The translations under genes were made by a program, and so were the position numbers. The notes below the pieces were generated by a model. It worked only from the letters and a program-made list of their open reading frames with translations, had not been told where the DNA came from and did no database searches. Of a DNA stretch of 51,084 nt, positions 1 through 51,084 are shown one piece after another. This stretch comes from Actinomycetota bacterium (GTDB taxonomy: Bacteria > Actinomycetota > Aquicultoria > Subteraquimicrobiales > UBA9087), in contig JASEEZ010000013.1 in assembly GCA_030019215.1 (NCBI GenBank), positions 1 to 51,084 on the forward strand, written 5' to 3'. Each line of letters opens with the position of its first letter. The first letter of the stretch is position 1.

Positions 1-325
1 GCTTGGCGGGACTTTCACCCGCTAGTCCCCTTAGCTGCAGGGCACACATTCCTAAATCCTAAACAAGCACAAAATTCAAAGCACAAATTTCAAAACATTG
101 TTTAGAATTTCAAGAATTTGGATTTTGAATTTGTCCTTCGAGGCTTCGACTGAGCTCACCTTTCGACAGGCTCAGGATGGTGAGCTTTGTCGAACCATTT
201 AGAATTTAGTGCTTTGGATTTAGAATTTCTACTCTCTGACCACTGATTCTTCGTCCTTCGCCCTTCGTCTCTCGTCCCTTGACCCTTGACACTGGGTCCC
301 TGGCCCCGCCGATGGCGGGGTTCCA
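1..325. repeat. Intergenic, repeat-rich sequence
   Basis: No gene is seen here. About 137-200 holds two partly inverted copies of the word CTTCGAC..GCTCAGGA that recurs through the window. About 240-300 is a run of near-identical words (TTCGTCC, CCTTCGCCC, CCCTTGACC), matched by a similar run near 31980-32040. A short hairpin, CCCCGCCGATGGCGGGG, lies at 303-319 just past the RNase H stop and could help end transcription, although no T-run follows it. Confidence 0.6.
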
Positions 326-820
326 CTAGAACAAGCTTTCCTGTTCCGGGATGCCCTCCAGCCTTTTTTGTGACTTCCCACCAGCCAGATAGTCATCGAT
401 GGCCTTATTGGCCAGCTCATCGGCCTCAGCATTTTTCTCCCTGGAAATGTGGGAGATGTTCGCCTCCTTAAACCGGCCAAGAAGCGTCTTGACCCGACTG
501 AAGAAGACCTTGAGATTTTGATTCTTGACCCTATACGCACCCTCGAGCTGACGCACCAAAAGCTCACTGTCCGAGCGTATCTCGATCAAGTCCGCACCCC
601 CAGGAATCTTTAGCACCCGCTCCAGACCATAAATGAGCGCCGAATATTCAGCAATGTTGTTAGTGGTCTCCCCGATATACTCACTAAAACTCTGAATCCT
701 CTCGCCACTAGCCCCAAAAAGAACACCACCAATTCCAGCAGGACCCGGATTACCTCTCGCCGCGCCATCAATATATAGAATCACCTTTTCTCCACCACCG
801 GGGGCAATGTTCCTTTCCAT
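326..820 (-). CDS. rnhA: Ribonuclease HI family protein
   Basis: It should cleave the RNA strand of RNA:DNA hybrids during replication and repair in the cytoplasm. The 164-residue protein has the RNase H fold signature YIDGAARGNPGP near the N-terminus. Acidic residues D18, E58 (in NNIAEY), D84 (in IRSDSE) and D134 (in NAEADELA) fit the catalytic set. I chose the ATG at 820 because it overlaps the stop of the upstream zinc-ribbon gene as TGATG, which suggests translational coupling; an in-frame extension to 835 is possible. The pair zinc-ribbon protein then RNase H is a common actinobacterial arrangement. It lacks the C-terminal phosphatase domain fused to RNase H in mycobacteria. Confidence 0.9.
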   Translation of the reverse strand: MERNIAPGGGEKVILYIDGAARGNPGPAGIGGVLFGASGERIQSFSEYIGETTNNIAEYSALIYGLERVLKIPGGADLIEIRSDSELLVRQLEGAYRVKNQNLKVFFSRVKTLLGRFKEANISHISREKNAEADELANKAIDDYLAGGKSQKRLEGIPEQESLF

Positions 821-1539
821 CACCTTCCCCACCATCTAACAATTATCCTTCGGCAATGAGAGCATCTCCAAAGCTTATTGGAGTGTATCATTTTGTCCAC
901 TTCTTCGGCGGGAAGCTCCGTCCTGCATCCCTGACAAATACCTTCCTCGACTCCAACAACCACCACGCCGCCGATCTTCCCCCGCAACTTTCCATAAAGC
1001 TCAAGGAGTTGGTCGGAGATTCCCGATATGGTCCCTTCCCTCTCACGATTAAGTTCCGTTAACTTTGTCTCGATCTCAGCTAGGACCTCTTTGTGCTCCT
1101 TCTCCGCTTTGCCCTCTTCCGTCCGCAGTGACTCAACTTGATCCGATAGGTCTTTCACTTCTCCCGTTAAATTTTCCACCAAATCGAGCTGTTCAAGCAA
1201 GTCCGTCTCTAACTCATCCTTGTGTTTGCAAAGGGCCCGAACCTCCTCTTGAAGATTGAGGAGCTCTTTCGGATCCCTGATCGCCCCCCCGTAGAGTTTC
1301 TTCTCTTCGTTCTTTATCTTGGCAGACAGGAGCTCCAGTTCCCCTTCAAGCTTTTTCTGCTTCAAACTCTCTTCTTTGAGACGATTTTCCTTCTCCCCTA
1401 AAATTCCTTTGAGATTCGCGAGATCGGTTCTCAAAAGCTCAAGCCGCTCCGTTTCGGGAAGATTTGCCTTCCTCTCCCCGAGTTCATCGAAGAGGGAGTC
1501 GATACTTTGGATCTTCTCTAAAAGTTTAAACTCATCCAT
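820..1539 (-). CDS. Coiled-coil C4-type zinc-ribbon protein (COG1579 family)
   Basis: The 239-residue protein is mostly a long charged coiled coil (about residues 5-170, rich in E, K and L). It ends in a zinc ribbon with two Cys pairs, CQGC and CSHC, about 25 residues apart. The family is conserved next to RNase H genes, and a nucleic-acid-related role is usually assumed but not firmly established. The ATG at 1539 directly follows an in-frame TTG at 1542, with a weak GAGGG ribosome site upstream. It is coupled to the RNase H gene by a TGATG overlap. A molecular function cannot be read from the sequence. Confidence 0.85.
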   Translation of the reverse strand: MDEFKLLEKIQSIDSLFDELGERKANLPETERLELLRTDLANLKGILGEKENRLKEESLKQKKLEGELELLSAKIKNEEKKLYGGAIRDPKELLNLQEEVRALCKHKDELETDLLEQLDLVENLTGEVKDLSDQVESLRTEEGKAEKEHKEVLAEIETKLTELNREREGTISGISDQLLELYGKLRGKIGGVVVVGVEEGICQGCRTELPAEEVDKMIHSNKLWRCSHCRRIIVRWWGR

Positions 1540-1615
1540 CAAGTTTGCCCTCGCAAGGATTTACATCATTTTATTTTACCTATATTAGCATTAAAAAAGA
1601 GGCCGTCCAATGAAC

Positions 1616-1651
1616 GACAAATGCCCCCGATGTCCATCGGGGGCATTTGTC
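1616..1651. terminator. Perfect hairpin downstream of the pilus ATPase gene
   Basis: A 17-bp perfect inverted repeat with a 2-nt loop has the core GCCCCCGATG/CATCGGGGGC. It lies just past the 3' end of the PilB-like gene and upstream of the zinc-ribbon gene, so it can act as a terminator or processing hairpin. The CCCCGAT/ATCGGGG core is one copy of a hairpin family also found at 4570, 23199 and 23486. No clear T-tract follows, so termination is inferred. Confidence 0.6.
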
Positions 1652-1677
1652 TCCTTACCCCGTCTCATTGATAACCG

Positions 1678-3339
1678 CTATACAACTACTCTCAACACCT
1701 CTTCAATAGAGGTCTTTCCCTCCTTTACCTTCTCCAGACCATTTTCGCGAAGCGTTCGCATCCCTTCCCGAATGGCCACCTTCTTAATTTCCTCGGACGA
1801 TCTTTTTTCCACACAAATCCTTCCCACCTCATCACTCACCAACATAAGCTCGTAGATGCCTATCCTTCCCTTATACCCCGTATTCAGGCACTTGCGGCAT
1901 CCCTTTGCCCTGTAAATGACCAAATCCCCCTTACAATCAGGGAAGTTTTCCCTTAAAATCTCATCAGAGGGCTTGTAGGCCTCCTTGCACTCCTCGCAGA
2001 GCCTCCGGGCCAGCCTCTGCGCCAGAACGCAATCTATGGCTGAGGAAACGAGGAATGGCTCCACACCCATTTCAATGAGCCTCGTCAAGGCACTCGAGGC
2101 ATCGTTCGTGTGAAGAGTAGATAAAACGAGGTGCCCGGTCAGGGCGGATTCCACGGCGATCTGCGCCGTCTCCAGATCCCTGATCTCACCGATCATTATG
2201 ATATCCGGATCACAACGGACAATCGATCTCAGCCCATTGGCGAAAGTAAGACCGATCCTGGGATTGGCCTGAACCTGGACTATCCCGGGCAATCTATACT
2301 CCACGGGATCCTCCACCGTGATTATCTTCTTTTCCGGAGAGCTGAGGATATTCAGGGTGGCGTAAAGGGTGGTTGATTTTCCTGAACCGGTAGGACCAGT
2401 GACAAGGATGGCACCATAGGGCTTACTGTAGACCAACTCAAATTTCTTGAGCACATCAGCGCCAAACCCCAATTCCTCAAGCTTGAAGATAGCCTGGCTC
2501 TTGTCCAGGATCCTGATGGTTATATTTTCCCCATAGATTCCCGGAAGGGTGGCCACCCTCAGATCCACCTCTTTTTCCCTAACGTTTAAACCGCATCTTC
2601 CGTCTTGGGGAAGACGGTGCTCGGTTATGTCAAGTTCACTCATTATCTTAAGGCGGGACAAAAGTCCGGGTTGAAGCTTCTTCGGAATGCTCATCACGTT
2701 ATGAAGGACTCCGTCAACCCTATACCGAACCTTGAAATCCTTTTCCTGCGGCTCTATGTGAATATCGCTGGCTTCCTGAGTGACCGCCTCGGAGATAATC
2801 TGATCGGCCAGCTTGACGATGGGCGCCTCCTCGGTCACCTTTTTCAGCTTCTGCACCGCGACCTCTTCTACCTCAGCCGCCGCCGATTCGGCCGCTTTTT
2901 CCACCGAAAGAAGAAGATAACGATTGATCGCATTTACTATCTCGGATTCGGTGCACACAACAGGTTTTATTTCATAGCCCGTGATAACCCGCAGGTCATC
3001 TACGGCATGAACATCGAGAGGATTTGCCATGGCTAAAACTAGCTTTCCTTTGTCGTAGCCGATGGGAATTGCCATGTGCCGGCGAGCGACTCTTTCGGAA
3101 ATCAATGTCGCCGCCCTGGGATCAACTTGATACTCGCTCAGGCTGATCACAGGAAGATTCTTTTGAGCCGCCAGAGCCTTGGCCAACTGTTCCTCCGTGA
3201 TGATTTTCTGCTCGATCAGTATTTTTCCCAGAGGCCGACCGCTTCCCCGCTGAACCTTTAAGGCCTCGATCAACTGCTCCTCGGTTATCAGATGCTCGCG
3301 AAGGAGTATGTCCCCTATTCTCTCATGCGACCAGTCCAT
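1678..3339 (-). CDS. pilB: Type IV pilus / type II secretion assembly ATPase (PilB/GspE family)
   Basis: This hexameric cytoplasmic ATPase would power pilus extension or type II secretion. The 553-residue protein has the expected order: an N-terminal MshEN-type domain (about 1-150), then the secretion ATPase. Walker A GPTGSGKS is at about 315-322. An Asp box (ITVEDPVEY), Walker B (IIMIGEIRD) and the His box (STLHTND) follow. A zinc site is made of CEEC at about 448-451 and CRKC at about 481-484. The length is typical for PilB/GspE. No pilin, PilC or PilT gene is nearby, so the gene stands alone here and which system it serves is unknown. Confidence 0.93.
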   Translation of the reverse strand: MDWSHERIGDILLREHLITEEQLIEALKVQRGSGRPLGKILIEQKIITEEQLAKALAAQKNLPVISLSEYQVDPRAATLISERVARRHMAIPIGYDKGKLVLAMANPLDVHAVDDLRVITGYEIKPVVCTESEIVNAINRYLLLSVEKAAESAAAEVEEVAVQKLKKVTEEAPIVKLADQIISEAVTQEASDIHIEPQEKDFKVRYRVDGVLHNVMSIPKKLQPGLLSRLKIMSELDITEHRLPQDGRCGLNVREKEVDLRVATLPGIYGENITIRILDKSQAIFKLEELGFGADVLKKFELVYSKPYGAILVTGPTGSGKSTTLYATLNILSSPEKKIITVEDPVEYRLPGIVQVQANPRIGLTFANGLRSIVRCDPDIIMIGEIRDLETAQIAVESALTGHLVLSTLHTNDASSALTRLIEMGVEPFLVSSAIDCVLAQRLARRLCEECKEAYKPSDEILRENFPDCKGDLVIYRAKGCRKCLNTGYKGRIGIYELMLVSDEVGRICVEKRSSEEIKKVAIREGMRTLRENGLEKVKEGKTSIEEVLRVVV

Positions 3340-3421
3340 AAAACCTCCAATCCTAGCACCAAATCACCAGTTAATATATCGTCAAAAAGAACGTCCACCT
3401 TTAAGGTCAAAACTAAAAAGC

Positions 3422-3439
3422 CCCCGCCGCTGGCGGGAT
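3422..3439. repeat. Short GC-rich hairpin
   Basis: CCCCCGCCGCTGGCGGG forms a 6-7 bp hairpin between the DUF166 pseudogene and the PilB-like gene. It has the same CCCGCC-N-GGCGGG core as the hairpins at 303, 12629 and 20304, so it belongs to a dispersed family. Confidence 0.5.
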
Positions 3440-3445
3440 CTTAGA

Positions 3446-4257
3446 CTAGACCCTCGCGATCGCTTCCTTCACAGCCTTCCGGACAGCCCCAAGATGAATG
3501 TAGCCCCCCTTGTGAAGAACGGTATCTTTCAGGGAGGAATCCATCTGCATGCTGGCGATGCAGGGATAGCTGTGCCAGTACTTGGCAACCCACTGGTCGA
3601 GCCCCTCATCGACTTTCTTCCCGACGATGTTGTGGGCAACAAAGTAAGTATTTCCGCACGGTGCACTGCGCAAGACCTCGACATCTTTTATGATGCCCCT
3701 ATTTACCTCTATCTTGAACTTGGGCTCACCTATCTTATAGTGCCGCATGAACTGATTGATATGAGAATGAGCTCTGCTCCCCTTGAGGGAGCAGAAGGGT
3801 TTGGGGGAAGCACACTCGAGTCCAAGAGCCTGACAACCCTTCTGAATCCTCATCCACGCCCAGTTGCTCAACCAATCCGGGTGCTCGCGGGGAATGATCA
3901 TCGCCTTGGCGCCAGCCTCCTTCGCTCGCTCAGGCAGAGCAAGCAAGATGTCCTCATGAACATTGATGGCAATCATCACATCATGTTCAGGTAACTTATC
4001 CGGAAGATGCCTTTGGGGCTCATCAACGTAGTAGAGAAGCTCGGGGGGGAGTTTCAAAATGCCCGCGATGTCGGAGGAATAATCCAGATCATAAGCCAAA
4101 CGGCACCGCACGCCGCTCCACACCCCGTGCACAGCTCCGGATCGTCTCTGAGATGCTGGACGAATCTCTGGGCAAAGACATCGTTAAAAATCGTGGTGAA
4201 TGGCTTTCTCTTTTTAAACTCGTATTTATCGGGACAAACTATATAAATTCTCATCAT
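3446..4257 (-). pseudogene. DUF166 (PF02593-type) protein, frameshifted
   Basis: Two minus-strand frames together make a DUF166-like protein. The 5' part starts at 4257 or 4254 (MMRIYIVCPDKYEF) and runs to the cysteine motif ELCTGCGAACG. The 3' part resumes at CRLAYDLDYSSD and continues to KEAIARV at 3446. The switch falls at about 4104-4110, and adding one base there would rejoin the frames as ...AACG-CRLAYD.... The C-terminal half keeps family features such as HSYPCIASMQMD and GGYIHLGAVRKAV. The family is common in methanogens and anaerobes; its function is not established (some entries carry a doubtful thymidylate synthase name). Both halves look otherwise intact, so this is either a very recent mutation or a sequencing error. 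Confidence 0.75.
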
Positions 4258-4350
4258 CACCACCGAGTGCAAAAAACCCACCAATGGTGGGGACACGAGA
4301 TCAACTAATCACATTTTATCGCGTAACAAAATGCGCTTTACCATAAATAG

Positions 4351-4423
4351 TGGGCGATACTGGATTTGAACCAGTGACCTCTCGGATGTGAACCGAGCAC
4401 TCTAACCGCTGAGCTAATCGCCC
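4351..4423 (-). tRNA. tRNA-Val (anticodon CAC)
   Basis: The reverse strand folds as a full cloverleaf. The acceptor is GGGCGAT/ATCGCCC, the D arm is GCTC...GAGT, the anticodon stem CTCGG/CCGAG holds loop TTCACAT (anticodon CAC), and the T arm is ACTGG-TTCAAAT-CCAGT. The discriminator is A and CCA is not encoded. It lies 31 nt downstream of the CAT-anticodon tRNA, so the two are probably cotranscribed. Confidence 0.93.
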
Positions 4424-4457
4424 ACGTAAAAATGTGGCAAGCCACATTTTTACGTGG
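4422..4457. repeat. Perfect inverted repeat between two tRNA genes
   Basis: Two 17-base arms (CCACGTAAAAATGTGGC and its complement) with a 2-nt spacer fill the whole gap between the two tRNAs. They include the last bases of the tRNA-Val acceptor and the encoded CCA of the upstream tRNA. A strong stem here could guide processing of the dimeric precursor or compete with the acceptor ends. Confidence 0.85.
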
Positions 4458-4531
4458 TGGGCCCAGTAGGATTCGAACCTACGACACGCGGATTATGAGT
4501 CCGCTGCTCTGACCAGCTGAGCTATGGGCCC
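4455..4531 (-). tRNA. tRNA with CAT anticodon (elongator Met, or Ile2)
   Basis: A full cloverleaf is seen: acceptor GGGCCCA/TGGGCCC, D arm GCTC..GAGC, anticodon stem GCGGA/TCCGC with loop CTCATAA, and T arm GTAGG-TTCGAAT-CCTAC. Discriminator A is followed by an encoded CCA. It lacks initiator features. CAT could be elongator Met or, if lysidine-modified, Ile2; the sequence alone does not separate them. Confidence 0.92.
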
Positions 4532-4534
4532 TTA

Positions 4535-4614
4535 TCCAACACTTCCACCATAGCTAAGACCTGTGACACCCCCGATATGAATCGGGGTGCTCTGACCAGC
4601 TGAGCTATGGGCCC
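4535..4614 (-). pseudogene. Decayed copy of the CAT-anticodon tRNA
   Basis: Bases 4588-4614 repeat exactly, over 27 nt, positions 1-27 of the tRNA at 4455-4531. Where the anticodon arm should follow there is a CCCCGAT-TCAT-ATCGGGG hairpin of the window's dispersed family. After it GTGTC and AGGT are recognisable, but the T arm and 3' acceptor are lost. It lies upstream of the intact gene on the same strand, so it may be carried in the precursor transcript. Confidence 0.7.
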
Positions 4615-4755
4615 GAATACTTACTCCGCAAATTTAGTCTTTAGCAAATGGGTCTGCTGCCCCTTGGGCAACAAAATTATATCTTCTCAATCTCTTCGCC
4701 GCAATTCCGCCGAAAGCGGGACCATGCCAATCTCTTTGAGTACAACTTTATTAGA

Positions 4756-5283
4756 TCAGTCTTTGGATTTTAACGCCTCGTAAATAGCCTCGTTGAACAT
4801 GGGAATGTCAGATGGTTTGCGCGAGGTGATGAGGTTTCCATCCACCACCACAGGCTCGTCCACATACTTGGCCCCGGCCAGCTTAACATCGTCCCTTATC
4901 CCCTCATAACAGGTGATGGTCCTGCCCTTTAGGGAATCGGCCGAAATGAGCATCTGGGGTCCGTGGCAAATGGCAGCCAAGGGTCTGCCCAGTTCTATGA
5001 AATCGCGGACGAAATTCACCGCCACCTTCTCCACCCTTAGATGTTCAGGCGCCGAGCCACCCGGGATGATAACCGCATCGAACTCATCGGGCCTTACCCT
5101 ATCGAAGGTCTTATCCACTTTGACCTTAGCTCGTCCATATTTGCCCCTGTAAACCGTCTTCTGGGGACCGATGTAGACAACTTCCGCTCCCTTGCCCACC
5201 AAATATTTCCTAGGCTCCGTACCCTCTTCATCTTGGAAAGCGGGACCTATTAAAAAAGCTATCCTCTTGCCCTTCAGACTCAC
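4756..5283 (-). CDS. DJ-1/PfpI family protein
   Basis: This 175-residue protein belongs to the class I glutamine-amidotransferase-like PfpI family (intracellular protease, chaperone or deglycase). The nucleophile elbow AICHGPQ carries Cys followed by His, and IIPGG comes before it as expected. The length is normal for single-domain members. The start is a GTG at 5283 with a strong AAGGGAGG ribosome site. The family acts in stress protection, which fits the Hsp20 gene next to it on the same strand; its exact substrate cannot be told. Confidence 0.88.
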   Translation of the reverse strand: MSLKGKRIAFLIGPAFQDEEGTEPRKYLVGKGAEVVYIGPQKTVYRGKYGRAKVKVDKTFDRVRPDEFDAVIIPGGSAPEHLRVEKVAVNFVRDFIELGRPLAAICHGPQMLISADSLKGRTITCYEGIRDDVKLAGAKYVDEPVVVDGNLITSRKPSDIPMFNEAIYEALKSKD

Positions 5284-5329
5284 ATTCTACCTCCCTTGAA
5301 GGCAGGAAAGTGGGGACATTACAGCAGAA

Positions 5330-5788
5330 TTACTTGACCTCAACTTTTACTCCCTTTGGCTTTGCTGCTTTGGGGAGGTGAATCTCAAGCATCCCATCCT
5401 TGAAGGTCGCCTTCACCTTCTCCGGCTGGACAGCCACGGGGAGATCAATCGATCGAGAAAAGCTGCCATAGGACCTTTCACAGCAGTAATAATCCTCGTC
5501 CTTGATCTCTTCTTCCTTCTTTGCTTCTCCCTTAATCGTCAAAGTATCCTCGGTCACCGAGATATCGACTTCTTCCTTCTCGATACCAGGCAATTCAGCT
5601 TTGATCACTATCTCATCCTTCTTATCGAACATATCGAGGGTTGGGAAGTAAGCCACCCTCGCCAACCAGCGTCTCCCCCACCAGGGACGGAATCTTCCCG
5701 GCCATTCCCCGAGTTCCTCAAACATCCTCTCGATATCCCGCCGGATGGACTCTATTTCCCCTGAAGGTCTTCTCCTAACCAGTGCCAT
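5330..5788 (-). CDS. Small heat-shock protein, Hsp20/alpha-crystallin family
   Basis: This ATP-independent holdase should bind unfolding proteins in the cytoplasm. The 152-residue protein has a Trp/Arg-rich N-terminal arm (WPGRFRPWWGRRW, about 28-40). The alpha-crystallin domain (about 47-140) includes ELPGIEKEEVDISV, the ...SYGSFSRSIDLP strand and FKDGMLEIHLPK. The start at 5788 has a GGGGGAGA ribosome site. No CIRCE or other heat-shock operator was recognised upstream. Confidence 0.93.
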   Translation of the reverse strand: MALVRRRPSGEIESIRRDIERMFEELGEWPGRFRPWWGRRWLARVAYFPTLDMFDKKDEIVIKAELPGIEKEEVDISVTEDTLTIKGEAKKEEEIKDEDYYCCERSYGSFSRSIDLPVAVQPEKVKATFKDGMLEIHLPKAAKPKGVKVEVK

Positions 5789-6028
5789 TCCATCTCCCCC
5801 CTTTCCAAAAATTTCCTAACCACACAGAAAAATCCTCTGCAGGAAAACCCCACTTCCCGCCTTTAAAATAAAAATCACCAGCAATCTGTGATCCCTGCCA
5901 GCTTACAGTGCTTTAAATTGGGCAGATCTCGTTCAAGAAATATCACGGGTTTCTAAATTTATTTTAACTCAAATCTCTCTGGGGCAACAAGAGGAGATGG
6001 CAAGTCCAGTGGAGAAAAAATCAGAAGA

Positions 6029-6691
6029 ATGAAGAGGATGATAATTTTTGATATCGATGGCACCCTGATGGATAGCAACTGGGTACACGTCGAGAAATGG
6101 CAGCAGGCCTTCGAGCAATTTGGAGTTATAATCGATCCCCTGGATATCCTGGCCCAGATCGGCAGGAGTAGCGACGATATCCTGCACCAGTTTTTGACTC
6201 CCGATCAGCTGAAGAAGATCGGGGAGAAGATACGACGGACCTACAGACTCAACTACTCCCACCAAATTCGAGAAATCAAGGAATTCCCAGGCGTAAAAGA
6301 GCTCTTTTTGGAGCTAAAGAAAAGAGGGAAGATAATCGTCCTGGCCAGCTCGGCGAGAAAGAAAGCGATCCAGCACTACATCGATTTATTGGATGTGAGT
6401 GACTTAATCGATGGATTCACCTCCACCTCGGAGGTGAAAGCAGGAAAACCCGCCCCGGATATCTTCCAGGTGGCTTTAAGGAAAGTCGGCGGTCAGTCCC
6501 AAGAAGCAGTGGTGGTGGGCGATTCCGTATGGGATATGAGGGCTGCTGTAAGGGCGGGGATCGACCCCATTGGTGTTCTATCCGGGGGCATCCCCGCAAG
6601 CCTTTTGAGAAAAGGGGGAGCTAAAGAGGTATACAGAGACATCACCGAACTCTACAAAAAACTCAATAACTCACTGATAACGGGGAATTAA
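6029..6691 (+). CDS. HAD-superfamily phosphatase (phosphoglycolate phosphatase-like)
   Basis: This 220-residue hydrolase carries motif I DIDGTLMDSN with the two Asp residues, motif II with the Ser in LASSAR, the motif III Lys in KAGKPAPD, and motif IV VGDSVWDM. A helical cap (about 18-85) puts it in subfamily I with Gph/PgmB-like enzymes. The substrate cannot be read from sequence. It is one of the few plus-strand genes and stands alone between Hsp20 and the ferredoxin. A second Met at 6038 is an alternative start. Confidence 0.88.
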   Translation: MKRMIIFDIDGTLMDSNWVHVEKWQQAFEQFGVIIDPLDILAQIGRSSDDILHQFLTPDQLKKIGEKIRRTYRLNYSHQIREIKEFPGVKELFLELKKRGKIIVLASSARKKAIQHYIDLLDVSDLIDGFTSTSEVKAGKPAPDIFQVALRKVGGQSQEAVVVGDSVWDMRAAVRAGIDPIGVLSGGIPASLLRKGGAKEVYRDITELYKKLNNSLITGN

Positions 6692-6729
6692 CGCCTAAAA
6701 ACTGTATCCTCCGAGTACAAACAGAAAAG

Positions 6730-6751
6730 GAGAGGAACTACAGTTCCTCTC
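6730..6751. terminator. Hairpin between convergent genes
   Basis: A perfect 10-bp stem GAGAGGAACT/AGTTCCTCTC with a 2-nt loop lies about 40 nt after the HAD gene stop and before the 3' end of the ferredoxin gene. It probably serves as a shared terminator, though the T-run is weak on both sides. Confidence 0.5.
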
Positions 6752-6798
6752 TGTCATCCTTGCTCGCTCTTATATTTAAAGTGGTTTAAATTTGGATG

Positions 6799-6981
6799 CT
6801 ATTCTTCGAGTATTATCGCTCCTCCAGGGCAATCCTCTACAACCCCTTCGAGATCGCAATCGCCGTAATCCTCGGAGATAACACGAGCGATGTTGTCATC
6901 TCCGATTCCAAAAACATCGGGACAGGTATCGGCACACAGCCCGCACCCGATGCAAGCCTCCTCATCAATGGTTACCTTCAT
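6799..6981 (-). CDS. Ferredoxin, single [4Fe-4S] cluster
   Basis: The 60-residue electron carrier has the cluster motif CIGCGLC with a CP pair four residues on, and a distant Cys in EDCPGGAI. The rest is very acidic. This is the small monocluster type (Thermotoga/Pyrococcus-like) rather than the 2x[4Fe-4S] clostridial type. The ATG at 6981 is preceded by AAGGAGAGG. It lies downstream of the ferritin-like gene on the same strand, and the two may act together in oxygen or iron handling. Confidence 0.9.
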   Translation of the reverse strand: MKVTIDEEACIGCGLCADTCPDVFGIGDDNIARVISEDYGDCDLEGVVEDCPGGAIILEE

Positions 6982-7074
6982 AGGCCGCCTCTCCTTTTTA
7001 AAATCATCTCCCTTGTCCTAAAGTAATCGCACTTTAGCTTCTCTCAAAACCACAGAGCATACCAAGCAAGCAGA

Positions 7075-7458
7075 TCAGGAAATTTCCTCGAGCATTCCGC
7101 TGAACTTGCTCAGATGCTCTTCCTCCTCAGACTTTATCTTAGTGAGAAGTTTCTTCAGTTTTAGGTCGTCGATGGCGACGATGTGCTCCTCATACTGCTT
7201 AACAGCCCCTTTCTCCAACTCAACATCTCGTCGAAGCATGTCCTGAACCGTGTTTCCTCCGAAGTTAAGAGGCATGTGATCTATCGCCGGCTCGCCTCCC
7301 AGATCAACAACAGCGCTAGCCAGCCACTCGACGTGTCTCATCTCATCCAGCGATATCTCCTCCGTCTCCCGGCTGATCTTGCACTCCTTGATCACCGCAA
7401 AGTGCTTGACATAGGTAAGTATCGCCTCGATCTCCCCCTTGAGATCCTCGTTTAACAT
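7075..7458 (-). CDS. Ferritin-like di-iron protein (rubrerythrin/bacterioferritin-like)
   Basis: This 127-residue all-helical protein has carboxylate/His motifs expected for a di-iron four-helix bundle: an early E with a Tyr (EIEAILTY), DEMRH near residue 42, an E-rich third helix (VELEKGAVKQYEEH) and EEEEH near the end. There is no C-terminal rubredoxin domain. It may store iron or detoxify peroxide. The neighbouring ferredoxin is a possible electron partner (inference). Confidence 0.8.
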   Translation of the reverse strand: MLNEDLKGEIEAILTYVKHFAVIKECKISRETEEISLDEMRHVEWLASAVVDLGGEPAIDHMPLNFGGNTVQDMLRRDVELEKGAVKQYEEHIVAIDDLKLKKLLTKIKSEEEEHLSKFSGMLEEIS

Positions 7459-7640
7459 CCGGATGACCTCTTAATTGCTCGCCAATGGAATCACCCCCTA
7501 ATTAACTCACCCCATTTTTTAATTCTCTCAAAGACTGAAAAGTCCTTTTGCGCTCTTCCAAATTCTCAATCTTTTGGGGAAATCCATACTCAAAAATCTG
7601 GTTTCTCAGTTCGAGCTCCCTTGCCAAGAGCGCTAGCAAC

Positions 7641-7669
7641 AAAAAAGCGCCCCCGTAAGGCGCTTTTTG
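7641..7669. terminator. A/T-flanked bidirectional hairpin
   Basis: AAAAAGCGCC and GGCGCTTTTT form a 10-bp stem with a 7-nt loop, flanked by A-runs on the left and T on the right, as in a bidirectional intrinsic terminator. It resembles the terminator hairpin after tRNA-Asn at 10441-10469, and the sequences around the two are also related. Confidence 0.7.
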
Positions 7670-7708
7670 TGGTGTGCTCCCCGTGTGGGACGCTCTTCGA
7701 ACCACAGA

Positions 7709-7827
7709 GCTTGAAATTGATGGAGAAAAATTGGATTTTCTGCTTGAAGTTGCGTAGAGCAGAGATGCTCAAAAACAAAGGTCATACCTTGAGGTTCATT
7801 GACTACCCTGAGTTGCAAATTACCTGG
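7709..7827 (+). repeat. Direct repeat R1 (left of toxin-antitoxin pair)
   Basis: About 119 bp match 8846-8963 closely. Shared strings include TTGGATTTTCTGCTTGAAGT, TTGCGTAGAG and TGAGGTTCATTGACTAC. It is bordered on the left by a terminator hairpin and a tRNA-end-like string. No coding function was recognised. Confidence 0.85.
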
Positions 7828-7996
7828 CAAAAGAACCAAGCTCACAAAATTCTGTAGTCCGTATCCTCTGTAGATGGGGGTTATTTAGATCTCCTTATGA
7901 GGAAGAGTCTTTTGCTTTCTTCCTGCAAGTTCGCAGAACAAAAGGAGAGATTTGGGCTTTATCTCAAAGATAAACAAAAATGTGATTATTAAAATG

Positions 7997-8026
7997 TTGA
8001 CAAAAACGTACGTCTGGGTGTACTTT
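7997..8026 (+). promoter_or_regulatory. Probable promoter of the Phd/PIN operon
   Basis: TTGACA at 7997-8002 is followed after 18 nt by TACTTT at 8021-8026, with an AT-rich TATATATA just beyond. Between them, ACGTACGT and GTAC...GTAC half-sites could be the antitoxin's operator (inference). Confidence 0.55.
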
Positions 8027-8051
8027 ATATATAGCAAAGGGGGTTGGTCTC

Positions 8052-8348
8052 ATGAGTAAAATTATTGGGGTTACGGAAGCTCGCTCAAAATTAAGGAAGA
8101 TTCTCGACGACATTTCGAAAGAAAGAGAGCCCTACGTATTAACGAGGGGAAGCAAGCCCGAGGCGGTCATAATCCCATACGAGGAGTATCTAGCGATCGA
8201 GGAGCGAGCAAAAAAGCTCTGGAACGAGCGCTTTGAGCTAGCTCTTAAAAAGTCTCGTGCGCTCTTCAACGAGTGGCTGCGCAAGAGGGGTTACGATCCA
8301 GAAAAGCTGACGGAGGAAGAGGTAGAAAGGATAATTCGAAGTGCCTGA
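8052..8348 (+). CDS. Type II antitoxin, Phd/YefM family
   Basis: The 98-residue protein has the N-terminal Phd/YefM DNA-binding domain: VTEARSKLRKILDDI, then RGSKPEAVIIPYEEY. A charged C-terminal helix follows that would wrap the toxin. It should neutralise the PIN toxin and repress its own operon. The toxin's GTG start overlaps its stop by 8 bases, the usual antitoxin-first arrangement. A GGGGG ribosome site precedes the ATG. Confidence 0.9.
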   Translation: MSKIIGVTEARSKLRKILDDISKEREPYVLTRGSKPEAVIIPYEEYLAIEERAKKLWNERFELALKKSRALFNEWLRKRGYDPEKLTEEEVERIIRSA

Positions 8349-8751
8349 GAAGCCGCGGGTTGTTCTCGACACCAACGTTCTCGTCTCCGGTATCCTCTTT
8401 GGTGGAGCACCGGGTGAAATCATTGAACTGTGGCAGGAAGGGGCTCTCGATCTCGTTATTTCCCCTGAAACCCTAGCTGAGTTTATTGGAAAGCTAAGGT
8501 TTAAATTTGGCTTGCCTAGCGAACTCACCAATGAATGGCAAGACCTTTTAAGCGAGCGTGGTATCCACGTTATTCCCGAGTATAACACCAAAATCTGTCG
8601 CGATCCCGCGGACGATAAGTTCATTGACGTGGCTCTAGCGGCCAAGGCAGATCACTTGGTCACAGGAGATAAAGACCTGCTCGTACTCAAGAACTATCGC
8701 GGGGTGAAGATTTTAAAGCCAAAAGAACTCCTGGCGTTGATGAGAAAATAG
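8341..8751 (+). CDS. PIN-domain toxin (COG1569-type ribonuclease)
   Basis: The 136-residue protein has the PIN nuclease acidic set: D in VVLDTNVLVS near the N-terminus, E in LAEFIGKL, D residues in CRDPADDKFID and D in VTGDKDLL. PIN toxins are Mg-dependent RNases, often cutting tRNA or mRNA. It starts with GTG at 8341 inside the antitoxin gene, so the two are coupled. The pair lies between the ~118-bp direct repeats at 7709 and 8846, suggesting it arrived as a cassette. Confidence 0.9.
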   Translation: MPEKPRVVLDTNVLVSGILFGGAPGEIIELWQEGALDLVISPETLAEFIGKLRFKFGLPSELTNEWQDLLSERGIHVIPEYNTKICRDPADDKFIDVALAAKADHLVTGDKDLLVLKNYRGVKILKPKELLALMRK

Positions 8752-8806
8752 ACTGTAGCGGAAAGATTAGGAGGGAAATATCCCCCTTTCTTTAAAGATC
8801 CCCCCT

Positions 8807-8823
8807 CAGGTTCGAGTCCTGCC
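8807..8823 (+). repeat. tRNA T-arm fragment copy
   Basis: CAGGTTCGAGTCCTGCC is identical to the T arm of tRNA-Asn (10484-10500, opposite orientation) and to 10404-10420. The following CCAAGA-AGAACAACAAG string also matches the sequence after 10420. No other tRNA parts adjoin it. Confidence 0.8.
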
Positions 8824-8845
8824 CATCCAAGACAAGAACAACAAG

Positions 8846-8963
8846 GTTTGAGGTTGATGGAGAATTATTGGATTTTCTGCTTGAAGTTGCGTAGAGTAAA
8901 GACCTCAAAAACAAAAAGCCATACCCTGAGGTTCATTGACTACCGGAGTTGCAAATTAACTGG
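8846..8963 (+). repeat. Direct repeat R2 (right of toxin-antitoxin pair)
   Basis: This is the second copy of the repeat at 7709-7827, in the same orientation and diverged by scattered substitutions and small indels. With R1 it brackets about 1.0 kb holding the Phd/PIN operon. Confidence 0.85.
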
Positions 8964-9044
8964 TAGATGGGTTGGAGGGAAGTTGACAACGCCACTCCTA
9001 GTGGATGTTATTTGAACTACGTTGTCTGAAAGCTTAGTAAATAA

Positions 9045-9473
9045 TCATTCACCTATTAAATTCCTGGTTTGTCTGACAAATTCTTCGGCGCTCTGAAGCG
9101 CTTTCTTGGCACCATCGGAAGAAAAGTCATCCTCATAGTCGGCATTTTCTCTAAGAACCATCACAGTATGAAAGTCATCGACAAGCTGAGAGGAAAGGCG
9201 ATCCTTCTCAACGAAAAGAGCTTTTAGGGCGACCAAGAGACAGTAATGGCTAGCCTCTCGGTACCCCTCCGAGTAGATAAGGGCTCTTGCGGCATGAAAC
9301 ATCGAATAATAAGCCTGGATGGTGCCCCACTTGAAATTCTGTTGCTCGAAGCTCATTTTGGCCCATTTCAAATCGCGCTCAGCTGAGCCAATCTCCTTTT
9401 CAACCAGACCTTTGCCCTCTTTGAAAGGTTTTATTTTCCCCCGATCCAGACATTTCTTAAAATCAAGATTCAC
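9045..9473 (-). CDS. HEPN-domain protein
   Basis: This 142-residue helical protein belongs to the HEPN family paired with minimal nucleotidyltransferases. Typical features are AYYSMFHAARALIYSEGY followed by SH, and a late LRENADY, the R..ADY motif of this HEPN branch. Such proteins are often RNases or substrates of the partner nucleotidyltransferase. The GTG start at 9473 has a GGGAGG ribosome site and overlaps the stop of the nucleotidyltransferase gene by 11 bases, so they are translated together. Confidence 0.82.
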   Translation of the reverse strand: MNLDFKKCLDRGKIKPFKEGKGLVEKEIGSAERDLKWAKMSFEQQNFKWGTIQAYYSMFHAARALIYSEGYREASHYCLLVALKALFVEKDRLSSQLVDDFHTVMVLRENADYEDDFSSDGAKKALQSAEEFVRQTRNLIGE

Positions 9474-10032
9474 CCTTTTCCTCCCAGAGGACCATACCCT
9501 TCATTACCCGTTCATAAAAGACAGGTTCTTTCTCGGACATTGAAGCATATTCCGTTGGCGTTTTTACAACGAGCTGAATCTTTTCGGCCAGTTCATTTCC
9601 AAAGATAATATTTCGTATCTCTTCGGGCTCGTTTGTCATCACAAAGAGGTCGATATCGCTTTCCTCGGTATTTTTACCTTTAGCGGCGCTGCCAAAAAGC
9701 ACGATGCGCTTGCTGTATTCTTTTAATTTTTCAACCAGGGGATTTAACTCAACGATATTAAGCAGAACTTTAAACTGTCGAATGATGGGGTTGTCGATAT
9801 CAATGGAGTAAAATTTCATCCGCCCCTTCGTTTCCTGGATCAGGTATCCATCTTTGGCCAAATCCCTCAAGGCTTGATTAACTGCACCCGCGCTTAGGCC
9901 AGTAGCCTTGGTAATTTCAGCATCATAATATCTGGCGTCCGGTCGACTGGCCAAGAAGGCGAGAACGCGCTGATGACTTGTATTAATGAAACACGTTTGT
10001 GGCATTTGAGACTCCATCGAAGACATCTTCAT
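9463..10032 (-). CDS. Minimal nucleotidyltransferase with N-terminal winged-helix domain
   Basis: The 189-residue protein combines a winged-helix DNA-binding domain (about 18-85) with an MNT domain (about 95-185). The first has an AEITKATGLSAGAVNQALRDLA helix-turn-helix. The second carries VLFGSAAKGKNTEESDIDLF, that is GS-X9-D-X-D with the catalytic Asp pair. MNT/HEPN pairs can act as toxin-antitoxin modules in which the MNT modifies the HEPN partner. Fusion to a winged helix suggests it also represses its own operon, and a perfect palindrome overlaps its start. The ATG at 10032 lies inside that palindrome without a clear ribosome site; Met6 or Met10 are alternative starts. Confidence 0.83.
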   Translation of the reverse strand: MKMSSMESQMPQTCFINTSHQRVLAFLASRPDARYYDAEITKATGLSAGAVNQALRDLAKDGYLIQETKGRMKFYSIDIDNPIIRQFKVLLNIVELNPLVEKLKEYSKRIVLFGSAAKGKNTEESDIDLFVMTNEPEEIRNIIFGNELAEKIQLVVKTPTEYASMSEKEPVFYERVMKGMVLWEEKGES

Positions 10033-10050
10033 TTAAATGAAGATGTCTTC
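10019..10050. promoter_or_regulatory. Perfect 32-bp palindrome, likely operator of the MNT/HEPN operon
   Basis: Two 16-base arms (GAAGACATCTTCATTT and its complement) meet with no spacer. The palindrome directly follows the -10 box of the operon promoter and covers the expected transcription start and first codons. The first product has a winged-helix domain, so self-repression here is the likely function. Confidence 0.8.
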
Positions 10051-10079
10051 AGTATAATGAAAACTATGCTTGCCGTCAA
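10051..10079 (-). promoter_or_regulatory. Promoter of the MNT/HEPN operon
   Basis: On the minus strand TTGACG (10074-10079) and TATACT (10051-10056) are separated by exactly 17 nt, a good sigma-70-type match. The palindromic operator abuts the -10 box. Confidence 0.75.
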
Positions 10080-10125
10080 GTTGGTGAACTGCCTCACCTA
10101 AAATCTACTCTAAAATTGCATTGTT

Positions 10126-10171
10126 GCCTGCCCGCCAATGCCTAACGGCATTTAGGCGTTGGCAGGCGGGC
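10126..10171. repeat. Long GC-rich imperfect hairpin
   Basis: Two roughly 20-base arms (GCCTGCCCGCCAATGCC... and its partial complement) with a short loop lie in the intergenic region upstream of the MNT operon. The arms differ at about three positions. It resembles dispersed repeat hairpins rather than a terminator, since no T-run follows. Confidence 0.6.
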
Positions 10172-10440
10172 CTCAAACAGGAATCCGTCTGAAAGGGGAG
10201 GAATTTAAGCACTCATATTAAGACGAGGCCAGAGCAAAATATATACTCTGACCTGCTTAAAAGCCAATGTGCTCCCCGGGCAGGACTGCGCCCCCATCGC
10301 TCCGCTCTTTAAGGGGCAAACCCAATGTTTTCCCCTTAATATTCCCCTTTCCTTACGAAAGATTTCAGGAAGAGCCTCTCCCCCTGAAAAATATATCCCC
10401 GTCCAGGTTCGAGTCCTGCCTTTCCAAGAATAAGAACAAC
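10172..10440. other. Intergenic, with tRNA-Asn fragments
   Basis: No protein gene is seen. GCTCCCCGGGCAGGACT at 10271-10287 repeats exactly the 3' end of tRNA-Asn found at 10477-10493, on the same strand. CAGGTTCGAGTCCTGCC at 10404-10420 is an inverted T-arm copy. Together with the genuine tRNA 3' end the latter makes a ~97-bp imperfect inverted repeat centred on the terminator. Confidence 0.65.
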
Positions 10441-10469
10441 AAGAAAGCACCCGTATAGGGTGCTTTCTT
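10441..10469 (-). terminator. Intrinsic terminator after tRNA-Asn
   Basis: A 12-bp stem AAGAAAGCACCC/GGGTGCTTTCTT with a 5-nt loop begins 8 nt downstream of the tRNA-Asn 3' end. On the minus strand it is followed by the U-rich GTTGTTCTTATTC. Confidence 0.75.
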
Positions 10470-10515
10470 GTTATTTGCTCCCCGGGCAGGACTCGAACCT
10501 GCAACCTAGTGGTTA

Positions 10516-11059
10516 CACTTCTCCCCAATGTTTCCACTGGGAGTGGACTATCTCATCATCCAATTAGGATGTCGGGCGCTTCTTGAGCATTATTGGCCGG
10601 GGGTCCTCAGCCCTTAGTCTCTGCACGTTCCTGCCTACAAAAATCCCCTTTCAGCAGGCTTCGCTCAGGATTACCACACTACACTTCGGGGTGCAGTAAG
10701 GCTTCCCTGAATTCACCCGATTTTCTATCCCGACTCTCATCGAGACGCTGCGATTTGGCGTGAACTTCTCGGTGACAATTTGCGCAAAGGAGTACGCATT
10801 TCTCAAGTTCGTTTAGAACTCGATCCCAACTTCTGGCGTGACCGCTGTCGGAAATACCAAACTCTTTAATGGTTTCATCAAGATGATGAAACTCAAGTGC
10901 ATCGGTACAACTATCGTATCCACATATTTGGCACTTTCCGCCTAAATAATCGATTGCTTCTTCTCTTATCTTTTTGCGTCGTTTCTTGACTGCTTTGATA
11001 AGATACTCGCGGCGGTCTGCGTACTTGCGCTTGTCCAATGCCAGTTCACACCTCCCTTC
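10516..11059 (-). other. Group I intron (IC3-like) in the tRNA-Asn anticodon loop
   Basis: The 544-nt intron interrupts the anticodon between its second and third base. On the minus strand the conserved core elements occur in order: P-like TTCAGGGAAGCCT, Q-like AATCCTGAGCGAAGCC (its CCTGAG pairs with the P element to form P4), R-like GTGCAGAGACTA and S-like GAGATAGTCC. A terminal G precedes the 3' exon. These strongly resemble cyanobacterial tRNA-Leu and Azoarcus tRNA-Ile introns (IC3). A possible guide sequence GCAGC (10746-10750) could pair with exon CUGU plus flanking bases, which would put the HNH ORF in the P1 loop; that pairing is only a guess. Confidence 0.85.
10679..11038 (-). CDS. 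HNH endonuclease encoded in the group I intron
   Basis: The 119-residue protein has a basic N-terminal helix (KAVKKRRKKIREEA) and an HNH/zinc fold: CQIC, EFHHLD, then LLCANCHREVH. It would act as a homing endonuclease that spreads the intron into intron-less tRNA-Asn alleles. I prefer the TTG start at 11038, since AAGGGAGGTG sits about 10 nt upstream inside the intron; the open frame extends back into the 5' exon (GTG at 11071). The stop lies just before the Q element, and its last codons double as the P element, so coding and ribozyme core overlap. Confidence 0.85.
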   Translation of the reverse strand: MDKRKYADRREYLIKAVKKRRKKIREEAIDYLGGKCQICGYDSCTDALEFHHLDETIKEFGISDSGHARSWDRVLNELEKCVLLCANCHREVHAKSQRLDESRDRKSGEFREALLHPEV

Positions 11060-11156
11060 ACAGCCACCCACTCTACCATTGAGCTACCGGGGAATGTAGT
11101 TGTCGTAGTTTTTGTAGTCACGTAGCCCCGTAAAATATCTTTACGGGGTTGTCCAG

Positions 11157-11362
11157 CTAGTCCTGGTCTAACTGAATATTTAGTTTTCCAATGAACGCCG
11201 TAATTATCTTACCAATTTTCTCTATTAGACTCAAATGTCTCTGATATCGGTCCTCTGAAATAAAACAGGAAATTTTGAAACATCGTCGGCAATATTGTGG
11301 TAAAGAAGATCGGCTTTCTGCCAAAGAATGAGATCTTTAAAAGACTTCTTTTTATCCGTCAT
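11157..11362 (-). pseudogene. Remnant of a four-helix-bundle (23S rRNA intervening-sequence type) protein
   Basis: An ATG at 11362 opens 43 codons with SFKDLILWQKADLLYHNIAD and KFP, resembling the start of the four-helix-bundle S23/IVP family (pattern F-DL-VWQKA...FP). The frame stops at 11231. A second frame then reads plausible protein (RHLSLIEKIGKIITAF...) to a stop at 11157, which suggests a frameshift and an internal deletion. The intact family has about 115-125 residues, so even both halves together are short. The function of the family is poorly known. The region is otherwise empty. Confidence 0.45.
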
Positions 11363-11376
11363 CCATCAGCCCTTAA

Positions 11377-11436
11377 CTACATCACTATATTGCTACGTTG
11401 CTACGATTACTACATTGCTACATTGCTACCACAGCT
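11377..11436. repeat. Short-word repeat run (TTGCTAC / ACTAC)
   Basis: About 60 nt between the pseudogene and rpoD consist of loosely repeated words TTGCTACGT, TTGCTACG, ATTACTAC, ATTGCTACATTGCTAC. This is the same style of degenerate word repetition seen in other gaps of the window. Confidence 0.6.
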
Positions 11437-11438
11437 AC

Positions 11439-12602
11439 TCATTCAAGGAAGTCTTTCAATTTGGCGCTGCGAAGCGGCTGACGGAGCTTGCCCAGGGTCT
11501 TTGACTCGATCTGCCTGATGCGCTCCCTGGTAACACCAAAAACTCTGCCAACCTCTTCGAGGGTGCGGGGGTGACCATTCAGAAGCCCGAATCTCAATTC
11601 GATGACCTTTCTCTCCCGATCATTTAAGCTACTTAGAACCTTTCTCAGCTGCTCCTGAAGGAGCCTGAAGGATGCCGCATCAACGGGAACTATGGCCTCC
11701 TGGTCTTCAATGAAATCCCCAAGCTGGCTATCCTCTTCTTCTCCGATGGGTGTTTCCAAAGAAACGGGCTCCTGGGAAATCTTCAGTATCTCCCTGACCT
11801 TTTCGGGAGACAAATCCATCTCTCTGGCTATCTCTTCAGGGTTCGGCTCCCGCCCGAGCTCCTGCAGAAGTTGACGCTGCACCCTAACCAACTTGTTTAT
11901 GGTCTCGACCATATGGACAGGTATCCGGATAGTCCTTGCCTGATCAGCGATGGCTCGAGTAATCGCTTGCCTGATCCACCAGGTAGCATAAGTGGAAAAT
12001 TTGTATCCCTTTCGATAGTCGAACTTCTCCACCGCACGAATAAGACCTAGATTACCTTCCTGTATGAGATCAAGAAAGAGCATACCCCTTCCCACATATC
12101 GCTTAGCAATGGAAACGACCAATCTGAGATTGGCTTCGACCAGTCTTCTCTTTGCATTTTTTCCCTCTCGCTCAATACGCCGCAGATGGCGAATCTCTCT
12201 CCTGGTAAGATTGGTATCCTCCTCCAGTCTTTTTGCCGCCGCCTCACCCGCCTCTATCTTTTTAGCTAGCTCGACTTCCTGCTCAGCGGTGAGCAAAGGG
12301 ACCTTCCCGATCTCCTTTAAATACATGCGCACTGGATCGTTGGTGACCGCCTTGATGGAGACATCTAATTCTTTTTCAGCCCCCTCACCTTTGGTCTCCA
12401 CCTCGGTATCCTCCACCGCATCAACCACTTCAACTCCCTGCTCAGCCAAGTAAGAATAAATGTTCTTTATCTGCTCGGTGGTGAGATCGATCTCCTGTAA
12501 AACATCGGCTATCTCATCCGAGGACAGAGCGCCTTTTTCTTTCCCCTTGACAATCAATTTTTTAACTTCTTCTATTTCCAGCTCTTTCAATTCCGGTGTC
12601 AC
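11439..12602 (-). CDS. rpoD: Primary RNA polymerase sigma factor (sigma-70/RpoD)
   Basis: This housekeeping sigma factor directs RNA polymerase to -35/-10 promoters. The 387-residue protein has region 1.1 (about 1-60), an acidic linker and region 1.2 ([16 protein letters not shown]). Region 2 contains the core-binding and -10 segments [29 protein letters not shown] and [10 protein letters not shown]. Regions 3 and 4 follow, with the helix-turn-helix [15 protein letters not shown]. The start is probably the GTG at 12602. It lies about 100 nt downstream of dnaG on the same strand, the common dnaG-rpoD arrangement. The promoters noted in this window match its expected recognition. Confidence 0.97.
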
Positions 12603-12698
12603 CTTTGCATCTTCCTTTTAATTTCACCTCGCCTACGGCGGGGGAGACAAAAACCTTAAGCTCTCTGGAATGTTCTACGTTCCCCAGAACGTATAAAT

Positions 12699-14483
12699 TT
12701 ACGTTCCCCGCAAATTCCTCCTTGCAGCCTCCAGTTGGAGTAATTCCTCAAAGAGAGCATCATACCGAGCGGGATTTTCGACAGGACTCAACCGCTCCAA
12801 CTTAGTTTTAAGACTACTTATTTGACGTTGAAGCTCAAATTCCTTGAGTTTGGATGAAAGTTCTTTAAAATATTCAGCTTCATCGCCGGAAAATAGCGGC
12901 TCTATCATGAGTTTGGAAATCAATTTTTGGAGCCTCTCCGAGACGTTGGTGAGCAAATCAGCCACATCCCCAACCGGAACCTTCTCGTTTATCCGCCGCC
13001 TCAGAATCACGAACAGCTCTCGGCAATCAGCGACAGTAAAATACTCCTCCCGCAATTCGGGAAGGTTTGCAGCAATTGTCTTGGGACAACGCAACAAAAA
13101 TTTGAGGACTTCCATCTCTGCAACTTCCTGAGCACTCAAACTAGTTCCAAAAGAAGCATCGACCGAGACGGCCTCCCTCGTCCTTGAACTGCCTTTTTTC
13201 AATTCAAGGAAAAGAGAGTCAAAAGAAACATTCAATCTTTGAGCCAGTTTTTTAAGATATGTTTCCTGAGCCACCGCATCGGGCAAAGCAGCCACAATGG
13301 GCAAAGCTTTCCTAGATGCTTTGACTAGCTGCCTCAAATCCTCCAGATCATAATCGGCGAGTATTTGCTCGAGGCAAAAATCGACCAACGGAACAGCTTT
13401 TTGTAGGAGATCCTCGAACCCATCCCTTCCACGGATGGTGACGAAGTCCGCTGGATCAGAATCCGGCGGCAGGGAAGCTACAAAGATGTCCACCTCTGAC
13501 TCTCCCAGCAGTTCCAGTCCTCTCTCCGCAGCAGTTTTACCCGCCGCATCGGCATCAAAAACCAGCACCACTTTGTCCGTGAAACGATTCAGCAAATGAA
13601 GGTGGTTGGAGGTAAAAGCCGTCCCACAGGTAGCCACAGTGTTCTTCATACCTGCCTGGTAAAGAGAGATCACATCGGTGTATCCCTCCACCACCAATGC
13701 TTGTTCAGTCTTGACTATCTCCCCCTTCGCCCAGGACAACCCGTAAAGCGTCGAACTTTTATGATAAGTGGGATTCTCTGGAGAGTTCATATACTTTGGA
13801 GTGTCGCTCTCTCTCAACACCCTCCCCCCAAAGGCAATTGCTCTCCCTTTTATGTCAAAGATCGGAAACATTATCCGGGAACGAAAGCGATCGATGAGGC
13901 GACGGCCCTCTTTTTCGAGTGCCAGGCCAGTCTCCACCAGCTCATCCGCCTTAAATCCCTTCTTATAGAGATAATTTATGAGTCCATCCCTTCGGGGAAG
14001 AGCGTAGCCGAGCCTAAAGAACTCGATGATGCGCGGTCCATAGCCGCGACTCTTGAGATACTCTCGTGCCTCTCTGCCCTCCTCCGTCCTGGCCAGTATG
14101 TAGTTGTAAAAATCCACCGCCTGCTGGTGGGCTTCGTAAAGCCGCGCCTGACGGGAGGCAAGCTCCCTCTCCCTCGCTGTCTGCTCAAAGCGAATCGTGT
14201 ATCCCACTCGATCAGCTAAGGCCTTAACCACCTCTGGAAAATCCAAATTATCCATCTTCATGACGAAGGTAAAGACGTTTCCGCCCTCCAAACACCCGAA
14301 ACAATGATAGAGTTGTTTGACGGGGTCGACCATGAAGGAGGGTGTCTTTTCCTTGTGGAAGGGGCAAAGAGCCTTGAAACTGCGCCCACTCTTTTTAAGA
14401 GTGACATACTCTGAGATAACTTCCACTATGTTATTTCTCTCTCTTATCTCGTTTATGTCCTCTTCTCTTATGGATCCAGCCAT
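12699..14483 (-). CDS. dnaG: DNA primase DnaG
   Basis: It synthesises RNA primers at the replication fork. The 594-residue protein has the N-terminal CHC2 zinc finger (CPFHKEKTPSF...YHCFGC, about 40-65). The RNA polymerase core and Toprim domain follow, with LVVEGYTDVISL and VLVFDADAAG, the acidic metal ligands. The C-terminal helicase-binding domain is less conserved. An AGGA ribosome site precedes the ATG at 14483. It probably forms an operon with rpoD downstream. Confidence 0.96.
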   Translation of the reverse strand: MAGSIREEDINEIRERNNIVEVISEYVTLKKSGRSFKALCPFHKEKTPSFMVDPVKQLYHCFGCLEGGNVFTFVMKMDNLDFPEVVKALADRVGYTIRFEQTARERELASRQARLYEAHQQAVDFYNYILARTEEGREAREYLKSRGYGPRIIEFFRLGYALPRRDGLINYLYKKGFKADELVETGLALEKEGRRLIDRFRSRIMFPIFDIKGRAIAFGGRVLRESDTPKYMNSPENPTYHKSSTLYGLSWAKGEIVKTEQALVVEGYTDVISLYQAGMKNTVATCGTAFTSNHLHLLNRFTDKVVLVFDADAAGKTAAERGLELLGESEVDIFVASLPPDSDPADFVTIRGRDGFEDLLQKAVPLVDFCLEQILADYDLEDLRQLVKASRKALPIVAALPDAVAQETYLKKLAQRLNVSFDSLFLELKKGSSRTREAVSVDASFGTSLSAQEVAEMEVLKFLLRCPKTIAANLPELREEYFTVADCRELFVILRRRINEKVPVGDVADLLTNVSERLQKLISKLMIEPLFSGDEAEYFKELSSKLKEFELQRQISSLKTKLERLSPVENPARYDALFEELLQLEAARRNLRGT

Positions 14484-14716
14484 AACAATCCTTTGTCCTC
14501 ACACATTGTTTTTGAAGATGGTGAAGTTCGCGTGGAACTCGTGGGGATCTTTCCATCTAGTTCAAGAGAGATTTAATGCTACTACCCATTATATAACGTC
14601 TCCACTAGCGAACAAGCGTTTGCTTAAACAAATTTTGTGAGTGCTTCTATATTTTTCGACGAAGGTGGGATGAAATCCTCCAAGGGGGGTGTGTTGCTGA
14701 ACGATCAAGAACGTGG

Positions 14717-15772
14717 TCAAACCATCCAGGATTTGGGAACGGAAAACTCCTCGTATTTCCGAATGGCGTAGCGGTCGGTCATTCCAGCTACATAGTCACA
14801 GACCTTGAGGGGGAGCTCTCGTTCATTCTCCACCCGAAACTCCTCGGGGAGCTCCTCGGGTCTCTCCAGATAGTAATAGAAGAGCGACTTGACGACGATC
14901 TTTGCCTTGGGTTCCTCGGCCTTGGCAACACTGTCGGTGTAGACTCTCTGGAAAAGGAAGTCCCTCAGTTCATCCGCGGCTCTCCGAAATGGTTCACTCA
15001 GCCCGATTTTATCCTCGTCCATACTTGAGGTGATCATATCCATGACCATATTGTTGACCCTTTTACCGTGTGATCTCCCCAAGACCTCTACAAGGTGCGG
15101 GGGTAAATCACCGGTGGAGATGATCCCCCCTCTCACGGCATCGTCGATATCGTGATTTATATAAGCGATGCGATCGGCGATTCTGACTATCTCTCCCTCC
15201 AGTGTACTCGGGAACTCCTCTTCAGTATGGCAGAGAATGCCATCCCTGACCTCCCATGTTAAGTTGAGACCTTTGCCATTGTACTCAATGCAATCGACGA
15301 CCCGCAGGCTCTGCTCGTTGTGTTTGAAGGCACAGGGGGCATCCCTCCAGCGATCATTCCCCCCGATCTCCCGCAAGCACTCGCTCAAAGCATCCTCACC
15401 AATATGTCCAAAGGGAGTGTGACCAAGATCATGGCCCAGAGCAATGGCTTCGGTCAAATCCTCATTGAGCCTCAAGGCCCGGGCTATGGTGCGTGATATC
15501 TGGGTGACCTCAAGCGTATGAGTAAGCCGTGTTCGATAATGGTCCCCCTCAGGGGAGAGAAACACCTGGGTCTTGTGAGAAAGCCTCCTAAAAGCCTTGC
15601 AGTGGATTATCCTATCGCGATCCCTTTGAAAAGAAGTTCTCAGAACACAGGGCTCAAGGGGCTTCTCGCGCCCCCGGGAATTGATGCTCAGCTGGGCGCG
15701 AGGAGAGAGGAGTTGTTTTTCTCTTTTTTCCAGCATCTCTCGGATGGTCATTTTGATCCAATAATTGGTCAA
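14717..15772 (-). CDS. dgt: Deoxyguanosinetriphosphate triphosphohydrolase-like HD protein
   Basis: This dNTPase releases triphosphate from dGTP or other dNTPs and helps control nucleotide pools. The 351-residue protein has RDRIIHCKAFRRLSHKTQVF, then the HD motif set with RLTHTLEV, the metal-binding HD in LGHDLGHTPFGH, and a later D in RIADRIAYINHDI. The length fits the short bacterial type. A second Met at 15751 (MTIREMLEKR) is an equally plausible start. Position upstream of dnaG matches the actinobacterial dgt-dnaG order. About 230 nt separating it from dnaG hold no recognised feature. Confidence 0.93.
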   Translation of the reverse strand: MTNYWIKMTIREMLEKREKQLLSPRAQLSINSRGREKPLEPCVLRTSFQRDRDRIIHCKAFRRLSHKTQVFLSPEGDHYRTRLTHTLEVTQISRTIARALRLNEDLTEAIALGHDLGHTPFGHIGEDALSECLREIGGNDRWRDAPCAFKHNEQSLRVVDCIEYNGKGLNLTWEVRDGILCHTEEEFPSTLEGEIVRIADRIAYINHDIDDAVRGGIISTGDLPPHLVEVLGRSHGKRVNNMVMDMITSSMDEDKIGLSEPFRRAADELRDFLFQRVYTDSVAKAEEPKAKIVVKSLFYYYLERPEELPEEFRVENERELPLKVCDYVAGMTDRYAIRKYEEFSVPKSWMV

Positions 15773-15802
15773 CTACTCTTAGGTGCCTTACGCACGAATA
15801 TT

Positions 15803-16393
15803 TCAGCTCCCTGCCATTTTCCGCAACTCTTCAACTAGACGCACGCCCAGAATCTTTGCTCTCTTAATGGCATTTTTGTCTTCTGAGACAGGCTTTTGCC
15901 CACACGCTCCCTGATGACCAGCGTCAAAATCCAGGGAACCATCGCCAACGACACTTATTCCCTGGATAAGCATCATATCGTGAAGAGTTTTTAGTGTGGT
16001 TTCCTGTCCCCCAAACCTGGAGGCACCCACAGCGATGGCACCCCCGGGTTTTCCAACTAGAGCGTTTTCCGTCCGCATAAATCGGGTCTTATCCCAAAAG
16101 GCTTTAAGTTGGGCAGAGACCGTCCCAAAATAAACGGGGCTCGCCAAAATCAAGCCATCAGCCCTCCTCAATAAATCAAAGGCATCGCTCAACGGGGTAC
16201 CCTCAAAACAACTCTTGTCGCAGGGACTGGAACAGGCATCGCAATAAGGCTTCTCTTGGCCGGCCAGGACATCCATAACATAAATGGCCTGGGTGGCAGA
16301 TCCCCTACTTCCCGCCGCCTCGAGAGCTACTCTCAAGAGGCAAGCAACGTTGCCCTCTTTATTTGGGCTACCATTAATGCCAACTATGAGCAT
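15803..16393 (-). CDS. Flavodoxin-fold NADPH-dependent FMN reductase / iron-sulfur flavoprotein
   Basis: This 196-residue protein binds FMN through the N-terminal loop GINGSPNKEGNVACLL and the SPVYFGTVSAQLK segment. A cysteine cluster at about 50-70 (CDACSSPCDKSC) is spaced like that of iron-sulfur flavoproteins of anaerobes, so a [4Fe-4S] cluster is possible. The in-vivo electron partners are unknown. I chose the ATG at 16393 because GGAGG lies 5 nt upstream; the GTG at 16399 would overlap that ribosome site. Confidence 0.85.
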   Translation of the reverse strand: MLIVGINGSPNKEGNVACLLRVALEAAGSRGSATQAIYVMDVLAGQEKPYCDACSSPCDKSCFEGTPLSDAFDLLRRADGLILASPVYFGTVSAQLKAFWDKTRFMRTENALVGKPGGAIAVGASRFGGQETTLKTLHDMMLIQGISVVGDGSLDFDAGHQGACGQKPVSEDKNAIKRAKILGVRLVEELRKMAGS

Positions 16394-16429
16394 AGACACC
16401 TCCGTCAGCCACTAAAATTAAAAGCTAAG

Positions 16430-16572
16430 AATGAAAAACGAAAAATGGTTTAAGACTTTAAAAGCACTTTTATTTGTCGTTTTTAATTTTTCATTCTTCA
16501 TTTTTCATTTACCCATCTGCCATCCTTCGACTTCTTTCGATTACGCTCAGGACAAGTCGCTCAGGATAAATC
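16430..16572. repeat. Word repeats and CTTCGAC/GCTCAGGA element
   Basis: The gap between PPDK and the flavoprotein gene contains runs of near-identical words (TTTTTCATTCTTCATTTTTCATTT). At about 16525-16565 it has two nested copies of the CCTTCGAC...GCTCAGGA repeat, followed by ATAAATCAGC. The same AGGATAAATCAGC string follows the copy at 23346-23372. Confidence 0.65.
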
Positions 16573-16574
16573 AG

Positions 16575-19232
16575 CTATTTTGTTTTATCTTCTCCCGCAC
16601 CGATCCTTGCCTGAGCAGCCGCGAGCCTCGCAAGAGGCACCCTATAAGGCGAGCAGCTCACATAGGTGAGACCCACCTTATCGCAGAAAGCGATGGATCT
16701 CGGTTCTCCACCGTGCTCACCGCAGATACCCAGCTTTATGTCGGGATCGGTCTTCCGCGCCAACTGGCAAGCTGTATCGACCAGCTTCCCGACACCATTC
16801 TCATCCAAAACCTCAAAAGGGTTATTGACCAATATTTTACTCTCCAGATACTTGGCGAGAAATTTGGCTTCGGCGTCGTCGCGACTAAAACCATAGGTGG
16901 TCTGGGTCAAGTCGTTGGTGCCGAAGGAGAAGAAATCAGCGTACCTGACCAATTCGTCGGCGGTTAAACATGCCCTCGGGAGCTCGATCATTGTCCCAAT
17001 CCTGTAAGGGATATTCATGCCTCGTGCTTTGAGCACCTCCTTCACCACCGCTTTTGCTCTCTCGCTCGCCAAACTCAACTCGTTTGCGTGAGCAACTAAA
17101 GGAATCATTATCTCCACTTTGGGATCAAAACCCTCGGCCTTAACGTTACAGGCAGCTTCCATAATCGCTCTGACCTGCATCTCATAGATTTCAGGGTAGA
17201 CAATGCCCACTCGACAACCCCGCAAACCCAACATGGGATTGGCTTCCACCTCTGCTCGAACCTTATGCAACAGTCTCTCTTTCTCGGCTATCTCCTCAGG
17301 AGAGGCACCCTTCAGCCTCATTTCGGTCACTTCCACCCTCAAATCAGCGAGATTGGGCAAGAACTCATGCAGAGGTGGATCCAAAAGCCTTATGGTTACC
17401 GGTAGACCGGTCATGACCTTAAAGATGCCCTCAAAATCCCCCCTTTGCATGGGAAGAAGTTTCTCCAATATCTTTTCGCGCTCCGCCTTATCATCGGCAA
17501 GAATCATGCTTTGAACCAGGGGAAGTCTATCTTCCCCAAAGAACATGTGCTCGGTACGACAGAGTCCGATTCCCTCCGCCCCGAACTCCCTGGCTTTCTT
17601 GGCATCCTCGGGATTGTCGGCATTCGCCCAAACACCGAGCCGTCGATGTTTGTCAGCCCACCCCAGAATCTGTTGGAACTCCGGGCTTACGGTGAGAGGA
17701 ATGAGGGGAGCCTCTCCAAGAATGACTCGACCAGCTCCACCATCGATGGTGACGATATCGCCCTCGCGAACCAGAGTTTCATTGACTCGAAAGAGTTTAT
17801 TGTCGAGGTCTATCCTTACCGCTTCACAACCGCAGACACAGGGTTTGCCCATTCCCCGGGCAACCACCGCTGCGTGACTGGTCATTCCACCGTGAGCGGT
17901 GAGAACCCCTTGAGCAGCAATCATCCCGTGTATATCATCAGGGGTAGTCTCCCAGCGCACCAGGATAACCTTTTTGCCCGCCATCCCCCTTTCCTCAGCG
18001 GTGTCGGCATCGAAGATCACTTCCCCCGTAGCCGCTCCTGGAGAGGCTGGAAGACCCTTCGCCAGCACTTTAACCTCAGCTTTGGGATCAATTCTGGGAT
18101 GAAGAAGTTGATCTAACTGTCCGGGGTCGATGCGGGTCAAAGCCTCCTTTCTGGTGATCAAACCCTCTTTGACCAGATCAACAGCGATCTTCAAGGCGGC
18201 AGCTGCCGTCCTTTTGCCCGTCCGGGTCTGGAGCATATAAAGCCTATTCTGCTCTATGGTGAACTCGACGTCTTGCATATCCTTATAGTGCTTCTCCAGT
18301 TTATCAATGACTTTCATGAGCTGCTTATAAACTTGGGGCATCTCCTCTTTAAGCCGACTTAACGGCTGGGGCGTTCTCACTCCGGCGACCACATCTTCAC
18401 CTTGAGCATTGGTGAGATATTCACCAAAAACCCTTTTCTCGCCGGTGGAGGGATCGCGCGTAAAGGCAACTCCAGTGGCCGAATCAAACCCCTTATTACC
18501 AAAGACCATGGTCTGAACACTAACCGCCGTTCCCAAATCGTCTGGAATTTTGTACTCTTTGCGATAGACCACCGCCCGCGGATTGTTCCAGGACTCAAAG
18601 ACCGCCGTGATGGCCTCCCTCAATTGATCTTCGGGATCCTCAGGAAAATCTTTCCCTGTTTCTTTTTCCACGATAGCCTTATATATTTTGGCAAGCTCCT
18701 TGAGATCCGAAGCGGTTAGTTCGGTATCCTGCTTTACTTTCTTCTCCTCTTTAAGCCGCCTTAAGGCATCTTCAAACTTATCCCTGTCAACTTTGAGGAC
18801 AATGTCACTGTACATCATGATGAAGCGCCTATAGGCGTCATAAGCGAATCTTTCATCCCCCGTCTGCTTGATCAACCCTTGAATGGATTGATCATTAAGC
18901 CCGAGGTTAAGAACAGTATCCATCATGCCAGGCATGGAAAAAGCGGCTCCCGAGCGGACCGAAACGAGTAGGGGATCATCGGGATCTCCCAACCTCTTCC
19001 CGAGTTTTTTCTCGAGAACATTCAGGTACTCCTCGACCTGACCATCCAAACTATCAGGAAGAGAATGGGTTCTCGTGTACTCTTTACAGGCATCTGTGGA
19101 GATGACAAAACCCGGGGGGACAGGGAAACCAAGTCTGGTCATCTCACACAAGTTTGAGCCCTTCCCTCCCAAAAGGAATTTCATCTGCGCATTCCCTTCT
19201 TCAAAGGCGTAAATATACTTTTTCTCAGGCAT
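16575..19232 (-). CDS. ppdK: Pyruvate, phosphate dikinase
   Basis: It interconverts pyruvate + ATP + Pi and PEP + AMP + PPi, giving flexible glycolysis or gluconeogenesis typical of anaerobes and thermophiles. The 885-residue protein has the N-terminal ATP-grasp domain (GGKGSNLCEMTRLGFPVPPGF). The central phosphohistidine domain holds the catalytic His in GGMTSHAAVVARGMGKP. The C-terminal PEP/pyruvate barrel includes GIGLCRTEHMFF and FGTNDLTQ, with the Cys in GICGEHGGEP. I trimmed the start to the ATG at 19232, where GGGGAGG lies 8 nt upstream. The next gene upstream encodes its regulatory protein. Confidence 0.97.
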   Translation of the reverse strand: MPEKKYIYAFEEGNAQMKFLLGGKGSNLCEMTRLGFPVPPGFVISTDACKEYTRTHSLPDSLDGQVEEYLNVLEKKLGKRLGDPDDPLLVSVRSGAAFSMPGMMDTVLNLGLNDQSIQGLIKQTGDERFAYDAYRRFIMMYSDIVLKVDRDKFEDALRRLKEEKKVKQDTELTASDLKELAKIYKAIVEKETGKDFPEDPEDQLREAITAVFESWNNPRAVVYRKEYKIPDDLGTAVSVQTMVFGNKGFDSATGVAFTRDPSTGEKRVFGEYLTNAQGEDVVAGVRTPQPLSRLKEEMPQVYKQLMKVIDKLEKHYKDMQDVEFTIEQNRLYMLQTRTGKRTAAAALKIAVDLVKEGLITRKEALTRIDPGQLDQLLHPRIDPKAEVKVLAKGLPASPGAATGEVIFDADTAEERGMAGKKVILVRWETTPDDIHGMIAAQGVLTAHGGMTSHAAVVARGMGKPCVCGCEAVRIDLDNKLFRVNETLVREGDIVTIDGGAGRVILGEAPLIPLTVSPEFQQILGWADKHRRLGVWANADNPEDAKKAREFGAEGIGLCRTEHMFFGEDRLPLVQSMILADDKAEREKILEKLLPMQRGDFEGIFKVMTGLPVTIRLLDPPLHEFLPNLADLRVEVTEMRLKGASPEEIAEKERLLHKVRAEVEANPMLGLRGCRVGIVYPEIYEMQVRAIMEAACNVKAEGFDPKVEIMIPLVAHANELSLASERAKAVVKEVLKARGMNIPYRIGTMIELPRACLTADELVRYADFFSFGTNDLTQTTYGFSRDDAEAKFLAKYLESKILVNNPFEVLDENGVGKLVDTACQLARKTDPDIKLGICGEHGGEPRSIAFCDKVGLTYVSCSPYRVPLARLAAAQARIGAGEDKTK

Positions 19233-19250
19233 AATCGACCTCCCCAAAGA

Positions 19251-20072
19251 TCAAGAGTAGTACCTCAAAATTTCGCTGGCCGTTTCCTCTACAGCCCTGT
19301 GAGTTACATTAATCACCTTGCACCCTATCCTTTTCATAACGGATTCGGCGAAGTCGAGTTCTCTTAGGATATCCCTCTTCTCCACATACCCATTCCTGGG
19401 GGAACCCAGAGATCCCAATCTCTGCTCACGAACACTGGTCAAGAAATCAGCATCGATGGTGAGACCAATTATCTTTTGGGGAGAAATCTCAAAAAGCTCC
19501 CTCGGGGGTTCGATACCCAGGACTATCGGGATGTTGGCCACTTTCCATCCCCGATAGGCCAGATACATCGCCAGTGGAGTTTTCGACGTTCTGGAGACCC
19601 CTATCAAGACCACGTCCGCTTTTCTCAAATCCCTCGCATTCCTGCCGTCATCATGCTTGACAGCAAAGTTCAAGGCCTCTATCCTGTGAAAATAGTCTCT
19701 GTTCACCCGATGCCCAGCTCCAACTTCCAAACGAGGCGAAGTCTTGGAGATAGTTATTAGAGCTTCGATGGCGGGGCTCAAAATATCAAGTCGGGGTATG
19801 GAGGCCTCATCGGCTTGTTCCTCTAAAAATTTACGGAGTTTCGGTTTCACAAGGGTATAAAAGAGAACACAATTTCCGTCTCTGGCCTTCCCCACAATCC
19901 TCTTAATGTCCTCCTTATCGGAAACCTTGGGGACTTTAACTAGCTCAAACTCCTCCTCAAACTGACTCGCCGCTGCTTTGGAGACCACCTCAGCAGTCTC
20001 GCCCAGCGAGTCCGAAAGGACATAGATCGTTGGTTTGGACACCCTTGGTGAAACCTTCCTAATTTTACTCAT
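19251..20072 (-). CDS. PPDK regulatory protein (bifunctional kinase/pyrophosphorylase, DUF299)
   Basis: This family phosphorylates PPDK with ADP to switch it off and removes the phosphate with Pi to reactivate it. The 273-residue protein begins with IYVLSDSLGETAE and has the P-loop-like GVSRTSKTPLAMYLA, both hallmarks of DUF299. PPDK lies 18 bp downstream, so enzyme and regulator share a transcript. The ATG at 20072 has GGGAG 8-9 nt upstream; a TTG at 20090 is less likely. The partner could in principle be PEP synthase, but the adjacent ppdK settles it. Confidence 0.95.
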   Translation of the reverse strand: MSKIRKVSPRVSKPTIYVLSDSLGETAEVVSKAAASQFEEEFELVKVPKVSDKEDIKRIVGKARDGNCVLFYTLVKPKLRKFLEEQADEASIPRLDILSPAIEALITISKTSPRLEVGAGHRVNRDYFHRIEALNFAVKHDDGRNARDLRKADVVLIGVSRTSKTPLAMYLAYRGWKVANIPIVLGIEPPRELFEISPQKIIGLTIDADFLTSVREQRLGSLGSPRNGYVEKRDILRELDFAESVMKRIGCKVINVTHRAVEETASEILRYYS

Positions 20073-20099
20073 AAATTGGACTCCCGCCAAGCTGGCCAG

Positions 20100-22223
20100 T
20101 TACTCCCTGTTACCCTCCAAGATAACCAGCTTTGAAAAATCAGCCACTTTCAAGAACAGCTCTACGCAGCGGTTGAGGAGGCTCAACCTGTTCCGACGGA
20201 CATCCCTCTCCTCGGCCATCACCAAAACCTCATCAAAGAATCTGTCTACGGTGGGCCTGAGGCCGGCCAGAACTTTAATTGCCCCCTTATAATCAGCCCC
20301 ATCCACCCCGCCGACGGCGGGGTGAACCTTTTCCAGATACCCGGCGATATCTCTCTCCGCCTCGACCACCGCCGCATATAGCCTCTTCTCCCACTCCTCC
20401 CGCAGCAGACTCCCCCGAACCCTCCTACCCAAACTTGGCTGCGAGAGATTTTTGCAGCGAGTAAAAGCTGTGAGAAGATCATCCATCTCTTTGCTTTCCC
20501 TCTTCTCGGAAAGAGAGACGATCCGGGCTTTCAAATCCACGATGTCGTCAACTTCACTCACTAAAACGGCATCGATGATATCGTAAGCAAAGCCTTCGTT
20601 CAAAAATTGAACTCTCAACCTGGTCTTAAAGAAATCGTTCAGCTCCTTCTTGATCTCCTTTGGAGGACAGGGTTCCAAGCCAGCCCTCTTGTACATGGCT
20701 ACAGATAGATCGGTCAGTTTTCGCACAGACAGAGGAAGCTTATTCTCCAAGATGATGCCGATTATGCCCTGGATCTGACGGCGGAGGGCATAGGGATCCT
20801 GGGATCCAGAGGGAATAAGACCCAGGGAGAAACAACCCACGATGTTGTCCATCTTGTCAGCGATGCTTAATATCCGACCGATAACCGTCCGAGGAGGCAA
20901 ATCAGCTGCCGAGCGAGGGAGGTAATGCTCATATATGCCCAAGGCCACAGCTTCCGACTCACCCGAGAGACGAGCGTATTCCCTTCCCATGATCCCCTGT
21001 AAGGCGGGGAATTCGACCACCATCTCGGTCACCAGATCGGCCTTTGAGAGAGAGGCCGCCCTTTTCACATCCGCGATCGTTTTTGCACCAAGCTCCAACT
21101 CCCTGGCAATCTCCCTGGCCAGACCCCTGATCCGAACGACCTTATCGTACATGGTGCCAAGCTTCTCTTGAAAAACAACCCCCTTGAGCTTCTCCACCTT
21201 TTTGATAAGAGGCTCCTTCAAATCCTCCTCGAAAAAGAATTTAGCATCGGCGAGACGCGCCCTGAGGACGCTCTCGTGCCCCCTTGTGATAACAGTATTG
21301 TGTTTTTCATCACCGTTATGGATGACGATAAAATGAGAGATGAGATTGCCCACCGCGTCCTCGACAGGAAAATATCGCTGGTGAGACTCCATCACCGTGA
21401 CCAATACATCTTTGGGCAGATCGACGAACTCCGCTGAAAAGGTGCCACAGACAACGTGAGGAAACTCGACCAGATTAACCACCTCAGCGAGAGTTTGGGC
21501 ATCTATGACCGCCTTTCCATCCACCTCCCTCGCTGTTTTCCCGATCAGTTTCCGAATGACTTCCTCCCGTTCCCTGTGATCCACTATAACCTTGCCCGCT
21601 TCCATTGCCTTAAAATAATCTCTTGCCCCGTTCACCCTGATAGGGTTGCTGGCTAGGAACCTGTGGCCCCAGGTAAGATTGCTGGATTCGAGACTCCCCA
21701 AGCGAAAACTCACCGTCTCTTTCCCGTAAAGAGCCATCAACCATCTTATCGGTCTCGGGAATTTGATTTCATCCTCCCAGCGCATGGACTTAGGGAAAGA
21801 GAGAGATAAAATCAATCTCGGCAAAAGTTCGGGTAGCAATTTTGCAGTCAGTTCGCCGGCTTCCTTCTTGACAGCAAAAACGTACTCCCCTTGAGGTACC
21901 TTCTTGACCACCAAATCACCGATTCTAACCCCTTGTGCCTTAGCAAAACCGATTGCGGCAGCAGTTGGCTCTCCTTGATCCGTATAGGCAGCTTTTCTCG
22001 CGGGTCCACGTACCTCGTGCAAGACTTCTTTTTGCTTCTGAGCCAGATCGGATACGATAATGACCAAGCGACGGGGAGTACCCATGGTATCCAACTTGTT
22101 GTAGCTTAAACGCGCGTCCTCGAAAACCCTCTGAGCATTTTCCTTCAGCTGCTCTACGCCCGCGTAGACGGCGGAGGTGGGCATTTCTTCGGTTCCGATC
22201 TCAAGCAAAAAGTCTCCGGCCAT
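20100..22223 (-). CDS. glyS: Glycyl-tRNA synthetase beta subunit
   Basis: Together with GlyQ it forms the alpha2beta2 enzyme charging tRNA-Gly. The 707-residue protein starts with FLLEIGTEEMPTSAV. It carries the HD-like domain and the RVDRFFDEVLVM-type C-terminal tRNA-binding region (here RPTVDRFFDEVLVMAEE), and the length is normal. Odd point: near residue 635 a perfect hairpin (20304-20324) encodes HPAVGGV in frame, a likely repeat insertion. The gene lies 57 nt downstream of glyQ, under the same T-box. A separate beta subunit differs from the single-chain enzyme of most high-GC Actinobacteria. Confidence 0.96.
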   Translation of the reverse strand: MAGDFLLEIGTEEMPTSAVYAGVEQLKENAQRVFEDARLSYNKLDTMGTPRRLVIIVSDLAQKQKEVLHEVRGPARKAAYTDQGEPTAAAIGFAKAQGVRIGDLVVKKVPQGEYVFAVKKEAGELTAKLLPELLPRLILSLSFPKSMRWEDEIKFPRPIRWLMALYGKETVSFRLGSLESSNLTWGHRFLASNPIRVNGARDYFKAMEAGKVIVDHREREEVIRKLIGKTAREVDGKAVIDAQTLAEVVNLVEFPHVVCGTFSAEFVDLPKDVLVTVMESHQRYFPVEDAVGNLISHFIVIHNGDEKHNTVITRGHESVLRARLADAKFFFEEDLKEPLIKKVEKLKGVVFQEKLGTMYDKVVRIRGLAREIARELELGAKTIADVKRAASLSKADLVTEMVVEFPALQGIMGREYARLSGESEAVALGIYEHYLPRSAADLPPRTVIGRILSIADKMDNIVGCFSLGLIPSGSQDPYALRRQIQGIIGIILENKLPLSVRKLTDLSVAMYKRAGLEPCPPKEIKKELNDFFKTRLRVQFLNEGFAYDIIDAVLVSEVDDIVDLKARIVSLSEKRESKEMDDLLTAFTRCKNLSQPSLGRRVRGSLLREEWEKRLYAAVVEAERDIAGYLEKVHPAVGGVDGADYKGAIKVLAGLRPTVDRFFDEVLVMAEERDVRRNRLSLLNRCVELFLKVADFSKLVILEGNRE
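20304..20324. repeat. GC-rich hairpin inside glyS
   Basis: Nine-base arms CACCCCGCC/GGCGGGGTG with loop GAC form a perfect hairpin of exactly 21 nt, seven codons on the minus strand (H-P-A-V-G-G-V). The core is the same as in the intergenic hairpins at 303 and 3422, so it looks like an in-frame insertion of that family. Confidence 0.65.
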
Positions 22224-22280
22224 TGGCTGCAGAGCGGTTCCAGTGAGAGGGGGGTTGGACCAATTCGGTCCTTAACCTTC

Positions 22281-23171
22281 TCACTTTTCAGCCCCTTCAC
22301 TTCCCCCTTTCAGAAGCGGAAAACTTAGTTCCTTCCGTTGAGCCAGGTAAGCCTCGGCAATCGACCGGGCCAGAGCCCGCACCCGGGCAATGTAACGAGT
22401 TCTCTCTGCTACGCTCAACGCCCCGCGAGCATCGAGTAAATTGAAGATGTGAGAACATTTGAGAACATAATCGTAAGCGGGAAAAATTAAACCTTTCCTC
22501 AAGACAGACTTCGACTCCCTCTCATAATCACTGAAGAGCTCAAAGAGCATCTTAACATTAGCCAGCTCAAAGTTGTAAACCGACCATTCCACCTCACCTT
22601 GATGGTGAATATTCCCATAAGACACCCCATTTACCCACTCGAGATCAAAGACATTATCCTTCTCCTGGATAAACATGGCAATTCTCTCCAACCCGTAGGT
22701 GAGCTCAACAGAGATTGGCTTCAAGTCAATGCCACCCACCTGTTGAAAATAGGTAAACTGGGTGACCTCCAACCCATCAAGCCAAACCTCCCACCCCAGA
22801 CCCCAGGCTCCTAGGGTAGGCGATTCCCAATCATCCTCGACGAATCTAACATCGTGCTGCTCAAGATCAATCCCCAACCTCCTTAAGCTGTTGAGATACA
22901 CCTCTTGTACATCATCGGGGGAGGGCTTCAAGATCACCTGATACTGGTAGTAGTGTTGAAGACGGTTGGGATTGTCCCCATACCTACCATCGGTGGGCCG
23001 GCGAGAGGGTTCCACGTAGGCCACCTTCCATGGTTCCGGCCCCAAGCATCTCAAAAAGGTATGGGGGTTAAATGTACCCGCTCCTACCTCAATGTCGTAG
23101 GGCTGGCCGATGACGCAACCATAATCAGCCCAATATTTCTCTAAAGCCAGTATGAGTTCTTGAAAGTTCAC
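22281..23171 (-). CDS. glyQ: Glycyl-tRNA synthetase alpha subunit
   Basis: This catalytic class II subunit activates glycine. The 296-residue protein shows the family start [39 protein letters not shown], then [17 protein letters not shown] and [14 protein letters not shown]. The GTG start at 23171 is preceded by GGGAG. It is the first gene after the glycine T-box leader. A glutamate/serine-rich tail (GGSEGAEK) slightly extends the usual C-terminus. Confidence 0.97.
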
Positions 23172-23192
23172 CTTACTCCCTCATTTATAGCT

Positions 23193-23413
23193 CGTTCCCC
23201 CGATGTAACATCGGGGTCACTCGATAGCTTATGGCCCGCTCACTGCCGTTCGCTCGATAGCAAATGGCTCGTTCGCTTTGCTCACTCGATAGCTTATGGC
23301 CCGCTCACTAACGTTCGCTCGATAGCTAATAGCCTTAGCCATCAGACATCCTTCGACTCCGCTCAGGATAAATCAGCCATAGGCCATCAGTCATAGGCCA
23401 TCAGCCATCTGCT
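23193..23413. repeat. Mosaic word repeats in the glyQ 5' leader
   Basis: Between the T-box terminator and glyQ, about 220 nt are built of repeated words such as ATGGCCCGCTCACT, CGTTCGCTCGATAGC, AGCCATCAG and AGGCCATCAG. There is a CCCCGATGTAACATCGGGG hairpin (about 23199-23217) and a CCTTCGACTCCGCTCAGGA copy (about 23349-23367). The block is closely related to 38632-38755 upstream of lepA. It would be transcribed as part of the glyQS leader. Confidence 0.8.
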
Positions 23414-23690
23414 AAATAAAAATCCTCTCACCCATAGCGTATACGCCAGGGACGAGAGGTTTCCCGTGGTTCCACCCTGATTCCCCCCGATGGACATCGG
23501 GGGGCACTCAACTAAAGTGAGCTTTACTCCCCCGCCTTCGGCCTACCTGTCGGCAAACAGGCAAGGTTTCCTCTCACGGCTCGGAAGCGCCCTTCGCCAA
23601 GAACAAGACCGAGCTCTCACCCTCCCCGGCTCGCTTAGCTTGCCAGCTTGACTACTCTTCTTCCTCATCGCCAAAGATATGGATTTCGAA
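23414..23690 (-). promoter_or_regulatory. Glycine T-box riboswitch of glyQS
   Basis: On the minus strand a Stem I begins near 23670 with GATGAGGAAGAAGAGTAGT and has a distal loop with GGGTGAGAGC. The specifier region is GAAGGGCGC (about 23587-23595), where either GGC or GGG reads glycine. The canonical T-box AGGGTGGAACCACGGG is at 23463-23478. A terminator hairpin (CCTCTCG...CGAGAGG-like stem, 23423-23459) follows, with an A/T tail. Uncharged tRNA-Gly should favour antitermination. Between Stem I and the T-box lies a CCCCCCGATG/CATCGGGGGG hairpin (23486-23507) of the dispersed family. Confidence 0.9.
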
Positions 23691-23693
23691 GTA

Positions 23694-23722
23694 ATACTAA
23701 CAAAGACCAAAAACCCAGTCAA
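23694..23722 (-). promoter_or_regulatory. Promoter of the glyQS T-box operon
   Basis: On the minus strand TTGACT (23717-23722) and TAGTAT (23694-23699) are spaced by 17 nt, just upstream of Stem I. The leucine T-box also has TTGACT with a 17-nt spacer. Confidence 0.75.
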
Positions 23723-23751
23723 GCTCGGCAAAGAACAGCAAGGAAGATCAG

Positions 23752-24546
23752 TTAAGCAAGAGGGCACTCGCTTCTCCGGTCCTCTCCCTCACTTTTCCCT
23801 CTCGCCGACTTTGATAAGTATTCACGACTCCTCAATCTGGCCTGCACATGATAGTTCACATGGGCCTGAACAGCGTCGGAAAGCTGCTTCCGCTCCACCT
23901 TCGTCATCTGAACCGCAGGGGAATCCTCCATCTTTGTCTTCAATAACCGATCAAGCAAATCAGCCACGCTGGGGGGGATCAAGAGGGAATTTAAATCGGC
24001 AACACCGCACCTTTCACACAAAATCCCTCCCCACTCACAGCTGAAGGTGATCTTCTTGGTTCCAGGAGTAGCCCCACAGATCACACAGCTGAAAAGGCTG
24101 GGTAAATATCCAGAAATAGCCATGAGCTTTATGTCAAAAGCCATCAGGAGAGATTGCAAGTTATCTCTCGCTCCAGATAAGGCCTTCAACGCAGCCAGGA
24201 GAAGTCCAAAGAGTTTACTTTCCCTCTCCCCCTCCAGCGCCACCCTATCCACCAACTCCAACATCGCAGAACCATAGCCCACTTTGTCAAAATCCTCTCT
24301 GATTTCACGAAACGAGGAGATGATCTCGGCCTGGGTAATGATATCCAATTCCCGCCCCTCGTAGAGCAACAAATCAAGGTAGGTGAAGGGTTCCAATCTT
24401 CCCCCAAACTTGCTGGTAGTCCGACGAACTCCCTTGGCCACCGCTTTCACCTTACCCCGGGTATTGGACAAAACGGTGACAATCTTGTCAGCTTCCCCAA
24501 GCTTTATGGTTCTCAGAACTATTCCCTTAGTCTTATAAAGGGGCAT
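23752..24546 (-). CDS. recO: DNA repair protein RecO
   Basis: It loads RecA at gaps in the RecFOR pathway. The 264-residue protein has the N-terminal OB fold (YKTKGIVLRTIKLGEADKIVTV), a helical middle and a zinc site made by CVICG and CERCG (about 148-176). I place the start at the ATG at 24546, which overlaps the end of deoC by 14 bases and has GGGGAG 5 nt upstream; an earlier in-frame start at 24570 is unlikely. It ends the long deoC-to-pgpH run on the minus strand, just before the T-box promoter. Confidence 0.95.
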   Translation of the reverse strand: MPLYKTKGIVLRTIKLGEADKIVTVLSNTRGKVKAVAKGVRRTTSKFGGRLEPFTYLDLLLYEGRELDIITQAEIISSFREIREDFDKVGYGSAMLELVDRVALEGERESKLFGLLLAALKALSGARDNLQSLLMAFDIKLMAISGYLPSLFSCVICGATPGTKKITFSCEWGGILCERCGVADLNSLLIPPSVADLLDRLLKTKMEDSPAVQMTKVERKQLSDAVQAHVNYHVQARLRSREYLSKSARGKSEGEDRRSECPLA

Positions 24547-25255
24547 TCTCGCTCCCCTGTTTTTCTTCAAACTCCTTCATTATCTCTACCCCAGAGCTGG
24601 TCCCAATCCGATTGGCCCCAGCCTCTAACATCTCCAGGCACTGTTCCAGTGTACGAATACCGCCCGAGGCCTTCACGCCCACCTTGGAGCCCAAGCATTT
24701 CCGCAAAAGTCGGACATCATAGACGGTTGCCCCTCCCGGACCAAATCCAGTGGAGGTTTTCGCAAAATCCGCACCCGCCTCTTCAATCACCCGACAGGCG
24801 ATCCGTTTCTCCTCATCCGTCAAATAGCAGGCCTCAATTATCACCTTGACCGTGATCGAGCCAATCCCCCTCTCGGTCTCCTTCTCGCGGATGACGCCCA
24901 CAACTCCATAAATATCTCGCTGAACCGCATCAACGTTGCCACTCTTCAAAGCACTGACATTCAGCACCATATCAATCTCCCGAGCCCCCCGCTCAACAGC
25001 ATCTCTGGCCTCAAAGTGTTTGACCACCGAGGTACTGGCCCCCAGCGGAAAACCCACCGTTGTGCCCACTCTGACAGAGGAATCCTTGAGCAAGCGAAAA
25101 GCTAGATCGGCGTAAAAGGGATTGACAAAAACAGCGGCAAAGTTATACCTTGCCGCCTCCCGACAGAACCTTCGAACATCCTCTTCCGTGGCATCGGGCT
25201 TCAAGAGCGTTTGGTCGATGATTCTGGCCAAATCCTCTTTGGTAGAGATCAACAT
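24533..25255 (-). CDS. deoC: Deoxyribose-phosphate aldolase
   Basis: It cleaves 2-deoxyribose-5-phosphate to acetaldehyde and glyceraldehyde-3-phosphate in nucleoside salvage. The 240-residue TIM barrel has the Schiff-base Lys region VKVIIEACYLTDEEK and the second Lys in FAKTSTGFGPGGAT. GVKASGGIRT follows. It is paired with cytidine deaminase, which also serves nucleoside breakdown, so the two form a small salvage unit inside a housekeeping run. The ATG has AAGGGGAAGG upstream. Confidence 0.96.
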   Translation of the reverse strand: MLISTKEDLARIIDQTLLKPDATEEDVRRFCREAARYNFAAVFVNPFYADLAFRLLKDSSVRVGTTVGFPLGASTSVVKHFEARDAVERGAREIDMVLNVSALKSGNVDAVQRDIYGVVGVIREKETERGIGSITVKVIIEACYLTDEEKRIACRVIEEAGADFAKTSTGFGPGGATVYDVRLLRKCLGSKVGVKASGGIRTLEQCLEMLEAGANRIGTSSGVEIMKEFEEKQGSENAPL

Positions 25256-25317
25256 CCTTCCCCTTTTTAATCTTTGGGATTTTCACATCCATGCGTGAGT
25301 CCTTGTCCAGCAAACAT

Positions 25318-25704
25318 CTAGTGGTCGAGCTCGAACGCCTCGGGAAGCAACTCCCTCGCGATCGCCTCGAGCTTTCCGCCCCGCAGATTCAACATGATGA
25401 TATTCATATCCGGGTTGAATTCAAAGAGAACCTGACGACAAGCCCCACAAGGAGTGCATATCCCCTCGCAATCGACCACCAAAACTAGATCGGTAAACCC
25501 GGTACAGCCCTCCGAGACGGCTTTGACCACCGCTGCTCTCTCGGCACAGATGGAGAGGCCATAGGAGGAATTCTCCACATTACACCCCGTGAAAATCTGT
25601 CCATCCTTGGTTAGAAGAGCCGCTCCAACCTTAAACTTGGAATAGGGAGCATAGGCTCTCAGCCTAGCCTCGGTTGCCGCCTTTATCAAATCCTCCTCTT
25701 TCAC
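25318..25704 (-). CDS. cdd: Cytidine deaminase
   Basis: It deaminates cytidine and deoxycytidine to uridines. The 128-residue protein has the zinc-site motifs CNVENSSYGLSICAERAA (catalytic CAE) and TPCGACRQVLFEF (PCxxC). The size fits the tetrameric short type. The GTG start at 25704 lies right after the stop of the CorC-family gene, with GAGGGG upstream. In actinobacterial genomes cdd often lies near era and recO; era is absent from this spot. Confidence 0.95.
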   Translation of the reverse strand: MKEEDLIKAATEARLRAYAPYSKFKVGAALLTKDGQIFTGCNVENSSYGLSICAERAAVVKAVSEGCTGFTDLVLVVDCEGICTPCGACRQVLFEFNPDMNIIMLNLRGGKLEAIARELLPEAFELDH

Positions 25705-25707
25705 GAC

Positions 25708-26994
25708 CTACCCCTCGACCTTTTCCTTGGCACCCTCCTCACGAGGAGCCGTGGTGATTAAAATCTTTGAAATTCTCCTTTTTTGAACCTCCTCAACGGT
25801 GAAGATGAGGTCCTCGAAAACGACCTTTTCCCCAGGAGCAGGAATCTTGCCGAAGAGATTGTAAACAAACCCGCCAACGGTTTCGTAATCATAGCCGGGA
25901 AGGTTCACCCCTAAAATCTCATTGATCTCATCCAGATTTATCCTGGCATCGACCCTTATATTCCTATCATCAATGTGTTCGATCAGAGTCTCCTCCAAAT
26001 CATACTCGTCGAAGATCTCTCCAACTATCTCCTCCAAAAGATCCTCTATAGTTATCAGACCAGCTGTGCCACCATACTCATCAACCACAACGGCCATGTG
26101 CTGTCTCTTCTTCTGAAGTTCTCTCAGAAGCTCATTAACCTTCTTGGTCTCGGGAACATAATACGCAGGACGAACGAGTTCTCTAATGGGAACGTCCATC
26201 GCACCTTTGGCTAAATAGGCGAGAAGATCCCTGGTATGAACTATCCCCACAATGTTATCGATGGTTTCCTCATAAACGGGAATCCTTGAATGCGCCTCCC
26301 GGACCACCAGATTGAGAACCTCCTTTATGGGTGCATCGCTCTCCACGCAGACCATATCCATTCTGGGAACCATCACCTCTTTGGCAATGGTATCCCCAAA
26401 TTCGAAAATGCTGTGGATCATCTCTTTCTCTTCTTCCTCTATCACACCCTCTTCTTCACCGACAGTAACGAGGGTCTTTATCTCTTCCTCAGTAACAAAA
26501 GGCCCCTCCCGCATGGTCTTTCCCCCAAAAAGTCTGATGAAGAAATTGGAAATGAGGATAAAGACGTGAGCAATGGGATAAAGAATCGCACATAAAAAGC
26601 TGGTGGGCCTCGCTGCCAACAAAGCAATTCTCTCCGCATTTTGAATAGCGAAGGCCTTCGGTGTGATTTCCCCATAAACCAGAATCAAGAAGGTAACTAT
26701 GCCAGTAGAGATGGCCGCGACGTAGTGATGAAAATATTGAGCAACCAATACAGTAGCCAAAGATGCCGCACCGATGTTCACCAGATTATTCAGCAAAAGA
26801 ATAGTGGATAAAAATCTACTAGGGTGCTCCAACATTCTCTCCAGGGCCACCGCTCCATGAACTTTTTCCTCGACTAAACGTTTGACCTTTATTCGGCTCA
26901 CCGAGGTAAGTGCAGTCTCCGTCGTGGAAGACAAAGCCGAAAGCAAGAGCAGGATAAAAAACCCTATGAGCGTCCACAAAACATCGCTTTCCAA
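25708..26994 (-). CDS. CorC/HlyC-family membrane protein with CBS domains
   Basis: This 428-residue protein has an N-terminal DUF21 (CNNM) membrane domain with about four hydrophobic segments (first at 8-28). A CBS pair follows ([11 protein letters not shown]..., then a second near HTRDLLAYL and [23 protein letters not shown]), and then a C-terminal CorC_HlyC domain. Relatives are linked to Mg2+/Co2+ efflux or resistance. The old hemolysin name is not supported by function here. The TTG start at 26994 has GAGGAGG upstream. Its place between ybeY and recO is conserved in Actinobacteria. Confidence 0.92.
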
Positions 26995-27022
26995 AGAAAT
27001 TCCTCCTCGCCGATGAAAGCGT

Positions 27023-27727
27023 TTAAATCAGTTGAAAGATTAGAATCGTGATCAAGATACCCAGAGAAGCTCCGATAACTATTTCCAAATAAGAGTGTAT
27101 TCTCGCTTGAGCCCTGCTATGAAAGACAAGCAAAGCCAGGAGAAGACCAAGGGTAGCAACCAAGGCGTTTCCGCTGATGAAGGCTATGGCGCAAAAAAGA
27201 GCTCCCGCAAGAGCGCTGTGACCACTGGGCAATCCGCCACGCAGAAAATTTCTCCCACCAAACCAAGCTTTTATAGCTATTACTAATAATACCACCAAAA
27301 GGATGGCAATGCATGTTACATGAACTGGAGCATTCCTGATTTTTTGCAAGATAGTCAACGCATAAGGATTAAGCCGATTAAAAAAGACGAAATATCCCAG
27401 GATCACCGCGTTTAAGCTGGCGAGCAAGACCGCGGCAGCGGCAATGTCCTTTGCCGCTTTCGCCAAAGGATCAAAGGTCGTGGTAACCACATCGATGGAA
27501 AATTCGATTGCCGTATTGATTAGCTCCGTTATCATCACGAGGGCAATGGCAAAGAGAAGGGCCATGAACTCCAGCCGGCTAATCCTGAAAAAGAGGCTAG
27601 CAATGAGAACGGCTGCAGCGATAAAAAAATGAATTCTCATGTTCCTCTGAGTTCGAAGAACATAAATTATCCCCTCAATGGCATGATTGAAGCTGCTGAT
27701 CAGAGAACGATTGGGGCGATCCTTCAT
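27023..27727 (-). CDS. Fusion: DgkA-type lipid kinase + PAP2-like phosphatase domain
   Basis: The N-terminal half (about 1-115) is a small integral membrane kinase of the DgkA/undecaprenol kinase type, with TELINTAIEFSIDVVT and DPLAKAAKDIAAAAV. The C-terminal half (about 125-234) is a PAP2-like membrane domain with GGLPSGHSAL and HSRAQARIHSYLE. In place of the usual SR-X5-H-X3-D the last acid is Glu. Kinase and phosphatase joined in one chain suggest control of the phosphorylation state of undecaprenol or diacylglycerol (inference). It overlaps ybeY by ATGA. Confidence 0.85.
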   Translation of the reverse strand: MKDRPNRSLISSFNHAIEGIIYVLRTQRNMRIHFFIAAAVLIASLFFRISRLEFMALLFAIALVMITELINTAIEFSIDVVTTTFDPLAKAAKDIAAAAVLLASLNAVILGYFVFFNRLNPYALTILQKIRNAPVHVTCIAILLVVLLVIAIKAWFGGRNFLRGGLPSGHSALAGALFCAIAFISGNALVATLGLLLALLVFHSRAQARIHSYLEIVIGASLGILITILIFQLI

Positions 27728-28194
27728 TTCTCACCAGATCCGCTTGAAAAGAATTTGTTTAGAATCGATTTTTCCCTGGTCCTCATGATCTTATTGTCGG
27801 CGGGAATCTCGTGGTCATAGCCAAGAAGATGTAGAATACCGTGAACCAATAAGAGGGCAATTTCTTCCTCCAGTGAGCGACCATAGTTTCTCGCCTGCTT
27901 TCGAGCCACCTGAGGAGAGATTATCACGTCGCCAAGGAGTGAAGGGGATTCAGCCAAACCCGGGGGTTCCTCGACGAGCTCCTCCAGTAAAGGGAAGGAA
28001 AGAACGTCCGTGGGCTCATCCACTCCTCTGAATCTCAAATTCAGCTTCCTTATCTCATCCTCGTCCACTAAAGCCACGCTTAGCTCCACCGCGGTGTCGA
28101 CTTCTTCTTGGGTTAAAACAAATCTGGCGAGTCTCTTAAGTAAGGTTAAATCGACGGGGACATCCTTCTGGCAATCACTTATCAGGATTTCCAC
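27724..28194 (-). CDS. ybeY: Endoribonuclease YbeY (rRNA maturation factor)
   Basis: This metal-dependent RNase matures 16S rRNA 3' ends and takes part in ribosome quality control. The 156-residue protein ends with the zinc motif HGILHLLGYDHE (HGxLHLxGYDH) and contains FRGVDEPTDVLSFPL, both family signatures. It overlaps the downstream DgkA/PAP2 gene by 4 bases and the upstream HD-domain gene by 20. Confidence 0.96.
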   Translation of the reverse strand: MEILISDCQKDVPVDLTLLKRLARFVLTQEEVDTAVELSVALVDEDEIRKLNLRFRGVDEPTDVLSFPLLEELVEEPPGLAESPSLLGDVIISPQVARKQARNYGRSLEEEIALLLVHGILHLLGYDHEIPADNKIMRTREKSILNKFFSSGSGEK

Positions 28195-30331
28195 GAGTTA
28201 CAACTCTCCTCTTCAATTGCACAACTCCCGATTCAGGATATTCCAATCGGGCGTGGTAAATGCTCGCCAAAACGTGGGCAAAAGCCTTGGCAACTTTCTC
28301 GAGATCGGAAAGGGTGAGATTGCTTTCATCCAGTTGACCATCGTCGAGTTTTGTATGAATTATCTTCCTGGCAAGCTGTTCCAGTCGATTGGGAGAGGGA
28401 TTGCTGACAGTCCTGGCAGTCGCCTCTACAGAGTCGGCCAACATAATCAGGACAGCCTCTTTGGACCTGGGCTTTTCCCCCGTATACCGAAAATCGCCCT
28501 CGCTGACCTCCTCCTTACCCCCCATATCCTTAGCCCTATGATAGAAGTAAGTTACCAAACTGGTGCCATGATGTTCCTGAATGATATCTATAATCTCCTT
28601 GGGAAGTTTATACTTCCTGGCCATCTCAACGCCTTCTTTGACGTGAGCGGTGACAATCAGATAACTCAGATTCGGATTGGTATGATCGTGAGGATTTTCT
28701 CCACCAGCTTGATTCTCCACAAAGAAAAGCGGCCGCTTGGTCTTGCCAATATCGTGATAATAGGCAGCCACTCGGACGAGAACTGGATTGGCCCCCACAG
28801 CCTCGGCAGCGGCTTCCGCCAGGTTTGCCACCATCACGCTATGGCTGTATGTACCCGGGGCCTTCATCATCAGTTCCCTTAAGAGAGGGTGATTCGGATT
28901 AGAGAGCTCGATTAGGCGCATATCGGTGGTTATGCCAAACCCGAGTTCGAAGAAGGGCAACACCCCCGCCGTTATGACAGCTGAAGAGACACCGCTGACA
29001 AGACCCCACGCAGCATCCTTCAACACCTCCAGGAAACGCACCTCAACCATCAAACCGGTGGCAAAGCAGAGGAGAGCAAGAAGCAGGCTAATCCAAATAC
29101 CTGCCCGGGCAAGATCGGAACGATGACGTGTATGGTGAACGAGATAAACAGCAAACAAGCCACTAAAGATGGCCACGGTAAGGTATTGAAGATCATTTCC
29201 CACAACCTGGCCGGTGAGCAAGCCCGCCACCAGAACTATGACCACGCCCAGCTTGGGACCGAAAAGAATGGCGGTGAGCATTGCAACCGCCGCTAGCGGG
29301 ACTAAATAACTCGGGAGCAAGGGCGACGACGCTATGACCTTGCCCATTAAGATTACCGAGATCAGGATGATTCCCAAAAGCAGAATCAGGCGAGGACTCA
29401 CGAAGACATCCGGCCTGAACTCATGAAGGTATATCCCCAAAGCAACCAAGGCCAGGAGAACCAAGAAAATTATCCCTATGGTTTTTCCAAAGTCAATGCG
29501 CTCTTCTAGTAGCCCAAGTGCCTTGAGAGTCTTTGCATGCTCCTCGGTAACGATCTCCCCTTCCCTGACAATCGTCTCCCCTTTAACTTTTCTGACCGTA
29601 TAATCTTTCACCTTCGATGCTGCTTCTTCACGCAACTTCTCGGTCTGCTCCGCGTCGTACGAATAGTTGGCCTCGAGAAAACTAGATCCAACCGTGGCTA
29701 CAACATCAATCTCCTTCTGATCTAAGTTAAGCTGCCCCGCTATGCGACGAAGGTCCTCCTGCCTGGCCGAGAGAGCCTGTTCAGTGATATTCCCCGCCAT
29801 TACCTGGGAAGCTATCTCGACAGTCCTCTTCTCCAACTGAGCTAACTTAGAATCGGAAAGCGTCAAACAAAACCTGAGAAGACTATCGGAGAAATTTCGC
29901 TCGATTTTCTCACGCAATAAATTTGTTTGCGTCTGGAGAACAGCTTCTTCGGTCTCCTCGGAAGTCTCCGGAACATAAGTCTGTTTCACGCTTCTCACAG
30001 CATTAAAGAATCCGTGTATCTTCTCTTCGACTCGTGTGATGGCCGTCACATCCCGTTTGTAAACCTCCTCAACGTTGCGCGCGGCCTCACGGCGCAATTC
30101 CTCCATTTTTTCATGATTCACAAACTCGATTGTTCTCGGGGCTTTGATTGTTTGCGGACTGGGTTTGTCAATCTCCAAACCCAATCTGCGGGGGAAGAAA
30201 TCCACAGTGAGAACGAACGTGATCACAGCAAAAATTAAAAGGGCAAGCAGGGCACGATGAAGATTGGGGCTCTTCCATCCGAGCCTCTCCCTCGCCCATT
30301 TCTTGATTTTTATAAGCCTTCGACCAGGCAT
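28175..30331 (-). CDS. 7TM receptor with HD hydrolase domain (PgpH-like c-di-AMP phosphodiesterase)
   Basis: The 718-residue protein has an N-terminal membrane anchor (about 28-48) and a long extracytoplasmic 7TMR-HDED region (about 50-265). A cluster of transmembrane helices follows (about 275-470), then a cytoplasmic HD domain with the HDIG-type motif YYHDIGKTKRP and downstream H/D ligands (PHDHTNPNLS, IIQEHHGTSL, LADSVEATAR). PgpH homologues degrade c-di-AMP. Clustering with ybeY and phoH is widely conserved. A role in c-di-AMP turnover is inferred by family. Confidence 0.93.
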   Translation of the reverse strand: MPGRRLIKIKKWARERLGWKSPNLHRALLALLIFAVITFVLTVDFFPRRLGLEIDKPSPQTIKAPRTIEFVNHEKMEELRREAARNVEEVYKRDVTAITRVEEKIHGFFNAVRSVKQTYVPETSEETEEAVLQTQTNLLREKIERNFSDSLLRFCLTLSDSKLAQLEKRTVEIASQVMAGNITEQALSARQEDLRRIAGQLNLDQKEIDVVATVGSSFLEANYSYDAEQTEKLREEAASKVKDYTVRKVKGETIVREGEIVTEEHAKTLKALGLLEERIDFGKTIGIIFLVLLALVALGIYLHEFRPDVFVSPRLILLLGIILISVILMGKVIASSPLLPSYLVPLAAVAMLTAILFGPKLGVVIVLVAGLLTGQVVGNDLQYLTVAIFSGLFAVYLVHHTRHRSDLARAGIWISLLLALLCFATGLMVEVRFLEVLKDAAWGLVSGVSSAVITAGVLPFFELGFGITTDMRLIELSNPNHPLLRELMMKAPGTYSHSVMVANLAEAAAEAVGANPVLVRVAAYYHDIGKTKRPLFFVENQAGGENPHDHTNPNLSYLIVTAHVKEGVEMARKYKLPKEIIDIIQEHHGTSLVTYFYHRAKDMGGKEEVSEGDFRYTGEKPRSKEAVLIMLADSVEATARTVSNPSPNRLEQLARKIIHTKLDDGQLDESNLTLSDLEKVAKAFAHVLASIYHARLEYPESGVVQLKRRVVTRGNPDK

Positions 30332-30349
30332 CGAATATCCAAGCGCTGA

Positions 30350-31327
30350 TTAGCGCCCTTTCTCCTCATCAAATTTTTTATAAGCCTCTACAATCCGCTG
30401 GACTATTTTGTGGCGTACTACATCCCCAGCCGTGAGATGAATGAAACTGACACCCTCTATGCCGGACAAAATCTTCTCCACAACTATGAGTCCAGAATAC
30501 CCCCCGCGGGGGAGGTCGATCTGGGTAACATCGCCGGTGACGATGACCTTGGAACCAAAACCCAGTCTGGTTAAAAACATCTTCATCTGCTCAGGCGAAG
30601 TATTCTGGGCTTCATCCAGGATGATAAAAGAATCGTTCAGTGTCCTTCCTCGCATATAGGCAAGGGGGGCCACCTCGATGGTGCCTTGATCCATCAATCC
30701 TTGAAACTGCTCTACCTCCATCATATCGTAGAGAGCATCATAAAGGGGTCGAAGGTAGGGATCGACCTTCTCGTACAAAGTGCCCGGAAGGTATCCCAAC
30801 TTCTCCCCCGCTTCCACAGCGGGACGAGTGAGGATAATTCGACCGACCGACTTGTCCTTTAGGGCGCGAACAGCCATAGCCATAGCCAAGTAGGTCTTGC
30901 CTGTCCCAGCCGGCCCAATGACAAAGGTTATGGTATTACCCCGGATTGCATCAACATACTTCTTCTGACCAAGGGTTCTCGGTCCGATGGCCTTCCCTCG
31001 ATGGACCAGAATAATGTCGGAAAAAACCTTGGTGGGAGTGAGTTCCTCCTCTCCGCGTACGAGCTCGATCGCCTGATCAACGCTCTGAGGTGTGAGATGC
31101 TGCCCCGCAGCAAGCAAATTAAGCAACTCCCTGAAGACAGTGGCGATGGCTTCTGCTTCTTCTTCGCCACCACTGATGGTGATCTCATTCCCTCTCACCA
31201 GTATCTCGCCGTCGAACTTAGATTCTATGATCTTTAGCAGTTCGTCCCGGTGTCCCAGGAGATCGACCATGGATTGATCGGCCGGAACAAAGATCTTTAC
31301 TTCCTTAGCTTTGCTCAATTTCGGCAT
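30350..31327 (-). CDS. phoH: PhoH-family ATPase
   Basis: This 325-residue P-loop protein has Walker A GPAGTGKTYLAMA and Walker B FIILDEAQNTSPEQMKMFLTR, and GDVTQIDLPRG follows as in helicase-like PhoH proteins. An N-terminal KH-like part (about 1-100) precedes the ATPase. PhoH is thought to act in RNA metabolism with YbeY. I favour the ATG at 31327 (GGGGA 8 nt upstream) over the GTG at 31333. Confidence 0.95.
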   Translation of the reverse strand: MPKLSKAKEVKIFVPADQSMVDLLGHRDELLKIIESKFDGEILVRGNEITISGGEEEAEAIATVFRELLNLLAAGQHLTPQSVDQAIELVRGEEELTPTKVFSDIILVHRGKAIGPRTLGQKKYVDAIRGNTITFVIGPAGTGKTYLAMAMAVRALKDKSVGRIILTRPAVEAGEKLGYLPGTLYEKVDPYLRPLYDALYDMMEVEQFQGLMDQGTIEVAPLAYMRGRTLNDSFIILDEAQNTSPEQMKMFLTRLGFGSKVIVTGDVTQIDLPRGGYSGLIVVEKILSGIEGVSFIHLTAGDVVRHKIVQRIVEAYKKFDEEKGR

Positions 31328-31443
31328 ATCCACTTCCCCAATACCGTACTTTTAAGCCGGTATTATAGCACATTTAAGAAAAACCTGCCTGCTAGTGGCG
31401 CATACACAGACTGCCCCGCCTACCCCCGTCAATCCTCATTCAA

Positions 31444-31887
31444 TCAGGCCAACAACTCCTTTACAATCTCATTGACCAACTTTCCGTCGGCCCTGCCTCT
31501 GACTTTGGGCATGATCGCCCCCATCACCCTGCCCATATCCTTGAGGCTTAATGCTCCAACCTCAGCTATCGTTTCCCGAACGATATCCCTGATCTCTTCC
31601 TCAGAAAGTTGAGGCGGTAAGTAAACCCGCAAGATGTCGGCTTCGGCCTCTTCTCTAGAGGCCTGAGCGGCTCGTCCCACCCTTTTGTACTCGGCCGCCG
31701 CCTCCTCCCATTTTTTCACCTCTCGAGCTACAACCCGAACAACGTCCTCGTCGGAAAGCTCCTCGCGCTTCTCGATCTCCGCATTCTTAATCGCGGCTAA
31801 AAGCAATCTGAGTGTCCCTAATCTCTCTCCATCTCCCGCTTTGAGGGCAGCTCTCATGTCCACCTCTATCCGTTCTTTGAGACTCAT
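31444..31887 (-). CDS. GatB/YqeY domain protein
   Basis: The 147-residue protein has the YqeY pattern: SLKERIEVDMRAALKAGD at the start, LRLLLAAIKNAEIEKRE, and a C-terminal MGRVMGAIMPKVRGRADGKLVNEIVKE. The domain is shared with the tail of GatB, where it contacts tRNA. The free-standing protein's role is unclear. A strong AAAGGAGG ribosome site precedes the ATG. It stands alone between repeat-rich gaps. Confidence 0.92.
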   Translation of the reverse strand: MSLKERIEVDMRAALKAGDGERLGTLRLLLAAIKNAEIEKREELSDEDVVRVVAREVKKWEEAAAEYKRVGRAAQASREEAEADILRVYLPPQLSEEEIRDIVRETIAEVGALSLKDMGRVMGAIMPKVRGRADGKLVNEIVKELLA

Positions 31888-31904
31888 CCTTTCCTCCCTT
31901 TCCA

Positions 31905-32075
31905 GCTCGTTATTCGGAATCCGCTATTGGTTCACAGTTGACAGATGTTCCTGGTTCCTGGTTCCTGGTTCCTGGTTCCTCCTTCTCCGCCCTTCGTCCT
32001 TCGTCCCTCGTCCTTCGTCACTGGCCCCTGTACCCTGGCCCCTGATCTCTGGCGGCTGGTGGCCGATAGCTGTTT
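31905..32075. repeat. Mosaic word repeats between yqeY and hit
   Basis: Repeats include four tandem copies of TTCCTGG (about 31948-31978), then CCTTCGTCCTTCGTCCC... and TGGCCCCTG. The words GTTATTCGGAATC and GGTTCACAGTTGAC recur on the other side of the hit gene (about 32543-32600). No gene is seen here. Confidence 0.75.
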
Positions 32076-32084
32076 TACGCCGAG

Positions 32085-32183
32085 ACTAGTGCCGTTACAA
32101 CTATTTTCAGCTAACCCTGTTAGAAGGTCACTTTTCTAACGGAGTAAGACCAATTAGGCTAATTAAGTTGTAACGGTACTAGT
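32085..32183. mobile_element. 99-bp inverted-repeat (MITE-like) element at the 3' end of hit
   Basis: Ends ACTAGTGCCGTTACAACT and AGTTGTAACGGTACTAGT are inverted repeats matching at 17 of 18 positions. Inside is a second stem (CTGTTAGAA/TTCTAACGG). The right end encodes the last residues (LVPLQL) and adjoins the stop of the HIT protein, so insertion replaced the gene's original 3' end. No transposase is present and no clear target duplication was seen. Confidence 0.65.
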
Positions 32184-32515
32184 GCCCCCAGCTTCTTTCC
32201 ACCGAGGAGATGAAAGTGTAGATGTTCTACCTCCTGACCAGCATCTGGCCCCGTATTTGCTATCAATCTGTAACCGCTCTCAAAAACTCCCTCTTTCTCA
32301 GCCACCTCTCTAGCCGCCTGGAAAATATCGGCCACGACCCGGGCGTCCTCTGCAGCAAGCCCCTTTGTAGGAACAAGATGCTTCCTGGGTATCAGGAGCA
32401 CATGAACCGGTGCCTGAGGATGGATATCCCGAAAAGCCAGGACATTGTCATCCTCAAAGACAACATCGGCGGGGATCTCCCTTTTGGCTATCTTGCAGAA
32501 TATGCAATCGTTCAT
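32159..32515 (-). CDS. HIT-family hydrolase (HinT-like)
   Basis: This purine nucleotide-binding hydrolase likely cleaves phosphoramidates or AMP conjugates. The 118-residue protein has CIFCKIAKREIPADVV at the N-terminus and the catalytic HLHFHLLGG (HxHxH). Relatives usually end soon after GGRxLG. Here the tail ALVPLQLN is encoded by the right arm of the inverted-repeat element, a replaced C-terminus that probably leaves the fold intact. A GGGAGG ribosome site precedes the ATG. Confidence 0.93.
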   Translation of the reverse strand: MNDCIFCKIAKREIPADVVFEDDNVLAFRDIHPQAPVHVLLIPRKHLVPTKGLAAEDARVVADIFQAAREVAEKEGVFESGYRLIANTGPDAGQEVEHLHFHLLGGKKLGALVPLQLN

Positions 32516-32542
32516 TCCCTTTCACCTCCCATCACCGGCCCT

Positions 32543-32777
32543 TCGTTATTCGGAATTTGTTATTAGTAATTAGTTGACGGTTCACAGTTGTCAGTTGACC
32601 CACTAGCTTAGAGCCAAGAGCTCAGAGCTTAGAGCCTCAATCTCCATGTATCTCCACGGATCTCCACAAATCTCCTCCCGCTTTCCCTCCGAACCTGGTA
32701 GCTGGCAGCTAGAAGCTGGCGGCTGATCGCTCTCCGCCAATTTCGAGTTTCTAATTCCGAGTTTCCAATTTCCAATT
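32543..32777. repeat. Mosaic word repeats between hit and mtaB
   Basis: The gap consists of repeated short words: GTTATTCGGAATT, CAGTTGTCAGTTGAC, AGAGCTCAGAGCTTAGAGC, ATCTCCA..ATCTCCA, GCTGGCAGCTAGAAGCTGGCGGCT, and TTTCCAATTTCCAATT. The last run reads into the mtaB coding end and supplies its final residues. Confidence 0.75.
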
Positions 32778-34073
32778 ACTGCCTTCGTGGTTCATCTCTT
32801 GTCCGACAATCTCCCCGTATAAACGACCCCTCTCGAACCTCAAGGCATATACCGATACAAGTTCGCCCACTAAATCAGACGGACCTTTAAAACAAGCTCG
32901 AATATAATTATCGGTCAAACCGGTCAAAAGATTATCCTCGACGAGCTTTTCGACCAAAACCTCCAATCTCCTCCCCACAAACCCCCCAATGAAATCGCGA
33001 GCAAGCTCCTCCCCTAGCTCAATCAACTCGGCTGAACGCCTCTTTTTCACATCGAAGGAGACTCGGCCGGGCAAAGAACAGGCGAGTGTCCCGAGCCGGG
33101 GAGAAAATCTAAACACGTGAATCTTCCTGGGTCTGACCCGGCTGATGAGATCCTTTGTCCGCTTGAAATGCTCTTCCGTTTCACCGGGAAAGCCCACCAT
33201 CACATCGGTTGTGATGGCCACCCCGGGCATCTTGTCCCTTATCTCCTCAATTATTCCGACGTAATCTTCACCAGTGTAATTCCTGTTCATCGCCCTCAAT
33301 ATCTCATCGCTGCCGCTCTGAAGGGGAATGTGCAGATGACGACAGAAAATGAGATTTGAGGAGATCAGGGTGATCAATCCAGCCGTGATGTCAAGGGGTT
33401 CGATCGAGCTCAGCCTGATTCGGGCCAAACCGGGAATTCGAGCTAAGTCCGCTAGCAATCCCTCGAGATTTGTCCCATTCGGCAGATCACAACCATACCT
33501 GCCCAGATTGACGCCGGTGACAACGATCTCCTTGATCCCCGCCTCAGCCAGACGAGTGGCTTCAGCGAGAACCCTCCCCCTGGATATGCTGAGCGGCTTT
33601 CCCCTCGCGTAAGGGACTATGCAATAGGAGCAAAACCGATCGCAACCATCCTGGACCTTTAGCAGGGCACGGGTGTGAAGCCGGGGCCTAGGAGAAACCC
33701 GATGAGATTCGCGAGAGCTCCCCGGAGAGACTTTGCCCACAACAAGCTCTGCAAGGTGTGGTTTATCCTCGTTTTTAATCAGCATGTCCACACCATCCAG
33801 CTCTCTCAGTTCCTCGGGAAATGCATTAACGTAACAACCCGTCACAATGACGAGGGCAGGGGGATTTCGCCCGATGGCCCTCCTTATCACCTGCCTAGAT
33901 TTGTGATTGCTCACATTCGTCACCGTGCAAGTGTTGATAATGTAGACATCGGCCTCGTCAGAAAAATCAACCAATTCAAAGCCATAGCTTAAAAAATCCT
34001 GGATGATCCGTTCGCTCTCGTATTGGTTTACCTTGCACCCTAGAGTGCATATAGAAAATGTGGAGCTTTGCAC
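32751..34073 (-). CDS. mtaB: tRNA t6A37 methylthiotransferase MtaB-like
   Basis: This radical-SAM enzyme adds a methylthio group to t6A37 of ANN-decoding tRNAs. The 440-residue protein has the N-terminal UPF0004 domain with three cluster cysteines (CTLGCKVNQYESE, NTCTVTN, VTGCYV). The radical-SAM motif is CDRFCSYC, and a TRAM-like domain follows at the end. The start is GTG at 34073. The last ~10 residues (SNWKLETRN) come from an intergenic word repeat, so the C-terminus looks extended by repeat sequence. MtaB fits better than MiaB or RimO by length and the CTLGCKVN start. Confidence 0.9.
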   Translation of the reverse strand: MQSSTFSICTLGCKVNQYESERIIQDFLSYGFELVDFSDEADVYIINTCTVTNVSNHKSRQVIRRAIGRNPPALVIVTGCYVNAFPEELRELDGVDMLIKNEDKPHLAELVVGKVSPGSSRESHRVSPRPRLHTRALLKVQDGCDRFCSYCIVPYARGKPLSISRGRVLAEATRLAEAGIKEIVVTGVNLGRYGCDLPNGTNLEGLLADLARIPGLARIRLSSIEPLDITAGLITLISSNLIFCRHLHIPLQSGSDEILRAMNRNYTGEDYVGIIEEIRDKMPGVAITTDVMVGFPGETEEHFKRTKDLISRVRPRKIHVFRFSPRLGTLACSLPGRVSFDVKKRRSAELIELGEELARDFIGGFVGRRLEVLVEKLVEDNLLTGLTDNYIRACFKGPSDLVGELVSVYALRFERGRLYGEIVGQEMNHEGSNWKLETRN

Positions 34074-34372
34074 GCATCTTCACCCATTAAAAATGAGTAC
34101 CCACCGGTACCCACAGTCTCCTATTACCACTAATTATAAGTTTACTACAGCCAGAGAACGGCAACAAGCTCCCGAAAACCATGAAAGTCCAAATCAAGCA
34201 CTGAACTTTTGCACTCTTAGACAAGAAAGCCCCACTCGTCCATGACAAACAATCAAGATTCAACTGGGGCAAAGGTCCTTATTTACATTTTTCATTTTTA
34301 GTTCTTAATTTGTCGTCTGGCCTTTGCCAAAATCACTCGTTTACTCGTAGTTTTAAGAACGTAAAAGTCTAG

Positions 34373-35119
34373 TCAAGCACCCGCCCTAGTTGACAATTCG
34401 TAAAGAACAATAGTCAGGGCCACCAGACTGGCGGTCTCGGTGCGAAGAATGTACTTCCCTAAGGTCGCTATCTTGCCCCCGATGTCCTTCAGGGCCCGCA
34501 CCTCTCCCTCACTAAAACCTCCCTCCGGACCGATCACCACGGCGATGCTCTTTGGATGGATACCTCGGAGGATTTGCCCAACCGACCTTTCTTCTTCCTC
34601 CTCCCAAAAGACTAAGACCAGATCAAATTCGGGGAGCAGCCCTAGAGCTCGCTCCCAGGAAACCGCCTCCGCGATCTCGGGAGCGGTCAACCTCTGAGAT
34701 TGCTTGGCAGCTTCTCGGGCAACTCTTCGCCAGCGAGAGACCTTACTTTCTCTTTTTCTTTCGTCCAACTTGACTACAGTGCGCTTGGTCATCACCGGTA
34801 CAATTCTTGAGACGCCGAGCTCCGTTGACTTTTGGACGATGGAATCCATTTTCGTTCCCTTGGGAATCCCCTGAAAAAGCGTTATATGAGGACCGGTATC
34901 CTCGATAAATCTTCGCTCCAGAACCCTCGTTTCCACCCGAGAGTCGCTCACGTTCACGATCTCTCCCAGACACTCCAAGCCCCTGCCATCGCACACGGTG
35001 ATAACATCTCCAACCTTCAGGCGCAAGACATCCTTTATATGTTTTACATCCTCCCCAATGATTTCGGCTTTCCCTTCCGTGATGTGATCTGGGGAAACAA
35101 AAAACCTCGGCCTGCTCAT
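34373..35119 (-). CDS. rsmE: 16S rRNA m3U1498 methyltransferase RsmE
   Basis: This SPOUT-class enzyme methylates U1498 of 16S rRNA. The 248-residue protein has an N-terminal PUA-like part and the knot signature VIGPEGGFSEGEVRAL and LGKYILRTETAS. It follows dnaJ in a conserved hrcA-dnaJ-rsmE order. In many bacteria prmA sits between dnaJ and rsmE, but here only 127 nt separate them. The ATG has GGTGGAGA upstream. Confidence 0.95.
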   Translation of the reverse strand: MSRPRFFVSPDHITEGKAEIIGEDVKHIKDVLRLKVGDVITVCDGRGLECLGEIVNVSDSRVETRVLERRFIEDTGPHITLFQGIPKGTKMDSIVQKSTELGVSRIVPVMTKRTVVKLDERKRESKVSRWRRVAREAAKQSQRLTAPEIAEAVSWERALGLLPEFDLVLVFWEEEEERSVGQILRGIHPKSIAVVIGPEGGFSEGEVRALKDIGGKIATLGKYILRTETASLVALTIVLYELSTRAGA

Positions 35120-35246
35120 TCTCCACCGCTTCCAATGCTAGCTCCCGACCTTCAAAAATTAGCACTATTTATGAGAGCAAAAGCCGGGATCGAGCTTTAC
35201 GAACAGCCCACCCGGCTGAAAATCCTCCTCCAGATATCGAACACCC

Positions 35247-36374
35247 TTAAGAGTTCCCCTCCTCGGAGCCAAGAAGGATCCCGAGCTTGCCGATGACCCC
35301 TCTCGAAGAAATCGGTTTCTCTCCACTCACCTTCGCAAACTCGCTGAGGAGCTTTCTTTGTTCCTTGGTGAGCTTGGTGGGAACAGAGACAACGACCTTC
35401 ACCAGAAGATCCCCTTTCCCTCCACCCTGAAGATGGGGGATTCCCTTCCCCTTGAGCCGAAGAACCTGCCCGCTTTGAGTACCAGGTGGAATCCTCAAAT
35501 CGCAGGAACCAAACAAGGTGGGAATCTCCACGTTGGCTCCCAGTGCAGCCTGGGTGAAAGAGATGGGTAATTCACAGAATACATCATCGCCACGTCGTTC
35601 GAAGAACTCGTGCGGTCCCACCAAGACCCTCACATACAAGTCCCCCGCCGGTCCCCCGCGAACGCCGGCTTCGCCCTTCCCTTCGAGCTTGAGTTGGGAA
35701 TCATGAGCGATACCCCGAGGAACATGAACTGGTAATTTCTCCACACCGGTTTGACGACCCTTCCCCCCGCAATCCCTGCAGGGGGAAGTGATCACCTTGC
35801 CAGAACCACCACAACGATTACAGGTGTAAATCCTGGTTAAACTGCCGAGAAAGGTTCCATGGCTTCGCTTTATCCGACCCGAGCCTCCACAGGTAGGACA
35901 GCGACTGGGATGAGTCCCCTCCTCAGCTCCGGTGCCTCGACAGCTCTCGCAACGCTTAAAGAGCGTTAACTCAATCTCTTTATCTGCCCCGGTGGCCACC
36001 TCTTCCAAGGAAACCTCCAGGTCAAAAGTTAAATCAGACCCTCTCTCGGCAACAAACCTCGGCCGAGCGTAAAAATCACCAAAAAAGGTGCCAAAGATGT
36101 CGTCAAAGATACCAAACCCCTCAAAGCCATCGGAAAATGGCCCCGTCTTAGCACCCCCAAAGTAGTCGTAATGCTGGCGTTTCTGAGGATCGCTCAAAAC
36201 CTCGTAGGCTTCGGAAATTTCCTTGAATCTCGCCTCCGCGTCAGGATCCACTCTGTTGACATCGGGATGATATCTGCGCGCCAGAGCCCGATAGGCCTTC
36301 TTTATCTCGGCATGAGAGGCATCCCTGGACACACCAAGAATCTGGTAGTAATCCTTGCGATCTTTAAAAATCAA
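35247..36374 (-). CDS. dnaJ: Chaperone DnaJ
   Basis: This Hsp40 co-chaperone stimulates DnaK. The 375-residue protein has the J domain (about 8-72) with HPD in ARRYHPDVN, and a G/F-rich linker. Four zinc-binding repeats follow ([32 protein letters not shown], about 148-220), then the substrate-binding C-terminal domains. The start is probably a TTG at 36374 with AAGGTGAT upstream. It lies 12 nt after hrcA, so it should be controlled by the CIRCE site upstream of hrcA. Confidence 0.96.
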
Positions 36375-36385
36375 GTAATATCACC

Positions 36386-37414
36386 TTAACCATGCAAAGA
36401 TTCTAATGTCTCACTCAAATTCTGAGCCACATAGCCCACGGCTGAAATTGCCTTGGCGTAGTCCATCCGGGTAGGGCCAAGGATACCAAGAGCACCGAGG
36501 CTCTTATCAGCAACCTGATAACTGGCAATGACGAGACTACAATCTTCCATTCCCAACTGTTCATTTTCCGAGCCTATTTTCACAATAACCCGCTCCGTTT
36601 CCAGTTCCCCACCGAGGAGACGAAGCAATATATAACCTTGCTCCAACACTTGAAATAGAGCCTGAATCTTCTCCAAGCTCCTAAACTCCGGTTGCTGAAG
36701 AAGAACGGAGGCGCCACCAAAATAAAACCGCCTGTTTTCCTCATCTAAGCAATCATCGATGCTGGTAACAACTTTCCTAATCAAACTCCCCCGCCCAGGA
36801 AGGAGTTGAAACAGCTGCTCTACGATGTCGTGGATGCAACCGGGGCTCAATTTGGCCAACCTTTCATTCAAAGCACTTTCAAGAAGCCATAAATCACCCG
36901 CTCTGACCGGCTGTTCAAGCTCTAAAACCCTCTTGGCAACCCAACCAGTATCGGTTATGAGAGCCAAAAGAATAGTCCACGAGCGGAGAAAAATCAGGTC
37001 AACGTGTTTCAGCAAGCTTTTCTTTAAGGCTGGGGCAAACACCACAGCCGCGTAATTGGTGAGCCTGGAGAGAAGAGAAGACGTCTCTCGTACAAGATCC
37101 TCCATCTCCTTGTTGATTTCCAAATAGAAACGATGAATGAGCCTCTTTTCAGCTAAAGTGAGGGTCTCCGTGCCCGTTAAGCTATTCACATAATAACGGT
37201 AGCCCTCGTCTGTAGGGATGCGCCCTGCGGAGGTGTAGGGCTGTTTAAGATAGCCCAGCTTTTCTAGAGTAGCCAGCTCGTTTCGCACCGTCGCCGAACT
37301 CACTCCCAGCTGATACTTTCCTACAAGGTAACCGGAGCTTACGGGCTCTACCGTGCGGATATACTCGTGGACAAGCGCACAGAGAATGAATTCCCTTCGC
37401 GGGTCCAGGCTCAT
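36386..37414 (-). CDS. hrcA: Heat-inducible transcription repressor HrcA
   Basis: It represses heat-shock genes by binding CIRCE. The 342-residue protein has the N-terminal winged helix (EPVSSGYLVGKYQLGVSSATVRNELATLEKLGYL) and the HrcA C-terminal domain. I trimmed the start to ATG 37414 because AAAGGAGAG lies right upstream; the longer frame to 37483 runs through the promoter and operator. A CIRCE copy overlaps the region just before the ribosome site, so the gene should repress itself and dnaJ. Confidence 0.96.
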   Translation of the reverse strand: MSLDPRREFILCALVHEYIRTVEPVSSGYLVGKYQLGVSSATVRNELATLEKLGYLKQPYTSAGRIPTDEGYRYYVNSLTGTETLTLAEKRLIHRFYLEINKEMEDLVRETSSLLSRLTNYAAVVFAPALKKSLLKHVDLIFLRSWTILLALITDTGWVAKRVLELEQPVRAGDLWLLESALNERLAKLSPGCIHDIVEQLFQLLPGRGSLIRKVVTSIDDCLDEENRRFYFGGASVLLQQPEFRSLEKIQALFQVLEQGYILLRLLGGELETERVIVKIGSENEQLGMEDCSLVIASYQVADKSLGALGILGPTRMDYAKAISAVGYVAQNLSETLESLHG

Positions 37415-37425
37415 TTTTCTCTCCT

Positions 37426-37452
37426 TTAGCACTCCCGATGAGTGACTGCTAG
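37426..37452. promoter_or_regulatory. CIRCE operator
   Basis: TTAGCACTC-N9-GACTGCTAG matches the CIRCE consensus TTAGCACTC-N9-GAGTGCTAA at 16 of 18 arm positions. It sits just upstream of the hrcA ribosome site and downstream of a promoter. Confidence 0.85.
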
Positions 37453-37454
37453 CT

Positions 37455-37483
37455 ATTATACAGAAGATTGGAGTGGGGAACAA
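37455..37483 (-). promoter_or_regulatory. hrcA-dnaJ promoter
   Basis: On the minus strand TTGTTC (37478-37483) and a perfect TATAAT (37455-37460) are 17 nt apart, directly upstream of CIRCE. HrcA bound there would block initiation. Confidence 0.75.
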
Positions 37484-37489
37484 TCAACC

Positions 37490-38617
37490 CTAAAGGAACT
37501 CAGAGAAAACATAATTTGCCAGAAGCAACCCCTTCTCGGTAAGCTTGGGCCTTTCACCAAAATTCACCAAGCCCTTCTGGGCTAAATCCCTTAGTTTCTC
37601 TCCATAAACATCCTGAGGTAAAAGGCCAAACTTCTCTCCGAATCTCTTTGGATCAACGCCCTCGAGCAATCGAAGATTCAAAAACATCGTCTCAGAGAGT
37701 AGCATCTCCCTGGTCAACTCATCGCGACGAATTCGAGCACTTCTCCTCTTTTTGATTTCTCCTACATACTGAAGGGGATCGGAAAGATTACAAAACCGAA
37801 TGTTGCCAAGATGGGAATGAGCCCCAGCACCGAAACCGAGATAATCGTCGTTCTCCCAATAAAGTAGGTTATGCCGACACCGGTAACCATCCCGGGTAAA
37901 ATTGGAGATCTCGTAATGCTCAAAACCATGCAAAGTTAAAAGATCCCGGGCCAGCAAATACATATCCGCCTGTTCATCCTCGCCCACCTCCTCAAGCTCG
38001 CCCCGTAAAATTCTTCTCTCCATCTCAGTGCCGGGATAGATTTCCAAAGGATAGGTGGAAATATGGGTCGGCTCCAGATCGATCACCCTTTGAAGGGTTC
38101 TCATCCAATCACCCAAACTCTCGGTGGGAATGCCAAATATCAGATCAACATTGACGTTTTCGAAACCGACTTTGCGGGCGATCAAAAGAGCTTCGACCGC
38201 TTCCTCAACGGTGTGCCCCCGCCCAAGGATTCTCAGCAGACGATCGTTCAAGGATTGAATTCCAATGCTCAACCGATTGAACCCCATCCTCTTCAGGAAC
38301 CTCAGAGTCTCCCCATCGAGAGTCTCGGGATTAGCCTCGATAGAAATCTCGGCCTCTGGGGAAAGGATAAAACCGTCGTGACAAGCACAAAGAACGCGCT
38401 CGAGAAGAGAGTGGTGAAGAAAAGTGGGAGTACCTCCGCCAAGATAAATCGAGATGACCTCCCGTAATCCCCCAGGGTAGGAGGGGTTGAATTTGATCTC
38501 CTTCACCAAAGCATCGACATAGGAGACATGAAAATCCTCCATCCCTGCGTAAGAATTAAAGTCACAATAGGAGCATTTCCTTCGACAGAAGGGGATATGG
38601 ATATAAAGCCCAAACAT
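37490..38617 (-). CDS. hemW: HemW-like radical SAM protein (heme chaperone)
   Basis: This 375-residue protein is of the HemN/HemW family. The radical-SAM motif CRRKCSYCDF near the start fits the HemW pattern CxxxCxxC. IYLGGGTPTFL and SIGIQSLND follow as in the family. HemW inserts or delivers heme rather than oxidising coproporphyrinogen. Its place between lepA and hrcA is the usual one. I chose the ATG at 38617 (AGGT 7 nt upstream) over the TTG at 38623. Confidence 0.93.
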   Translation of the reverse strand: MFGLYIHIPFCRRKCSYCDFNSYAGMEDFHVSYVDALVKEIKFNPSYPGGLREVISIYLGGGTPTFLHHSLLERVLCACHDGFILSPEAEISIEANPETLDGETLRFLKRMGFNRLSIGIQSLNDRLLRILGRGHTVEEAVEALLIARKVGFENVNVDLIFGIPTESLGDWMRTLQRVIDLEPTHISTYPLEIYPGTEMERRILRGELEEVGEDEQADMYLLARDLLTLHGFEHYEISNFTRDGYRCRHNLLYWENDDYLGFGAGAHSHLGNIRFCNLSDPLQYVGEIKKRRSARIRRDELTREMLLSETMFLNLRLLEGVDPKRFGEKFGLLPQDVYGEKLRDLAQKGLVNFGERPKLTEKGLLLANYVFSEFL

Positions 38618-38631
38618 TTTCAAACCTCACT

Positions 38632-38755
38632 TATAGCCAATGGCCCGCTCACTAACGTTCGCTCGATAGCACATGGCTCGGCCTTACGGCCTTAATGGCT
38701 CCTTAATGGCTAATAGCACAGCCATCCGCCATAAGCCATCTGCGACTTACTTCTC
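38632..38755. repeat. Mosaic word repeats between hemW and lepA
   Basis: Words ATAGCCAATGGCCCGCTCACTAACGTTCGCTCGATAGC..., CGGCCTTACGGCC, AATGGCTCCTTAATGGC and CATCCGCCATAAGCCATC repeat. The block shares long strings with 23230-23400 in the glyQ leader. No gene is seen. Confidence 0.8.
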
Positions 38756-38760
38756 CGCTT

Positions 38761-40569
38761 TTACCTCTTCTCATCAACCCTAAGGACGGCGAGAAAAGCC
38801 TCCTGGGGGATCTCCACCTTCCCTATCTGTTTCATCCTCTTCCTGCCCATCTTCTGTCTCTCCAGCAACTTCCGCTTTCGGGTAACATCCCCTCCGTAAC
38901 ACTTGGCCAGAACATCCTTCCGCCGCGCCTTGATGGTCTCTCGGGCAATAACCTTGGAGCCAATGGCGGCCTGAACGGGTACTTCAAAGAGCTGGCGAGG
39001 GATCACACCTTTCAACCGATCAACCAAGCTTCTACCTCGACTGTAAGCCTTATCCCTGTCAACGGTGCAAGAAAAGGCATCCACGGGTTGCCCTCCTATA
39101 AGGATATCCAGCTTAACTAGATCAGACTCCCTATAACCGATGTGTTCGTAATCGAGAGAACCATACCCCCTGGTCCTGGATTTGAGCTGATTGAAGAAGT
39201 CCAGCAGTATCTCACCCAGGGGAAGATGATAGTGAATCTCGACCCTATTCTCGCTGAGATACTTCATGTCCTTAAACTCCCCACGCCTCTCCTGGCAGAG
39301 CTCCATGACCGCTCCGATGAAATCCGGGGGAGTTAAAATTACAGCCGAGACGTACGGCTCTTCGATCTTTTGAGCCCGGCCGGGGGAAGGAAAATCGGAA
39401 GGATTCCTGACGAAGAAGGATAACCCATCCTTTCCGACCACCCGGCAGGCAACGTTAGGAGCAGTGACCACAAGTTCAAGATCGTACTCCCGCTCAAGGC
39501 GTTCCTTAACTATCTCCATATGGAAAAGTCCCAAGAAACCGCAGCGAAAACCGAAGCCAAGAGCGTGAGAGGTTTCGGGTTCGTAGATAAAAGAAGGGTC
39601 ATTGAGCTTGAGCTTGACCAAAGCCTCCCGTAAATTTTCATACTCCCCGCCATCGACCGGGTAAAGCCCGCAAAAGACCATGGGCTTCGGTTCTCGATAA
39701 CCACTCAGTCGAGTTTCAGCGGGATTCCTGGCATCGGTGATGGTGTCCCCCACCTGAGTCTGAGCGATATCCCTTATTCCAGTGATCAAATAGCCCACTT
39801 CGCCAGCGGAAAGCTCGGAGGTCAACTCCATTTTGGGACGGAAGATGCCCACCTCTTCGACCTCAGCTAGCTGAGATGTGGCCATCGTCCTAATTTGCAT
39901 TCCCGCTTTGATCACGCCATCGACCATCCGGACGAAAACAATCACGCCCCGATAGGGATCGTAGTAGGAATCAAAGATGAGGGCCCGAAGAGGTGATTTC
40001 AAGTCGCCTGATGGTTGGGGTATTTTATCCACGATGGTCTCAAGGACCTCTTTAACACCCTCACCCGTCTTCGCACTGACCAAGAGGGCCTCGCGCGCAT
40101 CTATCCCAAGGCCTTCTTCGATCTCCCGCTTTACGCGTTCCGGGTCCGCGCTGGGGAGATCTATTTTGTTGAGCACAGGGATAATCTCCAGACCATTCTC
40201 CGTGGCCAAGAGAGCATTGGCGATGGTTTGGGCCTCCACTCCCTGAACCGCATCGACCACAAGAAGAACTCCCTCGCAAGCAGCAAGACTTCTTGAAACC
40301 TCGTAGGTGAAATCGACGTGCCCCGGGGTATCAATGAGATTCAAAACGTAGCGTTTCCCATCCTCGGCATCGTAGAGCAACCTCACCGCCTTCGCCTTTA
40401 TGGTCACCCCCCTCTCCCGCTCCAAATCCATCATGTCTAGAAACTGTTCGACCATCTTCCCCCGAGAAAGGGTGTAGGTGAACTCGAGAAGGCGATCGGC
40501 CAGTGTAGATTTCCCGTGATCAATATGGGCAACGATGGAGAAGTTTCGAATATACTGAGGATCGATCAT
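38761..40569 (-). CDS. lepA: Elongation factor 4 (LepA)
   Basis: This ribosome-associated GTPase has a role in back-translocation or ribosome assembly. The 602-residue protein starts at [22 protein letters not shown] (G1) and shows [13 protein letters not shown] (G2), DTPGHVDF (G3) and [11 protein letters not shown] (G4). The LepA-specific C-terminal domain holds [18 protein letters not shown] and [16 protein letters not shown]. The start ATG overlaps the end of murJ as ATGA. Confidence 0.97.
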
Positions 40570-42260
40570 CTTTTCTCTCTCAGCCTAACCAGCATGAGCT
40601 CCCGAACGGTCTTTATCTCTTCGACCCCGAGGAGAAAAGCCATACAGAGATAGGCAAGAAGCCCCAGTGAGATACCCACACCAAGGGAAAGAATTTGTCC
40701 TCCCACGGAGGGACCAAAGACAAAAGCCGTCAGTTTCCAACCGTAGAAAGCGGCGAAACCAAGGGCTACGGAGGCTAAAGAGATCTTGGCAAAGGAGACA
40801 AACATCCGCCGGCCATCCACTCCCTTCAACCTTCGCCGCAATATCTCCAGCAAAATAAGAAAGTTAAAGAAGCAGACCACGGAGGTGGAAAGGGCAATGC
40901 CACCATGAGCGTAACCAAACCAGGGAAAAACAGCCGAAATCCCAACCAGGCGGGCGAAGACCGGCAAATAAAGCATCAAAAACCAGTCGCCGAAATAATT
41001 GACCACGATGGCCAGACCGGCTACCATCATTGGGGTGACGCTATCCTTCAGGGAATAAAAAGCCCGATTGACCAGGTGAAGTCCACCGGCGGCCATAAGA
41101 CCAACGGAGTAATAGAACAAGGGAGAGGCCGTAAGCAACGTATCCCTGGCCGAAAATTTCCCATGTTCAAAGATCAGCCTGACGATTGGAACACTCAAGA
41201 CCATCAAACCCACCGCGGCAGGGGCCATGATCAGAAAAATGCTCCTGATGCCAACGGAAAGAGTCTCCTTGAAACCTTGGATATCCTCGCGCGCCACCTG
41301 CCGAGAAAAAGTGGGAAAGAGAACTGTGGAAATGGCGATGGCAAACAAACCCAGGGGAAGATGCCACAACCTGACGGCGTAACCCAAGGTAGCCACGCTA
41401 CCGGTGACCAATGTGGAGGCAAACCGGGTGTCCACGATGGTGTTTATGTCCGTCGTCCCCAAGGTGAGCATGACCGGCAATAGGAGCAATCCCACCTGTT
41501 TAACGCCCGGATGTCGCCAGTCCAGAGTGAAAGAATACCTAGCCCCCCTCCCCCCCAAAAAGGGGAGTTGAAATACGAACTGAACCAGACTACCCAAGGT
41601 GATGCCCAGAGCCAAGCTCACAACTCCTAATCTGGAGGCCAGCAAAACTATGGAGCCTATGATCATAATGTTCCATAAAACCGGGGATACAGCGGGGGCG
41701 GCAAAATGGTCATAGGAATTGAGAATGCCCATGACCAGCCCCGACAAGGCCATAAAGAGAACAGCGGGAAACATTATCCTGGTGAGCAGCAGAGTTAGCT
41801 GGAAAGTTTGAACTTTCCCGACAAAACCGGGAGCAAGCACTTTGATGAGTTGAGGAGCAAAGATCATGCCCAGTCCCAAAAAGAAACATAAGCCCAAAAC
41901 CATCAAGTTAATGATGGTGCTTCCCACCCTCCAGGCTTCCTCCCTCTCGTCCTTGGCAAGATAAGAGGTGAAAACGGGAATGAAAGCGGCACCTATGGCC
42001 GCATCGGCCAGCAACATTCGAAAGAGATTAGGCAGGATGAAAGCAACCCGATAGGCATCAATCTGCATCTGAGCCCCAAAGAAGCCGGCCATGACCTGCT
42101 CCCTCGCCAGGCCAAAAACGCGAGAGAGGAGGGTTGCAGCCATAACGGTTATTGCGGCCATTGCCAGTTGTGGGCCCCGCCTCTGGATATACCCCTCGGC
42201 CATCACATCCGCCGGGGTCCCCGCATCCACCTCGTCCAAAGGACTTCCTCCTTCTTCCAT
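40566..42260 (-). CDS. murJ: Lipid II flippase MurJ family protein
   Basis: This polytopic membrane protein of the MOP/MviN superfamily flips lipid-linked peptidoglycan precursor. It has about 564 residues with some 14 hydrophobic segments, beginning at [30 protein letters not shown]. Other family strings are [23 protein letters not shown] and [20 protein letters not shown] prefer the ATG at 42260 with GGGGCGG upstream; the frame opens at a TTG at 42290. It is coupled to lepA by ATGA. No putative peptidoglycan-synthesis genes adjoin it. Confidence 0.93.
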
Positions 42261-42384
42261 ATAAAAACCGCCCCGTCTACAGCGGAGCAAGCTAAACCAT
42301 TATAACATCGAAATTTCCCGAGAAAAAGTTCGAGACCCATTCTACGAATCGAGAGTCCCCCAAAATAACACAAACAATGAGAGC

Positions 42385-42413
42385 TTGATGTGAAAGGAGA
42401 GTTGTGGTAGAAT
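42385..42413 (+). promoter_or_regulatory. rpsT promoter
   Basis: TTGATG (42385-42390) and TAGAAT (42408-42413) are 17 nt apart and about 33 nt upstream of the rpsT start, on the plus strand. Confidence 0.75.
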
Positions 42414-42445
42414 GCGCCAGTATTAAATCTCGGGAGGTCAAAACT

Positions 42446-42892
42446 TTGGCCAATATAAAATCGCAGATAAAGAGAGTTAGGCGGTCGGAGAAACAGCACT
42501 TAAGAAATAAGAGCGTAAAATCTGCCCTGAAGACACTCATCTCCAAATTTGAAACCGCTCTGGAGGCAAAGGATAAGAAAGCTGCCGAGGAGACGCTTAA
42601 AAGTGCAATCCAGGCACTGGACAAAGCGGTCTCCAAGGGAGCCATTCACCCCAACAACGCCACCAATAAAAAATCGAGGCTGATGAAAAAATTCAACGCT
42701 CTTCTCCAAGGGGTCCCAGAAAAAGCTCGACCGGCCAAAAAACCCAAGACCACGAAGACCTCAAAGAGTACAAAGACAAAGAGCGCAAAGAGCAAAAAGA
42801 CCACAAAGAGCTCCAAATCCACCAAATCCCGCTCGACCAAAGCTGGGACCAAAAAAACCCCGAAGGCATCGAAGAAGGCAAAGACCCCCTAA
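42446..42892 (+). CDS. rpsT: 30S ribosomal protein S20 with long basic C-terminal tail
   Basis: The first ~88 residues are a normal S20 that binds 16S rRNA: ANIKSQIKRVRRSEKQHLRNKS at the start and KGAIHPNNATNKKSRLMKKFN near the end of the domain. About 55 more residues of almost only Lys, Ser, Thr and Ala (KKPKTTKTSKSTKTKSAKSK...) follow, like the tails of histone H1-like proteins. The start is a TTG at 42446 preceded by GGGAGGT. It is the only plus-strand gene between lepA and holA, the arrangement conserved in Actinobacteria. The stop is 1 nt from the convergent holA stop. Confidence 0.95.
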   Translation: MANIKSQIKRVRRSEKQHLRNKSVKSALKTLISKFETALEAKDKKAAEETLKSAIQALDKAVSKGAIHPNNATNKKSRLMKKFNALLQGVPEKARPAKKPKTTKTSKSTKTKSAKSKKTTKSSKSTKSRSTKAGTKKTPKASKKAKTP

Positions 42893-42893
42893 T

Positions 42894-43877
42894 TCAAACC
42901 CCCTCCCCCAGGATCTTCATCGTCAGCATCTCCAAAACAAATCTGGGATCTCCCCTGCCAGTCTTCGTGGCCAAATCCGCATCCAGTAGTAGTTCATGAG
43001 CCCTCTTTAACTGCTTGTGAGAAAAATTTCGGCTCTGCAGACGATACCCGTCCACCACAAAAGGAGGTAATTTCAGCTCCGAGACCAAACCGGCACCATC
43101 CACTCCCCTTTCCAAAAGAACCCTGGTCTTGAGTAAAAGCCTGAAATGCCTGATGATCATGGGTAAGATACGCTCCAGCGGCTCACGTCCCTGCAGGAGA
43201 TTGTCCAGAATGGCCAAAACCTTGGCCTCGTCTCGCTGACCAAGACAGCCCACCAAATCGAAGATGGTGCTTTCCGCACTCTTGCTCACCAGAGACTGAA
43301 TGTCCGCTACATCGAGCCTCTTCTTATCCTCATGAAAGAGGCATATCTTTTCGATCTCACCTTTAAGGTTGTGCAAATCCTGACCCACAGTTTGAAAGAT
43401 ATAATCAGCGGCAGCATTGGTGACAACCTTGTTTCTCTTCAAAAAGGCATCCTTGATCCACTGAGGGTAACCCCTCTTCGAAGGAGGTTTGTACTCATAG
43501 ACATCCCCCCCACTTTCCTTGACGACCTTGTAGAGACGACTGCTCTTCTTCAGCTTGCCCGCCACCAGGACTAGACAGGTATGGGGAGAGGGATTTTTCA
43601 CGTAATCCGCTAGAAGAGATAGATCGGTGGGAGAGAGCTTCTCCGCCTCTTTCACCACCACCAGGCGTTTTTCCGACATAAGAGGGAAAGTCACAGCCGC
43701 TTGGATTATCGCCGAGGCATCGTCTTCACCGCCCCGAAACTCCTCATAGTTGAAGTTGAGATCGGCCTGCTGGGCGATGCGTCCCTTCAAACGCTCCAGC
43801 GCCTCCTCCAACAACAACCTCTGCCCCCCATAGATGAGATAGACCAATTTAAGCGCCTTAGTCCCTGATGTTTTCAT
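42894..43877 (-). CDS. holA: DNA polymerase III delta subunit
   Basis: This clamp-loader subunit opens the beta clamp. The 327-residue protein starts with LVYLIYGGQRLLLEEALERL and keeps the family's VVKEAEKLSP and QDLHNLKGEIEKIC strings, with the C-terminal collar domain. It overlaps the comEC gene upstream by ATGA. The comEA-comEC-holA order is conserved in Actinobacteria and Firmicutes. Confidence 0.94.
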   Translation of the reverse strand: MKTSGTKALKLVYLIYGGQRLLLEEALERLKGRIAQQADLNFNYEEFRGGEDDASAIIQAAVTFPLMSEKRLVVVKEAEKLSPTDLSLLADYVKNPSPHTCLVLVAGKLKKSSRLYKVVKESGGDVYEYKPPSKRGYPQWIKDAFLKRNKVVTNAAADYIFQTVGQDLHNLKGEIEKICLFHEDKKRLDVADIQSLVSKSAESTIFDLVGCLGQRDEAKVLAILDNLLQGREPLERILPMIIRHFRLLLKTRVLLERGVDGAGLVSELKLPPFVVDGYRLQSRNFSHKQLKRAHELLLDADLATKTGRGDPRFVLEMLTMKILGEGV

Positions 43878-46222
43878 TTCAACTCCTGCCGATGTTCGAC
43901 CTCAACCGTGAAACCCTCACCATCGGTTGTAATTGTAACATCTCCATGTCTATCCGTGCGGTAAACATCGGCACCGATAGATCTCAATTTGCTGAGAGTC
44001 GATGAAGCGGGATGACCAAAAGAGTTGTCCTCACCGACGGAGATCACCGCCACCCGAGGGGAAACCCTACGGAGGAACTCCGCGCTCCCGCCACTGGCAC
44101 TCCCATGATGAGGCACCTTCAGAACAGTAGAATCAATGTCCTCCTCCCGCCCAAGCAAAGCGGTCTCCGCCTCCGCCTCCACATCCCCGGGGAGAAGTAA
44201 GGAAAACTTCCCGTAAACCACCTTCAGTACGACGGAATTATTGTTCAGATCAGATTTGGTCCCGGCTATAAAATCTTCAGTGGGATGAAGTACGATCACC
44301 TTAAAATCATCTCCCACCACAAATTCCTCTCCTCTTCTGACCAATCTATATGGAATTCCCCTTCGGTCGATGGTCATGAGGAACTGCCTATAGAAATCGG
44401 AGGTGTGAGCCTGCCCCCCATCCAAAACCATTCCTATCGTCAAATTTCGAACCGCCCACACCAATCCCCCAACATGGTCGGCATGAGGATGAGACAGAAC
44501 TAGCAGATCAATTTTCCCTATTCCTCTCCGGGCCAGCTTTTGTCTCAATAAAGTTGTGCTCTCGCCACCATCTACCAAAATAACCTCCCCCGTCGCCGCT
44601 TGGATCAAGATGGCATCACCCTGACCAACATTGAGGAAAGTGGCGGTAAAGTCATGAGGAGGAGTGCTTCTCGCCACCTGCCACCAGAGGGGCACAACCA
44701 AAAGAAGAAACAACACCACCAGAACAGAACCAAAATTAAGGGAAACCCGCCGACGTTTCCAGAAGAAAAGACCACTCGCAAGCACCAGATAATAACATCC
44801 GACCATCGGCAGAGACGGAGACCCAAAACTCACGCAGGCTCCGGGAAGAGAGGAAAAGAATCCAGCCACCTTGATTACAAGGGATAAAAGCAAGCCGTTA
44901 AGCCTAAAGATGGGACAGGCCAGAAAGGAGGAGGCAAAGGCCAGAAAACTTCCCAGAATCCCCAGAGCCAAAATGGGAGCGATGAGGGGAACCACAAGGG
45001 GATTTGCCACCAGCGCTACCAGAGAAAGTTCGTTGAAGTGATAGACCAGGATTGGGGCAACTCCCAGTTGAGCTGTCAGGGAAATGAAAAATATGGCGGA
45101 AAACCAACCATAAAGAGAATTCGGCCGGGATTCCCGCTCACTTAAGAAAGGAAAAACTAAAATGATGGACAAAACAGCGGCGAAGGACAACTGAAAGGCC
45201 ACATTGTAGACGAGAAAAGGGTTGTAAAGAAGCAAAGCAAGAGCGGCGGTGGACACCGCCGGGAGTAGGCCTTTTCCTCGAGCCAAAAACCAACCAAGAA
45301 ACCCCAGAGAGATCATGATCGATGCCCTCAAAATCGAGGGACGTCCCCCAACAAGAAAAACATAGAGAGTAACCGCCCCCGCAGCGGCAAGATATTGAAA
45401 AGAGAGCCTTGCCTTCAGAAATCTCATGAAAAGAAAGGTAATCGAGGCCATCATCCCCACATGAAGACCTGAGACGGCCAGAATGTGTGCAACTCCAGCT
45501 CTCTTAAAATCGCCCTCGATGCCAGGGTGAATTCCAGAGCGATCCCCCAAAAGAATACCCACCAGAAGCCCAGCCTGATCTGGGGAAAGCAGGGAACTCA
45601 CTTTAGCCTTGATTCTTTCCCTCAATCTAGTCCAGGCTGAAGATGTCTCCCCGATCATTTTCACGTCCGAGGGCTGGGAGAAAAAAACGGTCGCGATCCC
45701 CCTCCTGAAAAGATGACGACGATAATCAAAAGCCCCCTCATCGGAGGGTAAAACCGGTATTCCCTCGACCTCTACTTGTTGGCCAGACCGAATAATCAAT
45801 CCGCCAGAGCGCCGAAGGATCACCCTGGTCATTTCCGATGTTCTCAAACTGCTCCGACCGTCCTTGACCTCTTTCGCTTTAAGATCGAAGGAAAGACCCG
45901 TCTCACCTCGGGGTTCCCCCACAACCACGCCCCGGATGGATGTTCTTGTTCCCTTCTTCGCCAACTCGACCAGAATTCCACCCTCAAGTAATGAGGCGGC
46001 CAGCGAAAGGAAAAACATCCCCAAGAGGAAAAAGCTCAACATTGGCACCAATCGGCCGTACTTAAATGAGCAGCTGAGATGGACGATTAAAACCAGAAGG
46101 GAGATAAAAAGGGCAACCACGAGGAGAAGAATTGGGAGACGGAGGAAATCGGCCAGAATTACACCGAAAATGTAGGCAAGAGTCAGAAAGAAAACAGGAG
46201 GAATTTTTTCAACTCGCCTCAA
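43874..46222 (-). CDS. comEC: DNA internalization protein ComEC/Rec2
   Basis: This membrane channel for single-stranded DNA uptake is used in natural competence. The 782-residue protein has N-terminal membrane helices with the DUF4131-type OB region (about 80-180). The competence domain includes GDRSGIHPGIEGDFKRAGVAHILAVSGLHVG. A C-terminal metallo-beta-lactamase domain (about 530-780) has LNVGQGDAILIQ, LSHPHADHVGGL and LKVPHHGSASG, so the putative nuclease is present. It overlaps comEA and holA by 4 bases each. Confidence 0.96.
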   Translation of the reverse strand: MRRVEKIPPVFFLTLAYIFGVILADFLRLPILLLVVALFISLLVLIVHLSCSFKYGRLVPMLSFFLLGMFFLSLAASLLEGGILVELAKKGTRTSIRGVVVGEPRGETGLSFDLKAKEVKDGRSSLRTSEMTRVILRRSGGLIIRSGQQVEVEGIPVLPSDEGAFDYRRHLFRRGIATVFFSQPSDVKMIGETSSAWTRLRERIKAKVSSLLSPDQAGLLVGILLGDRSGIHPGIEGDFKRAGVAHILAVSGLHVGMMASITFLFMRFLKARLSFQYLAAAGAVTLYVFLVGGRPSILRASIMISLGFLGWFLARGKGLLPAVSTAALALLLYNPFLVYNVAFQLSFAAVLSIILVFPFLSERESRPNSLYGWFSAIFFISLTAQLGVAPILVYHFNELSLVALVANPLVVPLIAPILALGILGSFLAFASSFLACPIFRLNGLLLSLVIKVAGFFSSLPGACVSFGSPSLPMVGCYYLVLASGLFFWKRRRVSLNFGSVLVVLFLLLVVPLWWQVARSTPPHDFTATFLNVGQGDAILIQAATGEVILVDGGESTTLLRQKLARRGIGKIDLLVLSHPHADHVGGLVWAVRNLTIGMVLDGGQAHTSDFYRQFLMTIDRRGIPYRLVRRGEEFVVGDDFKVIVLHPTEDFIAGTKSDLNNNSVVLKVVYGKFSLLLPGDVEAEAETALLGREEDIDSTVLKVPHHGSASGGSAEFLRRVSPRVAVISVGEDNSFGHPASSTLSKLRSIGADVYRTDRHGDVTITTDGEGFTVEVEHRQELK

Positions 46223-46869
46223 TTTACCGTAACCTTATCTTTAATGTCGGCGAACTTCTTGGGGCCTATCCCGGAAACCTCTTGAAGCTCCGATATACTG
46301 GTAAAGCCCCTATGTGCTTCCCTGTAATCGATTATTCTCTGAGCCAACACGGGGCCAATCCCCGGTAGCGTATCCAGCTCATCCAAAGTAGCTGTATTGA
46401 GATTGACGAGTCCGGTGGAGACAGTGGAGTTGGAACCCCCGGAGGCAGAGGAGACAACCGGAGCTGTTTCCCCTTCTCTGGGCACGTAGATCTTTTGCCC
46501 ATCCACGAGTTTAGCCGCGAGATTTAAGGTATCCAGCTTTGCCTCCTCGGTAGCCCCTCCGGCCATCTCGATAGCCTTCACCACCCTCTCATTGGCTTCA
46601 AGTTCGTAAACACCAGGAGTCTTGACCGCACCACAAACGTGAACAATCACTTTCCCGACTTTAACCTCCTCAGCCTCAGAATCAGCGGACTCCTCCGCCT
46701 TCTCAACCTCCTTCACGACAATTGTCCTCGGCCGATTCCTTAAATAAAGAAGACTCCCACCCAGAACCAGGAGGACAACAAGAAAAACAGTGGCGATGAG
46801 CTGTCTTTTGCTGAAATAATCGCCCGAAAATCTCTCCTCGATAGAGTCCCTCAAACTTTTCCAGTCCAA
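46219..46869 (-). CDS. comEA: Competence protein ComEA (DNA receptor)
   Basis: The 216-residue protein has one N-terminal transmembrane anchor (LIATVFLVVLLVLGGSLLYL, about 24-43). An SLBB domain follows (IVHVCGAVKTPGVYEL...), then a Ser/Gly linker and a helix-hairpin-helix pair (VNLNTATLDELDTLPGIGPVLAQRII, then LQEVSGIGPKKFADI). It binds DNA outside the membrane and hands it to ComEC. The TTG start at 46869 has GGAGG 7 nt upstream. With comEC and a pilus ATPase elsewhere in the window it suggests transformation ability. Confidence 0.95.
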   Translation of the reverse strand: MDWKSLRDSIEERFSGDYFSKRQLIATVFLVVLLVLGGSLLYLRNRPRTIVVKEVEKAEESADSEAEEVKVGKVIVHVCGAVKTPGVYELEANERVVKAIEMAGGATEEAKLDTLNLAAKLVDGQKIYVPREGETAPVVSSASGGSNSTVSTGLVNLNTATLDELDTLPGIGPVLAQRIIDYREAHRGFTSISELQEVSGIGPKKFADIKDKVTVN

Positions 46870-47042
46870 AAAGTTCCTCCGACTTCAACCAATGGCCGAT
46901 CTTCAAATGGATTTACAATTCTTCAAAACTTGAGACTTTCCTCCCTAAAAGAGAAAAATCCCGGAGCTTCCGGACATCGAAATAAGAAGGAATTTCCGGC
47001 CCAGGCCTTGAACTCTTGAAAATTAAGATAAGGAGGTCGTTC

Positions 47043-47954
47043 GTGGAGCTGAAGAAAGCCAAAATAATACTCAATCCCGCGGCCAACCACGGCGAAACGG
47101 GCAAGCTGGCGGGAAAGATGGGGGAACTATTCTCAGGAAAGCTCGATTTCGACCTCCAATTAACCGAGGGACCTAAGCACGCCATCGAGATCGCTAGAGA
47201 TCTCCTCGGCTATGATTTGGTTATCGCCGTCGGTGGTGATGGAACAGCCCACGAGGTCGTCAACGGCCTAACGCTCAGCAACAATAAAGAGACGGCTCTG
47301 GGGCTTTTGCCCACCGGGTCCGGAAATGATTTCAGACGCGCCCTGGGCATCTCCAGAAATCTACAAGAGGCCGCTCGCCAGATACTTGAAGGAAAAGAAA
47401 AATTGATAGATCTGGGAATGGTCAATGGCGTCTACTACGCCAACTCGCTGGGAATAGGCTTCGACGCCAAGGTGGCCCACACAGCGAACAAGATAAAAGA
47501 CGAGGTTAAAAGGGCAGGGATGCCACTTTATCTCACCGCTCTCTTTCGCATCCTGTTCACCGACTATCGTTGCTTCAACGTCTCCATCAAGATCAATGCC
47601 TCCGATTGGATACACAAAACCGTCACCGTGGTCGCAGTCAACAACGGCCTGAGTTACGGTGGGGGCTTCCTGGTAACCCCAAAGGCTCTCAACAATGATG
47701 GATTTCTCGATCTCTGCTTGGTAGATGAACTCTCTCCGGCACAGATCATACCGAGACTACCCTTCGTCATAGCCGGCAGGCACGAGTGGATGCGTCAAGT
47801 TCACACCCAACGCGTTAAGAGGCTGGTCTTAAGATCGGAGGAGGAACTCCCCGCCCACCTGGATGGAGAATTGATGACGGGGAAAAACTTTCTGGTAGAA
47901 AGCATTCCCATTGCCCTAAAAGTCATCGTTCCACCAACAGATGAGGAACTATGA
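47043..47954 (+). CDS. Diacylglycerol/sphingosine kinase-like lipid kinase (YegS/DagK family)
   Basis: The 303-residue protein has the catalytic signature [15 protein letters not shown], and [19 protein letters not shown] precedes it. [17 protein letters not shown] follows as in DagK/YegS. It phosphorylates diacylglycerol or another lipid in phospholipid turnover. The GTG at 47043 has AAGGAGG 6 nt upstream and is preferred over an upstream ATG at 47016. It is convergent with leuS, with the last bases of the two genes overlapping. Confidence 0.92.
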
Positions 47955-50417
47955 AACAACCACATTGACCAGCTTGCCGGGAACCACGATCACCTTAGCT
48001 ATCCGCTTTCCCGCGGTGTACTTCTTGACCTTTTCAGAAGAGAGAGCAACCTTCTCCATCTCCTCTCCACTGATGTCGGCGGGGACCGAAATTCTGTCCC
48101 GCACCTTTCCGTTAACCTGAACCACCAGGATGATCTCCTCAGCCTTAGCCAGCATTTCATCGTAGGAGGGCCAGGGTTGGAGATAGATGCTCTCTTTGCC
48201 TCCTATCTTTTCCCAGAGCTCCTCACAGATGTGAGGAGCAAAAGGGGAGAGAAGAAGAATCAATTTCTCAGTGAGCTTCTCCAAAAGTTCGCCATTTCGA
48301 GCCGATCTATCCTTACCCTCGTTATACTTAGAGTTCGCGTTAACCAACTCCATAACGGCACTGATGGCAGTGTTGAAGTCGAAGCGTTCCACATCCTCGG
48401 TTACTCTCTTGACGGTGCGGTGGATCATCCTCCGCAAATCCCTATCCAGTTCGTCCAGAGAAAGGGATTTCCCCTCCGCAAAAGAGGACATATTCTCGTG
48501 AACAACCCTCCACACCCTATTCAAAAACCTGAAACAACCCTCCACTCCTTGATCGCTCCATTCCAGCTCCCTTTCGGGTGGAGCGGCGAAGAGAATGAAC
48601 AACCTGGCCGTGTCCGCCCCATATTTATCGATGATGTAGCCCGGTTCGACGACATTGCCCTTGGATTTGGACATCTTCGCCCCATCCTTGACCACCATAC
48701 CCTGGGTAAGAAGATTGGTGAAGGGCTCGCCCGCCGTACACAAACCCATATCGTGCATCACCTTGGTGAAAAAGCGAGCGTAGAGGAGATGCATCACCGC
48801 GTGCTCGATTCCCCCGATGTACTGGTCGACAGGCATCCAGTAGTCGGCCGCCTCCTTGGTGAAAGGCATCCCGCTCTCATGAGGGCTGGTGTACCTCAAG
48901 AAATACCAGGAAGAGCAGGTGAAGGTATCCATGGTATCCGTCTCTCGCCTGGCGGGCCCAGAACACCTGGGACAGGCGGTATTGACAAACTCCTCGACAG
49001 TTGTCAGGGGAGAGATGCCTTTCTTTCCAAATTCCACATCCTGCGGCAGAAGAACGGGTAGATCCTTCTCGGGAACGGGGACCACTCCACACCTTTCGCA
49101 ATAGATTACGGGAATTGGATTTCCCCAGTAACGCTGCCTTGAAATAAGCCAGTCCCTCAATCGATAATTGATAGCGAAGTTTCCCTTCCCCTGCTCTCTC
49201 AGGAACTCTGTCACAGCTTTGACGCCCTCAACACTAGGCATACCGCTAAATCTACCCGAATTCGCCATCGTCCCCTCACCGATGTAGGCTTCCTTCATCG
49301 TAGCCGCAGCGAGGGTCTGTCCATCCGGCTGGATGACCACCTTTATAGGAATATCGTACTTCCTGGCGAATTCAAAATCCCTCTGATCATGGGCGGGAAC
49401 GGCCATGACCGCTCCCGTTCCATATTCCATGAGGACGTAGTCGGCAAGCCAGATGGGTATCCTTTCCCCATTGACCGGATTGATGACATAAGCCCCGGTG
49501 AAACAACCGTTCTTTTCTATCTCAACCGAGGTGCGATCGATCTCCGTCTCCGCAGCGACCTTCTTCCTAAACTCCTCGACCTCTTCTCTATAAAAGGTAC
49601 CCTTGATGATCTCGTCGACGAGAGGATGCTCCGGCGCTAGAAGGAAAAAGGTCGCACCAAAGAGGGTATCGGGCCTGGTGGTAAAGACCTTGATGGTCTT
49701 TCCATCCTCCAGAGCAAAATCGACCATCGCTCCCTCACTCCGGCCGATCCAATTCTGCTGCATCACCTTCACCCTCTCCGGCCAACCGATGAGCGCCTCC
49801 AAATCGTCGAGGAGGGATTGGGCATATTCGGTGATCCTGAAAAACCACTGCTCGAACTCTCTCTTCTCCACTGCGCTGTCACACCGCCAGCAAAGACCCC
49901 CTTTAGCCTGCTCATTAGCCAGAACGGTCTCACAAGCAGGACACCAGTTGACAGCAGCTTTCTTGCGATAAACCAAACCTCTCTCCATGAACTTCAAGAA
50001 CAGCCACTGCCCCCACCTGTAGTATTCGGGATCGCAGGTGTTTATCTCCCGGCCCCAATCGTAACTGATGCCCAACGTCTTGAGTTGATGGCGCATCTTG
50101 ATAATGTTGTCATGGGTCCACTTCCTGGGGTGAATACCATGTTCGATCGCCGCATTTTCGGCGGGCAGACCAAAGGCATCATAGCCAATGGGGTGAAGGA
50201 CATTATAACCACGCATCCTATTGTACCTGGCAATGACATCCCCAATGGCATAGTTTCTAACGTGGCCCATGTGGAGTTCCCCTGAAGGATAGGGAAACAT
50301 CTCCAGGATATATCTCTTCTCCCGATGGGGATCCTCGAAAACCTTAAAGAGCTCAGTCTCCTCCCACTTCTTCTGCCACTTCTTCTCGATTTCGGCAAAT
50401 TTGTATCTACTCGCCAT
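47949..50417 (-). CDS. leuS: Leucyl-tRNA synthetase
   Basis: This class Ia synthetase charges tRNA-Leu. The 822-residue protein has the HIGH-type motif [15 protein letters not shown], the zinc Cys pairs CPAC and CWRC, and an editing domain with [14 protein letters not shown] and [25 protein letters not shown] and an anticodon-binding C-terminus follow. I trimmed the start to ATG 50417, where GGAGGAGGG lies 4-5 nt upstream. Expression should be controlled by the leucine T-box leader in front of it, which carries a tRNA-Ala gene inside. Confidence 0.97.
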
Positions 50418-50430
50418 AAATCCCTCCTCC

Positions 50431-50485
50431 ACAAAAACAATCCTTCGTCCCTAGGGACGAAGGATTATCTCCGCGGTACCACCCT
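50431..50485 (-). promoter_or_regulatory. Leucine T-box: antiterminator and terminator of leuS
   Basis: The T-box sequence AGGGTGGTACCGCGG (50471-50485, minus strand) is followed by a perfect 14-bp self-complementary terminator (AATCCTTCGTCCCT and its complement, 50439-50466) and GTTTTTGT. Uncharged tRNA-Leu bound to the T-box would stabilise the antiterminator. The matching Stem I lies about 290 nt upstream beyond a tRNA gene. Confidence 0.9.
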
Positions 50486-50536
50486 GATTAGTGACTCCAA
50501 CTCAAAAATTAATGGACCTAACGGGACACTATCTTT

Positions 50537-50562
50537 TTGTCCTTCAACTCCGCTCAGGACAT
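50537..50562. repeat. CCTTCAACTCCGCTCAGGAC repeat inside the leuS leader
   Basis: One copy of the window's CTTCGACTCCGCTCAGGA family, able to form a small GTCCT/AGGAC stem, sits between tRNA-Ala and the T-box antiterminator. The leader therefore carries a dispersed repeat as well as the tRNA. Confidence 0.65.
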
Positions 50563-50652
50563 TCGACTCGTTATAACCCTGTTAATAAATAGAAAGCTCT
50601 GTGATTAAAGTGGCCGAAGACCATGAGTGAGGAGCAAAAGCGACAAGTCGAA

Positions 50653-50727
50653 TGGTGGAGATGGAGGGGATTGAACCCTCGACCTCCTCCACGCCAAGGA
50701 GGCGCTCTCCCACTGAGCTACATCCCC
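50653..50727 (-). tRNA. tRNA-Ala (anticodon GGC), inside the leuS T-box leader
   Basis: A full cloverleaf is seen: acceptor GGGGATG/CATCTCC, D arm GCTC-AGTGGGA-GAGC, anticodon stem CCTCC/GGAGG with loop TTGGCGT (anticodon GGC), T arm GAGGG-TTCAATC-CCCTC. Discriminator A is followed by an encoded CCA. It lies between the T-box Stem I (50775-50912) and the antiterminator (50431-50485) on the same strand. I see no promoter in the ~45 nt between Stem I and the tRNA. Confidence 0.93.
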
Positions 50728-50774
50728 ACGATGAATACAAGCCACTCGCTCTCAGCAGTGTAACGGCCGCCACA

Positions 50775-50912
50775 CGTATCGACTACTTTCTGCCCCGCCG
50801 TTGGCAAGGTAAACTTCACCGATAAGCTCCGAGGCGAGTTCAACGGTTACGGCGTCGGTTCCCAGCAACCACCGACTCTCTTGAACCGATCCCGCTTACT
50901 ACTCCTCATCAC
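50775..50912 (-). promoter_or_regulatory. Leucine T-box: Stem I with CTC specifier
   Basis: The minus strand begins GATGAGGAGTAGT, then AGAGAG and the distal hairpin TCGGT-GGTTGCTGGGA-ACCGA typical of T-box Stem I. Pairing CGGTT/AACCG closes the middle. The specifier loop GAACTCGCC presents CTC (50836-50838), a leucine codon, matching the downstream leuS. A CCGTTACAC segment resembling the T-box Stem III region follows before the tRNA-Ala gene. Confidence 0.85.
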
Positions 50913-50937
50913 AGCCCAAATATTATCTTCAGAAGAA

Positions 50938-50966
50938 ATTATAGGAGGTCATCCCTCCAAAGTCAA
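50938..50966 (-). promoter_or_regulatory. Promoter of the leuS leader / tRNA-Ala
   Basis: On the minus strand TTGACT (50961-50966) and TATAAT (50938-50943) are 17 nt apart, with transcription expected to start near 50931, just before Stem I. Confidence 0.8.
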
Positions 50967-51084
50967 ATTGCTGACTCCCTGCTCCCCATACCGACTGTCG
51001 ACTGGTTTTCTAAGTTTGTAGACGACTTGGTCAATGAGCCAAGCCCGTCCTGAGCAAAGTCGAAGAATTGGTTTGTCAAGTTTG
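50967..51084. other. Intergenic window end
   Basis: No gene is seen. At about 51040-51062 there is one more copy of the GTCCTGAGC...GTCGAAG repeat family in reverse orientation. Confidence 0.5.

Follow-up and report, generated by a model that had tools for sequence, protein, structure and literature searches.

A tRNA-Ala(GGC) gene in the Stem III loop of a predicted leuS T-box leader, an architecture recurring in several bacterial phyla

In a T-box leader, an uncharged tRNA bound by Stem I and by the UGGU bulge stabilises the antiterminator. What, then, is to be made of a leader in which a complete gene for a different tRNA lies between these two elements? Such a leader precedes leuS in the window, by which we mean the whole stretch of 51,084 nucleotides of actinomycetotal DNA that was analysed. 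An earlier note, made from the sequence alone, had described one odd locus in which a promoter, a T-box with a CTC specifier, a tRNA-Ala(GGC) with its CCA, an antiterminator, a terminator and leuS follow one another on a single strand. Every one of these parts was located, all on the minus strand (Table 1). The locus is real, but it is not unique, the architecture being widespread across several phyla.

Table 1. Features of the leuS leader in the window.
Feature	Position	Strand	Basis
Promoter-like site TTGACT-N17-TATAAT	50938..50966	−	Consensus scan, 11/12 matches
T-box Stem I (approximate limits)	50826..50915	−	RF00230 alignment
Specifier codon CUC (Leu), context GAACUCGCC	50836..50838	−	RF00230 alignment and sequence
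Stem II and IIA/B region (approximate limits)	50755..50825	−	RF00230 alignment
Stem III, 5′ strand AGUGGCUU	50739..50746	−	Minimum-energy fold; sibling genome G001 pairs alike, with a G-U to G-C change
tRNA-Ala(GGC), CCA encoded, in the Stem III loop	50653..50727	−	ARAGORN; RF00005, 68.6 bits
Window-specific DNA without counterpart in the sibling leader L009	50502..50652	−	Comparison with L009; repeat search
Stem III, 3′ strand GAGUCACU, then AA	50490..50497	−	Minimum-energy fold
T-box sequence AGGGUGGUACCGCGG, antiterminator 5′ part, UGGU bulge	50471..50485	−	RF00230 alignment, sequence
Intrinsic terminator AAUCCUUCGUCCC-UAG-GGACGAAGGAUU and U tract	50432..50466	−	Sequence and fold
leuS, ATG at 50417 behind GGAGGAGGG	47949..50417	−	ORF; start in the ORF list is GTG 50432

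With a long insert allowed, the RF00230 model aligns from its first to its last position, Stem I included. The match at 50921-50450 covers all 219 model positions with 89.7 bits (E 8e-20) and an insert of 241 nt, a score about 3 bits under the gathering score of 93. In this alignment, Stem I has the AG bulge and the distal-loop motifs, and the specifier fits leuS; the genome also encodes a tRNA-Leu(GAG), which fits the CUC specifier. The purine motif, with GAG ahead of Stem III and AA behind it, is present in the window and in most relatives. The terminator, a 13-bp hairpin with a U tract, overlaps the 3′ part of the antiterminator, so that sequence and fold make the two mutually exclusive; a simple terminator scan did not list it. 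Minimum-energy folds of the window's leader and of the sibling's, each taken alone, contain Stem III, the cloverleaf and the terminator. As for transcription, the earlier note had seen no separate promoter for the tRNA, and the consensus scan of 50400-51084 bears this out, with the sigma-70-like site at 50966-50938 as the sole promoter-like site in that interval. To judge by the sequence, one promoter is common to tRNA-Ala and leuS. A match to permuted tmRNA at the position of the tRNA was rejected, with 20 bits against a cut-off of 47 and an overlap with tRNA-Ala.

An assembly join had been named as something that a comparison of leuS leaders in relatives might reveal. It is ruled out: the other genome of the genus (G001) has the identical order on its own contig, and the order is repeated in other families and other phyla. 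The LeuS products of the two siblings are 90% identical. The sibling's T-box, at 112.4 bits, lies above the gathering score, as does that of G013 (108 bits), and about 30 nt separate its tRNA CCA from the GGTGG of the T-box. Because the sibling shares the order, along with about 96 further loci in other phyla, chance occurrence is excluded. The six other T-box matches of the genome have no tRNA inside or nearby. One of these six is in the window, at 23445-23677 on the minus strand. It is a plain T-box whose specifier is GGC-like and whose Stem III is the usual short hairpin, and it lies upstream of ORFs reading as glyQ and glyS.

One property of the leader is peculiar to the window: some 150 nt of additional DNA separate the tRNA from the 3′ strand of Stem III. 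Here lie a REP-like unit (50558-50541) and a 12-nt inverted repeat (50654-50643 / 50571-50560), one arm of which begins at the CCA. The REP-like unit, CCTGAGCRRAGTYGAAGR, has three copies in the window (23350-23367, 50541-50558 and 51049-51066), where none is expected by chance, and it partly recurs on another contig. One copy is thus within the extra DNA of the leader, and another is near the T-box at 23445. The extra 150 nt or so probably explain both the large insert and the lower T-box score. With that much DNA added to the Stem III loop and a score 3 bits under the gathering score, the window's own copy of the leader could be impaired.

How widely does the arrangement occur? A scan of 84,980 species genomes with a pattern that requires a tRNA T-arm and a T-box no more than about 72 nt apart found at least 120 loci. 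The window itself was missed by the pattern because of its insert. Among the matches listed, ARAGORN places a tRNA-Ala(GGC) exactly at this position in 96; in a 97th, L065 from Thermosyntropha, the sequence ends at the locus edge. Also among the matches listed are five tRNAs of other kinds (Ser, Gln twice, Glu and Asn) near T-box-like letters, which are tentatively taken for chance hits. The composite leaders among the matches listed come from Chloroflexota, Bacillota and Actinomycetota, and from metagenome-assembled genomes (MAGs) labelled Atribacteria, Coprothermobacterota, Caldisericota and Armatimonadota; named hosts include Syntrophomonas wolfei, S. palmitatica, Thermosyntropha lipolytica, Desulfofundulus and Desulfotruncus, as well as Dictyobacter, Ktedonobacter, Tengunoibacter, Sphaerobacter and Caldilineales. 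In evenly drawn samples, the pattern matched 38 of 301 genomes in the phylum of Tengunoibacter, about 45 of 200 in the phylum of Desulfotruncus and 6 of 397 in Actinomycetota, the last all in the class of the source genome. Read in reverse, the same pattern gave a single match overall. The prevalence figures count pattern matches, nearly all of those listed carrying a tRNA-Ala 3′ half, and they are lower bounds.

In 85 of the 97 loci listed, leuS lies downstream, in 11 of these at more than 700 nt, and in several of the distant cases an intervening ORF resembles, by eye, a branched-chain aminotransferase or an acyl-CoA ligase. The first ORF behind the nested leader is not leuS at L050, L061, L086, L118, L128 and L147, nor at L055, L080, L136, L138 and L140. 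These first ORFs resemble an acyl-CoA ligase (in Desulfotomaculum-like genomes) or a branched-chain aminotransferase (in Chloroflexota and others), and leuS usually comes next where the contig is long enough. Two further observations concern the sensor. Stem I is apparently much shortened at L073, L099 and L107, in MAGs called Coprothermobacterota and Caldisericota, and at L055 there is a tRNA-like sequence just upstream of Stem I, such that two tRNA genes may flank the sensor. On a LeuS tree, both the Chloroflexota and the Bacillota/Actinomycetota branches bear nested leaders, interspersed with others that are plain, tRNA-only or empty. Since nested loci are over-represented in the sample and L248, a row labelled 'tRNA only', is a nested leader with a variant T-box, the tree was not used to weigh one old origin with losses against transfer.

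The nested gene is always the same. It is tRNA-Ala with anticodon GGC, and the alanine identity elements G3:U70 and A73 are present in 96 of the 96 listed loci, and likewise in the window by sequence. CCA is encoded in 73 of these tRNAs and absent from the other 23. No Ala-GGC gene besides the nested one was found in the window's assembly (94% complete, 45 tRNA hits), and a GGC-specific pattern finds exactly one Ala-GGC copy in 14 of 16 genomes with a nested locus. On the T-box side, the CUC specifier context is matched by pattern in 91 of the 96 listed loci; of the remaining five, four have CUC on visual inspection and the fifth is truncated where its contig ends. Both parts, T-box and tRNA, look functional.

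The earlier note had placed the tRNA between Stem I and the antiterminator. That position holds and can now be refined, since the tRNA is specifically in the loop of Stem III. In most of the listed loci, GAGNG and a short segment precede the tRNA, which is followed by a stretch complementary to that segment, then by AA and the T-box. With true partners, the best helix around the tRNA scores 15.35; exchanging partners among loci lowers the score to 10.6 (sd 0.27). In motif-anchored columns, 66% of the cells are standard pairs in register, against 33–45% after a slide of one or two positions. For column pairs 2 and 3 of Stem III, none of 2000 shuffles comes up to the observed value; for pairs 1, 4, 5 and 6, it is attained in 6, 5, 2 and 28 shuffles, respectively. 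These counts ignore the relatedness of the loci and are not probabilities. A simple search found no helix reaching a score of 12 in 24 of the 96 listed loci. Linker lengths around the nested tRNA vary widely, with a median of 5 nt from Stem III to the 5′ side of the acceptor stem. The plain leuS T-boxes of Bacillota have a short-loop hairpin at the place of the tRNA. Because the flanks pair and covary, the folds agree and plain T-boxes carry a short-loop hairpin at this very place, the comparative sequences indicate that the tRNA occupies the loop of Stem III, a helix that covaries around it across phyla.

We therefore come back to how such a leader would operate. Probably, it is a transcription-attenuating leuS T-box that senses tRNA-Leu(GAG), with the cell's tRNA-Ala(GGC) gene in the loop of its Stem III. 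The earlier note had offered three readings; the best fit is the one that makes the tRNA fold a linker within a riboswitch that remains functional, given that the Stem III helix covaries across phyla. Since a tRNA fold brings its two ends next to each other, the cloverleaf would form a self-contained side domain on Stem III, and Stem I would be joined to the antiterminator much as it is in other T-boxes. Uncharged tRNA-Leu would stabilise the antiterminator and let the polymerase proceed into leuS; without it, transcription would stop at the terminator. The tRNA lies upstream of that terminator, in terminated and read-through transcripts alike, and each initiation should therefore yield tRNA-Ala, whatever the switch decides. 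The earlier proposal that tRNA-Ala supply is linked to leucine starvation is disfavoured on the same ground. The T-box terminator would double as the terminator of the tRNA gene. We infer an order of events in which RNase P and 3′ processing release tRNA-Ala after the co-transcriptional decision, because the switch needs an uncut leader to work, and in which the two products are put out separately. The pairing of the tRNA flanks in Stem III, often near the acceptor stem, may slow RNase P until the decision has been taken.

It is tempting to go further and make processing part of the control, cleavage by RNase P and at the 3′ end parting the sensor from the switch and thereby freeing tRNA-Leu or setting the stability of the leuS mRNA. 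Maturation of the nested tRNA would inevitably sever Stem I from the antiterminator, the tRNA keeps its place inside the leader from phylum to phylum, and its own flanks are paired in Stem III. Against this, the plain leuS T-boxes of Bacillota manage with no nested tRNA, and the widely varying linkers do not suggest a tuned cleavage device, so that we regard such a role as unlikely. In its fullest form, the leader would be a self-dismantling switch: a closed Stem III would bar RNase P until the decision, and its opening would then let RNase P and 3′ nucleases cut, freeing captured tRNA-Leu, setting leuS mRNA stability and tying the supply of the sole tRNA-Ala(GGC) to the activity of the leuS promoter. 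To this version, we give the same slim chance.

The class of the source genome, Aquicultoria, raises another doubt, namely whether the T-box may be dead and the locus by now a tRNA-Ala gene with a terminator ahead of leuS. Among 36 genomes of the class, intact nested leaders are present in G000, G001, G012, G017 and G013, and also in G025, where the leader is cut by a contig end. In one family (f3), the T-box degenerates although the tRNA inside it hardly changes: the T-box score is 92.5 bits in G012 and 90.3 bits in G017 but 45 bits in G021, where the T-box is altered to AGGUGGUAUUGCG; the antiterminator is absent from G024:C65, and only the tRNA and the terminator are left in G005. By locus, L011 and L012 are intact, L013 and L010 are degenerate and L014 retains only the terminator. 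At L011, L013 and L010, the specifier position upstream of leuS has UUU (G012 and G021) or UUC (G024:C65) in place of CUC, either because it has decayed or because the specifier loop is read in another frame. In more distant Actinomycetota, tRNA-Ala adjoins leuS without any T-box. Taken with the decay in this family, this means that the linkage of tRNA-Ala to leuS outlives the switch, and some lineages can do without the switch, given that they lose the T-box and keep the tRNA. A second leuS of G024 (L043, G024:C130) has a nested leader almost identical to those of MAGs called Atribacteria; it is probably a contamination of G024, and otherwise a transfer.

Both the decay series and the T-box-less neighbours thus speak for a relic, as does the window's T-box score just under the RF00230 cut-off. 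Nevertheless, about 90 listed loci retain CUC and a covarying Stem III, the sibling's T-box stands above the gathering score, and the specifier, T-box sequence and terminator of the window are all intact, all of which makes a dead T-box very improbable here. That the nested tRNA-Ala could be a ligand in cis, its ACCA end pairing with the UGGU bulge so that alanine sets the switch, is hardly credible: the letters could pair, the bulge being UGGU and the discriminator an A in every listed tRNA, but T-boxes require a free tRNA 3′ end and the nested tRNA carries a 3′ extension in the transcript, and cis binding is rejected in view of the tRNAs that lack an encoded CCA and of the Leu specifier.

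If the leader is a working T-box with tRNA-Ala in its Stem III loop, as we think probable, one transcript seems to be both the sensor and the source of an essential tRNA, with that tRNA and the supply of LeuRS under a single promoter. Stem III would then tolerate a structured domain of 75 nt, and the locus would offer a natural system for the timing of RNase P relative to a co-transcriptional riboswitch decision. A tRNA gene inside an RNA that senses another tRNA is apparently undescribed, yet it is found in roughly one in eight and one in five of the genomes sampled in two large groups; pipelines that leave out long leaders, or that annotate the tRNA as an independent gene, can overlook the composite. 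In the open-access full texts searched, no account of a tRNA lying within a T-box was found; the nearest case there was tRNA-Sec nested in selB. The parts consulted of a 2008 survey (PMC2494555) and of TBDB (PMC7778990) make no mention of a nested tRNA.

We class the leader as a T-box variant because the defining features that can be tested are there, the score cut-off being reached only in relatives; the nested gene is the new part. Like a transcriptional leuS T-box (RF00230), it has Stem I, a CUC specifier, the Stem II region, the purine motif, Stem III, the T-box sequence, a terminator and leuS, but where the former has a short Stem III loop, a complete tRNA-Ala(GGC) gene is found here. Mixed tRNA-mRNA operons, such as the tRNA genes upstream of tufB in Escherichia coli, likewise place a tRNA and a protein gene on one primary transcript that is cut by RNase P, although there the tRNA precedes the gene outside any regulatory RNA. 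In the thrS T-box leader of Bacillus subtilis, cleavage by a general endoribonuclease has been shown to raise mRNA stability. The two leaders are alike in RNA cleavage between sensor and terminator, which in the present case is only predicted from the presence of the tRNA. Finally, a tRNA-Sec gene nested in selB of Alphaproteobacteria (PMC8124441) also lies inside another translation gene; the host there is protein-coding, whereas here it is a riboswitch that would sense a different tRNA.
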